64,000 nt of DNA from Chloroflexota bacterium (GTDB taxonomy: Bacteria > Chloroflexota > Dehalococcoidia > Tepidiformales > Tepidiformaceae), in contig JAPPBY010000017.1 in the NCBI GenBank assembly GCA_026702615.1, positions 62,001 to 126,000 of the forward strand, read 5' to 3'. Numbering within the stretch: position 1 is the stretch's first letter; each line of letters opens with the position of its first letter. The position numbers and the translations under genes are program-made. This document shows, one piece after another, positions 1 through 64,000 of this stretch. Below the pieces are notes generated by a model. The model worked only from the letters and a program-made list of their open reading frames with translations. It did no database searches and had not been told where the DNA came from.

Positions 1-1851
1 GGCGCGCGCCAGCTGGGCGAGGCGGCAAAGCAGCTTCTCGACCTCGAAGGGCGCGACCATCATGAGGTCGGCGAGCTCATCGATGATGAGCACCCAGTAG
101 GGGAGCTTCTTCAGAACGCGGGCGTGGCGGTTGTAGGCCTCGATGTTGCGCACCCCGACCTCGGAGAACTTGCGGTAGCGCGCCTCCATCTCGGAGACGA
201 CGGCCTGGAGCGTGCCCACGACCTTGTCGAGGTCGACGATGACCTCGCTGAAGGCCAGGTGCGGGAGACGCCCGTAGGTCGTCATCTCGACCCGCTTGGG
301 GTCGATCATGATGAAGCGCACCTGGTCGGGCGTGGCGTTGGTGATGAGGTTGGTGACGATGGCGTTCAGGCAGACGCTCTTGCCGCTGCCGGTGGCGCCG
401 GCGATGAGGAGGTGGGGCATCTTGGCAAGGTCGGCGACGACGGGCACACCGGAGACACCCTTGCCCAGCGAGATCGCGAGCTTCGACTTCGCGCTCATGT
501 CCTGGTACTCCAAGCTCTCCATGACGTTTCGCAGGGTGACGACCGTGGCGGTCTCATTGGGGACTTCGATGCCGACGATGGCGCGGCCGGGCACAGGCGC
601 CTCAATGCGAAGGCTGGGAGCGGCGAGGGCGAGGGCGAGGTCGCTCTGGAGGGCGGTGATCTTGTTGACGCGCACGCGGGTGCGGCCAGTCTCGACGCGC
701 TCCTTCGTGGGGCGGCCGTTCGCATCGAGCATCGGCTTGTTATCGGCGTCCTTGACGGGCACGTCCTTGTACTTGATCTCCCAGCCCGGCTCGACCCCGA
801 ACTGCGTGACGGCGGGACCCTCGTTGATCTCGACGACGGAGGCATCGACGCCAAAGCTCGCGAGGGTATCGACGATGAGCTGGGCGCGAGCGGCGTTGTC
901 GTGCTTGTGGTTGCGGCTGGGCTTGGGTTCCTGCAGCAGCTCGATGGGCGGGAGCTGCCAGCCGCTCTTGTCCTCGAAGGCGAGCTGGTGGGGCTCTTCC
1001 CCTTCGTCAGGTTCGGGCACCTCGTCCGGATCCTCTTCGTACGAGTCAACGGGGTCTGGCTGGACGGAGGCTTCGGTTTCGTCCTCGTACTGAGCGGTGG
1101 GGGCTTCGGCGACCTCGTCGGCGTGGGGCGCGCCGGGCTCGACGCGCGGGCGGAAGATGATGGGAGAGGGGTCGAACTCGACGGCGGATTGCGACTCAGC
1201 GCCGCCGATGACGGCCGTCCCGTTGCGCTTCCGGCGGCGGAAGAGGCGGGCGATGGTCGTGAGGCCGCGCCAGAAGGAGGCCAGCACCTGGTGTGGCCAG
1301 CGCCTCTCCCACGCGTAGGCAACACCGCGACCGGAGTACCGGAGAGCCGTGAGAGAGAAGTGAGGCGCGAGGAGGGCGAGGGCGACAACCGCCGAGGCGA
1401 GCCAGACGAGCACGTTGACCCAGCCGGTGACGATCGTGTGGCCGATCTCGCCGCCGAGGGTGAAGTCGCGGAGCTGGACGCCGGCGACGGTCCAGTCGGC
1501 GGAGTTCAGGCCAAGGGCGCCCCAGGCGAACAGGGCAAGGACGGGGTAGCCAAGGATGCGCCGCCAGAAGAGCAGGCGCTCCTCGCCGCTGTGACGCCAG
1601 GCGGTGACCGCCCAGGCGAGGAGCACGGCGGCCACGATGATGAGACCGAGCCCGAACGTTTCGATCACCCAGGTGCGGACATCCTGCGCGATGCCGACGA
1701 CATCGAAGAACCAGGGGAGGGCGGCAATCGCCGCCGCCAGCACTACGACAAGCACGATCTGCGCGCGGAACATGCGCGACCGCGGAAGGGCAAAGCGGGA
1801 GGGCGCATCTTTGGGCCCGGACGTGGACCGGGCCTGGGAGCGACCAGCCAT
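1..1851 (-). CDS. ftsK: DNA translocase FtsK/SpoIIIE, C-terminal end truncated by window edge
   Basis: Reverse-strand translation contains N-terminal TM segments, Walker A GATGSGKSVCLNAI and YWVLIIDELADLMMVAP; ATG at 1851. Confidence 0.93.
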   Translation of the reverse strand, partial: MAGRSQARSTSGPKDAPSRFALPRSRMFRAQIVLVVVLAAAIAALPWFFDVVGIAQDVRTWVIETFGLGLIIVAAVLLAWAVTAWRHSGEERLLFWRRILGYPVLALFAWGALGLNSADWTVAGVQLRDFTLGGEIGHTIVTGWVNVLVWLASAVVALALLAPHFSLTALRYSGRGVAYAWERRWPHQVLASFWRGLTTIARLFRRRKRNGTAVIGGAESQSAVEFDPSPIIFRPRVEPGAPHADEVAEAPTAQYEDETEASVQPDPVDSYEEDPDEVPEPDEGEEPHQLAFEDKSGWQLPPIELLQEPKPSRNHKHDNAARAQLIVDTLASFGVDASVVEINEGPAVTQFGVEPGWEIKYKDVPVKDADNKPMLDANGRPTKERVETGRTRVRVNKITALQSDLALALAAPSLRIEAPVPGRAIVGIEVPNETATVVTLRNVMESLEYQDMSAKSKLAISLGKGVSGVPVVADLAKMPHLLIAGATGSGKSVCLNAIVTNLITNATPDQVRFIMIDPKRVEMTTYGRLPHLAFSEVIVDLDKVVGTLQAVVSEMEARYRKFSEVGVRNIEAYNRHARVLKKLPYWVLIIDELADLMMVAPFEVEKLLCRLAQLARA

Positions 1852-1913
1852 TCGGACGGTACCCCGGCGCGGACGGACTCCCCACCGGCGCTGCTTAGGT
1901 CCAGGGTTCTCGA

Positions 1914-3578
1914 CTACACCTCGACCGTGACGGGCAGCACCATCGGCCGTCGCCGTGTCTCATCGTACAAGAACTTGCTCAAAGCGTCCTTCAAACGAGC
2001 GTTGACCTCGCCCGCGGGGGCAGCGTGCTCGCGGCCTTCGAGAGCGCCCTCGGCGACGCGGGCGGCGCGATCGAGGAGGGCCGCGTTCTCGTCGCTGTCG
2101 ACGAAACCCCGCGAAAGCACCTCGGCCGGACGCACGAGGCGCCCGGTCTGTGCATCGACGGCGACGATGACGATGAGGACGCCGTCGGTGGAGAGGTGAG
2201 CGCGGTCGCGGAGGATGTACTCGTCCACATCGCCGATGCCGAGGCCGTCGATGTAGACGTAGCTGGCCTCAACGCGGCCCGCGAGGCGTGCCTCCTCCTC
2301 GTCGATCTCGAGGACGTCGCCGTCGGTGAGGACGAAGGCGTTCCCTTTGGGCACGCCCACGCGCTCGGCGAGGTGCGCGTGGGTTACGAGGTGGCGGTAC
2401 TCGCCATGGACGGGGACGAAGTACTCGGGCTGGAGGATGCTATGGATGATCTTGAGCTCGTCCTGGCTGGCGTGGCCACGGACGTGCACGTTCTCGACGC
2501 GGTTGTAGAGGACGCGGGCGCCCTGGCGGAACAGGTTGTCCACGTTGCGCGCGACGGCCTGCTCGTTTCCGGGTATGGCGTTGGCGGAGAGGACGACGGT
2601 GTCGCCCTCGGCGATGGTGATGTGGCGGTGGGTGCCGTTGGCGATGCGCGTGAGGGCGCTCGTGGGCTCGCCCTGGCTGCCGGTGGTGATGATCACGAGC
2701 CGCGAGGGGGGCGTCTTCTTCATCTCATCGACCCCGACGATCGTCCCCTCGGGGGCGTCGAGGTAGCCCAACTGACGGGCCATGGCGACGTTGTCGATCA
2801 TCGAGCGGCCGGTCACGAACACCTTTCGCCCCGTGAAGACGGCGGCGTCGACCACCTGCTGGGCGCGCGAGATCAGGGAGGCGAAGGTGGCGACGATGAC
2901 GCGTCCCTCGGCGTTGACCATGATGTTGCGAAGGGAGTCGCCCACGAGCTGTTCGCTGGGGGTATGGCCTTCGACCTCGGCGTAGGTGGAGTCGGCCAGC
3001 AGGAGCAGGCAGCCTTCGCCGCCGATCTGCCCGAGGCGGGTGAGGTCGGTGTGCTGGTCCATGACAGGCGTGTGGTCGAGCTTGAAGTCTCCGGTGTGGA
3101 CAACCGTGCCGAGCGGCGTGCGGATGATGAGGCCGCAGGCGTCGGGGATGCTGTGGGCGACGGCGAAGAACTCGACCTCGAAGGCGCCTGCCTTGACGGT
3201 GTCGCCGGGCTGCACCTCGTGCAGGGGCTCAAGGGGGAGCTTGTGCTCCTGCAGCTTCACGCGGACGAGGCCCTGGGTGAGCCGCGTGCCGTAGATGGGC
3301 GCGCTGAAGTCGCGACAGAAGTAGGGAAGGGCGCCCACGTGATCCTCGTGGCCGTGGGTGAGGAAGACGCCGCGCAGCTTCTCGACGTTGGCCCTGAGGT
3401 AGGAAAAGTCGGGGATGACGAGGTCGACGCCGAGCATCTCCTCCTCGGGGAACATGAGGCCGACGTCGACGACGATGATGTCGTCGCCGTACTCGAAGAG
3501 CATCATGTTGCGCCCGATCTCGCCGAGACCGCCGAGGGGGATGACACGCAGGGTGTTGTTGGTTGTCGGGTTGGTCAC
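1914..3578 (-). CDS. rnj: Ribonuclease J
   Basis: 554 aa, metallo-beta-lactamase motif HGHEDHVGALPY plus RNase J family sequence; GTG start. Confidence 0.95.
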   Translation of the reverse strand: MTNPTTNNTLRVIPLGGLGEIGRNMMLFEYGDDIIVVDVGLMFPEEEMLGVDLVIPDFSYLRANVEKLRGVFLTHGHEDHVGALPYFCRDFSAPIYGTRLTQGLVRVKLQEHKLPLEPLHEVQPGDTVKAGAFEVEFFAVAHSIPDACGLIIRTPLGTVVHTGDFKLDHTPVMDQHTDLTRLGQIGGEGCLLLLADSTYAEVEGHTPSEQLVGDSLRNIMVNAEGRVIVATFASLISRAQQVVDAAVFTGRKVFVTGRSMIDNVAMARQLGYLDAPEGTIVGVDEMKKTPPSRLVIITTGSQGEPTSALTRIANGTHRHITIAEGDTVVLSANAIPGNEQAVARNVDNLFRQGARVLYNRVENVHVRGHASQDELKIIHSILQPEYFVPVHGEYRHLVTHAHLAERVGVPKGNAFVLTDGDVLEIDEEEARLAGRVEASYVYIDGLGIGDVDEYILRDRAHLSTDGVLIVIVAVDAQTGRLVRPAEVLSRGFVDSDENAALLDRAARVAEGALEGREHAAPAGEVNARLKDALSKFLYDETRRRPMVLPVTVEV

Positions 3579-3581
3579 GGG

Positions 3582-4211
3582 CTACTCAAACAGCTTCATC
3601 TGCTGGGCGGGGGGCGCTTCTTCGGCCGCCTCGGCCCCCCCGGCGCGGCTGGCGCGGGCGCGCTCGAGGAGCTCGGGGAGGGTGCGGAAGTCCTCAATGA
3701 TGACGCCGCGGAGGCGCTGCTGGTGGAGGGCGGCGGCGGGGTGGTACATCGGCACAAGGATGCGACCGTTGGCCTCGCGGGGGCGGCCGTGGATGCGGGA
3801 GATCGCCTGGTTCGGGAAGAAGCGCGACATCGAGTAGCGCCCGAGGGTGACGATGAGGAGGGGGTCGATGAGGCGGATCTGGGCGCTGAGGTAGTCGCTG
3901 CAGGCCTCGATCTCGGTGGGCAGCGGGTCGCGGTTGCCGGGCGGGCGGCACTTGAGGACGTTGCAGATGTAGACCTCGGGACGGGTGAGCCCCGCCTCCC
4001 CCAGCAGCTCCTCAAGGAAGGCGCCGGCCTGCCCCACGAAGGGGCGCCCCTGGCGGTCCTCGTTCACGCCGGGAGCCTCACCGATGAACATCACCTCGGC
4101 GTCAAGCGGTCCTTCCCCGGGGACGGCGAGGGTGCGGGTGCGGGCAAGGGTGCATCGCTGGCAGCCGCGGACCTCGTCGTAGAGCTGCTCGACTTCCTGC
4201 GCGACCGTCAC
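3582..4211 (-). CDS. Uracil-DNA glycosylase family 4 (4Fe-4S)
   Basis: GEAPGVNEDRQGRPFVGQAG motif and Fe-S cysteines (CQRC, CNVLKCRPPGNR); GTGA overlap with tatC. Confidence 0.92.
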   Translation of the reverse strand: MTVAQEVEQLYDEVRGCQRCTLARTRTLAVPGEGPLDAEVMFIGEAPGVNEDRQGRPFVGQAGAFLEELLGEAGLTRPEVYICNVLKCRPPGNRDPLPTEIEACSDYLSAQIRLIDPLLIVTLGRYSMSRFFPNQAISRIHGRPREANGRILVPMYHPAAALHQQRLRGVIIEDFRTLPELLERARASRAGGAEAAEEAPPAQQMKLFE

Positions 4212-5305
4212 GCGGCAGCCTCCGGAACCTCGGCCTCACCGCGCGGCGTGTACAGAATCTTCGCGAAGAGCACGCCGAGGAAGTAGAGCCCGAGGAGTGG
4301 GATGGCGACGACCGACTGGGTGAGCGGGTCGGGCGTTGGGGTCGCAATCGCGGCGAGGATGAAGACGAGCACGATCGCGTAGCGCCAGAAACGCAGGAGC
4401 TGGCCCGCCGTCACCATGCCGACGCGGGCGGCGACGGCGAGGACCATGGGGAGCTGATAGGCGATGCCGATCCAGAGAATGATGCGCGTGACGAAGCTGA
4501 TGTACTCGTGGATGCCGGTCACGCTCACGACGTTCTCGGACGCCACACCGAGCAGGAAGTCGAGCGCGCGGGGGAGTACGACGTAGTAGGCGAAGGCCAT
4601 GCCGGCGAGCATGAAGAACATGCAGCCGAAGGTGCCGAGGAGGAGGATGCGGCGCTCTCCCCTGGTGAGGCCGGGCACGATGAAGGCGAGGGCCTCGTAG
4701 ATGATGATGGGGAGCGCGAGCAGCAGACCTCCGTAAATGGCAATCTTGAAGATTGCGGAGATGCGGTCGGTGGGGGAGAAGGAGGCGAGGCGGAAGTTCT
4801 CCTCGCTCTTGCCAGAGAGGTAGTCGTAGGCCTCCTGGACCGTTTCCAGTCTCCTGACATCATCCGGCGCCACCTCGGGGGTGCTGAGCCCTCCCGAAGC
4901 TTTGGAAAGGGCGTTTTCAAGGGCCCTTGTGATCTGCAGATCGTTGAGCGCCAGACCCTCCGGCGTGGGGCCACGGAGCTCAGCCTCTGGAGGGATGTAC
5001 CGCCCGTCAGGATTCCGCTCGTGCACCAGGAGGGCCAACTCGTCCTGGACCAGCTCGAGATTGACGTCGATGCGGTCGCGGGCGGGCATGAGCAGGATGT
5101 CGAAGGTGTTGGGAAGGTTGTCGGGCGGGTCCCAGGTGAAGAACAGGACCGCGATGACCCCGAGAAGCATGGCGGCGGCGGCAACCATGAAGCGGTTCCG
5201 CAGCTCGATGAGGTGCTCGATGATCGTGAGATCCGAGCCTTCCTCCGGCCCGATAACCTCCCCGGGCCCCTCTTCGGGGTTGACGACGGTGCTGTCAGTG
5301 ACCAT
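4208..5305 (-). CDS. tatC: Sec-independent protein translocase TatC with long insertion after TM1
   Basis: TatC core LIELRNRF..., LPIIIYEALAFIVPGLTRGERR, IATPTPDPLTQ; next to tatB. Confidence 0.92.
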   Translation of the reverse strand: MVTDSTVVNPEEGPGEVIGPEEGSDLTIIEHLIELRNRFMVAAAAMLLGVIAVLFFTWDPPDNLPNTFDILLMPARDRIDVNLELVQDELALLVHERNPDGRYIPPEAELRGPTPEGLALNDLQITRALENALSKASGGLSTPEVAPDDVRRLETVQEAYDYLSGKSEENFRLASFSPTDRISAIFKIAIYGGLLLALPIIIYEALAFIVPGLTRGERRILLLGTFGCMFFMLAGMAFAYYVVLPRALDFLLGVASENVVSVTGIHEYISFVTRIILWIGIAYQLPMVLAVAARVGMVTAGQLLRFWRYAIVLVFILAAIATPTPDPLTQSVVAIPLLGLYFLGVLFAKILYTPRGEAEVPEAAA

Positions 5306-5310
5306 GTGAG

Positions 5311-5931
5311 TTAGAAGACGAGCGGCTTCTCAGGGCTGGCTTCGGCCTCTTCCTCCGCCTCCGCCTCTGCTTCTTCAGTCGCCTCGGTGGCGGGCGCTGC
5401 CGGTGTCTCTCGCGATTCGAGGGTGCCGATGGCGGGCATGTAGGCGGGGCCGGGCGTGCCCCGGGGCGGCTCAGCGCCGTTCACATCTGCGTCAACGGCG
5501 GCGCCGTTCGCGCCAGCGGTCGCTGGAATCGGCTTCTCCTCCTGCGCCTGCGCTGCAGCGCTCGCGGGCTCGGCAGCCTCGGTCTTCGTGGTGGCGGCCT
5601 CCTCGATGCTCGTGCGGACCACCCCCAGCTCCTCGGCAGCTTCTGAGGTGACCTCCTCCACTTCCCCACGAACCTCGGTGAGCTCTTCCTGCACATCGCG
5701 CACCGTCGTACGCATCTCCTGGACGTCGGCGCGGACGGCCTCCATCTCCTCGTTGAGGTAGGCGAACTCCTCGCTGAACTCGTCACGCACGAGGCGGGCG
5801 TAGCGCTGGAGCTTCTTCAAGCCACGGCCAAGGTAGTAGGCCATCTCGGGCAGGCGACGCGGACCCACGACGATGACGATGAGGGCTACGACGAGCAGGA
5901 TTTCCTCGAGGCCAATGCCGAGGAACTGCAA
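5311..5931 (-). CDS. tatB: Twin-arginine translocase TatA/TatB family protein with long acidic/Ala-rich tail
   Basis: N-terminal FLGIGLEEILLVVALIVIVVGPRRLPEMAYYLGRGLKKLQRY; TTG start. Confidence 0.85.
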   Translation of the reverse strand: MQFLGIGLEEILLVVALIVIVVGPRRLPEMAYYLGRGLKKLQRYARLVRDEFSEEFAYLNEEMEAVRADVQEMRTTVRDVQEELTEVRGEVEEVTSEAAEELGVVRTSIEEAATTKTEAAEPASAAAQAQEEKPIPATAGANGAAVDADVNGAEPPRGTPGPAYMPAIGTLESRETPAAPATEATEEAEAEAEEEAEASPEKPLVF

Positions 5932-5967
5932 AGCGGACGCTCCAGCGCGGCGCCGGGACGGGGAAGC

Positions 5968-6228
5968 TTAGTCGCCGTCCTCGATGCCGTGGTCTTGGAC
6001 ATAGTCTACCGCGTCCTGCACGGTGACGATCTTTTCGGCATCTTCGTCGCTGATCTCAAGCTGCACGTCGCCGGAGAACTCTTCCTCCAGGGACATGATG
6101 AGCTCGACCAGGTCGAGGGAATCGGCTTCGAGGTCGTCGACGAACGAAGCGGTGGGGACGACATCGCCCTCATCAACGCCCAACTGTTCGACAACGATGG
6201 CGCGGACACGCTCAAAGATTGATGCCAT
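5968..6228 (-). CDS. acpP: Acyl carrier protein
   Basis: 86 aa with [23 protein letters not shown] (DSL serine). Confidence 0.96.
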
Positions 6229-6704
6229 CTACGTCTCCTCAGGAGTGCTTGTCGGCTCGCTCGGCTCTTGCGCCCGAGTCGCGCTGATCTCTTTGCTGAC
6301 CGTCCGCAGCACCCCGTTTACGAACCCGGCTGACGTCTCGCTTCCATAGCGATGGGCAAGCTCGACAGCCTCGTTTACGACGGCTCCGACCGGCGCAGAA
6401 TTATCGTGAAGCAACTCCCAGAGCGCAAGTCTCAGGATGGTTCGCTCGACGACGGGAAGGGTTCTGAGGGGGTGACGAGGGGCAACGGGCTGGAGGCGCC
6501 GATCGAGGTCCTCGCGGGAGTCAAGAATGCCCCGGAGCACCTCGCGGCCGAAATTGGACGGCCGTTTGCCGGTCACCTCGCGGTCCTCGCCGGCAACGTC
6601 CTGGAGACGGCGGTCGTAGGCGGCCTCGGCATCGTGGCCGGAGGTTTCAGCTTCGTACAAGGCCTCGATCACGAGGCAGCGCGCGCGGCGCAGGACGTGG
6701 TCGG

Positions 6705-6708
<4 letters not shown>
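6229..6708 (-). CDS. nusB: Transcription antitermination factor NusB
   Basis: [21 protein letters not shown]... [28 protein letters not shown] start overlapping fabG stop (GTGA). Confidence 0.9.
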
Positions 6709-7454
<746 letters not shown>

Positions 7455-7456
7455 GG

Positions 7457-8482
7457 CTACAACTCGACGTGGACGGACTCGGCGCTGTTGACGGTGATGC
7501 AGGTGGAGCGACGCAGCATGCGCTTGATGATGCCGCTCAGCACGCGGCCGGGGCCGAACTCGATGAACGTATCGACCCCCTGCTCGCCGAGGAACTCGAC
7601 CGTTCGCGCCCACTGGACGGGGCGGTGGACCTGGTCGACGAGCTCGTTGCGGACGGTCGTTATGTCGTCGATGGCCGTGGCGGTGCAGTTGGCCACGACG
7701 GGTACCTGCAGCTCGGAGAAGCTGGTGGTGGCGACGGGGTTCACCATGCCCTCGGCGGCGGAGCGCATGAGCGAGCTGTGGAACGCGCCGCTCACGCTAA
7801 GGGGGATGACTTTCTTCGCGCCGCGGGCCTGGGCGTAGTCGAGGGCGCGGACGACGGTGTCGCGCGGGCCGCCGACGACGATCTGGCCGGGGGCGTTGAC
7901 GGTGCAGATCTCGGCGCCGGACTCGCGGCAGACATCCTCGCACTCGCTCACATCGAGGCCGATGACGGCAGCCATGGTTCCGGGGCGGGACTTTCCGGCG
8001 GCGGCCATTAGCTCGCCGCGGGTGCGGAGCAGGCGGATGGCGTCGTCGAAGGTGAGGGCGCCGGCGGCCACGAGGGCGGGATACTCGCCGAGGGAGTGGC
8101 CGGCAACGAAGGCCGGGCGTTCAAGCAGGTCCGGGTTGAGGTCGGTAGCGACGCGGAGGAGGGCGAGGCTGGTGACGGCGATCGCGGGCTGCGTGTTCTG
8201 GGTCTGCTGGAGCTCGTCCTCGGGGCCCTCGAAGCAGATGCGGGAGAGGGGAATGCCGAGGATATCGTCGGCGCGGTCGAAGAGATCCTTCGCAGCGGGG
8301 AACTCGTCGTAGAGGTCCTTGCCCATTCCGACAACCTGGGCGCCCTGCCCGGGGAAGACGAAGGCGCGCCGTCCCTCGGCGGCTTCACGCAGCGCAAGGA
8401 AGGCGGTGGAGGACGTGGGGGCTACCCTTCCAGATCCGGATCGGGCATCCGCAGGACTTCCCGACCCCGATAGAGCCCGCAC
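7457..8482 (-). CDS. fabD: Malonyl-CoA:ACP transacylase FabD; start codon uncertain
   Basis: [46 protein letters not shown]; 8482 is the nearest in-frame GTG but lies inside rpmF. Confidence 0.88.
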
Positions 8483-8619
8483 ACCGGACACGTCTGGTGG
8501 GAGAGGCGCGGCGCCCTGCAGTCGCTGCAAATCACGACGTGGGGCGCTCGCAGGCGATGGTGCCCGCGACGCTTGCGCTGGCGAGTCTTGGGGTACTTGC
8601 GCTTGGGAAGGGGGGGCAT
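8422..8619 (-). CDS. rpmF: 50S ribosomal protein L32
   Basis: 65 aa, MPPLPKRKYPKTRQRKRRGHHRLRAPHVVICSDC...CPVCG. Confidence 0.93.
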   Translation of the reverse strand: MPPLPKRKYPKTRQRKRRGHHRLRAPHVVICSDCRAPRLSHQTCPVCGLYRGREVLRMPDPDLEG

Positions 8620-8688
8620 CGGTTCGCTCCCGGGGTAGTGTTGCGCTCACGGCCTTCTTGCTCATGGTGATCGGTTGGGGCACGCGAG

Positions 8689-9204
8689 TCAGGATTCGCT
8701 CTCTCTCAGGGAGGCCAGGGCTGCCCATCGGGGATCGCTGGCCACGGGTTCACAGGCGCATTCGCCGGTGTTTCTGTCGATTCCGCAGCTCGGGCAGAAG
8801 CCCTGGCAGTCGGCGCTGCAGAGCGGCTGCATGGGAGCAGCCGCTTCACAATACTGCCGCACACCTTCCGTAATGTCGATCAGGTGGCTGCGGGAGATCG
8901 AGAAGGCTTCGGGGTCGCTGTCGTCGTCCTCGAGGCGGGTACCGCTGGCCACGTCGTAACGCTGCTCGTACACCTCGTCGAAGGAGATGGCGGTGGGGAT
9001 GGCGACGGGCGAGAGACAGCGCGAGCACTCGGCATCGAGGGTGATCTCGAGGGAGGCACGCACGAGGGCGCCGGCGCCGATGCGCACAAGCTCGACCCTG
9101 CCGCCGGTGACCGCGCCGGACGGCGGCAGCTCGTGGATGCGGGAGGCGCCGGGGCCGTCGGCGAGGAGCTGGGAGGCGTTGAAGGCGAGGGTCTGGAATT
9201 CCAT
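8689..9204 (-). CDS. DUF177 (YceD-like) protein
   Basis: Upstream of rpmF as usual; CSRCLSP and CxxDCQGFCPSCGIDRNTGEC motif; ATG at 9204. Confidence 0.88.
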   Translation of the reverse strand: MEFQTLAFNASQLLADGPGASRIHELPPSGAVTGGRVELVRIGAGALVRASLEITLDAECSRCLSPVAIPTAISFDEVYEQRYDVASGTRLEDDDSDPEAFSISRSHLIDITEGVRQYCEAAAPMQPLCSADCQGFCPSCGIDRNTGECACEPVASDPRWAALASLRESES

Positions 9205-9377
9205 GCCGGCCCTCCTGCGCGCCGAGGAACGGCGGCACGAATCAGTATAGCGCCGGGGTGGTCGCGCCCCGAGGAACATAAGCGTGCGGGGGCCAGACAG
9301 ATTCCCCGGGGAGGGTCGAAACGCCGTTTACTGGCCACCCGGCGCCGCCTACGCTTGTCGCTAGGGTTAGCCTCCGA

Positions 9378-10079
9378 ATGCCACAGGTCGCAGACCTCGC
9401 CTCACTCCAGGAATACGACGACACCCTTGTTGGATTGACCGCCGAGCTGGAGGAGGCGCGAACGGACCTCGAAGACGACGAAGCGTTGCAGGCCGCGCAG
9501 ACCGCCGCCACCGAGGCGGACGACCATTGCGCATCCCTGGAACGCGAGCAGCGCCGGTTGGAAGGCGAGATCGACGGCCTCGTGGCGAAAGTCGAGCGTG
9601 AGGAGAAGCGTCTCTACGACGGCTCCGTCAAGCTGCCGAAGGAGCTGGAGGGCATCCAGCAGGAAGTCGCCTCGCTGAGGTCCCGCCTTTCCGACGTCGA
9701 GGACACCGAGCTGGCACTGCTCGACAGGCTGGAGGAGGCGGAGGGGGCACGCGATTCCGCACGGGACGCGCTGGCGCGGGAGGAGGCGGCCTCGAAGGAA
9801 AAGCAGGAGCGCCTCGGGGGTGAAATTGCAGGGCTGGAGGGCCGGATCGAGGCGACGACCGGGGAGCGGGACACGTGCAAGGAGCGGCTGACGGCCACCC
9901 TGGTGGCGCAATACGAGGACCTGCGGCGGCGGAAGGGGGGCGTGGCGGTAACCCACCTGCGGGCGGGGGCCTGCACAGGTTGTCGCATAAGCGTGCCGCC
10001 CTCGGCGCGCAAGCGCGCGCTCGACCCGGAAGCGCCGGCGCTCTGTCCCAACTGCGAACGAATCCTGGTGGGGTACTAG
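9378..10079 (+). CDS. Coiled-coil protein with C-terminal C4-type zinc ribbon
   Basis: Heptad-rich helices; C-terminal CTGCRISVP...LCPNCERILV. Confidence 0.85.
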   Translation: MPQVADLASLQEYDDTLVGLTAELEEARTDLEDDEALQAAQTAATEADDHCASLEREQRRLEGEIDGLVAKVEREEKRLYDGSVKLPKELEGIQQEVASLRSRLSDVEDTELALLDRLEEAEGARDSARDALAREEAASKEKQERLGGEIAGLEGRIEATTGERDTCKERLTATLVAQYEDLRRRKGGVAVTHLRAGACTGCRISVPPSARKRALDPEAPALCPNCERILVGY

Positions 10080-10083
10080 GGCG

Positions 10084-11499
10084 ATGAAGGCGATCGGGTA
10101 CTTCGTCGAGGGAGCGCAGGTGGACGGAGCGGAGCGTTCGCTAAGCCAGCAGACTGAGCGGTTCCTGGCTTTCTGCCAGGAGCACGGGTACCAGGTGGCG
10201 GCGACGTTCGTCGACACAAAGGATGCGGAGGAGGCTGACAGCGGCTTCCGCCAGATGCTCAACTTCATCGAGCGAGGCGACCACGGGTTCGTGGTGGCGG
10301 TGGTAGAAGGGCTGGGCGCGCTGGGAAGCGATCTCGGGCGGGCGGCGCTCAAGATGTTGACGATCGAGGCGGCGGGGGCAACGGTGTACGAGGCTGGGAG
10401 CGGGGAGGAGGCGGCCCGGTCGATCGTGGAGCAGTGGGGCGGACGGACAGCGCGGGCTCCAGTCTCGGAGCGGGTGCGGGCGGCGATGCGGCGGCGGGCG
10501 GTACGCGGCGAGGCGCTGGGGCGGCCTCCCTACGGCTACTGCGTGGGGGCGAAGCGGCGGCTGGAGATCGTCCCGGACGAGGCGGTGGTCGTGCAGTACA
10601 TCTTCCGGCTCTACCTGGAGGAGGGGCTGGGCATCCGGCGCATCGCGGGGCGGCTGAACGAGGAGGACATCCCCACGCGCCGGGGTGGGCGCTGGAGCAT
10701 GGTGAGCGTGCGCGACATCCTGCGGAACCGGGCCTACCTGGGGACGTACTCACGCTTCGGCGTGCGCATCCCGGACAGCCACCGCGCTCTTGTGAGTCCC
10801 TCGGACTTCCGCAAGGTGCAGGAGAACATGGCAAAGCGCCGGCGGGGGGGCACGGGGCGATCGCTGCAGCCGTTCCTGCTCAGCGGGCTGGTGTTCTGCG
10901 GGCGCTGCGACAACCGCATGATCGGGGTGAGCCGCCGCCAGCAGTGGACGACTCGAGCCGGCGAGGAACGCAAGGCCACCTACCGCTACTACCAGTGCGA
11001 GAGCCGCACCAACCAGAACACGTGCTCCTACAACACGCAGCGGGAGGCGGAGTTGGAGGCCCGCGTGCGTGAGCTGCTGGCGGAGCCGAGCGGAGCCGCT
11101 GCGCGCCTCCAGCGCGCTGGCGGAGCCGACGCCTACGCCGAGGAGATCGCGGGCGAGATCGAGCGCATCGAGGGGCGGTTGCGGCAGAACCGGCGGCAGG
11201 TGGAGGCGCTCGTGGGGGAGGCGGCGAGCGGGCAGCTCCCGGTGGAGCGCATGAAAGCGATCGGAGCGGGCCTCGCGAAGGACCAGCGCGAGCTGGAGCG
11301 GGAGGTGGAGGAGGCAAAGGCCCGTCTCGCGGCCGAGCGCTCCGAGGCGGAGCGGGAGGAACAGGCGGAGGCAACGTGCAAGCGACTACTAACGCGCTGG
11401 GACGACTTCAACCTTGAGGAGCGGCAGGGCCTCCTGCGCGAGGTGATCGACCGGATCGAGGTCGACGGCGACGAGGCGCGCCTGCTGAGGCGGCACTGA
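10084..11499 (+). CDS. Serine recombinase-fold protein (resolvase, recombinase and zinc ribbon domains) with apparently degenerate catalytic site
   Basis: GRPPYGYCVG and recombinase domain, CGRCDNRM...YYQCESR zinc ribbon, coiled-coil tail; N-terminal YFVEG replaces YARVS. Confidence 0.85.
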   Translation: MKAIGYFVEGAQVDGAERSLSQQTERFLAFCQEHGYQVAATFVDTKDAEEADSGFRQMLNFIERGDHGFVVAVVEGLGALGSDLGRAALKMLTIEAAGATVYEAGSGEEAARSIVEQWGGRTARAPVSERVRAAMRRRAVRGEALGRPPYGYCVGAKRRLEIVPDEAVVVQYIFRLYLEEGLGIRRIAGRLNEEDIPTRRGGRWSMVSVRDILRNRAYLGTYSRFGVRIPDSHRALVSPSDFRKVQENMAKRRRGGTGRSLQPFLLSGLVFCGRCDNRMIGVSRRQQWTTRAGEERKATYRYYQCESRTNQNTCSYNTQREAELEARVRELLAEPSGAAARLQRAGGADAYAEEIAGEIERIEGRLRQNRRQVEALVGEAASGQLPVERMKAIGAGLAKDQRELEREVEEAKARLAAERSEAEREEQAEATCKRLLTRWDDFNLEERQGLLREVIDRIEVDGDEARLLRRH

Positions 11500-11903
11500 T
11501 GCGCCTTGTCGTGTATGCCGACGGCGCGAGCCGCGGCAATCCCGGGCCCGCCGCTATCGGCGCGAGCGTGCAGAGCGCCGCCGGCGACGAGCTGACATCG
11601 GTCAGCGAGACCATCGGGCGGACGACGAACAACGTGGCGGAGTACCGGGCCGCCATCGCGGGCGTGCGCGCGGCGCACGACCTGGGGGCGACGAGCATCG
11701 ACCTGCGGCTCGACAGCGAGCTGATCGTAAAGCAGCTGGCGGGACGGTACCGGGTGAAGAACGCGGCGCTGCGCCCCCTGTTCGCGGCGCTGGTGGAGGC
11801 GCTGGAGGCGGTGGGGCCGTACACGGTGGGGCACGTTCCGCGGGCGAAGAACAAGCGCGCGGACGCCCTGGCGAACGAGGCGCTGGACCGGGCTCGTCGC
11901 TAG
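11499..11903 (+). CDS. RNase HI family protein
   Basis: YADGASRGNPGPAAIG, NNVAEYRA, DSELIVKQLAGRYRVKN, RADALANEA; TGATG overlap with upstream gene. Confidence 0.92.
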   Translation: MRLVVYADGASRGNPGPAAIGASVQSAAGDELTSVSETIGRTTNNVAEYRAAIAGVRAAHDLGATSIDLRLDSELIVKQLAGRYRVKNAALRPLFAALVEALEAVGPYTVGHVPRAKNKRADALANEALDRARR

Positions 11904-11942
11904 CGCTGGTCAGTCGTGTGGCGCCGCCGTACGCTGGGAAGC

Positions 11943-12313
11943 GATCAGTGGGCCGGGCGATCGCGCCGGGACGTTCGCGTCTCGGTGAGGAAAGTCCGGA
12001 CTCCGCCGGGCAAGGGTGCCAGGTAACGCCTGGGCGGCGCGAGCCGACGGAAAGTGCAACAGAAACATACCGCCCGCAGTGCTGCGGGTAAGGGTGAAAT
12101 GGTGCGGTAAGAGCGCACCGGTGTCCTGGAGACAGGGCAGCCGTGCAAACCCCACCCGGAGCAAGGCCGAATAGGGGAGAAGGGCGCCCGGCCCGTTCGA
12201 ACTCCCGGGTAGGCCGCGTGAGCGTCGCAGCGATGGGGCGCCCAGATAGATGATCGCCGCCATCCGGCCGACCCACCGGAGGGCACAGAATCCGGCTTAC
12301 AGGCCCGCTGATC
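11943..12313 (+). ncRNA. rnpB: RNase P RNA (bacterial class A)
   Basis: GAGGAAAGTCCGGACTCC, ACAGAAACATACCGCC, GGTAAGGGTGAAA..GTGCGGTAAGAGCGCACC, AGATAGATGAT, ACAGAATCCGGCTTACAG; P1 pairing gatcagtgggcc/ggcccgctgatc. Confidence 0.97.
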
Positions 12314-12527
12314 ACCTTCCCAATTGGCCCCGCCCGGAGGGCGGCGAGTGGCCTCGCTGGAGCGTCTCTCTGACGGGCCAGAACGGGGCTCTCGATTTGA
12401 CACCATGAAGCGCCCGGCGTACAACCAAATCGGTTTGCGCCGCGATTCACAATCCCCGACGGAACGCGGTCTCGAGGGCATTCGGGACACGACAGAGAAC
12501 AGGGTGAGGCGAGCAAGAGGAGGCGAG

Positions 12528-13349
12528 ATGCGCCGCGTGCCGCTTCACCGCCGTTTGCGCCTGCTTGCCGCGACGCTTGCCGCGGCCCTGCTGGCCCTCC
12601 TTGCGACCGGTACGGCTTCTGCAATTCAGCCCGGCGGCATTACCGACGAAGCGCGATTGATGAACGACCTCTTCTGGATCGTGACGATCGCGGGCCTGAT
12701 CGTGTTCGGGCTCGTGGGCGCGGCGCTGGTCTACGCGATGATCCGCTACCGCCGCCAGAACGATGAGCTGCCTCCCCAGTTCCACGGGGGCGGCAAGATC
12801 GAGGCCGCGATGGTGGGCGTGCCCGTCCTCATCGTGATCGGGCTCTTCACCATCTCGATGATCATCCTCGTCCAGATCGACGACAAGGCCGAGGACGAGG
12901 CGCTCACCATCGACGTCACGGGATTCCAGTTCTCGTGGCAGTTCGCCTACAACCTCAACGACCTGGGGACGAACACCGACCCGAACGCCGAAGGCACGAT
13001 CGCCGTGATCGGCACGCCCGCGAACGACCCGATCCTCTACATGCCCGTCGATGAGCCGGTGGAGTTCCTGCTCAAATCGAACGACGTGATCCACTCCTTC
13101 TACGTGAAGGACTTCCTCTACAAGCTCGACCTGATCCCGGGCCGCGTGAACTCGTTCACGGTGACCGCCCGGGAGACGGGCGACTTCAGTGCGCAGTGCG
13201 CAGAGCTCTGCGGCACGAACCACGCCCTTATGCGCTTCACCGTGCGGGTGGTGGAACGGGACGAATTCGACGCGTGGGTGGCTGCCGAGGCCGCCCGCCA
13301 GCTCGGGGACGGCGCACTCGTGTCGACCTCGGGGACGCAGGGAGACTGA
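12528..13349 (+). CDS. coxB: Cytochrome c oxidase subunit II (CuA), no fused cytochrome c domain
   Basis: CAELCGTNHALM CuA motif, two TM helices, signal peptide. Confidence 0.94.
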   Translation: MRRVPLHRRLRLLAATLAAALLALLATGTASAIQPGGITDEARLMNDLFWIVTIAGLIVFGLVGAALVYAMIRYRRQNDELPPQFHGGGKIEAAMVGVPVLIVIGLFTISMIILVQIDDKAEDEALTIDVTGFQFSWQFAYNLNDLGTNTDPNAEGTIAVIGTPANDPILYMPVDEPVEFLLKSNDVIHSFYVKDFLYKLDLIPGRVNSFTVTARETGDFSAQCAELCGTNHALMRFTVRVVERDEFDAWVAAEAARQLGDGALVSTSGTQGD

Positions 13350-13358
13350 GGAGGCCCG

Positions 13359-14972
13359 ATGGCAACGGTCGCAGTACCACAGCTGAGCGGCTACCACAGG
13401 CCCGCCGTGCTCGACTGGATCATGACGGTCGACCACAAGAAGCTCGGCATCCTCTACCTGTACTTCACGCTCTTCTTCTTCGCGGTGGGCGGCATCCTCG
13501 CGCTGCTCGTGCGCACGCAGCTGGCGGTCGCGGATAACTCCTTCGTCGGGAACGACGCCTACAACCAGATCTTCACGATGCACGCTTCGGCGATGCTGTT
13601 CCTGTTCATCATTCCCGTCTGGGCGGGCTTCGGGAACTACCTGGTGCCGCTCCAGATCGGCGCGGCCGACATGGCCTTCCCGCGCATCAACGCGCTCTCG
13701 TTCTGGATGCTGCCTCCGGCCGGCATCCTCATGTTCGCCGGCTTCATCGTCGACGGCGGAGCGGCGGACGGCGGCTGGACCGCCTACAGCCCGCTGGCGC
13801 AGCAGACGGGCGTGGGCATGGACATGTGGATCATCGCGGTGATCGTGCTTGGCATGTCCTCCACGATCGGCGCAGCAAACTTCCTTGTGACCATGTTCCG
13901 GATGCGGGCGCCCGGCATGACGATGTTCCGCATGCCCATCTTCTGCTGGACGATGCTGGTGACGGCACTCCTGCAGCTGTTGGCGACACCGGTGCTCGCG
14001 GCCGCGCTCGTGATGCTCTTCATCGACCGGAATTACGGCGGCCAGTTCTTCGACCCGAACGGCGGCGGCAACGTGGTGCTGTGGCAGAACGTGTTCTGGT
14101 TCTACTCGCACCCGGCGGTCTACATCATGATCCTGCCGGGCATGGGCATCGTGTCGGAAATCCTGCCCGTGTTCTCGCGCAAGCCGCTCTTCGGCTACAA
14201 GGCGTTCGTCTTCGCAACCATCGGCATCGGCGGCCTGGGCTTCAGCGTGTGGGCGCACCACATGTTCACCACGGGCTCGGTGCTGCTGCCGTTCTTCGGT
14301 TTCATGACCTTCATGATCGGCGTCCCGACGGGAGTCAAGATCTTCAACTGGCTGGGCACACTCTGGGGCGGGTCGATCTCGTTCCCGACACCGATGCTGT
14401 TCGCGATCGGCTTCGTGAGCATGTTCCTGATCGGCGGCATCAACGGCACCTACAGCGCCGCCGTGCCCGTCGACTTCGCCCTGCACGACACCTACTTCGT
14501 GGTGGCGCACATCCACTACGTCCTGTTCGGAGGCTCGGTCTTCGCGGTCTTCGGCGGGCTCTACTACTGGTTTCCGAAGATCTGGGGACGGCAGCTGAAC
14601 GAACGGCTCGGGAAGCTGCACTTCGTCCTCATGTTCGTGGGCTTCAACGTGGCCTTCTTCCCGATGCACATGCTCGGGCTCGACGGGATGCCGCGACGGA
14701 TCGCGGTCTATGCGGACAGCGCGGGCTGGGAAGCCCTGAACATGCTCTCGACGGGTGGGGCCTTCCTCATCGCCGTGAGCATGATCCCGTTCCTGATCGC
14801 GGTGGTGATGGCCTTCATGCGGCCGAAGGACCAGCCGGACGACCCGTGGGAGGGGAACACGCTCGAGTGGGCGACGACCTCGCCGCCACCGGACTACAAC
14901 TTCGACAGCCTGCCGCCGGTGCGCTCGGAGCGCCCGCTCTTCGACGCGCGGCACGGGGATGAGGCGCACTAG
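13359..14972 (+). CDS. coxA: Cytochrome c oxidase subunit I, YSHP-type
   Basis: 537 aa; FYSHPAVYIMILPGMGIVSE, HDTYFVVAHIHYVLFGG. Confidence 0.95.
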   Translation: MATVAVPQLSGYHRPAVLDWIMTVDHKKLGILYLYFTLFFFAVGGILALLVRTQLAVADNSFVGNDAYNQIFTMHASAMLFLFIIPVWAGFGNYLVPLQIGAADMAFPRINALSFWMLPPAGILMFAGFIVDGGAADGGWTAYSPLAQQTGVGMDMWIIAVIVLGMSSTIGAANFLVTMFRMRAPGMTMFRMPIFCWTMLVTALLQLLATPVLAAALVMLFIDRNYGGQFFDPNGGGNVVLWQNVFWFYSHPAVYIMILPGMGIVSEILPVFSRKPLFGYKAFVFATIGIGGLGFSVWAHHMFTTGSVLLPFFGFMTFMIGVPTGVKIFNWLGTLWGGSISFPTPMLFAIGFVSMFLIGGINGTYSAAVPVDFALHDTYFVVAHIHYVLFGGSVFAVFGGLYYWFPKIWGRQLNERLGKLHFVLMFVGFNVAFFPMHMLGLDGMPRRIAVYADSAGWEALNMLSTGGAFLIAVSMIPFLIAVVMAFMRPKDQPDDPWEGNTLEWATTSPPPDYNFDSLPPVRSERPLFDARHGDEAH

Positions 14973-14974
14973 CG

Positions 14975-15574
14975 ATGGCAGCTCACGGCGCGGCGGAACG
15001 GCAAGGCATGACGAACTCGATGCTCGGGTTCATCCTGTTCCTCGCCTCCGAGGTGATGTTCTTCGGCGGGCTGTTCGCGGCGTACTTCATCGCGCGGGCC
15101 GACGCGCCGGCGTGGCCGCCGCCGCTTACCCCGGAGCAGATCGCCGAGGGCGTGCACCTCGAGCTCGAGGTTCTGCTGCCGGCGATCTCGACGGGCATCC
15201 TCGTGCTCAGCTCGGTCACGATGCAGTACGCGGTGTGGCAGATCCAGAAGGGCAACCAGGGCGGCATGCTCTGGGGCCTGTTCATCTCGCTGGCGCTGGG
15301 CATCGTCTTCCTGGCGGCGCAGCTGTACGACTACACGCAGCTTCACTTCCGCGCCGACGACACCATCTACGGCACGACCTTCTACACGCTGACCGGCTTC
15401 CACGGCGCTCACGTGGCGGGAGGCGCGCTCTTCATTGCGGTCGTAACAGTGCGAGCGCTCGGCGGACAATTCACAGCAGAGAACCACGAGGCGGTCGAGG
15501 CGTCGTCGATGTACTGGCACTTCGTCGATGTGGTCTGGATCGCCCTCTTCACCGTTCTCTACATCATCAAGTAG
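14975..15574 (+). CDS. coxC: Cytochrome c oxidase subunit III
   Basis: 199 aa; SMLGFILFLASEVMFFGGLFAAYF, FHGAHVAGGALF, YWHFVDVVWI. Confidence 0.93.
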   Translation: MAAHGAAERQGMTNSMLGFILFLASEVMFFGGLFAAYFIARADAPAWPPPLTPEQIAEGVHLELEVLLPAISTGILVLSSVTMQYAVWQIQKGNQGGMLWGLFISLALGIVFLAAQLYDYTQLHFRADDTIYGTTFYTLTGFHGAHVAGGALFIAVVTVRALGGQFTAENHEAVEASSMYWHFVDVVWIALFTVLYIIK

Positions 15575-15593
15575 CCGACAAGGACGAACGACT

Positions 15594-16784
15594 TTGGAGC
15601 ACGAGAGCAGCGAGCACGAAGCCCACGTCGGACCCGATGTCCATCTGCCGGATCCGAGTATCTGGCCGTTCGTGGCGGGGCTCGCGATCATGCTGCTCAC
15701 GGCGACCCTTGTCTGGTGGGCGCGGGTCGAGGACCAGCGCAGCCTGAGCGGCCCGCTGCTGGGCGCATCGGCCGCCATCACGCTGTTCTCGGTTGCCGGC
15801 TGGGCCTACGAAGACGGTCGCATGCGCCAGAAGGCGCGCGAGCAGGAAGAACACGCACGCCAGGGCGCGCGCCGCACCCAGGTCATCACCTTCGCCATCG
15901 CCGAAGGGCAGCTTGATGCGGCTGTCGGGGAGGGCGGCGTCATCGACGCCATCCAGAACGCGCACGACGACCTGCGGGCAGCGCCCGGATTCGAGGACCT
16001 CCGCATCAACGTCTCCAGCGCCGAAGAAGGCCCGTCCCAGGTCATCGTCGAGACGACGTGGTCGACGGCCGAGGACCTGGCGGCGTTCGAGGAGACCGAG
16101 CGCGCCATCCTCGACCTGATCAGCCAGCACGGAGACGAGGTGGTGGCGGGTTCGCCGCAGACGTTCGACATGCAGGTGGTGCGCGACACGAAGGACACGA
16201 CGGTGCGGTTCAGCATGGGCGCGGCGGTCTCGCTGTTCGGCGCCCTGCTGGTCGGCGGCTTCGCGGTGGGGGCGGGGCTGAACCTGTTCGCCAGCGAGGC
16301 ATCGGCCGGTGAAGGCGGAGGGTTCGTCCCGGTCCAGCTTGGCCCGTTCCTGGACACGATCACGATCAAGGCGAGCGACTTCGACTACAAGGAAGTCACG
16401 CTGCCACCGGGCGTCGAGTTCACGATGACGCTCGACAACCAGGACGACTCGGTCGCCCACAACATCATCTTCTACCAGGGCGATGTGGCTGCCCTAGACG
16501 AGCCGGTCCTGGAAGGCTGCATCAGTGGCTGCGAAGACGACGGGACGGCGGTGCGGACCGAGCTCGCGACGGGCATCATCCAGCACACGTTCACGTTCAC
16601 CACACCGCCGCCGGGCCGCTACGCCTTCTGGTGCGACGTCCACCCCGACACCATGATCGGCATGCTCATCATTGAGGAAGGGGCGCCGCTCCCGGGCGAG
16701 GCTCCTGCAGCTGAGGAGCCAGTCGAGGGTGAGGGCGAAGGCGAAACCGAAGGGGAAACCGCAGAAGCCGAAACCGAGGGCTAG
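15594..16784 (+). CDS. Cox-associated membrane protein: two N-terminal TM helices (cox IV-like), soluble alpha/beta domain, third TM helix, C-terminal type I copper (cupredoxin) domain
   Basis: TM helices WPFVAGLAIMLLTATLVWW etc.; copper ligands VAHNII...FWCDVHPDTM; TTG start. Confidence 0.75.
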   Translation: MEHESSEHEAHVGPDVHLPDPSIWPFVAGLAIMLLTATLVWWARVEDQRSLSGPLLGASAAITLFSVAGWAYEDGRMRQKAREQEEHARQGARRTQVITFAIAEGQLDAAVGEGGVIDAIQNAHDDLRAAPGFEDLRINVSSAEEGPSQVIVETTWSTAEDLAAFEETERAILDLISQHGDEVVAGSPQTFDMQVVRDTKDTTVRFSMGAAVSLFGALLVGGFAVGAGLNLFASEASAGEGGGFVPVQLGPFLDTITIKASDFDYKEVTLPPGVEFTMTLDNQDDSVAHNIIFYQGDVAALDEPVLEGCISGCEDDGTAVRTELATGIIQHTFTFTTPPPGRYAFWCDVHPDTMIGMLIIEEGAPLPGEAPAAEEPVEGEGEGETEGETAEAETEG

Positions 16785-16798
16785 AGAGCCCCTCTCCC

Positions 16799-18025
16799 CT
16801 ATTCCAGCACACCCTCCACGAGCAGTTCCGTGAACTCGTCGTCGCTCATGCCGAGCGTGCCCTTGAGCACGCGCTCGGTGTCCTCGCCGAGCAGGGGCGC
16901 GGCCTTGGAGGGGCCACCGGGCGTCTTCGAGAGGCGGAAGGCGGGCGAGTCGTAGGTGCGAGCGCCCATGGTGGGGTGCTCCAGCACGGCGTAGTGGCCC
17001 CGGTGCTTGAGCTGCGGGTCGCGGTGCATCTCCTCGGGTGACTTCACGATCCCGGAGGGGACGCCGTTGTCGCGCATCGCCTTGTAGGCCTGGGCGGCTG
17101 TGCGTTCGCGGCACCAGAAGTCGATGTGGCGGTCGATCTCCTTCTGCTCGTTGAGGCGCGACCATTTGCGGCGCATGCGCTCCAGGTCGGTCCAGTCAGG
17201 CCGGCCGATGGCGGCGCGGAATCCCTCCCACTCCTGCTCGGTGAAGCAGGCGATGACGACGTAGCGGCCGTCCTTGCAGCGGTAGGCGCCATGAGGGGCG
17301 GCCTCGGGATCGCGGTTGCCGAGACGCTCGGCTTCACGGCCGTTGGCGGTCCACTCGAGGATGCTGGTCCCGAGGGCGTGAACGGCGCCCTCGAACTGGG
17401 AGAAGTCGATGTACTGCCCCTTGCCGGTGCGGCGGCGGTAGTCGAGGGCCGCGACGAGGGCGAGGGCGCCCACATGGGGCACGAGAAAGTCGGTGTAGGC
17501 GACGCCGGTGCCGATGGGCTCGCCATCGGGCCAGCCGGTCAGGTGGTTGAAGCCGGAGGCGGCCTGGAGCACGTGCCCGTAGCCCATGTAGTGCGCCCAG
17601 GGACCGGTCTGGCCGAAGAGGGGCATCGAGATCATGACGAGGTCAGGCCGCACCTTGCGAAGCTCCTCGTAGTCGAGCCCCAGCTTCTTAAGGGAGCCGG
17701 GCGTGAAGGACTCCGTGACGACATCCGAGACGGCCACCAGGCGCTTCAGGAGCTCTTTGCCCTTCGCCGTCTTCAGGTTGATGGTGACGCCAAGCTTCGA
17801 GCTGTTGAAGTTGGCGAAGTAGCCCGAGTTGTCGTAGTGGGGCTCGTCGTCGGTAAAGGGGCCGGCTCGCCGCAAGGTCTCCATGCGGGTGGCCGATTCG
17901 ACGCGGATGACCTCGGCGCCGTGGTCCGCGAGGTACTTGGCCACCGTCGGTCCGACGCCGACCCAGGAAAGGTCGGTGACACGCAGCCCTTCGAATGGCT
18001 TCGGCTTGCTCCCGTTGCTGGCCAT
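16799..18025 (-). CDS. Class III CoA-transferase (CaiB/BaiF family)
   Basis: FEGLRVTDLSWVGVGPTVAKYLADHGAEVIRVES...; 408 aa. Confidence 0.92.
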   Translation of the reverse strand: MASNGSKPKPFEGLRVTDLSWVGVGPTVAKYLADHGAEVIRVESATRMETLRRAGPFTDDEPHYDNSGYFANFNSSKLGVTINLKTAKGKELLKRLVAVSDVVTESFTPGSLKKLGLDYEELRKVRPDLVMISMPLFGQTGPWAHYMGYGHVLQAASGFNHLTGWPDGEPIGTGVAYTDFLVPHVGALALVAALDYRRRTGKGQYIDFSQFEGAVHALGTSILEWTANGREAERLGNRDPEAAPHGAYRCKDGRYVVIACFTEQEWEGFRAAIGRPDWTDLERMRRKWSRLNEQKEIDRHIDFWCRERTAAQAYKAMRDNGVPSGIVKSPEEMHRDPQLKHRGHYAVLEHPTMGARTYDSPAFRLSKTPGGPSKAAPLLGEDTERVLKGTLGMSDDEFTELLVEGVLE

Positions 18026-18026
18026 C

Positions 18027-19307
18027 TCAGATCACCATGCTACGCCGCAGCTTCGCGATTTCGTCTGCGTCGAGCCCGAGGGTGTGGCCGTAGACCTCCG
18101 CGTTGTGTTCGCCGACGTGGGGGGCGCGCCCCCGCTGCTTCCAGGGCGTGCCGGAGAGCTTCCAGGGAGCGCCCGGGTACACGAACGTCTCGCCGATGTC
18201 CTCGTGGCGCACCTGGACCCAGTAGTCGCGAGCGGCGAGCTGGTCGCTCTCGACGATCTCGCGGGGGCTGTAGACGGGCGCCCAGCCGACGCCACGGGCC
18301 TGAGCCTCGTGCACGAGGTCGTCCTTGCGGCGGGTGCGGCAGAACTGCTCCATGATGCCGACGAGCAATTCCTGCTCGTCCTCTTCCAGCGGTTGCACGA
18401 CTTCGAGTCGCTCGCGCCAGTGGGGGGCGGTGAGGGGGCCAGCCTCGCCGGTCTGGTCGAGCCAGTCGATCATGGCGCCCGAGGTGGGGCCCACAAGGCC
18501 GCCAAGCCCGAGCGCCGCCACCCAGCCGTCGGCTGCCTCGTAGATGTAGCGGGGACCCTCGCGGCCACTGACCATGCGGCCCGAGCCGGGACCGCGGTTG
18601 TTGATCTGGAGGATGTCCCAGGTCTGCTGGGCGTTGTCCATGGCGTTGGCCATCGACTCCTGCATGGAGACATCGACATGCTGCCCAAGCCCGCCGTTCG
18701 CGCCGCGGGCGTAGAGCGCAATCACCGCGCCGACCGCGGCCTGGAGGTTGACCTGCGCGTAGGCCTGGGGCGCGGTGGTGCGGACGGGGCCGCGCTCGTC
18801 GCTGCCGTTGAGGTACATGTGGCCCCCCATGGCAGAGCCGACGATGTCGGTGGCGGGGAGGTTGCGGGCGGGGCCGGTCTGGCCGAAGTTCGTGATACTG
18901 ACGACGACCGCCTCGGGATTCACCTTTACGAGGGCGCGGGGGTCGGCGCCGATGTCCTTCGCGGCACCGGGGGCGCTCGTCTCGATAACAGCATCGGCGC
19001 CGGCAACAAGGCGGTGGAACAGGTCGCGGCCAGCTTCCAGGCGCATCTCGCAGGTGACGGAGCGCTTGCCCGCGTTCATGGCCCACCAGTAGAGGCTGGA
19101 CTCACGGCCCTCCTCGTCCCGGAAGAACGGGCCGTTGGCGCGCGTGCGGTCCCCGGCGCGGGGCTCGACCTTGATCACGTCCGCGCCCAGCTCGGCGAGG
19201 AGCCGGGCGCAGAGCTGGCCCTTCTCGTCGGCGATGTCGACGACGCGGTAGCCGCTCAGGGGGCCATCGGGATGGGGGAGGGGGACACCGTCGGGGCGGT
19301 CGGTCAC
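18027..19307 (-). CDS. Class III CoA-transferase (CaiB/BaiF family)
   Basis: GYRVVDIADEKGQLCARLLAELGADVIKVEP...; 426 aa. Confidence 0.92.
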   Translation of the reverse strand: MTDRPDGVPLPHPDGPLSGYRVVDIADEKGQLCARLLAELGADVIKVEPRAGDRTRANGPFFRDEEGRESSLYWWAMNAGKRSVTCEMRLEAGRDLFHRLVAGADAVIETSAPGAAKDIGADPRALVKVNPEAVVVSITNFGQTGPARNLPATDIVGSAMGGHMYLNGSDERGPVRTTAPQAYAQVNLQAAVGAVIALYARGANGGLGQHVDVSMQESMANAMDNAQQTWDILQINNRGPGSGRMVSGREGPRYIYEAADGWVAALGLGGLVGPTSGAMIDWLDQTGEAGPLTAPHWRERLEVVQPLEEDEQELLVGIMEQFCRTRRKDDLVHEAQARGVGWAPVYSPREIVESDQLAARDYWVQVRHEDIGETFVYPGAPWKLSGTPWKQRGRAPHVGEHNAEVYGHTLGLDADEIAKLRRSMVI

Positions 19308-19329
19308 GCCGGAGTTCTACCGCCGCCCG

Positions 19330-19347
19330 GCGGCTGTGCGCAAGGGC
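19330..19347 (+). repeat. Downstream copy of 18-bp direct repeat gcggctgtgcgcaagggc
   Basis: Identical to 19538..19555 (3' end of hflX). Confidence 0.9.
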
Positions 19348-19353
19348 CGCGAA

Positions 19354-19518
19354 CTACTGGTCACCTTCGAGGTCGCGCCCCCAGATGCGGGCTATCAGGA
19401 GTTCGGGGCCCGGGAGCCACCATGTGAAGGGAAACAGCACAGCCGTCGCGAGGACTTTTCCGATGAGTAAGAGGGCCTCGTCCAGCCACTGCAGGGCTCG
19501 CTCTACGAGGGAGGACAC
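19354..19518 (-). CDS. 54-aa small hydrophobic/amphipathic protein
   Basis: GTG start preceded by AGGAGGGGCT; VSSLVERALQWLDEALLLIGKVLATAVLFPFTWWLPGPELLIARIWGRDLEGDQ. Confidence 0.55.
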   Translation of the reverse strand: MSSLVERALQWLDEALLLIGKVLATAVLFPFTWWLPGPELLIARIWGRDLEGDQ

Positions 19519-19534
19519 AGCCCCTCCTGGATCT

Positions 19535-20725
19535 TCAGCGGCTGTGCGCAAGGGCGACGGCGCCGTTGTCCGGCGCGCCGGGGCGGCCGTCGAGGACGGC
19601 ATCGATGGCGTCGCGGAGGGCGTCGATGCCCCAGCCCTTGCTCGCGGAGATGTGGCGAATGTCGCCGGGGACGGGTCCGGCGCCGTCGAGGAGGGCGCGG
19701 GCATCGGCTTCCGTCTGCGGTTGGGAACCGTCGTCGCAGGTGAGAGCGTCGATCTTGTTGAGGGCGACTATGGTGGGGCGGCCGAGCACGCTCAGGTCGC
19801 GGAGAACGCCCTCGACGGTCTCGGCCTGGGTGCCAGCGTGGGGGTGGGAGACATCGACGACGTGCAGGAGCACGTCCGCTTCTTCCAACTCTTCGAGGGT
19901 CGCACGGAAGGAGGCGACGAGCTGGGTGGGAAGCTTCTGGATGAAGCCGACGGTGTCGGTAAGGAGGGCGGGGCGGCCAGAGGGGAGGGCCATCTTGCGG
20001 GTGACGGGGTCGAGCGTGGCGAAGAGCTTGTCTTCGGCGCGCTGGTCGGCGCCGGAGAGGGCGCGCATGAGGGTCGTCTTGCCGGCGTTCGTGTAGCCGA
20101 TGAGGGCGACGACGGGGACGCCGGAACGGCGGCGCTGCCGCCGGTAGAGCTCGCGCTGGACGCGGACCTGCTCAAGATCCTTCTTGAGCTTGCTCATGCG
20201 GCGGCGGACGAGGCGGCGGTCGGTCTCGATCTGGGTCTCTCCCGGACCGCGGAGGCCGATGGCGCCCTCCATGCGTTCGAGGTGGCTCCACTGGCCGCGC
20301 AGGCGGGGCAGGAGGTACTCGGTCTGCGCCAGCTCGACCTGGAGGCGGCCCTCCCGCGTGCTCGCGCGCATGGCGAAGATGTCGAGGATGAGCGCGGTGC
20401 GGTCGATGACCTTGAGCTGCAGTTGCTCCTCGAGGTTGCGCTGCTGCGAGGGTGAGAGCTCGTCGTCGAAGATGACGGTATTGGCGCGCTGCTCGATGCA
20501 GGCATCGGCGACCTCGCGGAGCTTGCCGCTGCCGATGTAGGTGGCGGGCTGGGGGCTGCTGCGGCGCTGCAGCGCACGACCGACGACCTTCGCGCCGGCG
20601 GTGCGGGCGAGCTCGGAGAGCTCGGCGAGCGACTCGCGGGCAGGGAGCACCGCTCCCGGAGAGTCCACGGCGACGAGGTAGGCGCGATCGCGCGTTGGGG
20701 CGGTGGAGTGGAGGCGTTTCGCCAT
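19535..20725 (-). CDS. hflX: GTPase HflX
   Basis: GPGETQIETDRRLVRRRM, GYTNAGKTTLM, LLTDTVGFIQKLPTQLVASFRATLEE. Confidence 0.95.
   Translation of the reverse strand: MAKRLHSTAPTRDRAYLVAVDSPGAVLPARESLAELSELARTAGAKVVGRALQRRSSPQPATYIGSGKLREVADACIEQRANTVIFDDELSPSQQRNLEEQLQLKVIDRTALILDIFAMRASTREGRLQVELAQTEYLLPRLRGQWSHLERMEGAIGLRGPGETQIETDRRLVRRRMSKLKKDLEQVRVQRELYRRQRRRSGVPVVALIGYTNAGKTTLMRALSGADQRAEDKLFATLDPVTRKMALPSGRPALLTDTVGFIQKLPTQLVASFRATLEELEEADVLLHVVDVSHPHAGTQAETVEGVLRDLSVLGRPTIVALNKIDALTCDDGSQPQTEADARALLDGAGPVPGDIRHISASKGWGIDALRDAIDAVLDGRPGAPDNGAVALAHSR
19538..19555 (+). repeat. Upstream copy of 18-bp direct repeat within hflX 3' end (encodes ALAHSR on minus strand)
   Basis: Identical to 19330..19347. 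Confidence 0.9.
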
Positions 20726-20784
20726 CGACTCAGCTTAGCCCATCGCCAGCGGACGGGAACACCGCCGCCGCCTAGCATGGCGCG

Positions 20785-21900
20785 ATGCGTCCGTTCTCCA
20801 GCCTCCTCGCCGGAGCGCTCGCCTGTTGCTTACTCGCCGGTTGCGGCGGCGGGGATGACGACTCGCCACAGCCGGAAACGCCCACCGCAGCCGCGACCGC
20901 GACACAGGAAGCGACGCCCGCGCCTTCCCCAACTCCAAGCGTTTCCGCGACGACAACCGCGAAGGCGACAGCCACGAAGACCGCGGACGAGGATAAGTCG
21001 GAGAAGGAGCCGGAGGAGGGCGCGCGGCCCTGGGGGAACCCGGACGGCCCCTCAGCGATCGCGATCGGTGGGGGAGAGCGTCCGGCAACGCTGCTGGTCC
21101 CGCGGGACGCGGACCGCACCGAGCCGCGCCCGCTTGTGCTGCTACTGCACGGGTACGGCAGCAGCGGTGCGGGGGCGGACGCGTATTTCCAGTTCGCGGC
21201 GCAGGTGAACGAGCTGGGGTTCGGGCTGATCCTGCCGAACGGCGCGGAGGACCCCGAGGGCGAGCACTTCTGGAACGGGACGACCGAGTGCTGCGACCTG
21301 CTCGACACGGGCGTCGACGACGTGGGCTACCTGCGCGGACTCATCGAGGAGGCGCGAGCGCACGCGGCCTTCGACAAGGTGTTCGCGGTAGGCCACTCGA
21401 ACGGCGGGTTCATGGCCTACCGGCTGGCGTGCGAGGCGATCCCGGGGCTGACGGCGATCGTGAGCCTCGCGGGCGGGACGTACGCGAACCCGATTGACTG
21501 CCGCGCGCCCTCAGCGGTATCGGTGCTGCAGATCCACGGCGACCGCGACCTGGTTATCCGGTACGCGGGCGGGCCGCTGAAGGGTCCGCTGGGATGGACG
21601 GAGTCGGTGCCCGGCGCGGAGGAGAGCGTACTGCGCTGGGCGGAGCGCGCCGGCTGCGACCTCAACGCAGCCGAGGAGCTGGCGCCGATCGACACGGACC
21701 TGTTCGTGGAGGGCGCGGAGACGAACATCCAGCGCTGGCGAGAGGGCTGCGCGGGGGGCACGGTCCATGAGCTGTGGACGATCAGAGGCGGGGGCCACGT
21801 GCCACTGGTCTGGGGCACGGAGTTCACAGAACGCATCCTGCTCTGGCTGAACGACGCTTACACGGGCCAGGTCACGATCGAGGCGGGTGGGGCCGAGTAG
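20785..21900 (+). CDS. Secreted lipoprotein esterase (PHB depolymerase/LpqC-like alpha/beta hydrolase)
   Basis: Lipobox LLAGC, low-complexity linker, GHSNGGFMAYRLACE nucleophile motif. Confidence 0.87.
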   Translation: MRPFSSLLAGALACCLLAGCGGGDDDSPQPETPTAAATATQEATPAPSPTPSVSATTTAKATATKTADEDKSEKEPEEGARPWGNPDGPSAIAIGGGERPATLLVPRDADRTEPRPLVLLLHGYGSSGAGADAYFQFAAQVNELGFGLILPNGAEDPEGEHFWNGTTECCDLLDTGVDDVGYLRGLIEEARAHAAFDKVFAVGHSNGGFMAYRLACEAIPGLTAIVSLAGGTYANPIDCRAPSAVSVLQIHGDRDLVIRYAGGPLKGPLGWTESVPGAEESVLRWAERAGCDLNAAEELAPIDTDLFVEGAETNIQRWREGCAGGTVHELWTIRGGGHVPLVWGTEFTERILLWLNDAYTGQVTIEAGGAE

Positions 21901-21902
21901 AC

Positions 21903-21938
21903 GGCGCTGGAAGCCCTTCCAGTCCTCCATGCGCTGAC
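21903..21938 (+). repeat. Distal copy of 36-bp direct repeat
   Basis: 34/36 identical to 22219..22254; encodes QRMEDWKGF without the stop codon. Confidence 0.92.
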
Positions 21939-21958
21939 GTGCCGGGACCAAGCCGTCG

Positions 21959-22216
21959 CTACGCCGGAGTCGACTCCCGGGGAGCAGGAGCTCCGCGCAA
22001 GAGGCCCTCAGTGCTCAGGTCCTCATCGACATCGGGCCAATGTATCCCGAAGCCACCGCCAGCAACCCGCCAGTTGTTCCGCTGAGCCTCGGTGGCGTGA
22101 AGAAGCCGCGGGTACCACGTGAGTGGCACGGAAATCGTGCGTCCATCGAGCAGGTCCACCGTGAGCGTGTCCTCGGTCACGCGCACGTCTTGCACTTTCT
22201 CTCCAGTTCCCGGCAT
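21959..22216 (-). CDS. DUF2442 family protein
   Basis: DGRTISVPLTWYPRLLHATEAQRNNW...GIHWPDVDEDLSTEGLLRG. Confidence 0.85.
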   Translation of the reverse strand: MPGTGEKVQDVRVTEDTLTVDLLDGRTISVPLTWYPRLLHATEAQRNNWRVAGGGFGIHWPDVDEDLSTEGLLRGAPAPRESTPA

Positions 22217-22218
22217 AT

Positions 22219-22254
22219 GGCGCTAGAAACCCTTCCAGTCCTCCATGCGCTGAC
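22219..22254 (+). repeat. Proximal copy of 36-bp direct repeat containing dapL 3' end
   Basis: ggcgctagaaacccttccagtcctccatgcgctgac; encodes terminal QRMEDWKGF-stop. Confidence 0.92.
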
Positions 22255-23386
22255 AGCCCTCCTCGACCTGGTCGTCGGGGGTGGTGACGGAGAGGCGGAC
22301 GTAGCCCTCGCCGTTGAGGCCGTAGCCGCGGCCGGGGGTGACGACGACGGCGCACTCGTCGATGAGGCGTGCAGCGAAGTCACCGCTCGTGATGCCGTCG
22401 GGGAGTTTGGCCCAGACATAGAGCGAGGCCTTGGGCGGGTCGACCTCGAGGCCCATCTTGCGCACGGCCTCGACGATGCGGTCGCGGCGGCGCTGGTAGA
22501 TGGCGTTGTGCTCGTCGATGACGTCCTGGGGGCCCTCGACGGCCTCGATGGCCATCTCCTGGATGGCCTGGGGGATGCCGCTGTCGATGTTCGACTTGAC
22601 CCGCATGAGGGCGTCGACAAGCTCCCCGTTTCCGACAGCCATGCCGATGCGCCACCCGGTCATGTTGTAGATCTTCGACCAAGAGTTGAACTCGATGGCG
22701 ACCTCGCGGGCGCCGGGCACCTGGAAGATCGATATAGGGCGGTAGCCGTCGTAGGCCACGTCGCAGTAAGGGTTGTCGTGGCAGATGGAGACCTCGTACT
22801 CCTTCGCCCAGGCGACAACCTTCTCGAAGAAGGCAACGTCGGCGACGGCGGCGGTGGGGTTGTTGGGGTAGTTCAGCCAGAGGACCTTGGCCTTGGCGGC
22901 GAGGTCCTCCGGGATGGCGTCGAGGTCGGGCTTCCACTCGGACTCGCGCGTGAGGGGCAGCTTGATGGTGACGCCGCCGGCGAACATGGTGCCGATCTCG
23001 TAGACGGGGTAGCCGGGGTCGGTGGCGAGGGCCACGTCGCCGGGGTCGATGAGGGTGAGCGCCATGTGGGCGATGCCCTCCTTGGAGCCGATGAGCGCGA
23101 GGCACTCGCGCTCGGGGTCGAAGGAGGTCTCGAAGCGGCGCTCGTACCAGCCGGAGATGGCCTGGCGCAGCTCGGGCAGGCCCTCGGACTCGGGGTAGCG
23201 ATGGTTGAGGGGGTTATCGGCGGCGCGGTGGAGCCGGTCGAGGATGTTGGGGGGCGTGGGGAGGTCGGGGTCGCCGATGCCGAAGGTGATGACATCGATG
23301 CCCTGGGCCTTCTTGGCGGCGATGACCTTGGATATCTGGGCGAAGAGGTAGGGGGGAAGCTCTTCGACCCGCTTGGCCAGCTTCAT
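22223..23386 (-). CDS. dapL: LL-diaminopimelate aminotransferase-like class I/II aminotransferase
   Basis: FGIGDPDLPTP, NYPNNPTAAV, FNSWSKIYNMTGWRIG. Confidence 0.82.
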   Translation of the reverse strand: MKLAKRVEELPPYLFAQISKVIAAKKAQGIDVITFGIGDPDLPTPPNILDRLHRAADNPLNHRYPESEGLPELRQAISGWYERRFETSFDPERECLALIGSKEGIAHMALTLIDPGDVALATDPGYPVYEIGTMFAGGVTIKLPLTRESEWKPDLDAIPEDLAAKAKVLWLNYPNNPTAAVADVAFFEKVVAWAKEYEVSICHDNPYCDVAYDGYRPISIFQVPGAREVAIEFNSWSKIYNMTGWRIGMAVGNGELVDALMRVKSNIDSGIPQAIQEMAIEAVEGPQDVIDEHNAIYQRRRDRIVEAVRKMGLEVDPPKASLYVWAKLPDGITSGDFAARLIDECAVVVTPGRGYGLNGEGYVRLSVTTPDDQVEEGCQRMEDWKGF

Positions 23387-23504
23387 AGCTACTCCTGGGG
23401 GTGGTTCCGGGGTCAGATCAAACGCGCCCGCTCACGCCGGCGCGCAGTCGCGTGATCGTAACGCGCACCGCTCGCAGCCGCAGCCGTGGGTGTGGCGGGA
23501 TGCG

Positions 23505-24380
23505 CTACAGGTCGGCGAGTCGCTGGATGAGGGACTCCCAGCGGCCGACCTCAGCCACGGGGTCGTCGCTGTAGGGCGTGATCGTGACGGTGGTGACGCC
23601 CTCGGCCGCGAACTCGGCCATGCGATCGAGGAAGCGCTCGCGCTCCTCGCCCGAGTCGAGGGAGGGGCCGGTCCACGCGACGGTCTTCTCGATGGCATCG
23701 TAGTCGGTGCCCTCGGCCTCGCAGTGGGCGCGGAGGACGTTGAACTTGTGCCGGACCTCCTCGGCTTCGCTGCTGGTCAGGTTGCAGGCGTCGGCGTAGC
23801 GGGCGACGAGGCGCAGGGTCTTGCGTTCGCCACGACCGCCAATCAGCAGCTCCGGGTGAGGCTGGCTGACGACCTGGGGCACGTTGAGTGTCTCGGCGAG
23901 CTGGTAGTGCTTGCCTTCGAACGGTCCATTGTCGTCGCTCCACATCTGGAGGCAGATCTGGATGGCCTCCTCCAGGCGCTCGAAGCGCTCGCCGAGGGGC
24001 GGGAAGGGGACGCCGAGGCCGAGGTGCTCCTGCTCGTTCCAGGCAGCGCCGATGCCGAGCCAGGCGCGCCCGCCGGAAAGCACGTCGAGCGTGCTGACCT
24101 GCTTGGCAAGCATGCCGGGGTGGCGGTAGGTGACGCCGGTGACGAGCAGGCCGAGGCGAATGGTCGAGGTGCGGGCGGCGACGAAACCGAGGGCGGTATA
24201 GCCCTCGAGCATGTCCAGCTCGGGCGCGCCGATCCACCCGATCTGGAAGAGGTGGTCCATGAAGGAGAGACGCGTGAGGCCGACATCCTCGGAGACGGCT
24301 CCAAGGTCGGCGAGGCGCGGCCCCATCTCGGCGGGGCCGCCCTGCCAGCTGAAGTTGGCGACGTGGATGCCGGCGCGCAT
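23505..24380 (-). CDS. LLM-class F420-dependent oxidoreductase
   Basis: TIRLGLLVTGVTYRHPGMLAKQVSTLDVLSGGRAWLGIGAAW. Confidence 0.9.
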   Translation of the reverse strand: MRAGIHVANFSWQGGPAEMGPRLADLGAVSEDVGLTRLSFMDHLFQIGWIGAPELDMLEGYTALGFVAARTSTIRLGLLVTGVTYRHPGMLAKQVSTLDVLSGGRAWLGIGAAWNEQEHLGLGVPFPPLGERFERLEEAIQICLQMWSDDNGPFEGKHYQLAETLNVPQVVSQPHPELLIGGRGERKTLRLVARYADACNLTSSEAEEVRHKFNVLRAHCEAEGTDYDAIEKTVAWTGPSLDSGEERERFLDRMAEFAAEGVTTVTITPYSDDPVAEVGRWESLIQRLADL

Positions 24381-24386
24381 CGGGCG

Positions 24387-24980
24387 CTAGGAAATGCCTC
24401 GGCGCTCGAGCTCGGCGGGCATGCGCTCGGCGTCGGCGCTGAGCATCGGGCCCTTCTGGTCGTCGGAAAGGGTGCCGGCGGCATCGGCGCCGAACTTCGC
24501 GCCGTCGAACAGGATCCACTTCTCGGGAACGACCTCGAGCACGACGCGCAGGGGCGAGTCGAGGGTCTTCACGAAGGCGGCGGCGGCATCGGGGTTGGTC
24601 GGGTTCAGCTTGGCGGCGAACTCGGGGTAGAACCAGTCCTTGGTCTCGCGATCCTCGTGGATGATGCAGCGGCCCTTGGCGGTGGCGGCGCCGAAGGGGC
24701 CGGCGTAGCCCGGAGGGCCGGCAGCGCCGCTGACGACGACGGAGACGCGGGGATCGCGGCGGACGGCGGAGATGCGGTGGCGATGGGCGCCGGCGGTGAT
24801 CCAGAAGCGTCCGTCCTTCCAGAGGAACGACATGATGACGCCCACGGGCCAGCCATCTTTGGTGCCCCAGTTGAAGGTGCACTCACCGACACCGTTGAGC
24901 AGGTCTTCGAGCTGCTGCTCGTCCAGCGGGTAGATTGAGACGGTTTCGTGGTCTTCGACTCCGGGCATTTCGCCCTCCAT
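24387..24980 (-). CDS. Pyridoxamine 5'-phosphate oxidase-family (split barrel) protein
   Basis: Split-barrel pattern PVGVIMSFLWKDGRFWITAGAHRHRISAVRRDPRVSVVVSG; adjacent to LLM gene. Confidence 0.8.
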   Translation of the reverse strand: MEGEMPGVEDHETVSIYPLDEQQLEDLLNGVGECTFNWGTKDGWPVGVIMSFLWKDGRFWITAGAHRHRISAVRRDPRVSVVVSGAAGPPGYAGPFGAATAKGRCIIHEDRETKDWFYPEFAAKLNPTNPDAAAAFVKTLDSPLRVVLEVVPEKWILFDGAKFGADAAGTLSDDQKGPMLSADAERMPAELERRGIS

Positions 24981-25173
24981 TCAGGGTTCTGGCTCCGCCG
25001 GGCCGCGCGAGACTGCTCCAGGCCGGGCGAGCGCCTAACACTCGCAGCTTGCCGGGGATGGCGCAAGCACCGGGCGATCCGGCCGCCGACGGACCACACG
25101 GGCAGCCCGTGCTATGCTCCGGCGGAGGTCACTGCGTCAGTTCGTCCCCATGAGAGATCCCTGCTCACACGTC

Positions 25174-25212
25174 GATTGCCGCCGGAACCCAGCTAACGCC
25201 CCGGAGGCAATC
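25174..25212 (+). promoter_or_regulatory. Leader hairpin sequestering the Shine-Dalgarno of the zinc-ribbon gene
   Basis: gattgcc(25174-25180)/ggcaatc(25206-25212) plus ccgg/ccgg; GGAGG at 25203-25207 lies in the stem. Confidence 0.55.
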
Positions 25213-25214
25213 AC

Positions 25215-25595
<381 letters not shown>

Positions 25596-25707
25596 GCCCC
25601 ACGCTTCCCATCTCCCTTCCCTGAATCGACCGTAGCCCGCAAGCGGCGGTCCGTGCCCTGAAGGCGCACCCAGCGCCTATACTCCGCGCAGCCAACGGGA
25701 GGACTGC

Positions 25708-26721
25708 GTGGAACCAGAGACGATCGAGCGGCTCCCCGAAATCCTGCGGTCGTACCTCTCCGAGCACCTGCCCGACGCGCGCAACGTCTCGATTCACAAC
25801 GTGTCGCGTTCGCCGGGGGGCAACTCGCGCTCGATGTGGTTCTTCGACGCCGACTGGGAGGGCGAGGCGCCCATCGCGAAGCAGCTGATGTTCCGCGCGA
25901 ACGAGAGCACGTGCTTCCGCGACGAAGAGGCGAGCCTGGAGAAGGAATACCGCGTTTTTCGCGCCCTCCAGGACACGCCGGTTCCCGTGCCCACCAACTA
26001 CTGGTACGAGCGCGACCCTGCGTGGGCGGGCGAAGACTTCGTTATCCGCGAGCGCGTGGAGGGCGATACGAACTTCCGCGACCTGCCGCCGGCGAGCCAG
26101 CAGGCGATCCTCGACCACTTCGTCGAGATCCTGGCGGCACAGCACAACCTGGACTGGGAAGCGATGGGGCTATCGTTCCTGGGAGCGCCGCAGGACGGCC
26201 CCGAGTGCGCGCGGATGGTGGTGGAACGCTGGGAACGGGCGACGAAGCGGGAGCTGCTCGAACCGCAACCGGTGATGACGGCGACGATGGCCTGGCTGAA
26301 GCGGAACCTGCCCACGGAGGTGGACCGCATCGTGCTGGGGCAGGGGCAGGTGGGGCCGGGGCAGGTCCTGTTCCGGGACGACCGCGTGGTGGCGTCGCTC
26401 GACTGGGAGTCGGCCTTCATCGGCGACCCGATGTCGGACCTGGCCTATCTCGACTTCATGGTGCGACCGCTGGTCGGCGACGAGGTGGTGGAGGGGCTGA
26501 TCGCGCGGTACGGGGAGCTCAGCGGCATTCCCATCCGCCGGGACAACATGCGCTTCTACACGGTGTTCCAGTCGTACTGGGCAGTTTCGGCCTGCCTGGC
26601 GGCGGTGAACCGCTTCGCGACCGGGGAGATGCGCAAGACGCAGACGCTCGTGCTGGGGATGGCGGCGCCACGCTCCTTCCTGCGACGCATGGAGCGCATC
26701 GTGCGAGAGGACGCCGCCTAG
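25708..26721 (+). CDS. Phosphotransferase family (APH/choline kinase-like) protein
   Basis: LFRDDRVVASLDWESAFIGDPMSDLAYLDF. Confidence 0.87.
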   Translation: MEPETIERLPEILRSYLSEHLPDARNVSIHNVSRSPGGNSRSMWFFDADWEGEAPIAKQLMFRANESTCFRDEEASLEKEYRVFRALQDTPVPVPTNYWYERDPAWAGEDFVIRERVEGDTNFRDLPPASQQAILDHFVEILAAQHNLDWEAMGLSFLGAPQDGPECARMVVERWERATKRELLEPQPVMTATMAWLKRNLPTEVDRIVLGQGQVGPGQVLFRDDRVVASLDWESAFIGDPMSDLAYLDFMVRPLVGDEVVEGLIARYGELSGIPIRRDNMRFYTVFQSYWAVSACLAAVNRFATGEMRKTQTLVLGMAAPRSFLRRMERIVREDAA

Positions 26722-26723
26722 CG

Positions 26724-27188
26724 ATGCGACCAACACCAGCGGAGATTGTCGAAGGACTGCAGTACAACCTGCGGGCGGACCTGATCCCGGAGCTGGAGTC
26801 GCCCTGGGCGAAGCGCATCGCGGGGAACATGCTCTGGGCGCTGGAGCACCTGAAGCAGCGGCTGGAGGAAGAGCACGCGCTGGCGGTCGAAGAGAACGGC
26901 GACCTGCGTGGCGTGCTCGCGGCCGCGACCGCGGCCAGGGGCGAGGGAGGGACGCTGGCCCACGCCCTGGCGTCCATCGACCTCATGCCCGGCGAAGCGC
27001 GGGAGTGGCCGTCCGCCGACGACCTGACCGCCGAGAATGCCCGCCTGCGAACGATCGTGGACGCGATCGTGGAGGCGTTCCCCGCCGAACGGGACGGGGC
27101 GGCCGAGGCGCTCTGGCGCGAGATCCTCGGCTACATCGCGAGGCAGACGGAACGCGACGGCGCACTCATCGAGATCAACCCCGGTTGA
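26724..27188 (+). CDS. Hypothetical protein paired with phosphotransferase
   Basis: 154 aa ORF with ATG 2 bp after upstream stop; helical. Confidence 0.7.
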   Translation: MRPTPAEIVEGLQYNLRADLIPELESPWAKRIAGNMLWALEHLKQRLEEEHALAVEENGDLRGVLAAATAARGEGGTLAHALASIDLMPGEAREWPSADDLTAENARLRTIVDAIVEAFPAERDGAAEALWREILGYIARQTERDGALIEINPG

Positions 27189-27222
27189 CCGGGACCGCAC
27201 ACAACCACAAGGGAGCAGACCC

Positions 27223-28110
27223 ATGACCTACCCGGAGTACGAGAACATCATCGTGGAGCCGCTGGAAGAAGCGGAAGGCGTCGTGCGGGTGACGCTGAAC
27301 CGGCCGCAGGCGCTGAACGCGCTCTCGGCCGACCTGCTGGACGAGTTCTTCGACTTCCTCGACCACTTCGAGGAAGACCCGAACGCCTACGTGCTGCTGC
27401 TGCGGGGCGCGGGACGCTCGTTCTGCGCGGGCTACGACCTCGCATCGAGCCGCACGGTGGAGCCGGGCTCGCCCGGCGACATCCTGCGGGAGCAGAGCGT
27501 GGGGCGCTCGCGCCGCACGATGATCGATTCGGTCGACCGGTACCTGCGGCTGTTCAACACGCGCAAGCCGACGATCGCGCAGGTACACGGCCACTGCATC
27601 TCCGGAGGTACGGAGCTGATCTCGATGTTCGACTTCGTGGTGTGCAGCGAAACGGCGAAGTTCGGGCACATCGCGGGCCGGCACATGGGCACGCTGCGGA
27701 CCCTGTCCCTGTGGCCATGGACCGTGGGTTACCGGCGAGCGAAGGAGCTGTTCATGACGGGCGAGCTCATCGACGGCAAGACCGCGGACGAGTGGGGCCT
27801 CGTGAACAAGGCCGTGCCCGACGAGGAGCTGGAGGACGCAGCGCTGCACCTGGCGCGCAAGATCATGCGCATCCCGCTCGAGGTGAACATCCTGCACAAG
27901 CACTCGGTGAACCGCTGGATGGAGATTCAGGGCCTGCAGCCCGCGATCCACTCGGCGGCGGAGTTCGACGTGTACACGGCCTTCATCGACGGGCGCCCCG
28001 GCTTCCGCGAGCGGGTCGAGGCGGACGGACTGCGGGAGGCGCTGAAGTGGCGCGACCGCGAGTGGCGCGGCACCGAGCTCTGGGACCACGGGGCGGAGCC
28101 CGAGTCCTAG
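27223..28110 (+). CDS. Enoyl-CoA hydratase/isomerase (crotonase) family
   Basis: VTLNRPQALNALSADLLDE, GAGRSFCAGYDL, AQVHGHCISGGTELISMFD. Confidence 0.9.
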   Translation: MTYPEYENIIVEPLEEAEGVVRVTLNRPQALNALSADLLDEFFDFLDHFEEDPNAYVLLLRGAGRSFCAGYDLASSRTVEPGSPGDILREQSVGRSRRTMIDSVDRYLRLFNTRKPTIAQVHGHCISGGTELISMFDFVVCSETAKFGHIAGRHMGTLRTLSLWPWTVGYRRAKELFMTGELIDGKTADEWGLVNKAVPDEELEDAALHLARKIMRIPLEVNILHKHSVNRWMEIQGLQPAIHSAAEFDVYTAFIDGRPGFRERVEADGLREALKWRDREWRGTELWDHGAEPES

Positions 28111-28131
28111 CCTCCCCGTAGGATCGCGGCC

Positions 28132-28827
28132 ATGGACGTGCTGCCGGAGGCAGACCAGAAGGCGGCGGTGGTGCGGACGATGTTCGACCGCATCGCGCCT
28201 TCCTACGATCGCATGAACCGCATCATCACGCTGGGGTTCGACCAGCGCTGGCGGCGCTCGCTCATCGATGCGCTGGGGGTCGACGGCGGCGACACGGTGC
28301 TCGACCTGGCCTGCGGGACGGGCGACTTCGCGCTGATGGCGCGGGAACGGGGCGCGCGCGTCATCGGGCTCGACTTCGCGGGGGCGATGCTGACGGCAGC
28401 TCGCCGGCGTTGCCCCGAACCCATTGCGCTCGTACGCGGGGACGCGCTGCGCCTGCCGCTGGCGGACGGAAGCGTCTCGGTGGCGGTATCGGGGTTCGCG
28501 CTGCGCAACTTCGTCGCGATCCCACCCGTGCTGGAGGAGCTGGCGCGGGTACTGCGTTCGGGCGGACGGGTCGGCCTGCTGGAGGTGGACGAGCCGCGGT
28601 CGGGGTTGCTGCGGCTGGGGCACGGGATCTACTTCCAGCGGATCGTGCCGGCCATCGGGGCGCTGCTGAGCGACGGAAGCGCCTACCGCTACCTGCCGGC
28701 GTCGGCGGCGTACCTCCCGGACGGGGAGGGGCTGCGCACGATGCTCGAGGAGGCGGGCTTTACGAGTATCGAGAAGCGCAGCCATCTCGGCGGGGCAGCG
28801 CAGTCGATCATGGCGGTGCGGGCATGA
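28132..28827 (+). CDS. menG: Demethylmenaquinone methyltransferase UbiE/MenG
   Basis: MFDRIAPSYDRMNRIITLGFDQRWRR, VLDLACGTGDFALMA. Confidence 0.92.
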   Translation: MDVLPEADQKAAVVRTMFDRIAPSYDRMNRIITLGFDQRWRRSLIDALGVDGGDTVLDLACGTGDFALMARERGARVIGLDFAGAMLTAARRRCPEPIALVRGDALRLPLADGSVSVAVSGFALRNFVAIPPVLEELARVLRSGGRVGLLEVDEPRSGLLRLGHGIYFQRIVPAIGALLSDGSAYRYLPASAAYLPDGEGLRTMLEEAGFTSIEKRSHLGGAAQSIMAVRA

Positions 28828-29741
28828 GCGCCGAACGGGCGCTGCCCGCGGCGGGGAGCTTCGGCGCGTGGCTGGCGGCGGCGCGCCCGCCCACGCTGAC
28901 GGCGGCGGTCGCACCAGTGCTAGTCGGGACGGGCGTGGCGATCGGAAACGACGTGTTCTCGGCAGGGCCCATGATCGCGGCGCTCTTCGGGGCAATCTGC
29001 CTGCAGATCGGGGCGAACTTCGCGAACGACGTGTTCGACTTCGAGCGGGGCGCCGACGCGGGCGACCGGCTCGGTCCGCCGCGGGCGACGCAGATGGGAC
29101 TGCTTACGCCCACGCAGATGAAGGTGGGGATGTGGGCGGCCTTCCTGCTGGCTTTGCTCGCGGGCATCTACCTCGTGGTGATGGCAGGCTGGATCGTGGT
29201 CGTGATCGGGCTCGCGAGCATCGTGGCGGGGCTGATCTACACAGGGGGGCCGTGGCCGGTGGGGTACCACGCCCTCGGCGACGCGTTCACGTTTGGGTTT
29301 TTCGGGATGGTGGCGGTGGTGGGCACGTACTTCGTGCAGGCGGAGGCGGCGCCGGGGCTGGTGTGGCTGGCAGCGGTGCCGGTCGGGTGCACGGTGACGG
29401 CGATCCTCGTGGCGAACAACCTGCGTGACATCGACACGGACCGGGCGGCGGGCAAGACGACGCTGGCGGTGGTGCTGGGGGAGCGGGGGACGCGCGCCTG
29501 GTACCTCGTGTTGATGCTGGCCGCCTACGGCGTCGCGATCGCGCTCTGGCCCCTGACGCGAGTCGAGCCATGGGCGCTGCTGGTGCTGGCGAGCCTGCCG
29601 TTCGCGCTGGCGCCGCTGCGGGCGGTGGTGGGCGGGACGGCGGGGCGCGCGCTCAACGCCACGCTCGTGCAGACGGCGCGCCTGCACCTCATCTTCGGGG
29701 TGCTGCTGGCGCTGGCCCTGACGGACTGGCTGCCGACTTAG
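28824..29741 (+). CDS. menA: 1,4-dihydroxy-2-naphthoate polyprenyltransferase MenA
   Basis: NFANDVFDFERGADAGDRLGPPRATQMGLLT, NNLRDIDTDRAAGKTTLAVVLGERG; ATGA overlap with menG. Confidence 0.93.
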   Translation: MSAERALPAAGSFGAWLAAARPPTLTAAVAPVLVGTGVAIGNDVFSAGPMIAALFGAICLQIGANFANDVFDFERGADAGDRLGPPRATQMGLLTPTQMKVGMWAAFLLALLAGIYLVVMAGWIVVVIGLASIVAGLIYTGGPWPVGYHALGDAFTFGFFGMVAVVGTYFVQAEAAPGLVWLAAVPVGCTVTAILVANNLRDIDTDRAAGKTTLAVVLGERGTRAWYLVLMLAAYGVAIALWPLTRVEPWALLVLASLPFALAPLRAVVGGTAGRALNATLVQTARLHLIFGVLLALALTDWLPT

Positions 29742-31054
29742 CGGCCCATGATCTCGTCGGCGTAGGTGGTCGTGATGTGGCCGTCCGCCTCGAGCTTCGC
29801 GTACTCCTCGTTGCTGATGCCGAGCAGCTCGCGGTAGACGTAGTCGTTGTGCTCGCCGAGGAGGGCCGGGGCGGTGCGAATGGTCACGTCGGAGTGGGAG
29901 AAGGTGAACGACGGGGCGGGGAACTCGGTGGTGGGGTAGTCCTCGGTCGCCTCGAGACGCTGGAAGGCCGGCGACTGGATGGCGTGCGGATCCTCGGTCA
30001 CATCCTTCGCGCTGAGGACGGGTCCGGCGGTGACGCCGACCTCCTGGAGGTCGCGGAACAGCTCCTCGCGGTCGCGCGGGGCGATCCACGCGGCAAGCTC
30101 CTCCTCGAGTGCGTCCTCGGCGGCGCGGCGGCCCTCGGCCGTGGCGAGTTCGGGGGCCGTCGCCCAGCCGGGGCGGCCAAGGTAGTCGACGAGCGCTGCC
30201 CACTCGGCGTCGCTGCGGCAGCTGAGGGCGAGCCACTGCTCCTCGCCGCGGGCGGCGAAGACGCCGTTGGGCGCAAACCCTTCAGTGCTGCGGTTGCCGA
30301 TCGAGCCCGCGGCGCGTCCGTTCCAGGCGGCGTCGAGGGCGGCCTGGGGGAACATCGAGGCGGAGCACTCGGCCTGGGCAAGCTCGATGGTCTGGCCCTG
30401 GCCGGTGCGGCGGCGGTGGCGGAGGGCGGCGAGCGTGGCGAGAGCGCCGTGCATCCCCACAAAGAAATCGCCGGCGAAGGTCTGGATGTTCGTCTCCGGG
30501 GCGGAGTCGCGATAGCCGCGCAGGATGGTCGAGCCGGCGACGCCATCGATGTGCGCGCCATAGCCGCGGCCCTCGACGTAGGCGCCGGTGCGGCCGTAGG
30601 CGGGCAGGTGGAGGAGGACGATGTCGGGACGGGCGGCGCGGATGGCGTCGTCGTCGAGGCCAAGCTTCTCGAGCGTGCCCCGGGCGAGGTTCTCGGCGAG
30701 CACGTCACTGATGGCGATGAGGCTCTTCACGATGGCGAGTCCCTCGGGGCGGCGGCTATCGACCGTGAAGGAGCGCTTGTTGCGAATGACGTGGATGAAG
30801 GCGGGGCTGTTGTTCCAGGGGCGGGGGCCGGGGTCGTTGTCGGGGTGGCCCGCCATCCAGGCTGGCAGGATCTGGGCGAGGGGGGCGGGGAGGACGGGGG
30901 CGGCGGCCCGGGTGGCGGGGTTCCAGACGTACGGGTTCTCGACCTTGATGCAGTCGGCGCCGAGGTCGGCGAGGTACATGGTGGCGGTCTGGCCGGCCCA
31001 GACGCAGGCGAAGTCGCAGACACGGATACCTTCGAGGGGCAGGTAGGCGCTCAT
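29738..31054 (-). CDS. Class III CoA-transferase (CaiB/BaiF family)
   Basis: LEGIRVCDFACVWAGQTATMYLADLGADCIKVENP. Confidence 0.92.
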   Translation of the reverse strand: MSAYLPLEGIRVCDFACVWAGQTATMYLADLGADCIKVENPYVWNPATRAAAPVLPAPLAQILPAWMAGHPDNDPGPRPWNNSPAFIHVIRNKRSFTVDSRRPEGLAIVKSLIAISDVLAENLARGTLEKLGLDDDAIRAARPDIVLLHLPAYGRTGAYVEGRGYGAHIDGVAGSTILRGYRDSAPETNIQTFAGDFFVGMHGALATLAALRHRRRTGQGQTIELAQAECSASMFPQAALDAAWNGRAAGSIGNRSTEGFAPNGVFAARGEEQWLALSCRSDAEWAALVDYLGRPGWATAPELATAEGRRAAEDALEEELAAWIAPRDREELFRDLQEVGVTAGPVLSAKDVTEDPHAIQSPAFQRLEATEDYPTTEFPAPSFTFSHSDVTIRTAPALLGEHNDYVYRELLGISNEEYAKLEADGHITTTYADEIMGR

Positions 31055-32283
31055 GCCACTGCCTCCTTCCGCCGCAGCTCGCTGATGGCGGCAGCGTCGT
31101 AGCCAGCCTCTCCAAGGATGGCGTCGGTGTGCTGGCCGAGGGTGGGGGGGGCGCGGCGGATGGCCCAGGGCGTCTCGTCGAGCATGTAGGGGCGGCCCAG
31201 CATCGAGAAACGGCCGAGCGTCTCGTGCTCGACCTCGGTCCAGAGGCCGCGCTCGCGGAACACGGGATCCTCGAACAGATCCGCGGCGGTGAAGAGGGGG
31301 GCGAGGATGGCATGCGCGTTGCGGGCCGCCTCCCAGATTTGGGCGCGGGTGCGTTCAGCCAGCCACGGGTAGAGGGCGACATCGACCTCCTCGCGGGCTT
31401 CGTCGGAGTTCATCCACTCCGGGTCGTTCCACTTGGGGTCGGTGAACTCGGGATGGTCGATCATCTCGGCGAAGCGGTGCCAATAGGGGCCGGCAGAGGC
31501 GGTCATCTCGACGTAGCCGTCGGCGCAGGGGAAGACGCCGACGACGCCGGCACCGGTGGAGGGGCCGGCGACCTCGGGCTTGGCGTTGATCCGCCCGGAG
31601 AAGCGGTACGCCATGATGGCGGAGCTGCGCCGGTCGACGCTGTTCAGCTGCACATCGAAGAGAGAGACGTCGACGCGCTGGGTTATGTCGTGCACCTCGG
31701 TTGTGTAGACGGCGCCGAGAGCGCCGATGGCGGCCATCGCGCCGCACTGGATGAGGGAAGCCGTGCCGCCCATCTTGAGGGGCTCGCGACCGACGGAGCC
31801 GTGCGAGAACATCTCGCCGCCCATGGCGAAGAGCACGGTCTCGGAGAGGGCGAAGTCGCGGTAGGGGCCTTCCCAGCCGAAATTCGTCAGCGAGAGCACG
31901 TTCACATCGGCGACCTCGCGGAGGGCGTCGGGGGTGAGGTTGAGGCGCTCGGCGACGGTCGGCGGGTAGCTGGTGACGACCACGTCGGCGGCGGGCAGGA
32001 GGCGTTCGAGGACCTCGCGCCCGCCATCAGATTTGAGGTCGAGGACGATGGATTCCTTGTTCGTGTTGAGGAACTGGTAGCTGCCGCCGCGCTCGATGCC
32101 GGGCTCCTCACCGAGCCAGGGGCCGAAGCCGCGGATGGGGTCGCCCCCGGGTCGTTCGACCTTGATTACGCGGGCGCCGAGGTCGGCGAGGAGCTTGGTC
32201 GAGTACGGTCCGGCGATGTGGGCCGTCAGGTCGAGGACAGTGATGCCATCGAGAGCGGCTGGCGCGGCGGCATCGGTCGTCAC
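31051..32283 (-). CDS. Class III CoA-transferase (CaiB/BaiF family)
   Basis: LDGITVLDLTAHIAGPYSTKLLADLGARVIKVERPGGDPIRGFGP; GTG start. Confidence 0.92.
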   Translation of the reverse strand: MTTDAAAPAALDGITVLDLTAHIAGPYSTKLLADLGARVIKVERPGGDPIRGFGPWLGEEPGIERGGSYQFLNTNKESIVLDLKSDGGREVLERLLPAADVVVTSYPPTVAERLNLTPDALREVADVNVLSLTNFGWEGPYRDFALSETVLFAMGGEMFSHGSVGREPLKMGGTASLIQCGAMAAIGALGAVYTTEVHDITQRVDVSLFDVQLNSVDRRSSAIMAYRFSGRINAKPEVAGPSTGAGVVGVFPCADGYVEMTASAGPYWHRFAEMIDHPEFTDPKWNDPEWMNSDEAREEVDVALYPWLAERTRAQIWEAARNAHAILAPLFTAADLFEDPVFRERGLWTEVEHETLGRFSMLGRPYMLDETPWAIRRAPPTLGQHTDAILGEAGYDAAAISELRRKEAVA

Positions 32284-32294
32284 CGTCGGTTCTC

Positions 32295-33308
32295 CTACAG
32301 GATCCGGTAGCCGTGGGGGCGCCAGCCGGCCTCGTAGTAGGGCGAGACGGTGGCGCCGGGGGCGATGACGGCGTCGATGCGTTCGCGGTCCTCGTCGGTG
32401 ATGACGACGTCGCCAGCGCCGAGGTTGTCTTCGAGCTGTTCCAGCGTGCGCGGGCCGATGATGGGGCTGGTCACGCCGGGCTGCTGTTCGCACCAGGCGA
32501 GGGAGAGCTGCGAGAGCGTGCAGCCCTTGTCGGCGGCGATCGGCTCGAGCCCCTCGATGACGTCGTAGACGCCGTCGGTGAGGCGGCGGCGCTGCTGCTC
32601 ATTGAGGGCGTAGCGGCCGTCCTCGGGGAGGGGCTCGCCACGGCGGTAGCGACCCGCGAGCAACCCTCCTCCGATGGGCCCCCAGGGGATGACGCCGATG
32701 CCGAAGGTCTGGGTCATGGGCAGGAGCTCGCGTTCGGCGCGGCGGTCGAGGAGGTTGTAGGGCGGCTGTTCGCAGACGACGCGGTTCAGCCCCAGCTCCT
32801 TCGCCACCCAGAGGGATTCGACGATCTCCCAGGAGGCGAACGTGCTGGTGCCGATGTAGCGCACCTTCCCGGCGCGCACGAGGTCGTCGAGAACGCGCAG
32901 GGTCTCGTCGATGGGGATGTCGGGATCGGGGCGGTGAAGCTGGTAGAGGTCGATGTAGTCGGTCTGGAGGCGGCGGAGGCTGGCCTCGCACTGCTCGATG
33001 ATGTGACGGCGGCTGTTGCCGCGCGCGTTCGGGTCCTCGGCGTCCATGGCGCCGTGCACCTTGGTCGCGAGCACGACCTGGTGGCGGCGGCCGTTCCGCT
33101 TGAGGGCCTCGCCGGTGATCTCCTCGCTGCGCCCCAGGGCATAGACGTTGGCGGTATCGAGGAAGTTGATGCCGGCGTCGAGGGCGCGATCGATGATGGC
33201 GTACGACTCCTCGGGCTCGGTGCGGCGGCCGAACATCATGCAGCCGAGGCAGAGGCTCGAGACCTGCACACCGGTGCGACCGAGGCTTCGGAGCTCCATC
33301 GGCTGCAT
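32295..33308 (-). CDS. Aldo/keto reductase
   Basis: ELRSLGRTGVQVSSLCLGCMMFG, DYIDLYQLHRPDPDIP. Confidence 0.9.
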   Translation of the reverse strand: MQPMELRSLGRTGVQVSSLCLGCMMFGRRTEPEESYAIIDRALDAGINFLDTANVYALGRSEEITGEALKRNGRRHQVVLATKVHGAMDAEDPNARGNSRRHIIEQCEASLRRLQTDYIDLYQLHRPDPDIPIDETLRVLDDLVRAGKVRYIGTSTFASWEIVESLWVAKELGLNRVVCEQPPYNLLDRRAERELLPMTQTFGIGVIPWGPIGGGLLAGRYRRGEPLPEDGRYALNEQQRRRLTDGVYDVIEGLEPIAADKGCTLSQLSLAWCEQQPGVTSPIIGPRTLEQLEDNLGAGDVVITDEDRERIDAVIAPGATVSPYYEAGWRPHGYRIL

Positions 33309-33404
33309 TCTACGTGTCCGCTCGGAGTGCGAGCGCCGGGCTCTCGACGGTTGCGAGCGAACGGCGTACACACTGGAGAGCACCGAAGCCGTGGGAGGAC
33401 GCAC

Positions 33405-33818
33405 ATGGCAACACCGGACGAGCTGCGAGCAACACTGGCCGACGCCCGCGCAACGTTTCGCGAGGCGATCGAGGCGGCCGAGATGGGCTGGCGGCGCTCC
33501 CCCGGCGAAGGTGAGTGGACCGCGCAGGAAATTGCCGAGCACGTGATCCAGATCGAGGCGCGCATCACGACGATGGTGTGCGAGGCCTGTGGCTATCCCG
33601 GCATCGACGCGTGGGAGCCGGACTGCGCCTCCTCGATCGAGGCGGTGGACGAGTTCGACGCGGTCGTCAGCAACTGCGACGCGAAGCTGAAGTACGTGAC
33701 CCCCGAGGACCTGGAGAAAGAGCACGAGATGTTCGGGGACGTGGCTGGGATCTTCGAGATGAACGTGAACCACCTCGTCGAGCACACCGCGCAGATCCTG
33801 GCGGCGGCAGAGGCCTAG
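33405..33818 (+). CDS. DinB superfamily protein
   Basis: GWRRSPGEGEWTAQEIAEHVIQIEARI, NHLVEHTAQIL four-helix bundle pattern. Confidence 0.75.
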   Translation: MATPDELRATLADARATFREAIEAAEMGWRRSPGEGEWTAQEIAEHVIQIEARITTMVCEACGYPGIDAWEPDCASSIEAVDEFDAVVSNCDAKLKYVTPEDLEKEHEMFGDVAGIFEMNVNHLVEHTAQILAAAEA

Positions 33819-33824
33819 AGGCGC

Positions 33825-34550
33825 TCAGACGTCGGCGTAGAGCCGGAACCCGAAGTCGTTATAGCGCCGCTCCGGCGCGAGACTGGCGCGCGCGGTCAGG
33901 CGCGTGAACTTCACGGAGTGACGCCAGCTCCCGCCGCGACTCACCTTGCGGGCGCGTTCGGCAGGCTCGCGCTCTCCCGCGCCGGGGTCGCCGTAGGCAT
34001 CGGGGTGGTACCAGTCGAAGCACCACTCGTGGACGTTCTCGGCCATGCAGCGGAGGCCGTAGCCGTTTGCGCACTCGGGGGGCGGGGGATGGGGGCGGTC
34101 GGCGGCGGCGATGCGGTCGGCAACCGGATGCTCCTGCCAGCGTGCACCAGGCCAGGGCCAGTCGGCATCCACGAGGCCACCGAGGGAGGCGTACTCGCGT
34201 TCCGACTCGGTGGGGAGGCGGTAGGGGACGCCGGTCTCTGCGGCGAGCCACTCGCAGTAGGCGACGGCGTCGAACCAGCTCACGCCTACGACGGGCTGGT
34301 CGGCGGCGTTGAAGCGCTCGTCGTCCCAGAAGCGCGGGGCTTCGCACCCGGTCGCGAGGAACGGCTCGAACTGAGCGTTCGTCACGGGCGCGACGGCCAC
34401 GCGGAAGGGGGCAATCTCTACGCGGTGGACGGGCTGCTCGTCGGGGCGGCCGCGTTCGCAGCCCATGAGCAGCACGCCGCCTTCAAGGCCGACCATCTCC
34501 GGCTGCGGGAGGGCATCCACGAGGCCGATCTTACGGCGCTCCCGGGGCAC
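33825..34550 (-). CDS. SUMF1/formylglycine-generating-enzyme-fold protein lacking the catalytic Cys pair
   Basis: PVTNAQF, VVGVSWFDAVAYCEWLAAETG, RLPTESEREYA, NVHEWCFDWY, SRGGSWRHSVKFTR. Confidence 0.83.
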   Translation of the reverse strand: MPRERRKIGLVDALPQPEMVGLEGGVLLMGCERGRPDEQPVHRVEIAPFRVAVAPVTNAQFEPFLATGCEAPRFWDDERFNAADQPVVGVSWFDAVAYCEWLAAETGVPYRLPTESEREYASLGGLVDADWPWPGARWQEHPVADRIAAADRPHPPPPECANGYGLRCMAENVHEWCFDWYHPDAYGDPGAGEREPAERARKVSRGGSWRHSVKFTRLTARASLAPERRYNDFGFRLYADV

Positions 34551-34603
34551 GGTCGCCGTCTCACGCTATGCCGTGAAGGGCGCCGCCGATACACTCCATC
34601 GCC

Positions 34604-35557
34604 GTGACTGACGCGATCGTGTGGCTGGATGCACCCGGGGCGCCGGAGCGACGCATCGGCGGCAAGGGCGGGAGCCTCGCGCGGCTATCCGGGCTGGGGT
34701 TTCCGGTACCGCCGGGGTTCGTCGTGGCGGCGGAGGCGTACGAGGCCTTCGCGGAGTCGCACGACCTCGCCACCGTGACCGCGCCGCTGGCCGGACTCGA
34801 CCCGCGAACACCGATGGCGACCATCCGCGAGTTGCTCGCGCCGGTGGCAGAGCGACTCGAAGCCGCGAGCCTCGACGACGGCACGCGAGGCGCCATCGCG
34901 GGGGCGATCGCCGAGCTGAAGGAACGCGCGGGGCCGCACGCGACCTTCGCGGTGCGCTCCAGCAGCCTGAACGAGGACAGCGCGGGCAGCTCTTTCGCGG
35001 GTCTCTACGAAACCTACCTGAACCTGCACGGCGAGGACGACATCCTGAAGGGGGTGCTCGACTGCTTCCGCTGTCTCTGGCAGGAGCGGGCGGTGCACTA
35101 CCGCACGTTCCGCGGCATCGAGCACGCGGGGGAGGCGATGGCGGTGGTGGTGATGCAGGTCGTGCGGGCGCGGTCGAGCGGGGTGGCGTTCACGAAGAAC
35201 CCGATGACTGGCGCGACGGACGAGGTGCTGATCAACGCCTCGTGGGGGCTGGGGGAGGCGGTTGTCTCCGGTTATGTCACGCCCGATTCGTTCATCGTCG
35301 GGGCCGGCGGCGAGATGCTCGAGCGGGCCATCAGCGAGAAGCACGAGCAGGTGGTGCTGACGGGACACGGAACGGAACGAACCGCCGTGGCTCCCACGCA
35401 CATGGCGGAGCCATCCCTGAGCGACGAGGAAGTGCACGAAGTGGTGGAGACGGCGCACGCCATCCAGCGCGAGTACGGCGGGCCGGTCGACATCGAGTTC
35501 GCCTACGACGACTTCGGCAAGATGTTCCTGCTGCAGGCACGTCCCATCACGACCTGA
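34604..35557 (+). CDS. Stand-alone PEP/pyruvate-binding (PPDK N-terminal) domain protein
   Basis: IGGKGGSLARLSGLGFPVPPGFVV, FAVRSSSLNEDSAGSSFAGLYETYLN, LINASWGLGEAVVSG, FLLQARPIT then stop. Confidence 0.9.
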   Translation: MTDAIVWLDAPGAPERRIGGKGGSLARLSGLGFPVPPGFVVAAEAYEAFAESHDLATVTAPLAGLDPRTPMATIRELLAPVAERLEAASLDDGTRGAIAGAIAELKERAGPHATFAVRSSSLNEDSAGSSFAGLYETYLNLHGEDDILKGVLDCFRCLWQERAVHYRTFRGIEHAGEAMAVVVMQVVRARSSGVAFTKNPMTGATDEVLINASWGLGEAVVSGYVTPDSFIVGAGGEMLERAISEKHEQVVLTGHGTERTAVAPTHMAEPSLSDEEVHEVVETAHAIQREYGGPVDIEFAYDDFGKMFLLQARPITT

Positions 35558-35870
35558 CCAGCATCTCGATCTCGGTTCGCAGCTCCGCGAGGATGTCCGC
35601 CTCGACCGAAGCGTCGGGCGTTCCGCCCAGGCGGGCGAACCAGCGCTGCGTCAGCTCCCGGACAGCTGGCTCGGCGGAGAGTTCGGTGCGACGGTGCCCG
35701 AGCGGGGAGACGGAGGCGCCGATGTCGTCGGGCTCCGCGACGCCGGTGAGCACATCGATCGCCTCAAGCAGGTGGGCCGCAGCGACGGCATCGGCGCCAC
35801 GAGCGTGGGCGACGCTCGAGGCGGTGGTGAGAATGTCGAGGAAGCGGACGGCCTCTTCGCCGTCGGACAT
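35547..35870 (-). CDS. Small helical protein resembling a Clp N-terminal repeat
   Basis: RFLDILTTASSVAHARGADAVAAAHLLEAIDVLTG; 107 aa, ATG at 35870. Confidence 0.5.
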   Translation of the reverse strand: MSDGEEAVRFLDILTTASSVAHARGADAVAAAHLLEAIDVLTGVAEPDDIGASVSPLGHRRTELSAEPAVRELTQRWFARLGGTPDASVEADILAELRTEIEMLVRS

Positions 35871-35875
35871 AGCAG

Positions 35876-36373
35876 CTACGCCGGGTGCTGGAGGGCTTCC
35901 AACTGGTTGGCGTGGTCGAGGGAGTGGACGCGCAGGGTCAGGAGCCACTCCTTCCAGTTGAGGTCGCCCAGGAAGGGGTGCAGCCACACGATTTCGGCGT
36001 CGGGGTCGGCGTTGCCCTCGCGGACCGCGCTCAAGGTTCCGGCAATGACGCCGGCGTGGGTGGCAAGCACATCCTCGCGGGTCTCGGGCACGGCGGGAAT
36101 CTCATCGGGAACGACGCCCTCGGAGACGACGCCGCGAACGCGGGTGGCGGTGCCATGGTTTACCTCGGCGACGTGGCGGATGCACTCGAGGGGGCTCCAC
36201 TCCTGGCCTTCCTGGCGCACCTCCAGCAGGTCATCGGGGACGGCGCGGGCGGCCGTTTCGAGCACGGCGACGGCGGCCTCGACGCGCTGCGCCATCTCCT
36301 CGGCCGTCCATTCCGCGGCCTTCTTGCGGACGTAGCTGAGGATGACCTCGGTTGCGCCTTCGGGGATTGTCAC
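35876..36373 (-). CDS. DinB superfamily protein
   Basis: GQEWSPLECIRHVAEVNHGTATRV... LRVHSLDHANQLEALQ. Confidence 0.75.
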   Translation of the reverse strand: MTIPEGATEVILSYVRKKAAEWTAEEMAQRVEAAVAVLETAARAVPDDLLEVRQEGQEWSPLECIRHVAEVNHGTATRVRGVVSEGVVPDEIPAVPETREDVLATHAGVIAGTLSAVREGNADPDAEIVWLHPFLGDLNWKEWLLTLRVHSLDHANQLEALQHPA

Positions 36374-36484
36374 GGGCGGCCTCCTGGGCGCGGCGAGCGC
36401 GGCGCTGGTCGCGCGATCCTAGCGCATCGACCGGCGCGCGCATCCCGACTCGCCCGCTCCAGCGTTCCCCGTAGAATCCGGCTA

Positions 36485-36874
36485 ATGGTCAGCATTATCC
36501 GTCCGGCGGAACGCGACGAGGGCACGACGCAGACGCCGGGCATGCGCCGCGAGGCAGGGATTTCCGGCACGCTCACGGGCTCCGAGGGGCTGTGGATGGG
36601 CGTGGGGCGAAACGAGCCCGGCGGGGCCTCGGGCGTGCATCACCACGGCGAAAGCGAGTCGGGCATCTTCGTAATCGAAGGGCAGCTACGCTTTCGCTGG
36701 GGCGACGCGCTCGAGAACGTGCAAGACGCGGGGCCGGGCGACTTCATCTTCGTCCCTCCCTACGAGATCCACGCCGAGGAGAACCTCGACCCCGGAAACG
36801 AGGCGGTTTTCCTGCTGGCGCGGACCACGATGGACGCGATCGTCATCAATGTGCCCGACCCGAGGGAGACATAG
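36485..36874 (+). CDS. Cupin domain protein
   Basis: GVHHHGESESGIFVIEGQLRFRWGD... PYEIHAEENLDP. Confidence 0.87.
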   Translation: MVSIIRPAERDEGTTQTPGMRREAGISGTLTGSEGLWMGVGRNEPGGASGVHHHGESESGIFVIEGQLRFRWGDALENVQDAGPGDFIFVPPYEIHAEENLDPGNEAVFLLARTTMDAIVINVPDPRET

Positions 36875-36878
36875 GGAC

Positions 36879-37070
36879 ATGGGACTGCTCGCGATGAAGG
36901 TCACGCTCACGGACGGGAGCGAGGTGGTGGTGAAGGCGGACTCGCGCGTCGATACAGTCGACGAAGACGGGAACCGGATCATCCGGCTGATGAAGAACGG
37001 CGAGATCATCGAGGTCTTCAAGCAAAGCGAAATTCAGGAGCCCATCCAGGGTCTTACCCACGACCTCTAG
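36879..37070 (+). CDS. 63-aa hypothetical protein
   Basis: ATG 5 bp after cupin stop; no clear family. Confidence 0.55.
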   Translation: MGLLAMKVTLTDGSEVVVKADSRVDTVDEDGNRIIRLMKNGEIIEVFKQSEIQEPIQGLTHDL

Positions 37071-37120
37071 GCCAGCGCCAGGGGTACCCAGCTGTCCGAT
37101 AGCGCCGCGAGGGGCAGGGG

Positions 37121-37855
37121 TCAGGCGGTTTCGGGGCGATAGCCGCCGAAGAGGGCGCCTCCGAGGCGCTTCCAGTAGCAGTCGACCTGCTCGAAGCCGG
37201 CCTCACGAATCCAGCCCAGGTGGCGGTCGAGGGTCTCCAGATTCGAGTGGTGGCGGCGGACGTTCGAGGGCTGTGGTGGCTCGTCCCGTGAATCCTGCTC
37301 GGCCCGCGTGAGCTCGCGGTAGCGCTCCACCAGCCCGTCGTCCGGTGGCAGCACCAGGTCGAGATTGAGGAACGCTCCGCCCGGAGCCAGGAGCGCGAGC
37401 ACCTCACCGTAGAGGCGCTTGAGGGCGGCCTCGGGGAGGTGGTGGATGGCCGCCGACGAGATGACGGCGTCGAAGGGCCCATCGAGCTCGTCGGGGAGCG
37501 CGCCGTCGCCGAAGTCCCAGGTGACGTAGCGGTAGCGGCCCTGGAACTCCGCGAGGCGCTCGCTACCGATGCGGATCATCTCCTCGGAGCCATCGACAAG
37601 GACGGCCGAGGCATTGGGGAATGCGGCCAGGAAGACGCTGGCCTCGGCGCCGTAGCCGGCTCCGAGGTCGAGGATACGGAGAGCGTCGGCGCCATCGCGC
37701 CCGAGGAGCTGGGTCATCAGCTCGAACTGGGGAAGGCGCTCCTGCGCGCGGGCATCCATGCGGGCGACGAAGTCGCGAACACGATCGGGCTCGCGCCAGT
37801 GCTGCCCGGTGTCGCCGTGCGCGTGCTCGTGCTGGTGCGTCGAATGTTCAGTCAA
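37121..37855 (-). CDS. Class I SAM-dependent methyltransferase
   Basis: LRILDLGAGYGAEASVFLAAFPNA, AAIHHLPEAALKRLYGEVLALLAPGGAFLNLDLV; TTG start. Confidence 0.87.
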   Translation of the reverse strand: MTEHSTHQHEHAHGDTGQHWREPDRVRDFVARMDARAQERLPQFELMTQLLGRDGADALRILDLGAGYGAEASVFLAAFPNASAVLVDGSEEMIRIGSERLAEFQGRYRYVTWDFGDGALPDELDGPFDAVISSAAIHHLPEAALKRLYGEVLALLAPGGAFLNLDLVLPPDDGLVERYRELTRAEQDSRDEPPQPSNVRRHHSNLETLDRHLGWIREAGFEQVDCYWKRLGGALFGGYRPETA

Positions 37856-37863
37856 GGCACTGC

Positions 37864-38856
37864 CTACGCGCCGCGGAGACGCGGGTCGAGCACGTCTCGG
37901 AGTGCGTCCCCGAAGATGTTGAAGGCGAGCACCGTGAGCGTGAGCGCACCGCCACCAACGGCGACAAGGATGGGCTCGGTGCCGAAGAACTGGCGGCCGT
38001 TGTTCACCATCGCGCCCCAGCTCGGGCCGGGAGGCGCAAGCCCAAGGAAGGCCAGCGTCGACTCGGCGAGGATGGCGCCACCGATCGTGGTGGAGAAGAT
38101 GATGATGATGGGAGCGAACACGTTGGGGAACACGTGGCGGAAGATGATGCGGGGAGGCTGCGCGCCCATCACACGCGCCGCCTCGACGAACACATCGTTG
38201 CGGACGGCAAGCGTGGCAGATCGCACCACGCGCGAGACCCCGAAGATGTTGAGGAAGGATAAGGCGATAATCGTCCGGGGTAAGGTTGCTTCTCCCGTCT
38301 GCAGGAGGAGGAGGAGGAAGAGCAAGGGTGGGAAGGCGATGAACGCATCGACGAGGCGCTGGCTTATGAGGTCGACGACTCCCCCGAAGTAGCCGGACCC
38401 GACGCCAAGGAAGGCGCCGAAGATGGTGGCAATCGCGGCCGCGCCGAACCCGAGCAGCATCGAGCGGCGAGCGCCATGCAGGACGCGGGTGAGGAGATCG
38501 CGGTTCCCGTGATCCACGCCAAGGGGGTGGTCCCATGTTGGATTGGGATTCAGGCGCCACTGCCCGATGATCTGGTTCAACTTGTCTTCATTGGCAGGGT
38601 CAGTCGGGTCAGCGTTCACGTCGTAGTTGGGATTCACGACCTCGAAGACGTCGTCGGGACCGTATGGCGCGATCCACGGACCGATGATGCCGAGCACAAG
38701 AATGATGAAGGCTATGACAAGGGCAACAGCTCCCGCTGTCTTGCGTGCAAAGAACCGGCCCAATCCGCGGAGGGCCCTGATGGGCAGTGAGGGATCCTCG
38801 GGAGGCATGAACTCGCCAAGGCGTTCGTCGGCGGCCTGAGTCGCCAGGCTGCTCAT
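37864..38856 (-). CDS. ABC transporter permease (DppC/OppC type)
   Basis: HPLGVDHGNRDLLTRVLHGARRSMLLG, EAARVMGAQPPRIIFRHVFPN; DPRLRGA terminus. Confidence 0.92.
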   Translation of the reverse strand: MSSLATQAADERLGEFMPPEDPSLPIRALRGLGRFFARKTAGAVALVIAFIILVLGIIGPWIAPYGPDDVFEVVNPNYDVNADPTDPANEDKLNQIIGQWRLNPNPTWDHPLGVDHGNRDLLTRVLHGARRSMLLGFGAAAIATIFGAFLGVGSGYFGGVVDLISQRLVDAFIAFPPLLFLLLLLQTGEATLPRTIIALSFLNIFGVSRVVRSATLAVRNDVFVEAARVMGAQPPRIIFRHVFPNVFAPIIIIFSTTIGGAILAESTLAFLGLAPPGPSWGAMVNNGRQFFGTEPILVAVGGGALTLTVLAFNIFGDALRDVLDPRLRGA

Positions 38857-39842
38857 GCCTCAGCTCCCGACACGGTCACCCGGGGATCAATGAGGAAGTA
38901 GCTGAGGTCCACCGCGAGGTTGACGAAGACGACGGCGCCCACAAGGAGCAGCGTGAAGGTCTGCGTGACGGGGATGTCGCGGATGCGGATGGCCTGCAGA
39001 ATTTCGTTGCCCATGCCCGGGATCGCGAACATCGACTCGAGGACGACGTTGCCGGCAACCAGGGCGGCGATGAGGAATCCGAGGATGGTGACCACGGGGA
39101 TGAGCGCGTTCCGCAGCACGTGGCGGGAAATCACCACCCCGCCGGCGAGGCCCTTGGAGCGCGCCGTGCGCACGTAGTCCTGACGAAGCACCTCCATCAT
39201 GCCGGATCGGAGGAAGCGCATGAGGATGGCCCCCACGGACAGGCCTCCGGCCGCAGCGGGCACGATGAACAACTGGAAACTGGGCCATGGATCTTCCCAG
39301 ATCAGTTGCTGGGACGTGACGCCAATGGTGAGCACTCCATATTTGACCGCGTAGGCCGAAGCGATGGCAGCGGTCAGGAACGCGGGCGCGGCCAGGAAGA
39401 AGATCGCGAAGACGCGCAATCCGGCGTCGGATAAGCCATCGGGTCGAACCGCCGAGAGTACCCCCACAGGCAGCGCCAGCATTACGGCGATGATGAGCGA
39501 CATGAGGCCCAGCTGGAGCGTGTACGGGAGGGCATCGCCCGCGACGCTGTAGGAAGGCCGGTTGTACTGGAAGGACTCCTGCGAGCTTCCGCGCAGGATG
39601 TCATACCAGAAGAGGCCGTATTGCTCGTAGAGGGGCTTGTCAGTACCGAGTTTCGCGCGGAGGTCGGCGAGCTGTTCCTCTCGCTGCTCCTCGCTGCGGG
39701 CAGCCTGGGCGAAGAACTGGTTGGCAAGCTGCTGCTCGGCGTAGTCGCCGGGAAGGACGCGCAGCACGAAAAAGACGAAGGTCAGAACAATCCAGATCGT
39801 GACCAGCGCCAGGAAGAAGCGACGGATGACGTACTCGGTCAT
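38853..39842 (-). CDS. ABC transporter permease (DppB/OppB type)
   Basis: YVIRRFFLALVTIWIVLTFVFFVLRVLPGD, RFLRSGMMEVLRQDYVRTARSKGL. Confidence 0.92.
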   Translation of the reverse strand: MTEYVIRRFFLALVTIWIVLTFVFFVLRVLPGDYAEQQLANQFFAQAARSEEQREEQLADLRAKLGTDKPLYEQYGLFWYDILRGSSQESFQYNRPSYSVAGDALPYTLQLGLMSLIIAVMLALPVGVLSAVRPDGLSDAGLRVFAIFFLAAPAFLTAAIASAYAVKYGVLTIGVTSQQLIWEDPWPSFQLFIVPAAAGGLSVGAILMRFLRSGMMEVLRQDYVRTARSKGLAGGVVISRHVLRNALIPVVTILGFLIAALVAGNVVLESMFAIPGMGNEILQAIRIRDIPVTQTFTLLLVGAVVFVNLAVDLSYFLIDPRVTVSGAEA

Positions 39843-39923
39843 GGAGGGGAAGCCTCGCTCCGAGTTACTCCAGCGCCTCCCCCGCACAGTTGCGAGGGAG
39901 GCGCCGGGCAGTTGGTCGCCAGG

Positions 39924-41777
39924 TCAGGCGGGACGCTGTTTCCCCTGGAAGGTGGGATCGTTCTGGTCGATCCAGAGCTCCTGGCTGATCGTCGTCCCGT
40001 AGGTGATGAAGAACGGCCCCGCACGATTCAGGTAGGGCCACTTCACCCAGCTGGTGAGGCCACCGACCATCTGCAAGTGCCCGGAACCGGCGTCCGTGAG
40101 GGCGAAGCGCTGGGCCTCCTTGATGATCTCCTGGGCCTTCTCGTTGTCGAACTCGGCGAACATGTCGTTGATGTACCCCTCCATGGTTGGAGTGGTGTAC
40201 TTCCAGAAGTTGATGGTGCCACGACCACCATCCTCCGGATGGGCCGAGTAGACCTGCGCGAAGCGGGTGCGCGGGTCGGGGCTGTTCCACTGGTCCCAGC
40301 CACCGAGGTAGCCGACCGACGCCTGACCCGAGTTGTTGTACTCGAGGAGCGACGTGACCGGGATGGCCTGGGCGTTCCACTTCTCCGTGCCGAGGTTCGT
40401 GTTCAGCATGGCGGGGAACCACTCCAGGAGCGGTACGTACTGCGGGAAGTCGACGGTCGTGACGCGGAAGTCCACGTCCTCGTGACCCTCCCCATTCGCC
40501 TGCTCCCAGAGGGCGCGCGCGTCGGCGAGATCCTGGTCCTTGGGCTGGCGATAGCCGGGCGCCTGCGAGAGCTCCTCCTGGGAGAGGGCCCAGGCCTGGA
40601 AGGGCCAGTTGACGGCGGGGTTCGGCCTGCCGAGGCCCTGGAAGTGCTGCTCAGCCACCAGCGCGCGGTCGGTGGCGAGGAACATCGCCATGCGGATGCG
40701 CTCATCGGAGAGGGCGCGGTTTGTCGTGTAGTTGTAGGCGAACTCGAGGTTGTTGTTCGGGTCGCCGATGCGGAAGGCCTCGACCTCGGGGTTGCTGGAC
40801 GCGATTTCGTCCATCACCGCGCGATCGCGGGAGGCGAGCTCGTCGATCTGCTTCTGCTCAAAGGCAAGGCGCTGCGGGTTGATGTCGCCGCCGAGGTTCA
40901 CGAAGAAGAGCTCGTCCACCATCCCGGGGATGGTCCCGTCCTTGCGCAGGAAGTAGTCGTCGTTGCGAACGCCGTGGGCACGCTCCTGCAGCTCGAATTC
41001 GTCGAAGATGAAGGGGCCGGTGCCGAGGACGTTATCAGCGCTGAAAACACCGAACTCGTTGTCATCCTCGAGCTTCTCCCCGATGTCGGGGTAGAGCATG
41101 CCGTTGAACTCGTCCGTCATGTCGCCGAGCCAGGTCACCTGGGGCGAGTTCATCGACACCGTGAAGTTGGTGCCGTCGACGTAGTCAACGTTCTCGATGT
41201 TCTTGTAGATGAGCGGATGACGGAAGAACGTGGTGTCTTCCGTGCCGTCGGCCCGCGTGCTGGTGCGCTGCCGCTCGATGTTCCAGCGGATGTCGTCCAT
41301 CGTGAGGGCGCGGCCGTTGGCGGGGGGTTTGTTGTGGTAGTTCACGTCGTCGCGGATGGTGAAGTTGTAGGTAACTTCGTCCGGCTGCTCGGGGAGGCCC
41401 CTCGCGATCTCGCCGGAGATCACGAAGTTGTCCATGTCCGTGAACTTGAGAAGGTTGTTGTAGGCGTTGCCAGCGGTGTAGGCGATACCTCGATACAGCT
41501 CGCGATGGAGGTCGAGGGTGGTGCCGCTGATGCCGGTGTACTGGCTGAAGAAGCTCCCGTCGACGGGGCCCGCCATTGGGGCTTCGGTTGGAGCCTCGGT
41601 GGGGGCCTCGGTTGGGGCTTCGGTCGGAGCTGCAGTCGCTACAGGCTCGTCATCATCGTCATCGTCGTCGCCGCAACCAACGGCCACGAGCGCACCGGCT
41701 CCGACCGCGCCTGCGGCCGACGCCTTGAGGACGGACCTCCGGCTAAATCGCCTTCGGGCCCAGTAGTTTTCACGCAT
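39924..41777 (-). CDS. ABC transporter substrate-binding lipoprotein (family 5, dipeptide/oligopeptide-type), Tat signal
   Basis: RRRFSRRSVLKASAAGAVGAGALVAVGC, PTEA linker repeats. Confidence 0.92.
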   Translation of the reverse strand: MRENYWARRRFSRRSVLKASAAGAVGAGALVAVGCGDDDDDDDEPVATAAPTEAPTEAPTEAPTEAPMAGPVDGSFFSQYTGISGTTLDLHRELYRGIAYTAGNAYNNLLKFTDMDNFVISGEIARGLPEQPDEVTYNFTIRDDVNYHNKPPANGRALTMDDIRWNIERQRTSTRADGTEDTTFFRHPLIYKNIENVDYVDGTNFTVSMNSPQVTWLGDMTDEFNGMLYPDIGEKLEDDNEFGVFSADNVLGTGPFIFDEFELQERAHGVRNDDYFLRKDGTIPGMVDELFFVNLGGDINPQRLAFEQKQIDELASRDRAVMDEIASSNPEVEAFRIGDPNNNLEFAYNYTTNRALSDERIRMAMFLATDRALVAEQHFQGLGRPNPAVNWPFQAWALSQEELSQAPGYRQPKDQDLADARALWEQANGEGHEDVDFRVTTVDFPQYVPLLEWFPAMLNTNLGTEKWNAQAIPVTSLLEYNNSGQASVGYLGGWDQWNSPDPRTRFAQVYSAHPEDGGRGTINFWKYTTPTMEGYINDMFAEFDNEKAQEIIKEAQRFALTDAGSGHLQMVGGLTSWVKWPYLNRAGPFFITYGTTISQELWIDQNDPTFQGKQRPA

Positions 41778-41817
41778 GCGATTCCCTCCACCGCGGTAGC
41801 GGCGTCCGATTCGCGGG

Positions 41818-41847
41818 AGCATACGGAATGGCCGATCCGCGAGTCAA
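41818..41847 (-). promoter_or_regulatory. Predicted sigma70-type promoter of upstream SBP operon copy A
   Basis: TTGACT-N18-TATGCT on minus strand, conserved in copy B. Confidence 0.6.
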
Positions 41848-41874
41848 CGGCGGAAGGGGCTGGGTTTCGCCGGT

Positions 41875-42843
41875 CTAAGCCCCCCTTAACCGGGGATCGA
41901 GCACGTCCCGGAGGGCATCCCCGAAGATGTTGAAGGCGAGCACGGTGAGGGTGATCGCGCCACCGCCGACCAGGCTCATAACCGGATTCGTATCGAAGAA
42001 CTGCCGCCCCGTATTCACCATCTGGCCCCAGCTCGGGCCGGGAGCGCCGAGATTGAGGAAGGAGAGGCCCGCCTCGGCCAGGATCGAGGACCCGATCGTG
42101 ATGGAGAAGATGACGATGATGGGCGCCATCACGTTGGGCAGGATGTGGCGGAAGATGATGCGTGGTGGCCGCACACCCACCACTCGAGCGGCCTCGATGA
42201 AGACGCTCGTGCGGATGGTGAGGGTGGCCGATCTGACAACGCGGGAAACTCCGAACGCGCCTAAGAAGGAGAGCGCGATGATGACACGGAGCACGGTCGT
42301 CTCCCCCGTCTGCACGAGAAGGAGGAGGAAGAGGAGCCCGGGGATGGCGATCATGGCGTCGACGATGCGCTGGAAGACGAGGTCGATGAGTCCCCCGAAG
42401 TAGCCCGAGATGATTCCGATGAGTGCGCCCAGCACCGTCGAGAGGAAGGCGGCCCCGAACCCGAACTGCATCGACCGCTGGGCGCCGAAGAGCACCCGCG
42501 TGAGGAGGTCCCGCCCGAGGTCATCGGTCCCGAGAGGATGTTCGGGGGACGGGTTCTCAAGCCGCTGGAGGATGGTCGGTTGGAGGGCGTCCTTCTCGAA
42601 GCTTTCGGGGTCGTACTTGGGGTTGTCCTTGAAGAAGACCTCGTCCTTGTCGTAGGGCGTGACATAGGGGCCGAGCACCCCGAGGCCGAGGATGATGATG
42701 CAAAGCACGAGGGCGAAGGCCCCGACTTTCTTCGAAACAAGGAAGTGCCAGAGGGCGCGCAGCACGCGAACCGGCCGGGAGGGTTCCTCCGGACGCTCGA
42801 AACCGGGGAAGGCTTCAGGCGTGAGTTCGGCAACGTCGCTCAC
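41875..42843 (-). CDS. ABC transporter permease (DppC/OppC type), paralog
   Basis: HPLGTDDLGRDLLTRVLFGAQRSMQFG; same DPRLRGA terminus as 37864 gene. Confidence 0.92.
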   Translation of the reverse strand: MSDVAELTPEAFPGFERPEEPSRPVRVLRALWHFLVSKKVGAFALVLCIIILGLGVLGPYVTPYDKDEVFFKDNPKYDPESFEKDALQPTILQRLENPSPEHPLGTDDLGRDLLTRVLFGAQRSMQFGFGAAFLSTVLGALIGIISGYFGGLIDLVFQRIVDAMIAIPGLLFLLLLVQTGETTVLRVIIALSFLGAFGVSRVVRSATLTIRTSVFIEAARVVGVRPPRIIFRHILPNVMAPIIVIFSITIGSSILAEAGLSFLNLGAPGPSWGQMVNTGRQFFDTNPVMSLVGGGAITLTVLAFNIFGDALRDVLDPRLRGA

Positions 42844-43880
42844 GACGATGCTCCTTCCACGGTGACACGCGGGTCGATGATGAAGTAGCTGAGGTCGACC
42901 AGGAGGTTGACCATGACAACGCCACCGACAAGCAGAAGCGTCATGAACTGGGCCAGCGGCACATCGCGGTCGAGGATGGCGCGGAGGAACTGCCGCCCCA
43001 TGCCGGGAATGTTGAACATCTGCTCGAGGATGACGTTCCCGCCGATGAGCGCCGCAGTGAGGAAGCCGAGGATGGTCACGATGGGGATGAGGGCGTTGCG
43101 CAGGACGTGGCGGGAAACGACGACAGACTCGCGCAGGCCCTTGGCGTGGGCAGTGCGGATGTAGTCCTGGCGGAGGACTTCAAGCAGGCCTGAGCGGAGG
43201 AACCGCATCAGGACCGCGCCGGTCGCGAGGCCGCCGGCGAGCGCGGGGATGATGAAGAGCTGGAAGCTCCCCCAGGCATCGTCCCAGACACCGGGGGAAG
43301 AGACTACGTCGATGGTGAGTACGTCGTACTGCACGGCCCAGCCGGAGAGCAGGGCCGCGGTCCAGAACGAAGGTGCAGCCAGGAAGAACACAGCGAAGAC
43401 GCGCAGCCCGCCGTCGAGGAATCCATCGGGACGGATGGCCGAGAAGATGCCCACCGGCACCGCCAGCAGCCCCGCGATGACGATCGCCATGATCCCGAGC
43501 TGGACCGTGTAAGGCAGGGCATCAGCGGTCATATCGACGACGGACTCGCCGGTCTGGAAGGACTTGCCGGGATTGCCGCTGAAGATATCCCCCCAGTACT
43601 TGGCGTACTGAACGGCGATGGGGTCATTAAGCCCGAGGCGCTCGCGGGCAGCCTGCAGGGCACGGTCGACGTTCTCGCTGGCGCCTTCCTCGGCTCCCTG
43701 CGCCTCCTGGGTGGCCTTGTCGGACTGGCCTCGCGCAGTGGCGCCGGAGAAGAACTGGTTCGCCACCTGCTGGGCGGCAAAGTCGCCAGGAAGGACACGC
43801 AACGCCAGGAACACGAACGTCATCACGATCCAGATGACGACGAGGTTCCCGATTAGCCGGCGGATGAGGTAGTTGGTCAC
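42840..43880 (-). CDS. ABC transporter permease (DppB/OppB type), paralog
   Basis: YLIRRLIGNLVVIWIVMTFVFLALRVLPGD, RFLRSGLLEVLRQDYIRTAHAKGL. Confidence 0.92.
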   Translation of the reverse strand: MTNYLIRRLIGNLVVIWIVMTFVFLALRVLPGDFAAQQVANQFFSGATARGQSDKATQEAQGAEEGASENVDRALQAARERLGLNDPIAVQYAKYWGDIFSGNPGKSFQTGESVVDMTADALPYTVQLGIMAIVIAGLLAVPVGIFSAIRPDGFLDGGLRVFAVFFLAAPSFWTAALLSGWAVQYDVLTIDVVSSPGVWDDAWGSFQLFIIPALAGGLATGAVLMRFLRSGLLEVLRQDYIRTAHAKGLRESVVVSRHVLRNALIPIVTILGFLTAALIGGNVILEQMFNIPGMGRQFLRAILDRDVPLAQFMTLLLVGGVVMVNLLVDLSYFIIDPRVTVEGASS

Positions 43881-43955
43881 GCGACTCGCTCCATTGGAGA
43901 TTCCCGCGGAGACGAGCCCTGGAGCGGCTCGCCCCCGCCGGCAAGCATGCGCTCC

Positions 43956-45866
43956 CTAGGTCGGCTTCGATTTCCCCTGGAACGTGGGATCGGTCTGGTC
44001 GATCCAGAGGTTCTGGCTGAGATTGGTGCCCATCTGGATGAAGAACGGTCCGGCGCGATGGACGTAAGGCCACTGGAGAACCTGGACGAGGCCTCCACAG
44101 ACCTGGACGTGGCCCGAACCGGCATCGCCGGGCATGAACCGCTGCGCATCCAGGAGGATCTGCTGGGCTTCCTCCACATCGAACGTGTCGAAAGCCTGCG
44201 TGATGTAATCCTCCATCGTGTCCGTGTGATAGCCGTAGAAGTTGAGGAAGCCGCGCGCGCTGCTCGAGTAGACCGAGGCGAAACGGGTGCGCGGATCGGG
44301 GCTGACCCACTGGTCCCAGCCACCGAGGTAGCCGACCGGATTCTGGCCGGAGACGTTGTACTCGAGGAGGGTCGCGACCGGGATGGCCTCGATGGACCAC
44401 TTATCGGTGCCGAGGTTCTCGTTCATCATCGCCGGCCACCACTCCTTGATGGACTGGTCGGCCAGGTCGACGATGACGGGGGTAAACAGCTCGTCCTCGA
44501 ACTCTTCGGCACCGCCCTGCTCCCAGAGCGCTCGCGCCTCCTTGATGTCGTCGTCCTTCGGCTGGCGGTAGCCGGGCATCTGCAGGAGCTCTTCCTGGGG
44601 AAGGGCCCACGAGGTGAACGGCCAGTTGATGCCAGGGTTGGGGCGAGCCAGCCCCTGGAAAACGATCTGCGCGCTGAGGACGCGGTCCCAGGCCATGTAC
44701 ATGGCCTGCCGAATGGCGGGAACCGCGAGCGCCTCGTTGACGGTCTGGTTGTAGGCAAACTCGAGGTTGTTGTTCGGGTTGCCATACTGGATGAGATTCG
44801 CGTCCGTGGCCTCGTGCACGGCCTCGATGACATCGTTCTGGCGGGTCGAGAACTCATCAACCTGCTTCTGTTCGAAGGCGAGGCGTTGTGGGTTCACGTC
44901 CGTGCCGAGGTCGGTGTGGTACCACTCATCAGCCATGCCCGGGATGGTCCCGTCGAGGCGGAGGAAGTAGTCATCGTTGCGGACGAAACGGCCACGGGTG
45001 AGCGGATCGAACTCTTCGGCGATCCAGGCGCCCGTGCCCACGATAAAGTCCGGCGAGAAGGTTCCGAAGTTGTCCTCGTCCTCGAGGTTGGTAGCAACCT
45101 CGGGATGCATGATGACGTTGAACTCCTCGGCGGCCATGTCGCTCAGCCACGTGACAGCCTTCCTGCCCATCGTCACCGTGAAGGTGGTGTCGTCGATGTA
45201 GTCGACGTTCTCGATGGGGCTGTAGATCTGGCCGCTGCGATAGAAGTTAGGCGCTTCCTCGCCAGTCTGGAGGGTGCCCGCGCGTTGCCGTTCGATGTTC
45301 CAGCGAACATCGTCCATGGTCAGGGCACGGCCGTTGGCGGGGGCCTTGTTGTGCCAGCGCACGTCGTCGCGAATGGTGAAGGTGTAGGTGAGCTCGTCGG
45401 GCTGCTCGGGCAGTCCTCGTGCGATCTCGCCCCCGATGGTGAAGGTTTCGGGGTTCGTGAACTTGATGAGGTTGTTGTAGCAATTGCCAGCGGTGTAGGC
45501 GATGCTGCGATACAGCTCGCGATGCAGGTCGAGGGTAGTTCCGGTAAGGGTGCCGATGGAGCTGTAGAAGCTGCCATCAACCGGGCCCATCGCCCCTGCC
45601 GCCTCGGTGGGGGCCGGCGTGGCCTCCTGGACGGCCTCGCGCTCGGCCTCCTGGGTCGCTGCCGCTTCCGTAGCGGCTTCCGTAGCGGCAGCCTCCGTCG
45701 GCGCAGCAGTAGCCGCCGCCTCGGTAGGCGCCGGGGTCGCGACATCGTCGTCGTCGTCGCCACAGCCGACAGCCACGAGCGCGCCAGCGCCAACGGCACC
45801 TGCAGCAGACGCCTTGAGTACTGCCCTCCGACTAAAGCGCCGTCGGGTCCAGTAGTTCTCCCGCAT
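43956..45866 (-). CDS. ABC transporter substrate-binding lipoprotein (family 5), Tat signal, paralog
   Basis: MRENYWTRRRFSRRAVLKASAAGAVGAGALVAVGCGDDDDD. Confidence 0.92.
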   Translation of the reverse strand: MRENYWTRRRFSRRAVLKASAAGAVGAGALVAVGCGDDDDDVATPAPTEAAATAAPTEAAATEAATEAAATQEAEREAVQEATPAPTEAAGAMGPVDGSFYSSIGTLTGTTLDLHRELYRSIAYTAGNCYNNLIKFTNPETFTIGGEIARGLPEQPDELTYTFTIRDDVRWHNKAPANGRALTMDDVRWNIERQRAGTLQTGEEAPNFYRSGQIYSPIENVDYIDDTTFTVTMGRKAVTWLSDMAAEEFNVIMHPEVATNLEDEDNFGTFSPDFIVGTGAWIAEEFDPLTRGRFVRNDDYFLRLDGTIPGMADEWYHTDLGTDVNPQRLAFEQKQVDEFSTRQNDVIEAVHEATDANLIQYGNPNNNLEFAYNQTVNEALAVPAIRQAMYMAWDRVLSAQIVFQGLARPNPGINWPFTSWALPQEELLQMPGYRQPKDDDIKEARALWEQGGAEEFEDELFTPVIVDLADQSIKEWWPAMMNENLGTDKWSIEAIPVATLLEYNVSGQNPVGYLGGWDQWVSPDPRTRFASVYSSSARGFLNFYGYHTDTMEDYITQAFDTFDVEEAQQILLDAQRFMPGDAGSGHVQVCGGLVQVLQWPYVHRAGPFFIQMGTNLSQNLWIDQTDPTFQGKSKPT

Positions 45867-45909
45867 AGCAATCACCCTCCGTCATTCCTACCATCCTCGT
45901 AATCCGATG

Positions 45910-45939
45910 AGGATACGGAATGGGCGATCCGCGAGTCAA
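45910..45939 (-). promoter_or_regulatory. Predicted sigma70-type promoter of SBP operon copy B
   Basis: TTGACT-N18-TATCCT; 26/27 identical block to 41821..41847. Confidence 0.6.
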
Positions 45940-46068
45940 TGACATACCGAGCCACTATGTATTTCAGGAAGTCATGAGCGGGCCAGTCGCCTCCTCCTCC
46001 CTTACCTGGCCAAGTGGCGAGCGACGGGCCAGCGCCCTAGGCTGGAGGGAGACCGCAGGAGGAAGCCC

Positions 46069-46509
46069 ATGCGCGAGCAGCCCAGCGAGAAGTCCACGAA
46101 GAAGATGTGGAACTACGCAGAGAAATTCGCGAACAAGTCGGGCACGCATCTGCACCCCGATCGCTCGATCACGGAGGCCGTGGTGCTGGGGCTGGCGGAC
46201 AACGTCGACCAGTACGGGAGGCCCATCTGTCCCTGCAACTTCTACCCCGAGAAGGACGAGGACGGGAACTGGCCAGAGGGGCTCTACCTGCCGCGGGAGG
46301 AGGAGGCGAAGCGTCGCGACTGGATCTGCGCCTGCGACGAGATGCAGAAGTTCAAGTACTGCCACTGCCTGCTGTTCGTAAACGAAGAGGGGCTTCCGAT
46401 CACGGAGCACCTGCCGGAGGACCATGAAGGCCGGGAGATCTACGGCCTCGTTGAGGATCCGACGCCCGACAAGGGGCGAGCCCTGGGCCGGGTACTCGAG
46501 GACCGCTAG
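46069..46509 (+). CDS. Ferredoxin-thioredoxin reductase catalytic (beta) subunit-like protein
   Basis: CPCNFYP...CACDEMQKFKYCHCLLFV cysteine pattern. Confidence 0.87.
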   Translation: MREQPSEKSTKKMWNYAEKFANKSGTHLHPDRSITEAVVLGLADNVDQYGRPICPCNFYPEKDEDGNWPEGLYLPREEEAKRRDWICACDEMQKFKYCHCLLFVNEEGLPITEHLPEDHEGREIYGLVEDPTPDKGRALGRVLEDR

Positions 46510-46955
46510 CCGCGCCGCTCATCTGTCACGGGGTCGTACACGCGTATCCCGTCAAAGCGGATGAAGTCCGTATCGTGCGTCCAGATGGTCTCGACGCCGT
46601 GCTGGCGCATGAGCGACACGAGATGGGCGTCGTGGATGAGCTTGCCGTGAGCATCGTGGCGGAGGGCCAGGTCGCGGAGCGTTGACCATCCATCGGCGCC
46701 GTCGCTCTCGAACCGCACATGGTCGAGCGCGAGCACCTGATCAATGCTGCCGAGAGCTTGCGCGACGGAGACCGGCCGCGACAGCAGAGTGCGGTGGGTG
46801 ACGTTGCGGAGGTAGGCAAGCACGGCTGGCGCGAACAGTACGACCCGCTCTGAGCCGTTCCACGCGCCGGCGAGAGCCGACCGGGCGGCTTCGTGCTCGG
46901 GCGCATCGGCGTTCGCCTCGTAGATCAGGATGTTCGCGTCGATGGTGAAGGTCAC
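46506..46955 (-). CDS. vapC: PIN-domain toxin VapC-like
   Basis: TIDANILIYEAN, LIHDAHLVSL, THDTDFIRF. Confidence 0.87.
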   Translation of the reverse strand: MTFTIDANILIYEANADAPEHEAARSALAGAWNGSERVVLFAPAVLAYLRNVTHRTLLSRPVSVAQALGSIDQVLALDHVRFESDGADGWSTLRDLALRHDAHGKLIHDAHLVSLMRQHGVETIWTHDTDFIRFDGIRVYDPVTDERRG

Positions 46956-47263
46956 GCGGACCGCGGCTCTTGACGGTGCTGGGACTCGCGGTGGCCGGAG
47001 CCGAGGTCATGGTCAAGATCCTCCTGGAAGAGGAACTCCTTGACGGCTGCCCAGTCGCTCAGATCGACTCCTGCGGGGCCGATCGTGCCCAGGTGCCAGG
47101 CGGGCCGCTCGAATGGCTCCGCATCCGGTGGCTTCGCTGCTTCCTTCTTCAGCCCCGTTGCGAGCAGGTAGCTGGCAGCCTCGCTGAGGCTGATCCCCTT
47201 CTCAGCGGCGTACTCGCACAGCTCCCGGTGGATGTGAAGGTCAATGTTGAGCGTGGTGCGCAT
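46952..47263 (-). CDS. vapB: VapB-like antitoxin
   Basis: RTTLNIDLHIHRELCEYAAEKGISLSEAASYLL; 4-bp overlap with PIN gene. Confidence 0.83.
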   Translation of the reverse strand: MRTTLNIDLHIHRELCEYAAEKGISLSEAASYLLATGLKKEAAKPPDAEPFERPAWHLGTIGPAGVDLSDWAAVKEFLFQEDLDHDLGSGHRESQHRQEPRSA

Positions 47264-47293
47264 GATGCGTTGATGCTAGCACAACACGCATCA
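47263..47293. promoter_or_regulatory. Imperfect palindrome at vapB start (candidate TA operator)
   Basis: TGATGCGttgatgctagcacaacaCGCATCA centred on GCTAGC. Confidence 0.6.
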
Positions 47294-47320
47294 GCGCATC
47301 ACTAGTGCGAAGCCGGTACG

Positions 47321-48580
47321 TCAGGCGGCGCCGGCGGCGGCTACGGCCTTCTCGGCGGCCTCCCCGAGGCTCTCGGCGCGGATGACGTCGAGGCCGGCCT
47401 CAGCCAGCAGGGCTTCGCCCTCGGCGAGGTTCGTGCCGACGAGCCGCATCACGACGGGAACGTCGAGGCCAAGCTCTTTCTCAGCGTCGATGACGCCCTG
47501 GGCGATGATGTCGACGCGCGCCATGCCGCCGAAGATGTTCACGAGGATTGCCTTCACGGAAGGGTCTTCGCTGATCACGCGGATGGCGTTCACGACGCGG
47601 GCGGGGTCGTTCACGGTGCCGATATCGAGGAAGTTGGCGGGTTCGCCGCCGGCGAACTTGATCGTGTCCATGGTGGCCATGGCAAGGCCGGCTCCGTTGA
47701 CGATGCAGCCGATGTTGCCGTCGAGCTTGATGAAGTTCGCGACACCGAGCTCGTCGGCGAGAACCTCAAGGCGGTCCTCCTCGTCCTTGTCGCGCAGTTC
47801 GGACAGGTCCTGGTGGCGGTAGAGGGCGTTGTCGTCGATGGTGAACTTGGCATCGAGGGCGAGGACGCGGCCCTCCTCGGTAACGACGAGGGGGTTGATC
47901 TCGGCGAGGCTGGCGTCGCTCTCGACGGCGGCCTGATAGAGGCTGCCGACGAGCTTGTTGAGCGCGGCCGCCTGGTCGCCTACGAGCCCGAGGCGCGCCG
48001 CGAGGGTGCGGCCGACGTAGGGCTCGTAGCCGGAGGCGGCGTTGACGGGGATGCGAACGATGGCGTCGGGGTCGTTGGCGGCAACGACTTCGATCTCCTG
48101 GCCGCCCTCGGTGGAGGCCATGATGAGGGGGGCAGCCTGGGCGCCGTCGATGATGATGGCGAGGTAGAGCTCGCGGGCGACGGCCGACTGCTCCTCGACG
48201 AGCACATTCTTGACGAGCTTGCCTTCGGGGCCGGTCTGGATGGAGACGAGGTGCTTGCCGAGAATGTTGGCGGCTTCCTGCTCGGCCTCCGCAGCGGTGC
48301 TCGCGAGGCGCACGCCTCCAACGCGGTCGCCACTGACCTGACCCTCGTTGTCGCCGGGGCTGGTCGTGAGGCGCTCATACATGGCCGCGGTCTCGTTCTC
48401 GGAGACGAGGCGTCCCTTGCCGCGCCCACCGGCGTGGATCTGGGCCTTGACGACGACCTTGCCGCCGAGCTCTTCGGCGATGGCACGGGCTTCCGCGGGG
48501 GTGGCTGCAACACGGCCGCCGGGGACCTCGACGCCGTACTTCGCGAAGAGCGCCTTCGCCTGGTACTCGTGAACCTTCAT
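47321..48580 (-). CDS. sucC: Succinyl-CoA synthetase beta subunit-like (ADP-forming)
   Basis: MKVHEYQAKALFAKYGVEVPGGRVA, AQIHAGGRGKG, VNIFGGMARVDIIAQGV. Confidence 0.9.
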   Translation of the reverse strand: MKVHEYQAKALFAKYGVEVPGGRVAATPAEARAIAEELGGKVVVKAQIHAGGRGKGRLVSENETAAMYERLTTSPGDNEGQVSGDRVGGVRLASTAAEAEQEAANILGKHLVSIQTGPEGKLVKNVLVEEQSAVARELYLAIIIDGAQAAPLIMASTEGGQEIEVVAANDPDAIVRIPVNAASGYEPYVGRTLAARLGLVGDQAAALNKLVGSLYQAAVESDASLAEINPLVVTEEGRVLALDAKFTIDDNALYRHQDLSELRDKDEEDRLEVLADELGVANFIKLDGNIGCIVNGAGLAMATMDTIKFAGGEPANFLDIGTVNDPARVVNAIRVISEDPSVKAILVNIFGGMARVDIIAQGVIDAEKELGLDVPVVMRLVGTNLAEGEALLAEAGLDVIRAESLGEAAEKAVAAAGAA

Positions 48581-48687
48581 CGTTCCTCCGGGGCGGCCGC
48601 GAGCGCCGTTCAGGGGCGGGCCGCATCCCCGCGCGCCAGCCTACCGGCGCCCGCTCACACGGGAAACTCCGGAGCGGGCGGAGACGT

Positions 48688-50334
48688 TCAGGCGATGTGG
48701 TCGGGCTCTTCGGCGGCGCTCTTGCCTGCGATGTAGCCGAATGTCATGCCCGGCCCGAGGGTGCCGCCGGCGCCGCCGTAGACCATGGCGGTGGCCCCCG
48801 CCATCGCGTTCCCGACGGCGTAGAGGCCGGGGATGACGCCCCCGGTAGCGCGCAGCACCTGCGCCTTCGTGTTCGTCTTTGGGCCGCCCTTGGTGCCGAG
48901 CGCACCAGACTCGATCTGGGCGGCGTAGTAGGGGGGCGTATCGATGGGGCCAAGCGTCGTGAAGGGCGCCTTCTCCCAGCGATCGCCGTTGTAGCTGTCG
49001 TAGGCGCTGACGCCACGTTCGAACTCAGGGTCGTGGCCGTTGGCAACCCCTTCGTTGAAGCGCGCGACCGTCTCCTCGAGGCCGTCGGCGTCAACCTCGA
49101 TCTGCGCGGCAAGCTCGGCGAGCGTATCGGCGCGGCGGATCCAGTCGGGGGCATCGGGGCCGACCTGGTGGCGGGCGATGGGGGGCTGGTACTGGCTGTC
49201 CACGATCAGCCAGGCGGGGAGGTTGATGAACTCGAAGGAATTGGGGTCGAAGGTGTGGAAGGCGTGGCCGACGGCGTTGTAGTTGGCCGCCTCGTTCATG
49301 AAGCGCCTGCCCTTGCGGTTGACGATGATCGAGCGGGGCCAGGTGCGCTCGGCGAGGATGAGGCGGGCGAAGGTGCGTCCGCGCATCTCGTCGCCGGGGA
49401 CGTGGATGCCGGGGATCCACCAGGCCTCGCTCATGTTCCCGAGGGCGGCGCCAGCGCCCATCGCCATCAGGAGGCCGTCGCCCTCGTTCTCGGGGGTCGA
49501 AGTGGGGGCGGTCATGGGGCCGCGCAGGAACGCCCTGACGAGCTCTTCGTTCCACTCGAAGCCGCCGGTCGCGATGACAACGGCCTTGCGCGCCTTGACG
49601 AAGTAGGCGGCGCCGTCCCGCTCGGCGCGCACGCCGACGACGGCGTCGTTCTCGTCGAGGATGAGCTCGCGGGCGCGGGTAGCGGTGTGGACGGGGATCT
49701 CGCGGTCGAGGCAGCCCTTGATGAGGGAGCCGGCGAGCGCCTGCCCGGTGGAGCGCATGTCGCGGGAGCGGCGCTCCTCCATCACGTCCGGCGGGACGTC
49801 GTCGATCCGCTTCGTATCGATCTCCAGCATGGTGGCGGGGAAGAAGACGGCGTCCGGCTGGTGGTTGATACGGTCAGCCCAGGGGCCGAGCTCCTCGAAA
49901 GGGAAGAGATCGTTGTCGAGGGAGCGGCCGCCCTCGGGCTTTCCGCCGGGATTCTCCGGGTGGTAGTCGGGGTAGCCCTCGAAGACGTGCAGGGAGACGG
50001 GGGTGTTCTCCTCCATGTAGCGCAGCATCTCGGGGCCGGTGTCGATCAGGGTCTCGACGAGCTCGCCATCCATCATGCCGAGGGAGAGGGAGTTCAGGTA
50101 GGCAAGGGCGTCCTCGCGGGAGTCCTCGATGCCGGCCTCGGCCATGTGGTGGTTGTTGGGGAGCCAGAGGACCCCGCCGGAAATGGCGGTCGTGCCACCA
50201 ACGGACTCGGCGCGCTCGAGCAGGGCCACCTCCACCCCGCTGTCGGCGGCGAGGATGGCGGCGGTCGTCGCACTCGCGCCGGAGCCGAGCACGGCCACAT
50301 CGACTTCAAGATCCCAGCGTTCGGGAAGCGCCAT
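48688..50334 (-). CDS. FAD-dependent oxidoreductase (fumarate reductase/3-ketosteroid dehydrogenase-like)
   Basis: DVAVLGSGASATTAAILAADSGVEVALLERAESVGGTTAISGG. Confidence 0.9.
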   Translation of the reverse strand: MALPERWDLEVDVAVLGSGASATTAAILAADSGVEVALLERAESVGGTTAISGGVLWLPNNHHMAEAGIEDSREDALAYLNSLSLGMMDGELVETLIDTGPEMLRYMEENTPVSLHVFEGYPDYHPENPGGKPEGGRSLDNDLFPFEELGPWADRINHQPDAVFFPATMLEIDTKRIDDVPPDVMEERRSRDMRSTGQALAGSLIKGCLDREIPVHTATRARELILDENDAVVGVRAERDGAAYFVKARKAVVIATGGFEWNEELVRAFLRGPMTAPTSTPENEGDGLLMAMGAGAALGNMSEAWWIPGIHVPGDEMRGRTFARLILAERTWPRSIIVNRKGRRFMNEAANYNAVGHAFHTFDPNSFEFINLPAWLIVDSQYQPPIARHQVGPDAPDWIRRADTLAELAAQIEVDADGLEETVARFNEGVANGHDPEFERGVSAYDSYNGDRWEKAPFTTLGPIDTPPYYAAQIESGALGTKGGPKTNTKAQVLRATGGVIPGLYAVGNAMAGATAMVYGGAGGTLGPGMTFGYIAGKSAAEEPDHIA

Positions 50335-50357
50335 CGTTTCTCTCCTCTGGCCCGCGC

Positions 50358-52319
50358 CTAGAGCTGGCGCGCAAGTGACCACGCCTGTCGCGTGGCGAAG
50401 GTGATGCGCCGGGGCGCATATGCGTCCCCGAGAATGTGCAGGTCCGCGACCTTGCCCTCCAACTCGCGGTAGAGGGCGTTCTCGGACGCGCCGCCGCAGG
50501 CTAGCACGACCGTATCGAAGCCCTCCACGACGGTTGGGGCGTTCGTGTAGATGTTCTTCGTGTGGAGCGCTCCCGGCTCAATGCCCACGAGCCGGTGCAT
50601 CTGCTCGAACTGGACGCCCTGCACAACCAGCCGCGTCATGATGCCGCCGATGGTGTACTTCCCCACGAGTGGGGCGACCTGGAGCGTCTGGTACAGGACG
50701 CGCACCTCCTTGCCCTGCCCGGCAAGGTGATCGGCGACGGAGAGGGGCGGCATGTGGTCGTCCTGGGCGACCACGACGACCCGCTGGCCGACCTCGGCGC
50801 TGCCGAGGAGCACATCGCGGATGTCGACGACATTGGGGAGGTCGACGCCGGGGACATCGGGGCGGCGGGAGGTCGCGCCGGTCGCGAGCACAACCGCATC
50901 GGCGCCGAATTCGAGCACGGACTCGGCGGAAGCGGCGCGTCCGACGCTGACACCGACGCCGAGGCCGGCGAGACGGCGCTCCTCGAAGGCCACGAACTGG
51001 GTGAAGGGACGGTGCATGGGCGCGTTGGCGGCGATCGCCATCTGTCCGCCGAGAACGGGCTCTCGCTCCCAGAGGGTGACGTTGTGACCGCGCTCGGCGG
51101 CGATAGCGGCAGTCTCGAGACCGGCGGGGCCGCCTCCGACGACGAGGATGCGGCGGGGCTCTTCGGCAGGCGGGTGCGGCTCCTCGAGCTCGTGGTTGGC
51201 GCTCGGGTTGACGGCGCAGCCGAAGGGAAGGCCATCGACGAGGCCGCGGTGGATGCAGTCGTTGATGCCGATGCAGGGACGTACGTCGCCGAGCCGGCCT
51301 TCGCGAGCTTTGTTGGGTAGCTGTGGATCGGCGATGGTCGCGCGGTTCAGCCCGACCACATCGGCGTAGCCGTCGGCGAGCACCTGCGCGGCCACCTCGG
51401 CATCGGTGACGCGCCCGGCGTAGACGACGGGCAGGTCCGTTTCGTCCTTCAACGCGCCTGACATGGGCGCCCACTCGGCCGGCTCGTAGTGGAGGGGCTG
51501 GATGTAGCTGGGACCGGCCCAGTTTCCGCCGACATCGAAGCTGAAGTAGTCGACATCGCCGCTGGCCGTGAGGAGGCGGACGATTTCCCGCGCCTCTTCG
51601 AGGTCGTACCCGCCCTCGATCATCTCGTCCATGCAGAGGCGGACGCCCAGCGTGAGCCCGTTCCCCACGGCCACGCGGATGGCGCGGTTGATCTCGAGGA
51701 GCATTCGCAGGCGGTTCTCGACGGAGCCGCCGTAGTCGTCCTCGCGCTGGTTCGTCAGGGGGGAGAGGAACCACTGCACAACGTCGTCGTGGTTGGCGTG
51801 GATCTCGAGTCCGTCGAGACGCGCTTCGAGGGCGCGGCTGGCCGAGTAGCCGTACTCCTCGATGAGCTGCTCAATCTCGTGCGGCTCCATCTCGTGCGGC
51901 AGGACATTGGTGGCCCAGCTGCTCTGGCGGCGACCGGTGGGGCCGTGGGGCATTCCGCCCATCAGGATCATCTGGAGAGTGCCAAAGGCGCCCTCCTCGT
52001 GGAGCTCGTCGGCGTAGCGTCCGTAACGTTCGAGGAAGAGCGGGTTGCGGAAGTTGCTGTCGGTGGTGGCGCCGACTCCGGTCGGTTCGAAACCGGGGAT
52101 GAGCGGGTTGAGGACGAAGCAGTTGCTGCCACCGACCCAGGCCGCCCCGCCCCGTGCTCGCCCGACGTAGTAGGCGCGGAAGCTCTCGGCCTGCCGCTCG
52201 CTGCCGAGGATATTGCCCACGCCCGCACCATGGGTCGGCACCATGATGCGGTTCTTCAGGGCCATGGTGCCGACCTGCAGCGGGTCCCAGAGCACGTCGA
52301 GGCTGGCGGCCTGCGTCAT
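50358..52319 (-). CDS. NADH:flavin oxidoreductase / 2,4-dienoyl-CoA reductase-like
   Basis: OYE-type barrel (ENRLRMLLEINRAIR) and C-terminal RILVVGGGPAGLETAAIAAERGHNVTLWERE. Confidence 0.9.
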   Translation of the reverse strand: MTQAASLDVLWDPLQVGTMALKNRIMVPTHGAGVGNILGSERQAESFRAYYVGRARGGAAWVGGSNCFVLNPLIPGFEPTGVGATTDSNFRNPLFLERYGRYADELHEEGAFGTLQMILMGGMPHGPTGRRQSSWATNVLPHEMEPHEIEQLIEEYGYSASRALEARLDGLEIHANHDDVVQWFLSPLTNQREDDYGGSVENRLRMLLEINRAIRVAVGNGLTLGVRLCMDEMIEGGYDLEEAREIVRLLTASGDVDYFSFDVGGNWAGPSYIQPLHYEPAEWAPMSGALKDETDLPVVYAGRVTDAEVAAQVLADGYADVVGLNRATIADPQLPNKAREGRLGDVRPCIGINDCIHRGLVDGLPFGCAVNPSANHELEEPHPPAEEPRRILVVGGGPAGLETAAIAAERGHNVTLWEREPVLGGQMAIAANAPMHRPFTQFVAFEERRLAGLGVGVSVGRAASAESVLEFGADAVVLATGATSRRPDVPGVDLPNVVDIRDVLLGSAEVGQRVVVVAQDDHMPPLSVADHLAGQGKEVRVLYQTLQVAPLVGKYTIGGIMTRLVVQGVQFEQMHRLVGIEPGALHTKNIYTNAPTVVEGFDTVVLACGGASENALYRELEGKVADLHILGDAYAPRRITFATRQAWSLARQL

Positions 52320-52382
52320 CGCGGCACCCTCGCAGTCGAGATGGCGGCATCCTACGCCGCTCGCGAGAGCAGGGACCGATCG

Positions 52383-54014
52383 CTAGAGGGTGCAGGTAGT
52401 GGCGGCGATGCTGGTCCCTTCGAGGTAGGCGAAGAGGTTGCAGCCGGAGAGGGCTCGTGATGTCTCAGCTGGGGGCGGTTCGTAGAGCCGGAAGCGGGGG
52501 GCGTGGTTGACGAGGGCGAACCAGAAGGCGTTGTGGCCGGGCAAGCGCTCAAGCTCCTCGCCGGAAGGCCCGATGAGGGCGCCCTCGGTGACCTGCCAGG
52601 CGGCGCCGTCCTCGGTCGTGGCGACGCCCGTCTCCGCATCGTAGGCGACGACGCGCTCAGGCGGGGCGGCGTAGGCACGGCCACCGGAGCGGTCGGCGGT
52701 GGCGAAGACGACGACGGGATCGCCTCCGATCTCGTCCTGGAGGAAGTCCTCCGCGCCAAGCAGAAGGATGGGATAGCCGACAACCTGGTCGTTGAGACGG
52801 ACGGCGTAGACGCTGTCCTTGACGGCGATGGGACCGCTGCGATCGGGAACGGGGAACATCAGCCCGGAGCTGGCGAAGTAACGGGCGTAGGCGACTCCCT
52901 CACCGTAGTCGCGGGCGTGGCCGGTCTCGATGTCGAGTACGAGCGTGTCGGGATGCTCGGCGAGCCACTCGTCCCAGGTGGTGTGCACGACGGGAAGGAC
53001 GTCGAGCTGGATGCCACTCCCGACGAGGTCGCCCCAGACGGGCTCACCGGTGAACTGCTCCCACAGGGTGTTGGTGGTGCGGTCGTACATGAGCTTGTTC
53101 GAGCGGTAGAGGAGGCCGCTGGTGCCGAAGCGGTAGACCTCCTCGCCCACGCGCCCGTCGTAGAGGATGGCGCTCCCGCAGAGGGTGCAGTAGGCGAGCG
53201 AGACGGGGACGCCGCCGACGGTGTCGTTGACCATCTCGTGCCAATCGATGATGCGGCGAGGATAGGCGCGGGGATCACCGTTGATCTCGACGCCGATGAC
53301 GCGGTCCTTCGGACCGATCCACGCGGCGGCCTCATCCGGCGTGATGAAGTTGGGATGTTCGAGGGGCGGGATTCCATCAACGGTGACGCCACCCCAGAAG
53401 ATCTCCTGGGCGGAAATGAGGCGTGGCTTATCTGGATCGAGGAAGGCGCCCATGTCCTCCTGGATGCCCTCGATCAGACGGTGCTTGAATTCGACGTAGA
53501 GGTCCGTCTCGTCGTCGGGGGTGCGAAGGCCGAGCTCCTCGGTGAGGGGAAAGATGGGGTAGGGGTGGTCGGGGCGAATCTCGGTCAGGATGCGGTAGAC
53601 GAAAGCGCTGTATGGGACGGGAACGGCGGCGAGGTCGACCAGGTAGGGGAGCCACCGCTCTTCGGGGTCGCGCGCCATGGCCCGCAGGATGTCGCGGGTG
53701 GTGTCGGAGGTGTCGGGGAAAAGGACGAAGCGGTTCCAGAAGTCGATTTCGGTCCAGTAGATGAGGCTGAGGACGTGCTCGTCGGTAATCTCCTCGGGGG
53801 TGAGGGTGGGTTCGAGTCGGGGAGTGGCGGTGGATTCGGGGGCGGGAGTGTTGCTCTCGGGAGGCGTGGCGGTGGGGGTGGGGGCGGGGTCGGGCGTGGA
53901 GGTCGCGCGATCGGGGGAGGGCGAGGTGGCGGGGGTCTGGTCGCGGGACTCGCCCCCGCAGGCGGCCAGGATCAGCGCCAGACCGGCAGTCAGGGCAACA
54001 AGGCGGAGGGGCAT
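52383..54014 (-). CDS. DUF3179 domain lipoprotein
   Basis: Lipobox LAACGG; VIGVEINGDPRAYPRRIIDWHEMVNDTVGGVPVSLAYCTLCGSAILYDG. Confidence 0.87.
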   Translation of the reverse strand: MPLRLVALTAGLALILAACGGESRDQTPATSPSPDRATSTPDPAPTPTATPPESNTPAPESTATPRLEPTLTPEEITDEHVLSLIYWTEIDFWNRFVLFPDTSDTTRDILRAMARDPEERWLPYLVDLAAVPVPYSAFVYRILTEIRPDHPYPIFPLTEELGLRTPDDETDLYVEFKHRLIEGIQEDMGAFLDPDKPRLISAQEIFWGGVTVDGIPPLEHPNFITPDEAAAWIGPKDRVIGVEINGDPRAYPRRIIDWHEMVNDTVGGVPVSLAYCTLCGSAILYDGRVGEEVYRFGTSGLLYRSNKLMYDRTTNTLWEQFTGEPVWGDLVGSGIQLDVLPVVHTTWDEWLAEHPDTLVLDIETGHARDYGEGVAYARYFASSGLMFPVPDRSGPIAVKDSVYAVRLNDQVVGYPILLLGAEDFLQDEIGGDPVVVFATADRSGGRAYAAPPERVVAYDAETGVATTEDGAAWQVTEGALIGPSGEELERLPGHNAFWFALVNHAPRFRLYEPPPAETSRALSGCNLFAYLEGTSIAATTCTL

Positions 54015-54171
54015 GGAGAACAGTGTAGGGCTCAGGGGCTGACCGCTCGGTTACGGCGGCCTAACCGTTTACCGGTAAGCGGGCAGACTGGCCCCGTGAG
54101 GAGCAAGCCTCTAGCCTTATCACGATCCATGGCACCTACGTGCCACTAAGCCGTTTGCACCCGGAGTACCC

Positions 54172-56706
54172 ATGCTGTTGAACGCATCGTCCCCCCTTGC
54201 CGCCCGGATCGGCGGGCGGCTTCTGGCGGCCGCCCTTGTCGCTGTCGCCGTGATCGGCGGGCTGCTTGTCCTGGAGGCCCCGCACATGGCCTCGGCCCAG
54301 GAACCGGAATGCGAGGTCACCGACCTCGGGACCCTGGGAGGCGAAACCCAGCAGCTTGAGGCGAACGGCCGCTGGACGACAGAGGACTGCGACTCAGCCT
54401 TCCGGGCCGGGAGCGACGCGCACTCGTACAGCTTCGACGTGGAAGAGGGCGGCCGCGTGCGGATCGACCTGCTGTCCAGCGAGGCCGACTCGTACCTGTA
54501 CCTGCTGAGCGACGCCGGCGACCGCATCGCGGACAACGACGACGGAGCGGCAGGCGTGAACGCGCGCATCGAGCGCGATCTGGAGCCCGGCGCGTATCGA
54601 ATAGAGGCGACTACGGTGGGAGGCCGTGGGCGAGGCCCCGCGGACTTCTCGCTCACCGTCGGCTACGCCGAGGGGTGCGAGACGATCCCTCTCGGGGTGC
54701 TAACGGCGGAAGCGGACCTTACGGCGACGGGGGTCTGGACGGTGGATACGTGCGGCTCGCGGATCGAGGCGAACCACCCAGCCTACAGCTACTCGTTCAT
54801 GCTGCCGGCCAGCGGCCGGGTCCGGATCGACCTCATGTCGGAGCACGGCGACCCCGTGCTGTCGCTGGCGTCGCCGGCAGGAGTGATCGGGGCGAACGAC
54901 GACGGAGGGCCCGGCCGGAACTCGCGCATTGAGAAGTACCTGCTCGCTGGCGTCTACCTGATCGAGGCCACTACCTATCTGCAGGCTGACCGCCAGCCCC
55001 TTGAGGCGGATTTCGAGCTGACCGTCCACCTGGTTGACGAAGCGGCTGCCCAAAACCGCTTCATCCTGAAGGTGGAGGAGAGCCTCGCCCCGGACGTCGT
55101 CATTGCCGGAGAGCCCTTCACGGTCGACTACCGTGTCGGCAACGTGGGCGGGGGCGACGTCCCGGACGATTGGTTCGTCATCGTGTACGCCATCGGGCCG
55201 CGCGCATACGCCGACCTGGAGGTAGAGCCTTCCGAGACCGTCTGGAATGCTGGAGCCAGCTACCACTCAAGCCCCGAACTGGCCAGCGCGACCAGTACGG
55301 CGATTCCGAGCTTTGAACCGATCGATGTCGTTCTCCCCAGGCCCGGCAATTCATGGGTCTTCCTCGGTGTGCAGCCATTCCAGCTTGTCGAAGACGAGGG
55401 CAGGTACGACAACCCGGGCTTGTTCCACGGTATCTGGCGGAACCTGCGCGTGGTGACGGGCCCGATCTACGGCCCGGTTACCGTCTCGGTGGACGGCGCG
55501 GCCTACACGGTTGAAGCGGCGGACGACGAGGACGGCGAGGTCACGACCACGGTGACCTCCGTCGCGGACGCTGAGGCAGAAGTCGACGATGCCGTGCAGG
55601 CGAAGGCGACCTACACCGCAGCCGTGGCTGAGACGGTGCTCGACGGGATCTTCGAGCGGCCAGGGCTGGCGGGGCTTACCGCCTCCGACGAACCGGCGGC
55701 GATCGAGGTCCCGAACGCCTCCTCAAGCACGCTGCTGAGGCTCTTCGCGGACCAATACCTGGAAGCGATTGCCATCTGGGGCTTCGACGACGTCGTGGCC
55801 AACGGCGAGGTCATCAACCCGGTTCACGTCCAGGAGCTGGTGCTGCACGTGGCGGACAAAGCCGCGCAACAGTACGCGGCCCTCTCCGCGGGATGGACGA
55901 CCATCGACGAGCACGTCTCGGGCGGAAGCGGGTTGTCCTTCGAGGACGCCTTCGCGCTCCAGGCGGAGCTCGCCTACGCGGAGCGCATCCTGGCGCCAAT
56001 CGCGGCGGCAGGCTCCATCGCATCGCAGGCCGGACCCGGAGAAATGGTTCCAGCAGACGAATTCGACGCGCTGACGCGGCAGGCCTCGTGCCGGGCGGCG
56101 TACCTGGGCGACGCCTTCGAAGCTGCGGGCGTCGAGGACGTGGAGGCGCTGCTCGCGCTCGACACTGAGCTGCGGGCAAGCCTTGACGTGTTCGGGCTCG
56201 GAAGCGACGCAGCCCTCTGTGCGGTCGCAGGCGTCGACAGGGAGAATGCGACGTTCCTGCGGCGCCTGGGGATCAGCGACCCGACGATCGCCGCCATGAA
56301 CGCACCCGATCGGGCTCCCGAGCCGGTGGTCGAGGCAACGCCGGAGGCACCCGAGCCGTACCGGCTCCGAGTCATCGCCTCCCTGCGGGCGGACGGAAGG
56401 GTCGAGCATGGCGTTGAGCTCTATGGCCAGCACTTCCTGCCACCTTCCCGCCTACTCCCTGCGGATGCGCCCGCCGGTCAGTGGTACGCGAGCGGCGAGG
56501 TCGAGGTCGAAGGGCACTCGATCGGCGTGGTCCGGGCCCGCCGGCTGGCCGACGGCCGTATCGAGTTGGGCTTCCGGGACGTGAACGGCGATGCAGTCGA
56601 GCCGGGTATCCGGTTCGTCGCGGATCCACCGCTCGGCATTTTCGTTCGGAGCAGCGTGATCGAGGTTCCCCGGCCAGAAGTGGCCGAGGAGGGATCCTCC
56701 GAGTAA
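54172..56706 (+). CDS. Large secreted protein with two tandem pre-peptidase-like beta domains
   Basis: Signal peptide; repeated W(t)T..DC...HSYSFDVEEGGRVRIDLLS / WTVDTC...YSYSFMLPASGRVRIDLMS. Confidence 0.75.
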   Translation: MLLNASSPLAARIGGRLLAAALVAVAVIGGLLVLEAPHMASAQEPECEVTDLGTLGGETQQLEANGRWTTEDCDSAFRAGSDAHSYSFDVEEGGRVRIDLLSSEADSYLYLLSDAGDRIADNDDGAAGVNARIERDLEPGAYRIEATTVGGRGRGPADFSLTVGYAEGCETIPLGVLTAEADLTATGVWTVDTCGSRIEANHPAYSYSFMLPASGRVRIDLMSEHGDPVLSLASPAGVIGANDDGGPGRNSRIEKYLLAGVYLIEATTYLQADRQPLEADFELTVHLVDEAAAQNRFILKVEESLAPDVVIAGEPFTVDYRVGNVGGGDVPDDWFVIVYAIGPRAYADLEVEPSETVWNAGASYHSSPELASATSTAIPSFEPIDVVLPRPGNSWVFLGVQPFQLVEDEGRYDNPGLFHGIWRNLRVVTGPIYGPVTVSVDGAAYTVEAADDEDGEVTTTVTSVADAEAEVDDAVQAKATYTAAVAETVLDGIFERPGLAGLTASDEPAAIEVPNASSSTLLRLFADQYLEAIAIWGFDDVVANGEVINPVHVQELVLHVADKAAQQYAALSAGWTTIDEHVSGGSGLSFEDAFALQAELAYAERILAPIAAAGSIASQAGPGEMVPADEFDALTRQASCRAAYLGDAFEAAGVEDVEALLALDTELRASLDVFGLGSDAALCAVAGVDRENATFLRRLGISDPTIAAMNAPDRAPEPVVEATPEAPEPYRLRVIASLRADGRVEHGVELYGQHFLPPSRLLPADAPAGQWYASGEVEVEGHSIGVVRARRLADGRIELGFRDVNGDAVEPGIRFVADPPLGIFVRSSVIEVPRPEVAEEGSSE

Positions 56707-56722
56707 GGGCTCGGGTTGCGAG

Positions 56723-57181
56723 CTAGGCGCCCGTGATGGCGCCTAGCTCGCGCCAGGGGCGGGCGCGGCGCGCATTCCAGTGCGCCTCCCAGTCGTCGCA
56801 GACGCCCTGGCCACCGTGCCAGTAGTCCACCTCGAGGCAGACCTTCCCGTCGCGAAACTCGAGGCGGGAGACGCCCTCGGCCGTGCCCCAGCGCCCGGCG
56901 TTCTCCTCGGCGTCCGCGGGAATCTGGCCGTACGCCATCCACATCACGACGACGCCACTGTCGGCTACGTAGATCTCTTCGGGGAGCACCTTGAGCGTGT
57001 CGGCTGCCGCCGCCCAGAAGTCGCGCACGGCCTGGTGCCCCCGCATCGCCTCGTCATGCCCGACGATGTCGCGCATGACGACGTCCTCGGTCATGAACTG
57101 GAGGGGCGCATCGACGTGTCCCCCGCTCCAGCCTTCCTCGAAGAGCTTGCGTGCGATCTCGACTTCGGCCTGACCAACCAT
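56723..57181 (-). CDS. SnoaL-like/NTF2-fold protein
   Basis: EIARKLFEEGWSGGHVDAPLQFMTEDVVMRDIVGHDEAMRGHQAVRDFW. Confidence 0.75.
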   Translation of the reverse strand: MVGQAEVEIARKLFEEGWSGGHVDAPLQFMTEDVVMRDIVGHDEAMRGHQAVRDFWAAAADTLKVLPEEIYVADSGVVVMWMAYGQIPADAEENAGRWGTAEGVSRLEFRDGKVCLEVDYWHGGQGVCDDWEAHWNARRARPWRELGAITGA

Positions 57182-57264
57182 GGGCGCTTCTCCCGTCCGT
57201 GGACTCGCAGAGTGGGCGCGATAGTAGCGGAAACGCGGGCGCTCCGGTGTACCATCCGAGCGCG

Positions 57265-58536
57265 ATGGCCGAGACGATGACGCCGGAGGAGGCGCGCAGC
57301 TACCTGAACTACCTGCTCACACTGGGCATCCGGCGGGAGCAGGCGTTCGCGCCGCTGGCGGCCGCCTTCATCCGCGAGAACGACCTGGACGCGCTGGGTC
57401 TGCTGCCGGACGAGCAGGTGAGCCTGCTGCTCGCGGCGGCGCAGTCGTTCGCGCCGGAGCCGCGACGCTACAGCGCCAAGCTCGACTTCCTCGAAAGGGC
57501 GCAGGCGCTGCTGCCGCGCACGCGGCTGGCGGGGACGCCGGTCGAGGGGCAGGTGGGGCAGGAACTCCGGAAGACGGCCCACGAGCTCGACCGCTACCAC
57601 GAGGCCGTGCGCGTCAACCGTTCCGAGACGGGGGAGCGCGAGCACATCATCGTCGAGAGCATGGCCCCCGAATACTTCACCGACATCGCGCAGAAGCGGG
57701 CGGCGGCTCACTACCAGGATCGGTACCACCTGACCCCGGAGGCGCGTCGCGCGCAGAACTACACGGGACCGGCGCAGCAGTTCGAGCCGGAGAACACGGC
57801 CATCCACAAGGAGTTCGAGGGGGCCTGCGGTCCGTTCATGAACGCGCGCACGCACGCCTTCCACGTGATGCTGCCGTTCGACCTGAAGCTGAGCCGGTCG
57901 CCCCAGGAGCCCCTGGAGACGGGCGTGCGCATCTTCTACGGGAAGGAGGGCTACTCCTTCCCGCTGCGGTACCAGATGGGCCAGCTCACGAGCGACCGGG
58001 ACGGGACGGTCGTGGGGGTGCCGGTCGACGACCCGAATCTCGTCTACATTTCGGCCTCTGGCGTGAAAGAGCCGGAGTTCCGCTTCGACGGGCCCGCTCC
58101 CGGCAATGCGCCGCCGGAGCTGGCGTTCCCGCTGACGGTGCTGCAACACCTCGGCAGCCTCGGGAACTACATCCAGGTGAGCTGCAACTTGAAGGTGTGG
58201 TTCGACGCCTCACAGGTCGCGATCCTGATCCAGGGGGCGCCGGAACTGGCCGACCTCGGCCTGACGGCGGCGACGGGCCTCATGACGCGCACCTACGGGC
58301 TCGGGACGACGGAGGAGTACGAGCGCAGTGGCGGCGAGCCGTGGCAGGAAGGGCTCAGCTACAACTACGTGAACCTGCACCTTGCGCTCCAGCCGGGGGT
58401 GGAGTCGGTGGTGATCCCGTACAACACGCCGATCTTCACGCTGTACCCAGTGCTCAGCCGGCAGGCGGTCGCGTTCGAGGACGCGGCGGCGGCCAGCGAG
58501 CGCATCGCGAAGGGGATGGGGCAGGGGCAGGGCTAG
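57265..58536 (+). CDS. Hypothetical protein, 423 aa, no recognised domain
   Basis: Long ORF with plausible ATG; no stop interruptions. Confidence 0.7.
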   Translation: MAETMTPEEARSYLNYLLTLGIRREQAFAPLAAAFIRENDLDALGLLPDEQVSLLLAAAQSFAPEPRRYSAKLDFLERAQALLPRTRLAGTPVEGQVGQELRKTAHELDRYHEAVRVNRSETGEREHIIVESMAPEYFTDIAQKRAAAHYQDRYHLTPEARRAQNYTGPAQQFEPENTAIHKEFEGACGPFMNARTHAFHVMLPFDLKLSRSPQEPLETGVRIFYGKEGYSFPLRYQMGQLTSDRDGTVVGVPVDDPNLVYISASGVKEPEFRFDGPAPGNAPPELAFPLTVLQHLGSLGNYIQVSCNLKVWFDASQVAILIQGAPELADLGLTAATGLMTRTYGLGTTEEYERSGGEPWQEGLSYNYVNLHLALQPGVESVVIPYNTPIFTLYPVLSRQAVAFEDAAAASERIAKGMGQGQG

Positions 58537-59501
58537 GCTTCGCCGAGCCGCCTCAGGAGCCAGTCGCGCGCGACCGACGCCTGCGCGGACTGGAAGGGAC
58601 GCAGGGTGGGGAGGCCGGGCGGAGGCGGTCGCGAACCCCACTCGGTGAATACCCCGGCCAGGGCGGCCACCACGGCCGTCACGCCCTCTGGGTCGGCAGT
58701 GCGACAGGCGGGGTGGGCGGCGACAACCTCCTCGGGGGGCGGGCCGCCCTGCATCGTGACGCTGGGCGCCATGACGATGACGTCGATCCAGGCGGCCCCG
58801 ACCAGGGCGTGGGGCCAGTCGAGGAACCAGACTCGATCGGGCGAGAGCAGGATGTTGTCGGCACGGATGTCGAAGTGGACGAGGGTGTCGCCCACTACGG
58901 CTTCGGGAACGGCTGCCTCGAGCTGAGCGAGGAGATCGAGGTTGCTGCGATACCAGGGGGCAAGACCCTGCCGGCGCCGCCCTCCTTCGTCACGGAGCGT
59001 CCGCCAGCCCTCCCGGGGGAATGTCTCGGCAGCGCCACGAGCGACACCGGGGGGCAAGGGATTCGGAGTAAGCCGTTCGCCAAGGGCGACGAGCCCTTCG
59101 AGAACGCGGTCGAGCTCGCGCAGGTCCCAGGGCTGACGGGGGTGCTCACCTTCGATGTCCTCGAAGGCGAGGGCTACCCAGCCGCCCTCGCCCTCGTCGT
59201 GCGACCAGAGGAGACGGGGGGCGGGCACGTCCTCCGGCATCCCGGAGATGATGCGAATCTCCCTGCGGTGGATACCGGCGCTGTCCGGGTTGATGTCGGG
59301 GCCGACAGCCTTGACGAAGACGCGCCGGCCGTCCGCGAGAAGAACGCGCGCGGCCACGCCCGGCGAAAAGCCCGAGGGCTGGGTAACGGCCTCGGCCACC
59401 GGGCTTCCCGCCCATGCCTCGAAGGCGTCGCGGAGGCGCTTTGGGGCCTGCTTCCAGTGGAGGCGAGCGCCCTGGGGCGGCAGAGGCGGGATGGCGGCCA
59501 T
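58533..59501 (-). CDS. Phosphotransferase family (aminoglycoside/APH-like) protein
   Basis: VFVKAVGPDINPDSAGIHRREIRI, LVHFDIRADNILLSPDRVWFLDWPHALVGAAWIDV. Confidence 0.87.
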   Translation of the reverse strand: MAAIPPLPPQGARLHWKQAPKRLRDAFEAWAGSPVAEAVTQPSGFSPGVAARVLLADGRRVFVKAVGPDINPDSAGIHRREIRIISGMPEDVPAPRLLWSHDEGEGGWVALAFEDIEGEHPRQPWDLRELDRVLEGLVALGERLTPNPLPPGVARGAAETFPREGWRTLRDEGGRRRQGLAPWYRSNLDLLAQLEAAVPEAVVGDTLVHFDIRADNILLSPDRVWFLDWPHALVGAAWIDVIVMAPSVTMQGGPPPEEVVAAHPACRTADPEGVTAVVAALAGVFTEWGSRPPPPGLPTLRPFQSAQASVARDWLLRRLGEA

Positions 59502-59511
59502 CGCGCCCCGC

Positions 59512-61035
59512 CTAGGGCCAGACGACCCAGGTATTGGGCGACGTGACCATGCTCCCGAGGATCTGCGGGGGCGCGCCGTTGAGCGTCTCGAAGGCGCGCT
59601 CCTGGGTGAGGGCGTTCCCGGCCAGCTCGCGCAGTCCGTCGACGCGCTTCTGCCATTCGACGCGGGGCTGGCTCGCCTCGAGGTAGCGTCCGGGAACGCG
59701 CTGGCCGAGGAGAAGCACGTCGTAGGCGAAGTCGCCAAAGACCTCTTCCGGCTTGAAGAACTGCGACTGGCGGTAGGTAAGCGGGGTGCGCTCGCGGAAG
59801 AGGTCGACGCGCTCCTGCGCCCCGCCGATGTCGACGGCGTTGCGGCAGGCCTGCCAGAAGGGCGTGTCGAGCTTCTTGTTGAAGCGGTAGTGGACGGCGA
59901 GGAACCAGCGCACGTCGTCCCAGTGGGCGTTGAGGGTGCGGTTCACGATGCCGCGAATGGCGGTGTCCTTCTTCGAGCGGGGGAAGTTCAGGACGAGCTG
60001 GTTGATCTCGAGGATGATCATGTGGAGGCCGGTCGACTCCAGCGGCTCGACGAAGCCGTAGGAGTTGCCGATGGCGACCACGTTCCCCTTCCAGAAGTGC
60101 TCGCGGCGGCCGGTTTTGAAGCGGATGACGCGGTGGTCGCCCATGCCGTCGTTCTTCGAACGCATCTCCTCGGCTGCCTCGTCGTCGGAGAGGAACTGCG
60201 AGGAGAAGACGTAGCCGCGGTGGTCGTCCTCCACGGAGGGTGTGTTCCAGCACCAGCCGGCGTTCATGGTCTCGGCGGTGGTGAAGGGCTTGATGTGACC
60301 GCCGTGGGGCACGTTGGCGACGATCGCGCGGTCGCAGAAGAGGCTGCCTTCGTAGCTCTGGAAGGGAGAGCCGAGCGTCTCGCCGATGATCTCGGCGCGG
60401 AAGCCGGTGCAGTCGACGTAGAGGTCGAAGCGCCGCTCCTCGCCGTCGTCTGTGACGACGTGGTCGAGCTCTTCGCCGTCCTCGGTGGGCACGAACTCAG
60501 TAACGGAGCGCTCGAGGAGCTCGACGCCGTCGGCAACGGCCTGCTCCTTCAGGTAGGCGACGAAGCGGCCGTTGTCGAGGTGGTAAGCGAAGGGGATGCG
60601 GTCGATGAGCGAGGTGAGTTGGCCGCCCTCGTTGGTGACGATGGGGGCGCGCTCGTTCGAGATGAGCAGGGACCCGAGGGAGTACTCGTTGAATTCGCCG
60701 CCGTAGTAGACGGAGTCGAGGACGGGGCCGGGGTGGAAGGCGTAGTTGAAGTAGTAGTCGCCGGGCTGGCCCCACTCGAACTTGACCCCGAACTTCCAGG
60801 TGGGCTGCACCTTGCGGTAGAGCTCGTGCACGTCGCGTTCGAGGTAGGCGTGGAGGAACTTGACCATGATGGGGGTCGTGCCCTCGCCGACGCCGATGAT
60901 GGGGATGGTGGGGGACTCGATGAGGGTGACGCGCAGGTGGGGGAGCTTCTTGCGCAGGGCGAGCGCGGTGAGGTAGCCGGCGGTGCCGCCGCCGATGATG
61001 CCGACCGTCTTGTACTCGCCCGATGACTGTGTCAC
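59512..61035 (-). CDS. Flavin-dependent (tryptophan-type) halogenase family protein
   Basis: VGIIGGGTAGYLTALAL, GVGEGTTPIM, AGWCWNTPS, GNSYGFVEPLESTGLHMI; GTG start. Confidence 0.87.
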   Translation of the reverse strand: MTQSSGEYKTVGIIGGGTAGYLTALALRKKLPHLRVTLIESPTIPIIGVGEGTTPIMVKFLHAYLERDVHELYRKVQPTWKFGVKFEWGQPGDYYFNYAFHPGPVLDSVYYGGEFNEYSLGSLLISNERAPIVTNEGGQLTSLIDRIPFAYHLDNGRFVAYLKEQAVADGVELLERSVTEFVPTEDGEELDHVVTDDGEERRFDLYVDCTGFRAEIIGETLGSPFQSYEGSLFCDRAIVANVPHGGHIKPFTTAETMNAGWCWNTPSVEDDHRGYVFSSQFLSDDEAAEEMRSKNDGMGDHRVIRFKTGRREHFWKGNVVAIGNSYGFVEPLESTGLHMIILEINQLVLNFPRSKKDTAIRGIVNRTLNAHWDDVRWFLAVHYRFNKKLDTPFWQACRNAVDIGGAQERVDLFRERTPLTYRQSQFFKPEEVFGDFAYDVLLLGQRVPGRYLEASQPRVEWQKRVDGLRELAGNALTQERAFETLNGAPPQILGSMVTSPNTWVVWP

Positions 61036-61136
61036 CCGGCTATCGTGCCACGGATGGGGTTGGGAGGGGTGTGGGGGGTGCTCGCGTGCTCCCGCCGAAC
61101 CGGTAAGATGCGCGCTCGCTGGGAGGCGCACCGACC

Positions 61137-61946
61137 ATGGAACTCGGAACTGGGAAGACGGCAGTCGTGACTGGTGGGGGGAGCGGCATCGGCGAGGCTC
61201 TGTGCCGCGCGTTCGCGGCCGAGGGCATGTCGGTCGTGGTCTCGGATATCGATCTGAGCGCCGCCGAAGGGGTGGCGAACTCCATCAACGACACCGGCGG
61301 GAGCGCGATTGCGGTCCGCACGGACGTGGCCGACCGCGCATCCGTGAAGGAGCTGGCCGACAAGGCGTTCGAGACGTTCGGGGGCGTGCACGCGCTCTGC
61401 AACAACGCCGGCGTCGTGACCTTCCGCTCCGCCGCCGAGATGAGCGACTCCGACTGGGACTGGGTGATGGGCGTGAACCTGGACGGCGTCATCAACGGGG
61501 TGACGCAGTTCCTGCCGCGCATGATCGAGCAGGGCGAAGGACACCTCGTCAACACCTCGTCGAGCGCGGGGCTGTTCGCGCCTCCGGGGATGGCCTCGTA
61601 CGTCGCCTCGAAGCAGGCGGTCGTAGGCCTGTCGGAGCACCTGAACCACGACCTGGAAGCGGTGAACATCGGGGTGTCGGTACTGTGCCCGGGCGGGGTC
61701 GCCACGAAGATCGTGGAGGCGGGCCGGAACCGACCCGACGAACACGGCGGTCCCGAGGACGTGCCGGACTACGCCGAGCCGATCCGCCAGGGGATCTCGC
61801 AGGGCATGCCGCCCTCCGAGGTCGCGGCGCGGGTGCTCGACGCGATCCGGAATCAGCACCTCTACATCGTGACGCACGAGGACACGAAGGCGGGCGTCGA
61901 GGCCAGGATCGAGGGGATCCGGGCGGGGTACGCGCTCAACGACTAG
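61137..61946 (+). CDS. Short-chain dehydrogenase/reductase
   Basis: VVTGGGSGIGEALCRAFAAEG, NNAGVVTF, YVASKQAVVGLSEHL. Confidence 0.92.
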   Translation: MELGTGKTAVVTGGGSGIGEALCRAFAAEGMSVVVSDIDLSAAEGVANSINDTGGSAIAVRTDVADRASVKELADKAFETFGGVHALCNNAGVVTFRSAAEMSDSDWDWVMGVNLDGVINGVTQFLPRMIEQGEGHLVNTSSSAGLFAPPGMASYVASKQAVVGLSEHLNHDLEAVNIGVSVLCPGGVATKIVEAGRNRPDEHGGPEDVPDYAEPIRQGISQGMPPSEVAARVLDAIRNQHLYIVTHEDTKAGVEARIEGIRAGYALND

Positions 61947-61991
61947 CGGCCCTTCCTGCGCCGGACCAACGGCCCCGGCGTTTCGTGGCCT

Positions 61992-62022
61992 GCCCTAATA
62001 CTTGGTTGCCAAGTATTAGGGC
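61992..62022. promoter_or_regulatory. Perfect 14-bp inverted repeat, candidate PadR operator
   Basis: gccctaatacttgg-ttg-ccaagtattagggc, 22 bp before padR ATG. Confidence 0.75.
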
Positions 62023-62043
62023 GCTCGCTACAGTCCCGAATCC

Positions 62044-62586
62044 ATGACACGCGAGCTGCTGGCCGGTGAACACGCCGTCCTCGCCCTGCTGCGAACACGC
62101 CCGATGTACGGGTACGAGATGGCGCGCTACTTCGAGGGGGAGGACCTGCGGGAGGTCTGCCCAATCGAGCAGGGCTCGCTCTACACCTACCTGAGGAACC
62201 TGGCGGGGCGGGCGCTGGTCACGTGGCGGGAGGAACGGGAGGGGCTGCGTCCACCGCGCAAGCGATTCGCGCTGACTCCCGAGGGAGAGGCAGTGGTAGA
62301 GGCGTGGCTGCGCGAGCCGGTCGAGCGGCTGCGGGAGGTGCGCTTCGAGCTGCTGGTGAAGCTGTACGTGCTCCACGCCGTCGATCCCGAAGCGGAGGCG
62401 GCGCTGGTACGGGACCAGCTGCGCGTGTGCGAGGGGTATCGAGAACGTGCGCGGGAGCGAGTGGTGCAGGCCGGCGACGGGTTCCTGCGGCTGGTGGCGC
62501 AATCGAAGCTCTCGGCGGCGGACGCGACCGTGGAGTGGCTGCGCGATCACCTGGCGACGCTCTCCGCTCCCGCCGCGACACCGTGA
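62044..62586 (+). CDS. PadR-family transcriptional regulator
   Basis: EHAVLALLRTRPMYGYEMARYFE... IEQGSLYTYLRNLAGRALVTWREE. Confidence 0.9.
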   Translation: MTRELLAGEHAVLALLRTRPMYGYEMARYFEGEDLREVCPIEQGSLYTYLRNLAGRALVTWREEREGLRPPRKRFALTPEGEAVVEAWLREPVERLREVRFELLVKLYVLHAVDPEAEAALVRDQLRVCEGYRERARERVVQAGDGFLRLVAQSKLSAADATVEWLRDHLATLSAPAATP

Positions 62587-63347
62587 GTCTGCGACTTGCC
62601 GTCACGGGGGCGCTCGCGGTGGCCGCACTGGGTCTGGGCGCGTGCGGCGACGGCGAGGAGCCGACCGAGACCATCACGGTATTCGCGGCGGCCTCGCTGA
62701 CGGAGGCGTTCGGCGAGCTGGCGGCGGCATTCGAGGCAGAGCACCCGGGCGTGACGGTGCGGCTGTCGTTCGCGGGGTCAGCGACGCTGCGAACGCAAAT
62801 CCTAGAGGGCGCCCCCGCGGACGTGTTCGCGAGCGCGAGTCCCGACGAGGTCGCTGCACTAGACGTGGCGGGGCTGGTTGTCGAGGAGCGCGGGCTGGCT
62901 ACGAACACGCTCGTGGTGGCGACAGGAGAAGACGGCATCGGCAGCTTCGAGGAGCTCGCACTGCCGGGCCTGCGGCTGGTGCTGGCGGCCGAAGCGGTTC
63001 CCGCCGGGCGCTACGCGCGGGAATCGCTGGCGCTCGCAGGGAGCGACTTCGCGGGGCGCGTGCTGGCGAACGTGCGCAGCAATGAGGCGAGCGTGCGCGC
63101 CACGCTCGCGAAGGTGGAGCTGGGGGAGGCGGACGCAGCCATCGTCTACGCGAGCGACCTGCGGGCGGCGGACGAGGGCGTCCGTGCGATCGCGATTCCG
63201 GAACGGTTCCGGGTAGCGGCGGAGTACCGCATCGCGCTGCTCTCGGAGAGCGACGGGGCACGCGCGTTCGTGGCGTTCGTGACATCGGCGCGGGGCATGG
63301 CGACGCTCGCGCGTCACGGGTTCACAGCCGTGGGGGTAACCCCGTGA
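62583..63347 (+). CDS. modA: Molybdate ABC transporter substrate-binding lipoprotein ModA
   Basis: ITVFAAASLTEAFGELAAAFEAEHPGVTVRLSFAGSATLRTQILEGAPADVFASAS; GTG start overlapping padR stop. Confidence 0.93.
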   Translation: MSLRLAVTGALAVAALGLGACGDGEEPTETITVFAAASLTEAFGELAAAFEAEHPGVTVRLSFAGSATLRTQILEGAPADVFASASPDEVAALDVAGLVVEERGLATNTLVVATGEDGIGSFEELALPGLRLVLAAEAVPAGRYARESLALAGSDFAGRVLANVRSNEASVRATLAKVELGEADAAIVYASDLRAADEGVRAIAIPERFRVAAEYRIALLSESDGARAFVAFVTSARGMATLARHGFTAVGVTP

Positions 63348-64000
63348 CCGCCCTGCGCGCGCGGGCGCCCCATGCAGGACTGGCGCTGCTCATCGCCGTC
63401 TTTGCGCTGTTCTTCGTGCTGCCGTTCGCGGGGCTGCTGGAGCGCGGCATCGGTGGCAGCGGCACCTGGGACGCGATCACCAGCGACACGGCCCTCGACG
63501 CGCTCACGCTGTCGCTCTGGACATCGGCGGTGGCGCTGGTGATCGCGGTGGTGGCGGGGACGCCCGTCGCGTACTGGCTGACGCACGCGCGCTTCCCGGG
63601 AAAGGGAGCGGTGGAGGCGCTCATCGATCTGCCGATCGTGCTCCCGCCGACGATCGCGGGTGTGGCGCTGTTGACTGCGTTCGGGCGGAAGGGGCTGCTG
63701 GGCGCACCGCTGGACGACTGGTTCGGGCTGACGCTGGGCTTCAGCACGGTGGCCGTGATCATGGCGCAGCTGTTCGTGGGGGCGCCGTTCTACGTGCGCG
63801 CGGCGCGGGCCGGCTTCGCGAGCGTCGACGCGCAGTACGAACGGGTCGCGCACACGCTGGGCGCCTCGCGTTTGCGGGCCTTCGCACGGATCGTGCTGCC
63901 GCTGAGCTGGCCGTCGCTGGCGGCGGGGGCGGCGCTGTGCTGGGCGCGGGCGCTGGGGGAGCTGGGCGCGACGCTGATCTTCGCCGGGAACCTGCAGGGG
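63344..64000 (+). CDS. modB: Molybdate ABC transporter permease ModB (truncated by window)
   Basis: LDLPIVLPPTIAGVALLTAFGRKGLLG, ALGELGATLIFAGN; GTG start overlapping modA stop. Confidence 0.92.
   Translation, partial: MTALRARAPHAGLALLIAVFALFFVLPFAGLLERGIGGSGTWDAITSDTALDALTLSLWTSAVALVIAVVAGTPVAYWLTHARFPGKGAVEALIDLPIVLPPTIAGVALLTAFGRKGLLGAPLDDWFGLTLGFSTVAVIMAQLFVGAPFYVRAARAGFASVDAQYERVAHTLGASRLRAFARIVLPLSWPSLAAGAALCWARALGELGATLIFAGNLQG

Follow-up and report, generated by a model that had tools for sequence, protein, structure and literature searches.

What keeps a gene for a protein built like a large serine recombinase (LSR) in the middle of a housekeeping gene cluster when that protein has lost its active site? 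We address this question for REC, a 471-aa open reading frame in a 64,000-nucleotide window (the whole stretch of DNA analyzed) from a bacterium of the class Dehalococcoidia. The first-pass annotation of this DNA had described a serine-recombinase-fold protein with a dismantled active site and had suggested its domestication as a DNA- or RNA-binding protein. The description is confirmed by Pfam matches, by structure prediction and comparison (AF2, Foldseek), and by alignment with 11 LSRs. REC is a domesticated mobile-element protein: its copies share the catalytic loss, a single origin, vertical descent, and a mostly fixed locus, they are under purifying selection with the strongest constraint on the DNA-binding domains, and catalysis was lost before the class diversified. 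The explanation we favor, at a probability of roughly 0.7, is one ancient domestication of an LSR into a non-catalytic, sequence-specific DNA-binding protein whose role is independent of its neighbors; the DNA target and the physiological role are what we infer.

Exaptation of a mobile-element enzyme after catalytic loss is already known in principle, for example in TldR. In the open-licence literature, searches on LSRs that are dead or domesticated, and on serine recombinases in Dehalococcoidia, found nothing relevant; no class-wide, locus-fixed, dead LSR turned up there, which is no proof that none has been described. The domesticated recombinases that we found described keep their chemistry, whereas REC gave it up before diversification of the class and has remained in a housekeeping locus ever since. 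Its genes are likely annotated automatically as "recombinase family protein" and mistaken for markers of prophages or islands. The REC family apparently has a single, fixed binding head where mobile integrases differ in specificity, and it gives a natural setting in which recognition of DNA by an LSR can be tested apart from recombination.

The REC operon

REC runs from an ATG at 10084 to a TGA stop at 11497-11499 in the list of open reading frames of the window. It belongs to a tight same-strand array of COG1579, REC, and RNase HI genes, followed by rnpB (Table 1). The gap between the COG1579 stop codon and the REC start is 4 nt, and the REC stop and the RNase HI ATG overlap by 1 nt.

Table 1. 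Coordinates of REC, its domains, and its neighbors in the window
Feature	Position	Strand	Evidence
Divergent gene, presumably DUF177 (YceD) from its type of sequence, with fabD beyond; conserved left border of the locus	8689..9279	-	ORF; locus comparison
Operon promoter region: GTTTAC 9326-9331, TACGCT 9350-9355, GCTAGGGTTAGCC 9360-9372	9326..9372	+	Conserved in family f1
COG1579 / CT398-like coiled-coil zinc-ribbon gene, upstream partner of REC	9378..10079	+	PF24481, 1.8e-22
REC, catalytically dead LSR homologue, 471 aa	10084..11499	+	ORF; PF07508, PF13408; AF2/Foldseek
Degraded resolvase-fold N-domain (predicted), residues 1-122; V8, G10, D52, A79, S82 replacing R8, S10, R45, R68, R71	10084..10449	+	Alignment; AF2 fold; PF00239 in relatives
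C-terminal half of alphaE (predicted split helix) and recombinase DNA-binding domain, residues 123-255	10450..10848	+	PF07508; AF2; highest conservation
Zinc ribbon, residues 263-335, C272/C275/C305/C314; extended hairpin (R284, W288) family-specific	10870..11088	+	PF13408; Cys conservation; AF2
Coiled-coil hairpin inside zinc domain, residues ~348-418	11125..11337	+	AF2 helices H348-381 and H387-418
RNase HI gene (rnhA)	11499..11903	+	PF13456/PF00075
rnpB, RNase P RNA class A	11945..12315	+	RF00010, 289 bits

Fold and domain architecture

The features that tie REC to LSRs in fold and descent are a Recombinase domain, a 4-Cys zinc ribbon, and a coiled coil. The first matches PF07508 (5.6e-21; 75.2 bits against a cut-off of 21.1), a domain found in 30/30 members of A1, and the second matches Zn_ribbon_recom, PF13408 (2e-11). 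Together with the helices predicted over H348-418, these matches bear out the earlier statement that the 3 parts are intact. The N-domain is less easily recognized. A Pfam search with the window protein gave no match to PF00239 (Resolvase), but orthologues match this model over the same N-terminal region (L034, 2.3e-15; L086, 5.7e-11; L088, 9.6e-9), which marks the N-domain in the window as a degraded resolvase domain. AF2 models residues 1-120 confidently (pLDDT mostly 75-93), and Foldseek with the REC model retrieves the integrase N-domain 3bvp (TMt 0.62) as well as full-length LSRs (9y66, 9dxh, Bxb1, PhiC31, 4kis). On these models and on the orthologue matches, a resolvase-fold N-domain is predicted to be present in REC. 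The helix that links the N-domain to the DNA-binding part, alphaE, is predicted to be split (H110-121, a low-confidence stretch at 122-126, and H127-140); for a control LSR from the same genome, AF2 predicts a single 34-residue helix, H120-153, in a region where the control model is itself of low confidence.

Loss of the active site

In the window protein all 5 key catalytic residues are replaced (R8 to V, S10 to G, R45 to D, R68 to A, and R71 to S). Positions 8/10/45/68/71 thus read V-G-D-A-S, against R-S-R-R-R in 11/11 ordinary LSRs of the alignment; D67 is gone as well. The alignment upholds the 2 substitutions first noticed in the YARVS motif, catalytic Ser to Gly and Arg to Val, and corrects the rest of the picture. 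The LDRLGR motif had been paired with VEGLGA: the loss of R68 and R71 stands, but the true counterpart lies 3 residues downstream, at L77-G-A-L-G-S82, where the hydrophobic/glycine frame LxxLG alone is kept. The GFR arginine, which had been called intact, is R56 and is not catalytic; the catalytic R45 pairs with the R of "DRP" in LSRs and corresponds to D52 in the window protein, and so is lost too.

The substitutions are common to the orthologues. The complete set R8-S10-R45-R68-R71 occurs in 0/75 of them, against 11/11 LSRs, and Ser is missing from catalytic position 10 in 71/75. R8 alone survives in 24 of the 75, where it is a relic. Neither the AF2 model, the alignment, nor the Foldseek matches place another Ser/Arg set at the active site.

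Distribution and descent

A search profile built from 30 REC orthologues was run at a threshold of E<=1e-45 against 393 genomes of the Dehalococcoidia class. It matched in 192 of these genomes and in 107 of 226 genera, with one strong full-length match per genome except where genes are split over contigs. Among 301 genomes sampled across the phylum, those outside the class gave no strong homologue: none of their scores exceeded ~192 bits, the level of the LSR background. Close relatives with named records are MAGs of Dehalococcoidia or Chloroflexi. Several of the genomes with REC are assembled in a single contig (G005, G020, G179), and binning error therefore cannot explain the distribution. 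Viral contigs, phages, and plasmids yielded no relative above the ordinary LSR background, and no mobile relative stands closer than that background.

In a tree with LSRs, the REC copies group together as one clade (support 100/99). Distances between them track those of rpoB (Mantel r 0.83; 0/5000 permutations). Carriers sit on most deep branches of the rpoB tree, and non-carriers largely form one nested group that includes f14, with f4, f19, f9, and one f15 genome in addition. The simplest reading of this tree, which leaves the root of the class open, is that REC was probably gained early and lost later. One locus departs from the pattern: L117 (G350), in a genome classed as f2, is of genus g1 type and resembles L008, with the same REC start and a near-equal score. 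It is possibly a mis-binned contig or a misplaced genome.

Genomic context across the class

Most REC copies occupy one locus, COG1579 - REC - (rnhA) - rnpB. Its left border (divergent fabD, DUF177) and COG1579 are conserved in most families tested, and COG1579 is the same-strand upstream neighbor of REC in 69/75 loci, at a median gap of 4 nt. REC-less genomes display an "empty" site, in which COG1579 is directly followed by rnhA and/or rnpB; the simplest reading is therefore that REC was inserted into a pre-existing cluster. This housekeeping locus is fixed in most families, and by this context and by the searches of viral contigs, phages, and plasmids REC shows no linkage to mobile elements.

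None of the neighbors is indispensable. REC is retained with no rnpB within 5 kb in 6 loci (L031, L033, L037, L049, L097, L113), it is retained where rnhA is absent, and it is retained without an adjoining COG1579 in family f2 and in L038. Since lineages that miss each of these genes nearby still keep REC, its role is independent of adjacent rnpB, rnhA, and COG1579, and a dependence on any of them was rejected.

A housekeeping structured RNA is often encoded downstream of REC: rnpB or, in L095 and L112, a large SRP RNA just past the gene, in the usual place of rnpB. In L104, rnpB starts at the REC stop codon (6378), and therefore either a promoter lies inside REC or rnpB is cut from the operon transcript.

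Selection and conservation by domain

Every domain of REC is under purifying selection, the domains having a dN/dS of about 0.06-0.29. Estimated within genus by NG86, the ratio is lowest in the zinc ribbon (about 0.06) and the recombinase domain (about 0.09), and higher in the N-domain (about 0.15-0.19) and at the coiled-coil end (about 0.27). Mean column conservation over the orthologues is 0.49 for the N-domain, 0.71 for the recombinase domain, 0.68 for the zinc domain, and 0.41 for the coiled coil, the least conserved of the 4. The zinc-ribbon cysteines are kept in 95-100% of orthologues; in a few lineages a single one of them, or a large part of the N-domain, is gone. With a shared catalytic loss, a mostly shared locus, and purifying selection, the suggestion of domestication is borne out.

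Eight residues (R185, R210, R284, W288, R308, N310, Y316, and T318) are near-invariant in the REC family and not in the LSRs compared. Some of these REC-specific positions fall in an extension of the zinc hairpin, missing from most LSRs compared; the hairpin strands are modeled by AF2 at 278-289 and 295-305. In LI integrase the zinc hairpin engages the DNA major groove, with a contact by Tyr297 (PMC3783163), and REC Y300 pairs with this residue in the alignment. The recombinase-domain contacts of LI integrase, Tyr207/Asn208, have no reliable placement on REC. The pattern of conservation in the DNA-binding domains suggests a single conserved binding specificity.

What REC is kept for

In the history that we propose, the LSR gene of a mobile element would have been taken up in a single event early in the history of Dehalococcoidia, at a site between COG1579 and rnhA/rnpB, and would have become part of their operon. 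REC would then have lost all nucleophile and phosphate-activating residues and, if the model is right, an intact alphaE; with these gone it could no longer cut and rejoin DNA. REC has retained its recombinase domain, zinc ribbon, and coiled coil, and would bind one conserved DNA sequence or structure non-catalytically; its most likely role would be to regulate transcription or a chromosomal site. Most likely it is kept mainly for its DNA-binding part. The choice between a DNA- and an RNA-binding protein, left open by the first-pass annotation, is tilted toward DNA by the conservation, which is highest in the recombinase and zinc domains that contact DNA; protein contacts may matter too, since the N-domain and the coiled coil are also under purifying selection. 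More tentatively, and at clearly less than even odds, REC may belong to the core DNA-binding proteins of the whole class and have a single conserved target. It would then either regulate a housekeeping operon or sit as a guard on an ancestral attachment site, keeping out new elements that carry serine integrases. If true, either role would be a non-catalytic use of an LSR not found in the open-licence literature.

The neighbors of REC suggest 2 other functions, which we consider about equally unlikely. REC could be an RNA-binding protein that serves RNase P RNA (or SRP RNA) and binds structured RNA through its recombinase domain and zinc ribbon. In many families rnpB comes right after REC or after the pair REC-rnhA, in L104 it starts at the REC stop, and in 2 loci SRP RNA takes that place; these positions agree with such a role. 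However, rnpB has the same place in REC-less genomes, so its adjacency is probably older than REC, several lineages keep REC with no rnpB within 5 kb, and REC genomes contain rnpA. Replacement of the RNase P protein by REC was rejected, as rnpA is found in the window genome and in 52/60 genomes searched. REC could also act mainly through protein contacts with COG1579, as a scaffold or partner, with its DNA-binding domains kept secondarily. COG1579 is indeed its most constant neighbor, but family f2 and L038 keep REC without it alongside, and conservation peaks in the DNA-binding domains rather than in the coiled coil.

Two further explanations have very little probability. The eroded active site and the shortened or diverged copies of a few lineages (L038, L107, L115) would suit a decaying, non-functional relic of an integrated element, a notion opposed by open REC frames in well over a hundred species across class-wide divergence, by purifying selection in every domain, and by retention in the divergent f15 lineage. 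It is just as hard to credit that REC remains active in recombination, whether through a different residue or with a partner recombinase acting in trans. The window genome does encode LSRs with intact active sites (L040-L043); against this stand the loss of S10 and 4 catalytic arginines from the window protein, the predicted split of alphaE, and the fixed locus.

Promoter elements and possible autoregulation

Within family f1, the operon promoter consists of GTTTAC, an 18-nt spacer, and TACGCT; next comes GYTRSGGTTAGSC, a sequence that the genome contains only once. In the window, GCTAGGGTTAGCC lies just past the -10 of the COG1579-REC operon; it is conserved across the family and has a single genomic occurrence. 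This element (9360-9372) may be an operator, and REC possibly autoregulates the COG1579-REC promoter. The promoters of other families and of REC-less loci lack GYTRSGGTTAGSC. Other families carry conserved promoter elements of their own, such as TCTATAATCC...TTGTCCA in f59 and a different one again in f21. A class-wide REC operator is unsupported, as the f1 motif is confined to f1 promoters and the f59 and f21 elements differ; the comparison of promoter motifs across families identified no REC binding site.

Relation to known recombinases

REC has the domain order of LSRs and serine integrases (A118/LI Int, SPbeta Int, Bxb1, PhiC31), namely a resolvase fold, alphaE, a recombinase domain, and a zinc ribbon with an embedded coiled coil, and it matches them over their full length in structure comparison. 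It differs in lacking all 5 catalytic residues tested, in the predicted split of alphaE, in an extended zinc hairpin with family-specific residues, and in its fixed chromosomal locus and vertical descent. Its PHROG match is "integrase." The best named NCBIfam models for its C-terminal two thirds are those of XisF and the Ccr cassette recombinases (NF041201, NF047343, NF047344, NF047347), but REC does not come near their curated cut-offs (it scores 75 bits, where XisF requires 375), and the XisF/Ccr enzymes are catalytic.

TldR descends from TnpB. TldR proteins are RNA-guided transcription factors and, like REC, mobile-element enzymes that lost catalysis and kept nucleic-acid targeting (PMC13418256). 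The likeness is one of analogy only: TldR is an unrelated protein, RNA-guided and phage-borne, whereas REC is chromosomal and class-wide. Hin and Xer, as treated in parts of a review (PMC8987985), are mobile-element recombinases recruited by the cell, as is REC, and unlike REC they retain catalysis; those parts of the review describe no dead LSR.

Divergent copies

Two copies stand out by their sequence. In L115 (G084), from the divergent f15 lineage, a strongly diverged REC lies between COG1579 and rnpB, and at least 1 zinc cysteine is apparently replaced. In L038 (4815-6167; G041, family f7), REC has an eroded N-domain and is followed, away from COG1579, by a putative metallophosphoesterase gene; this copy suggests that the DNA-binding half may be sufficient.
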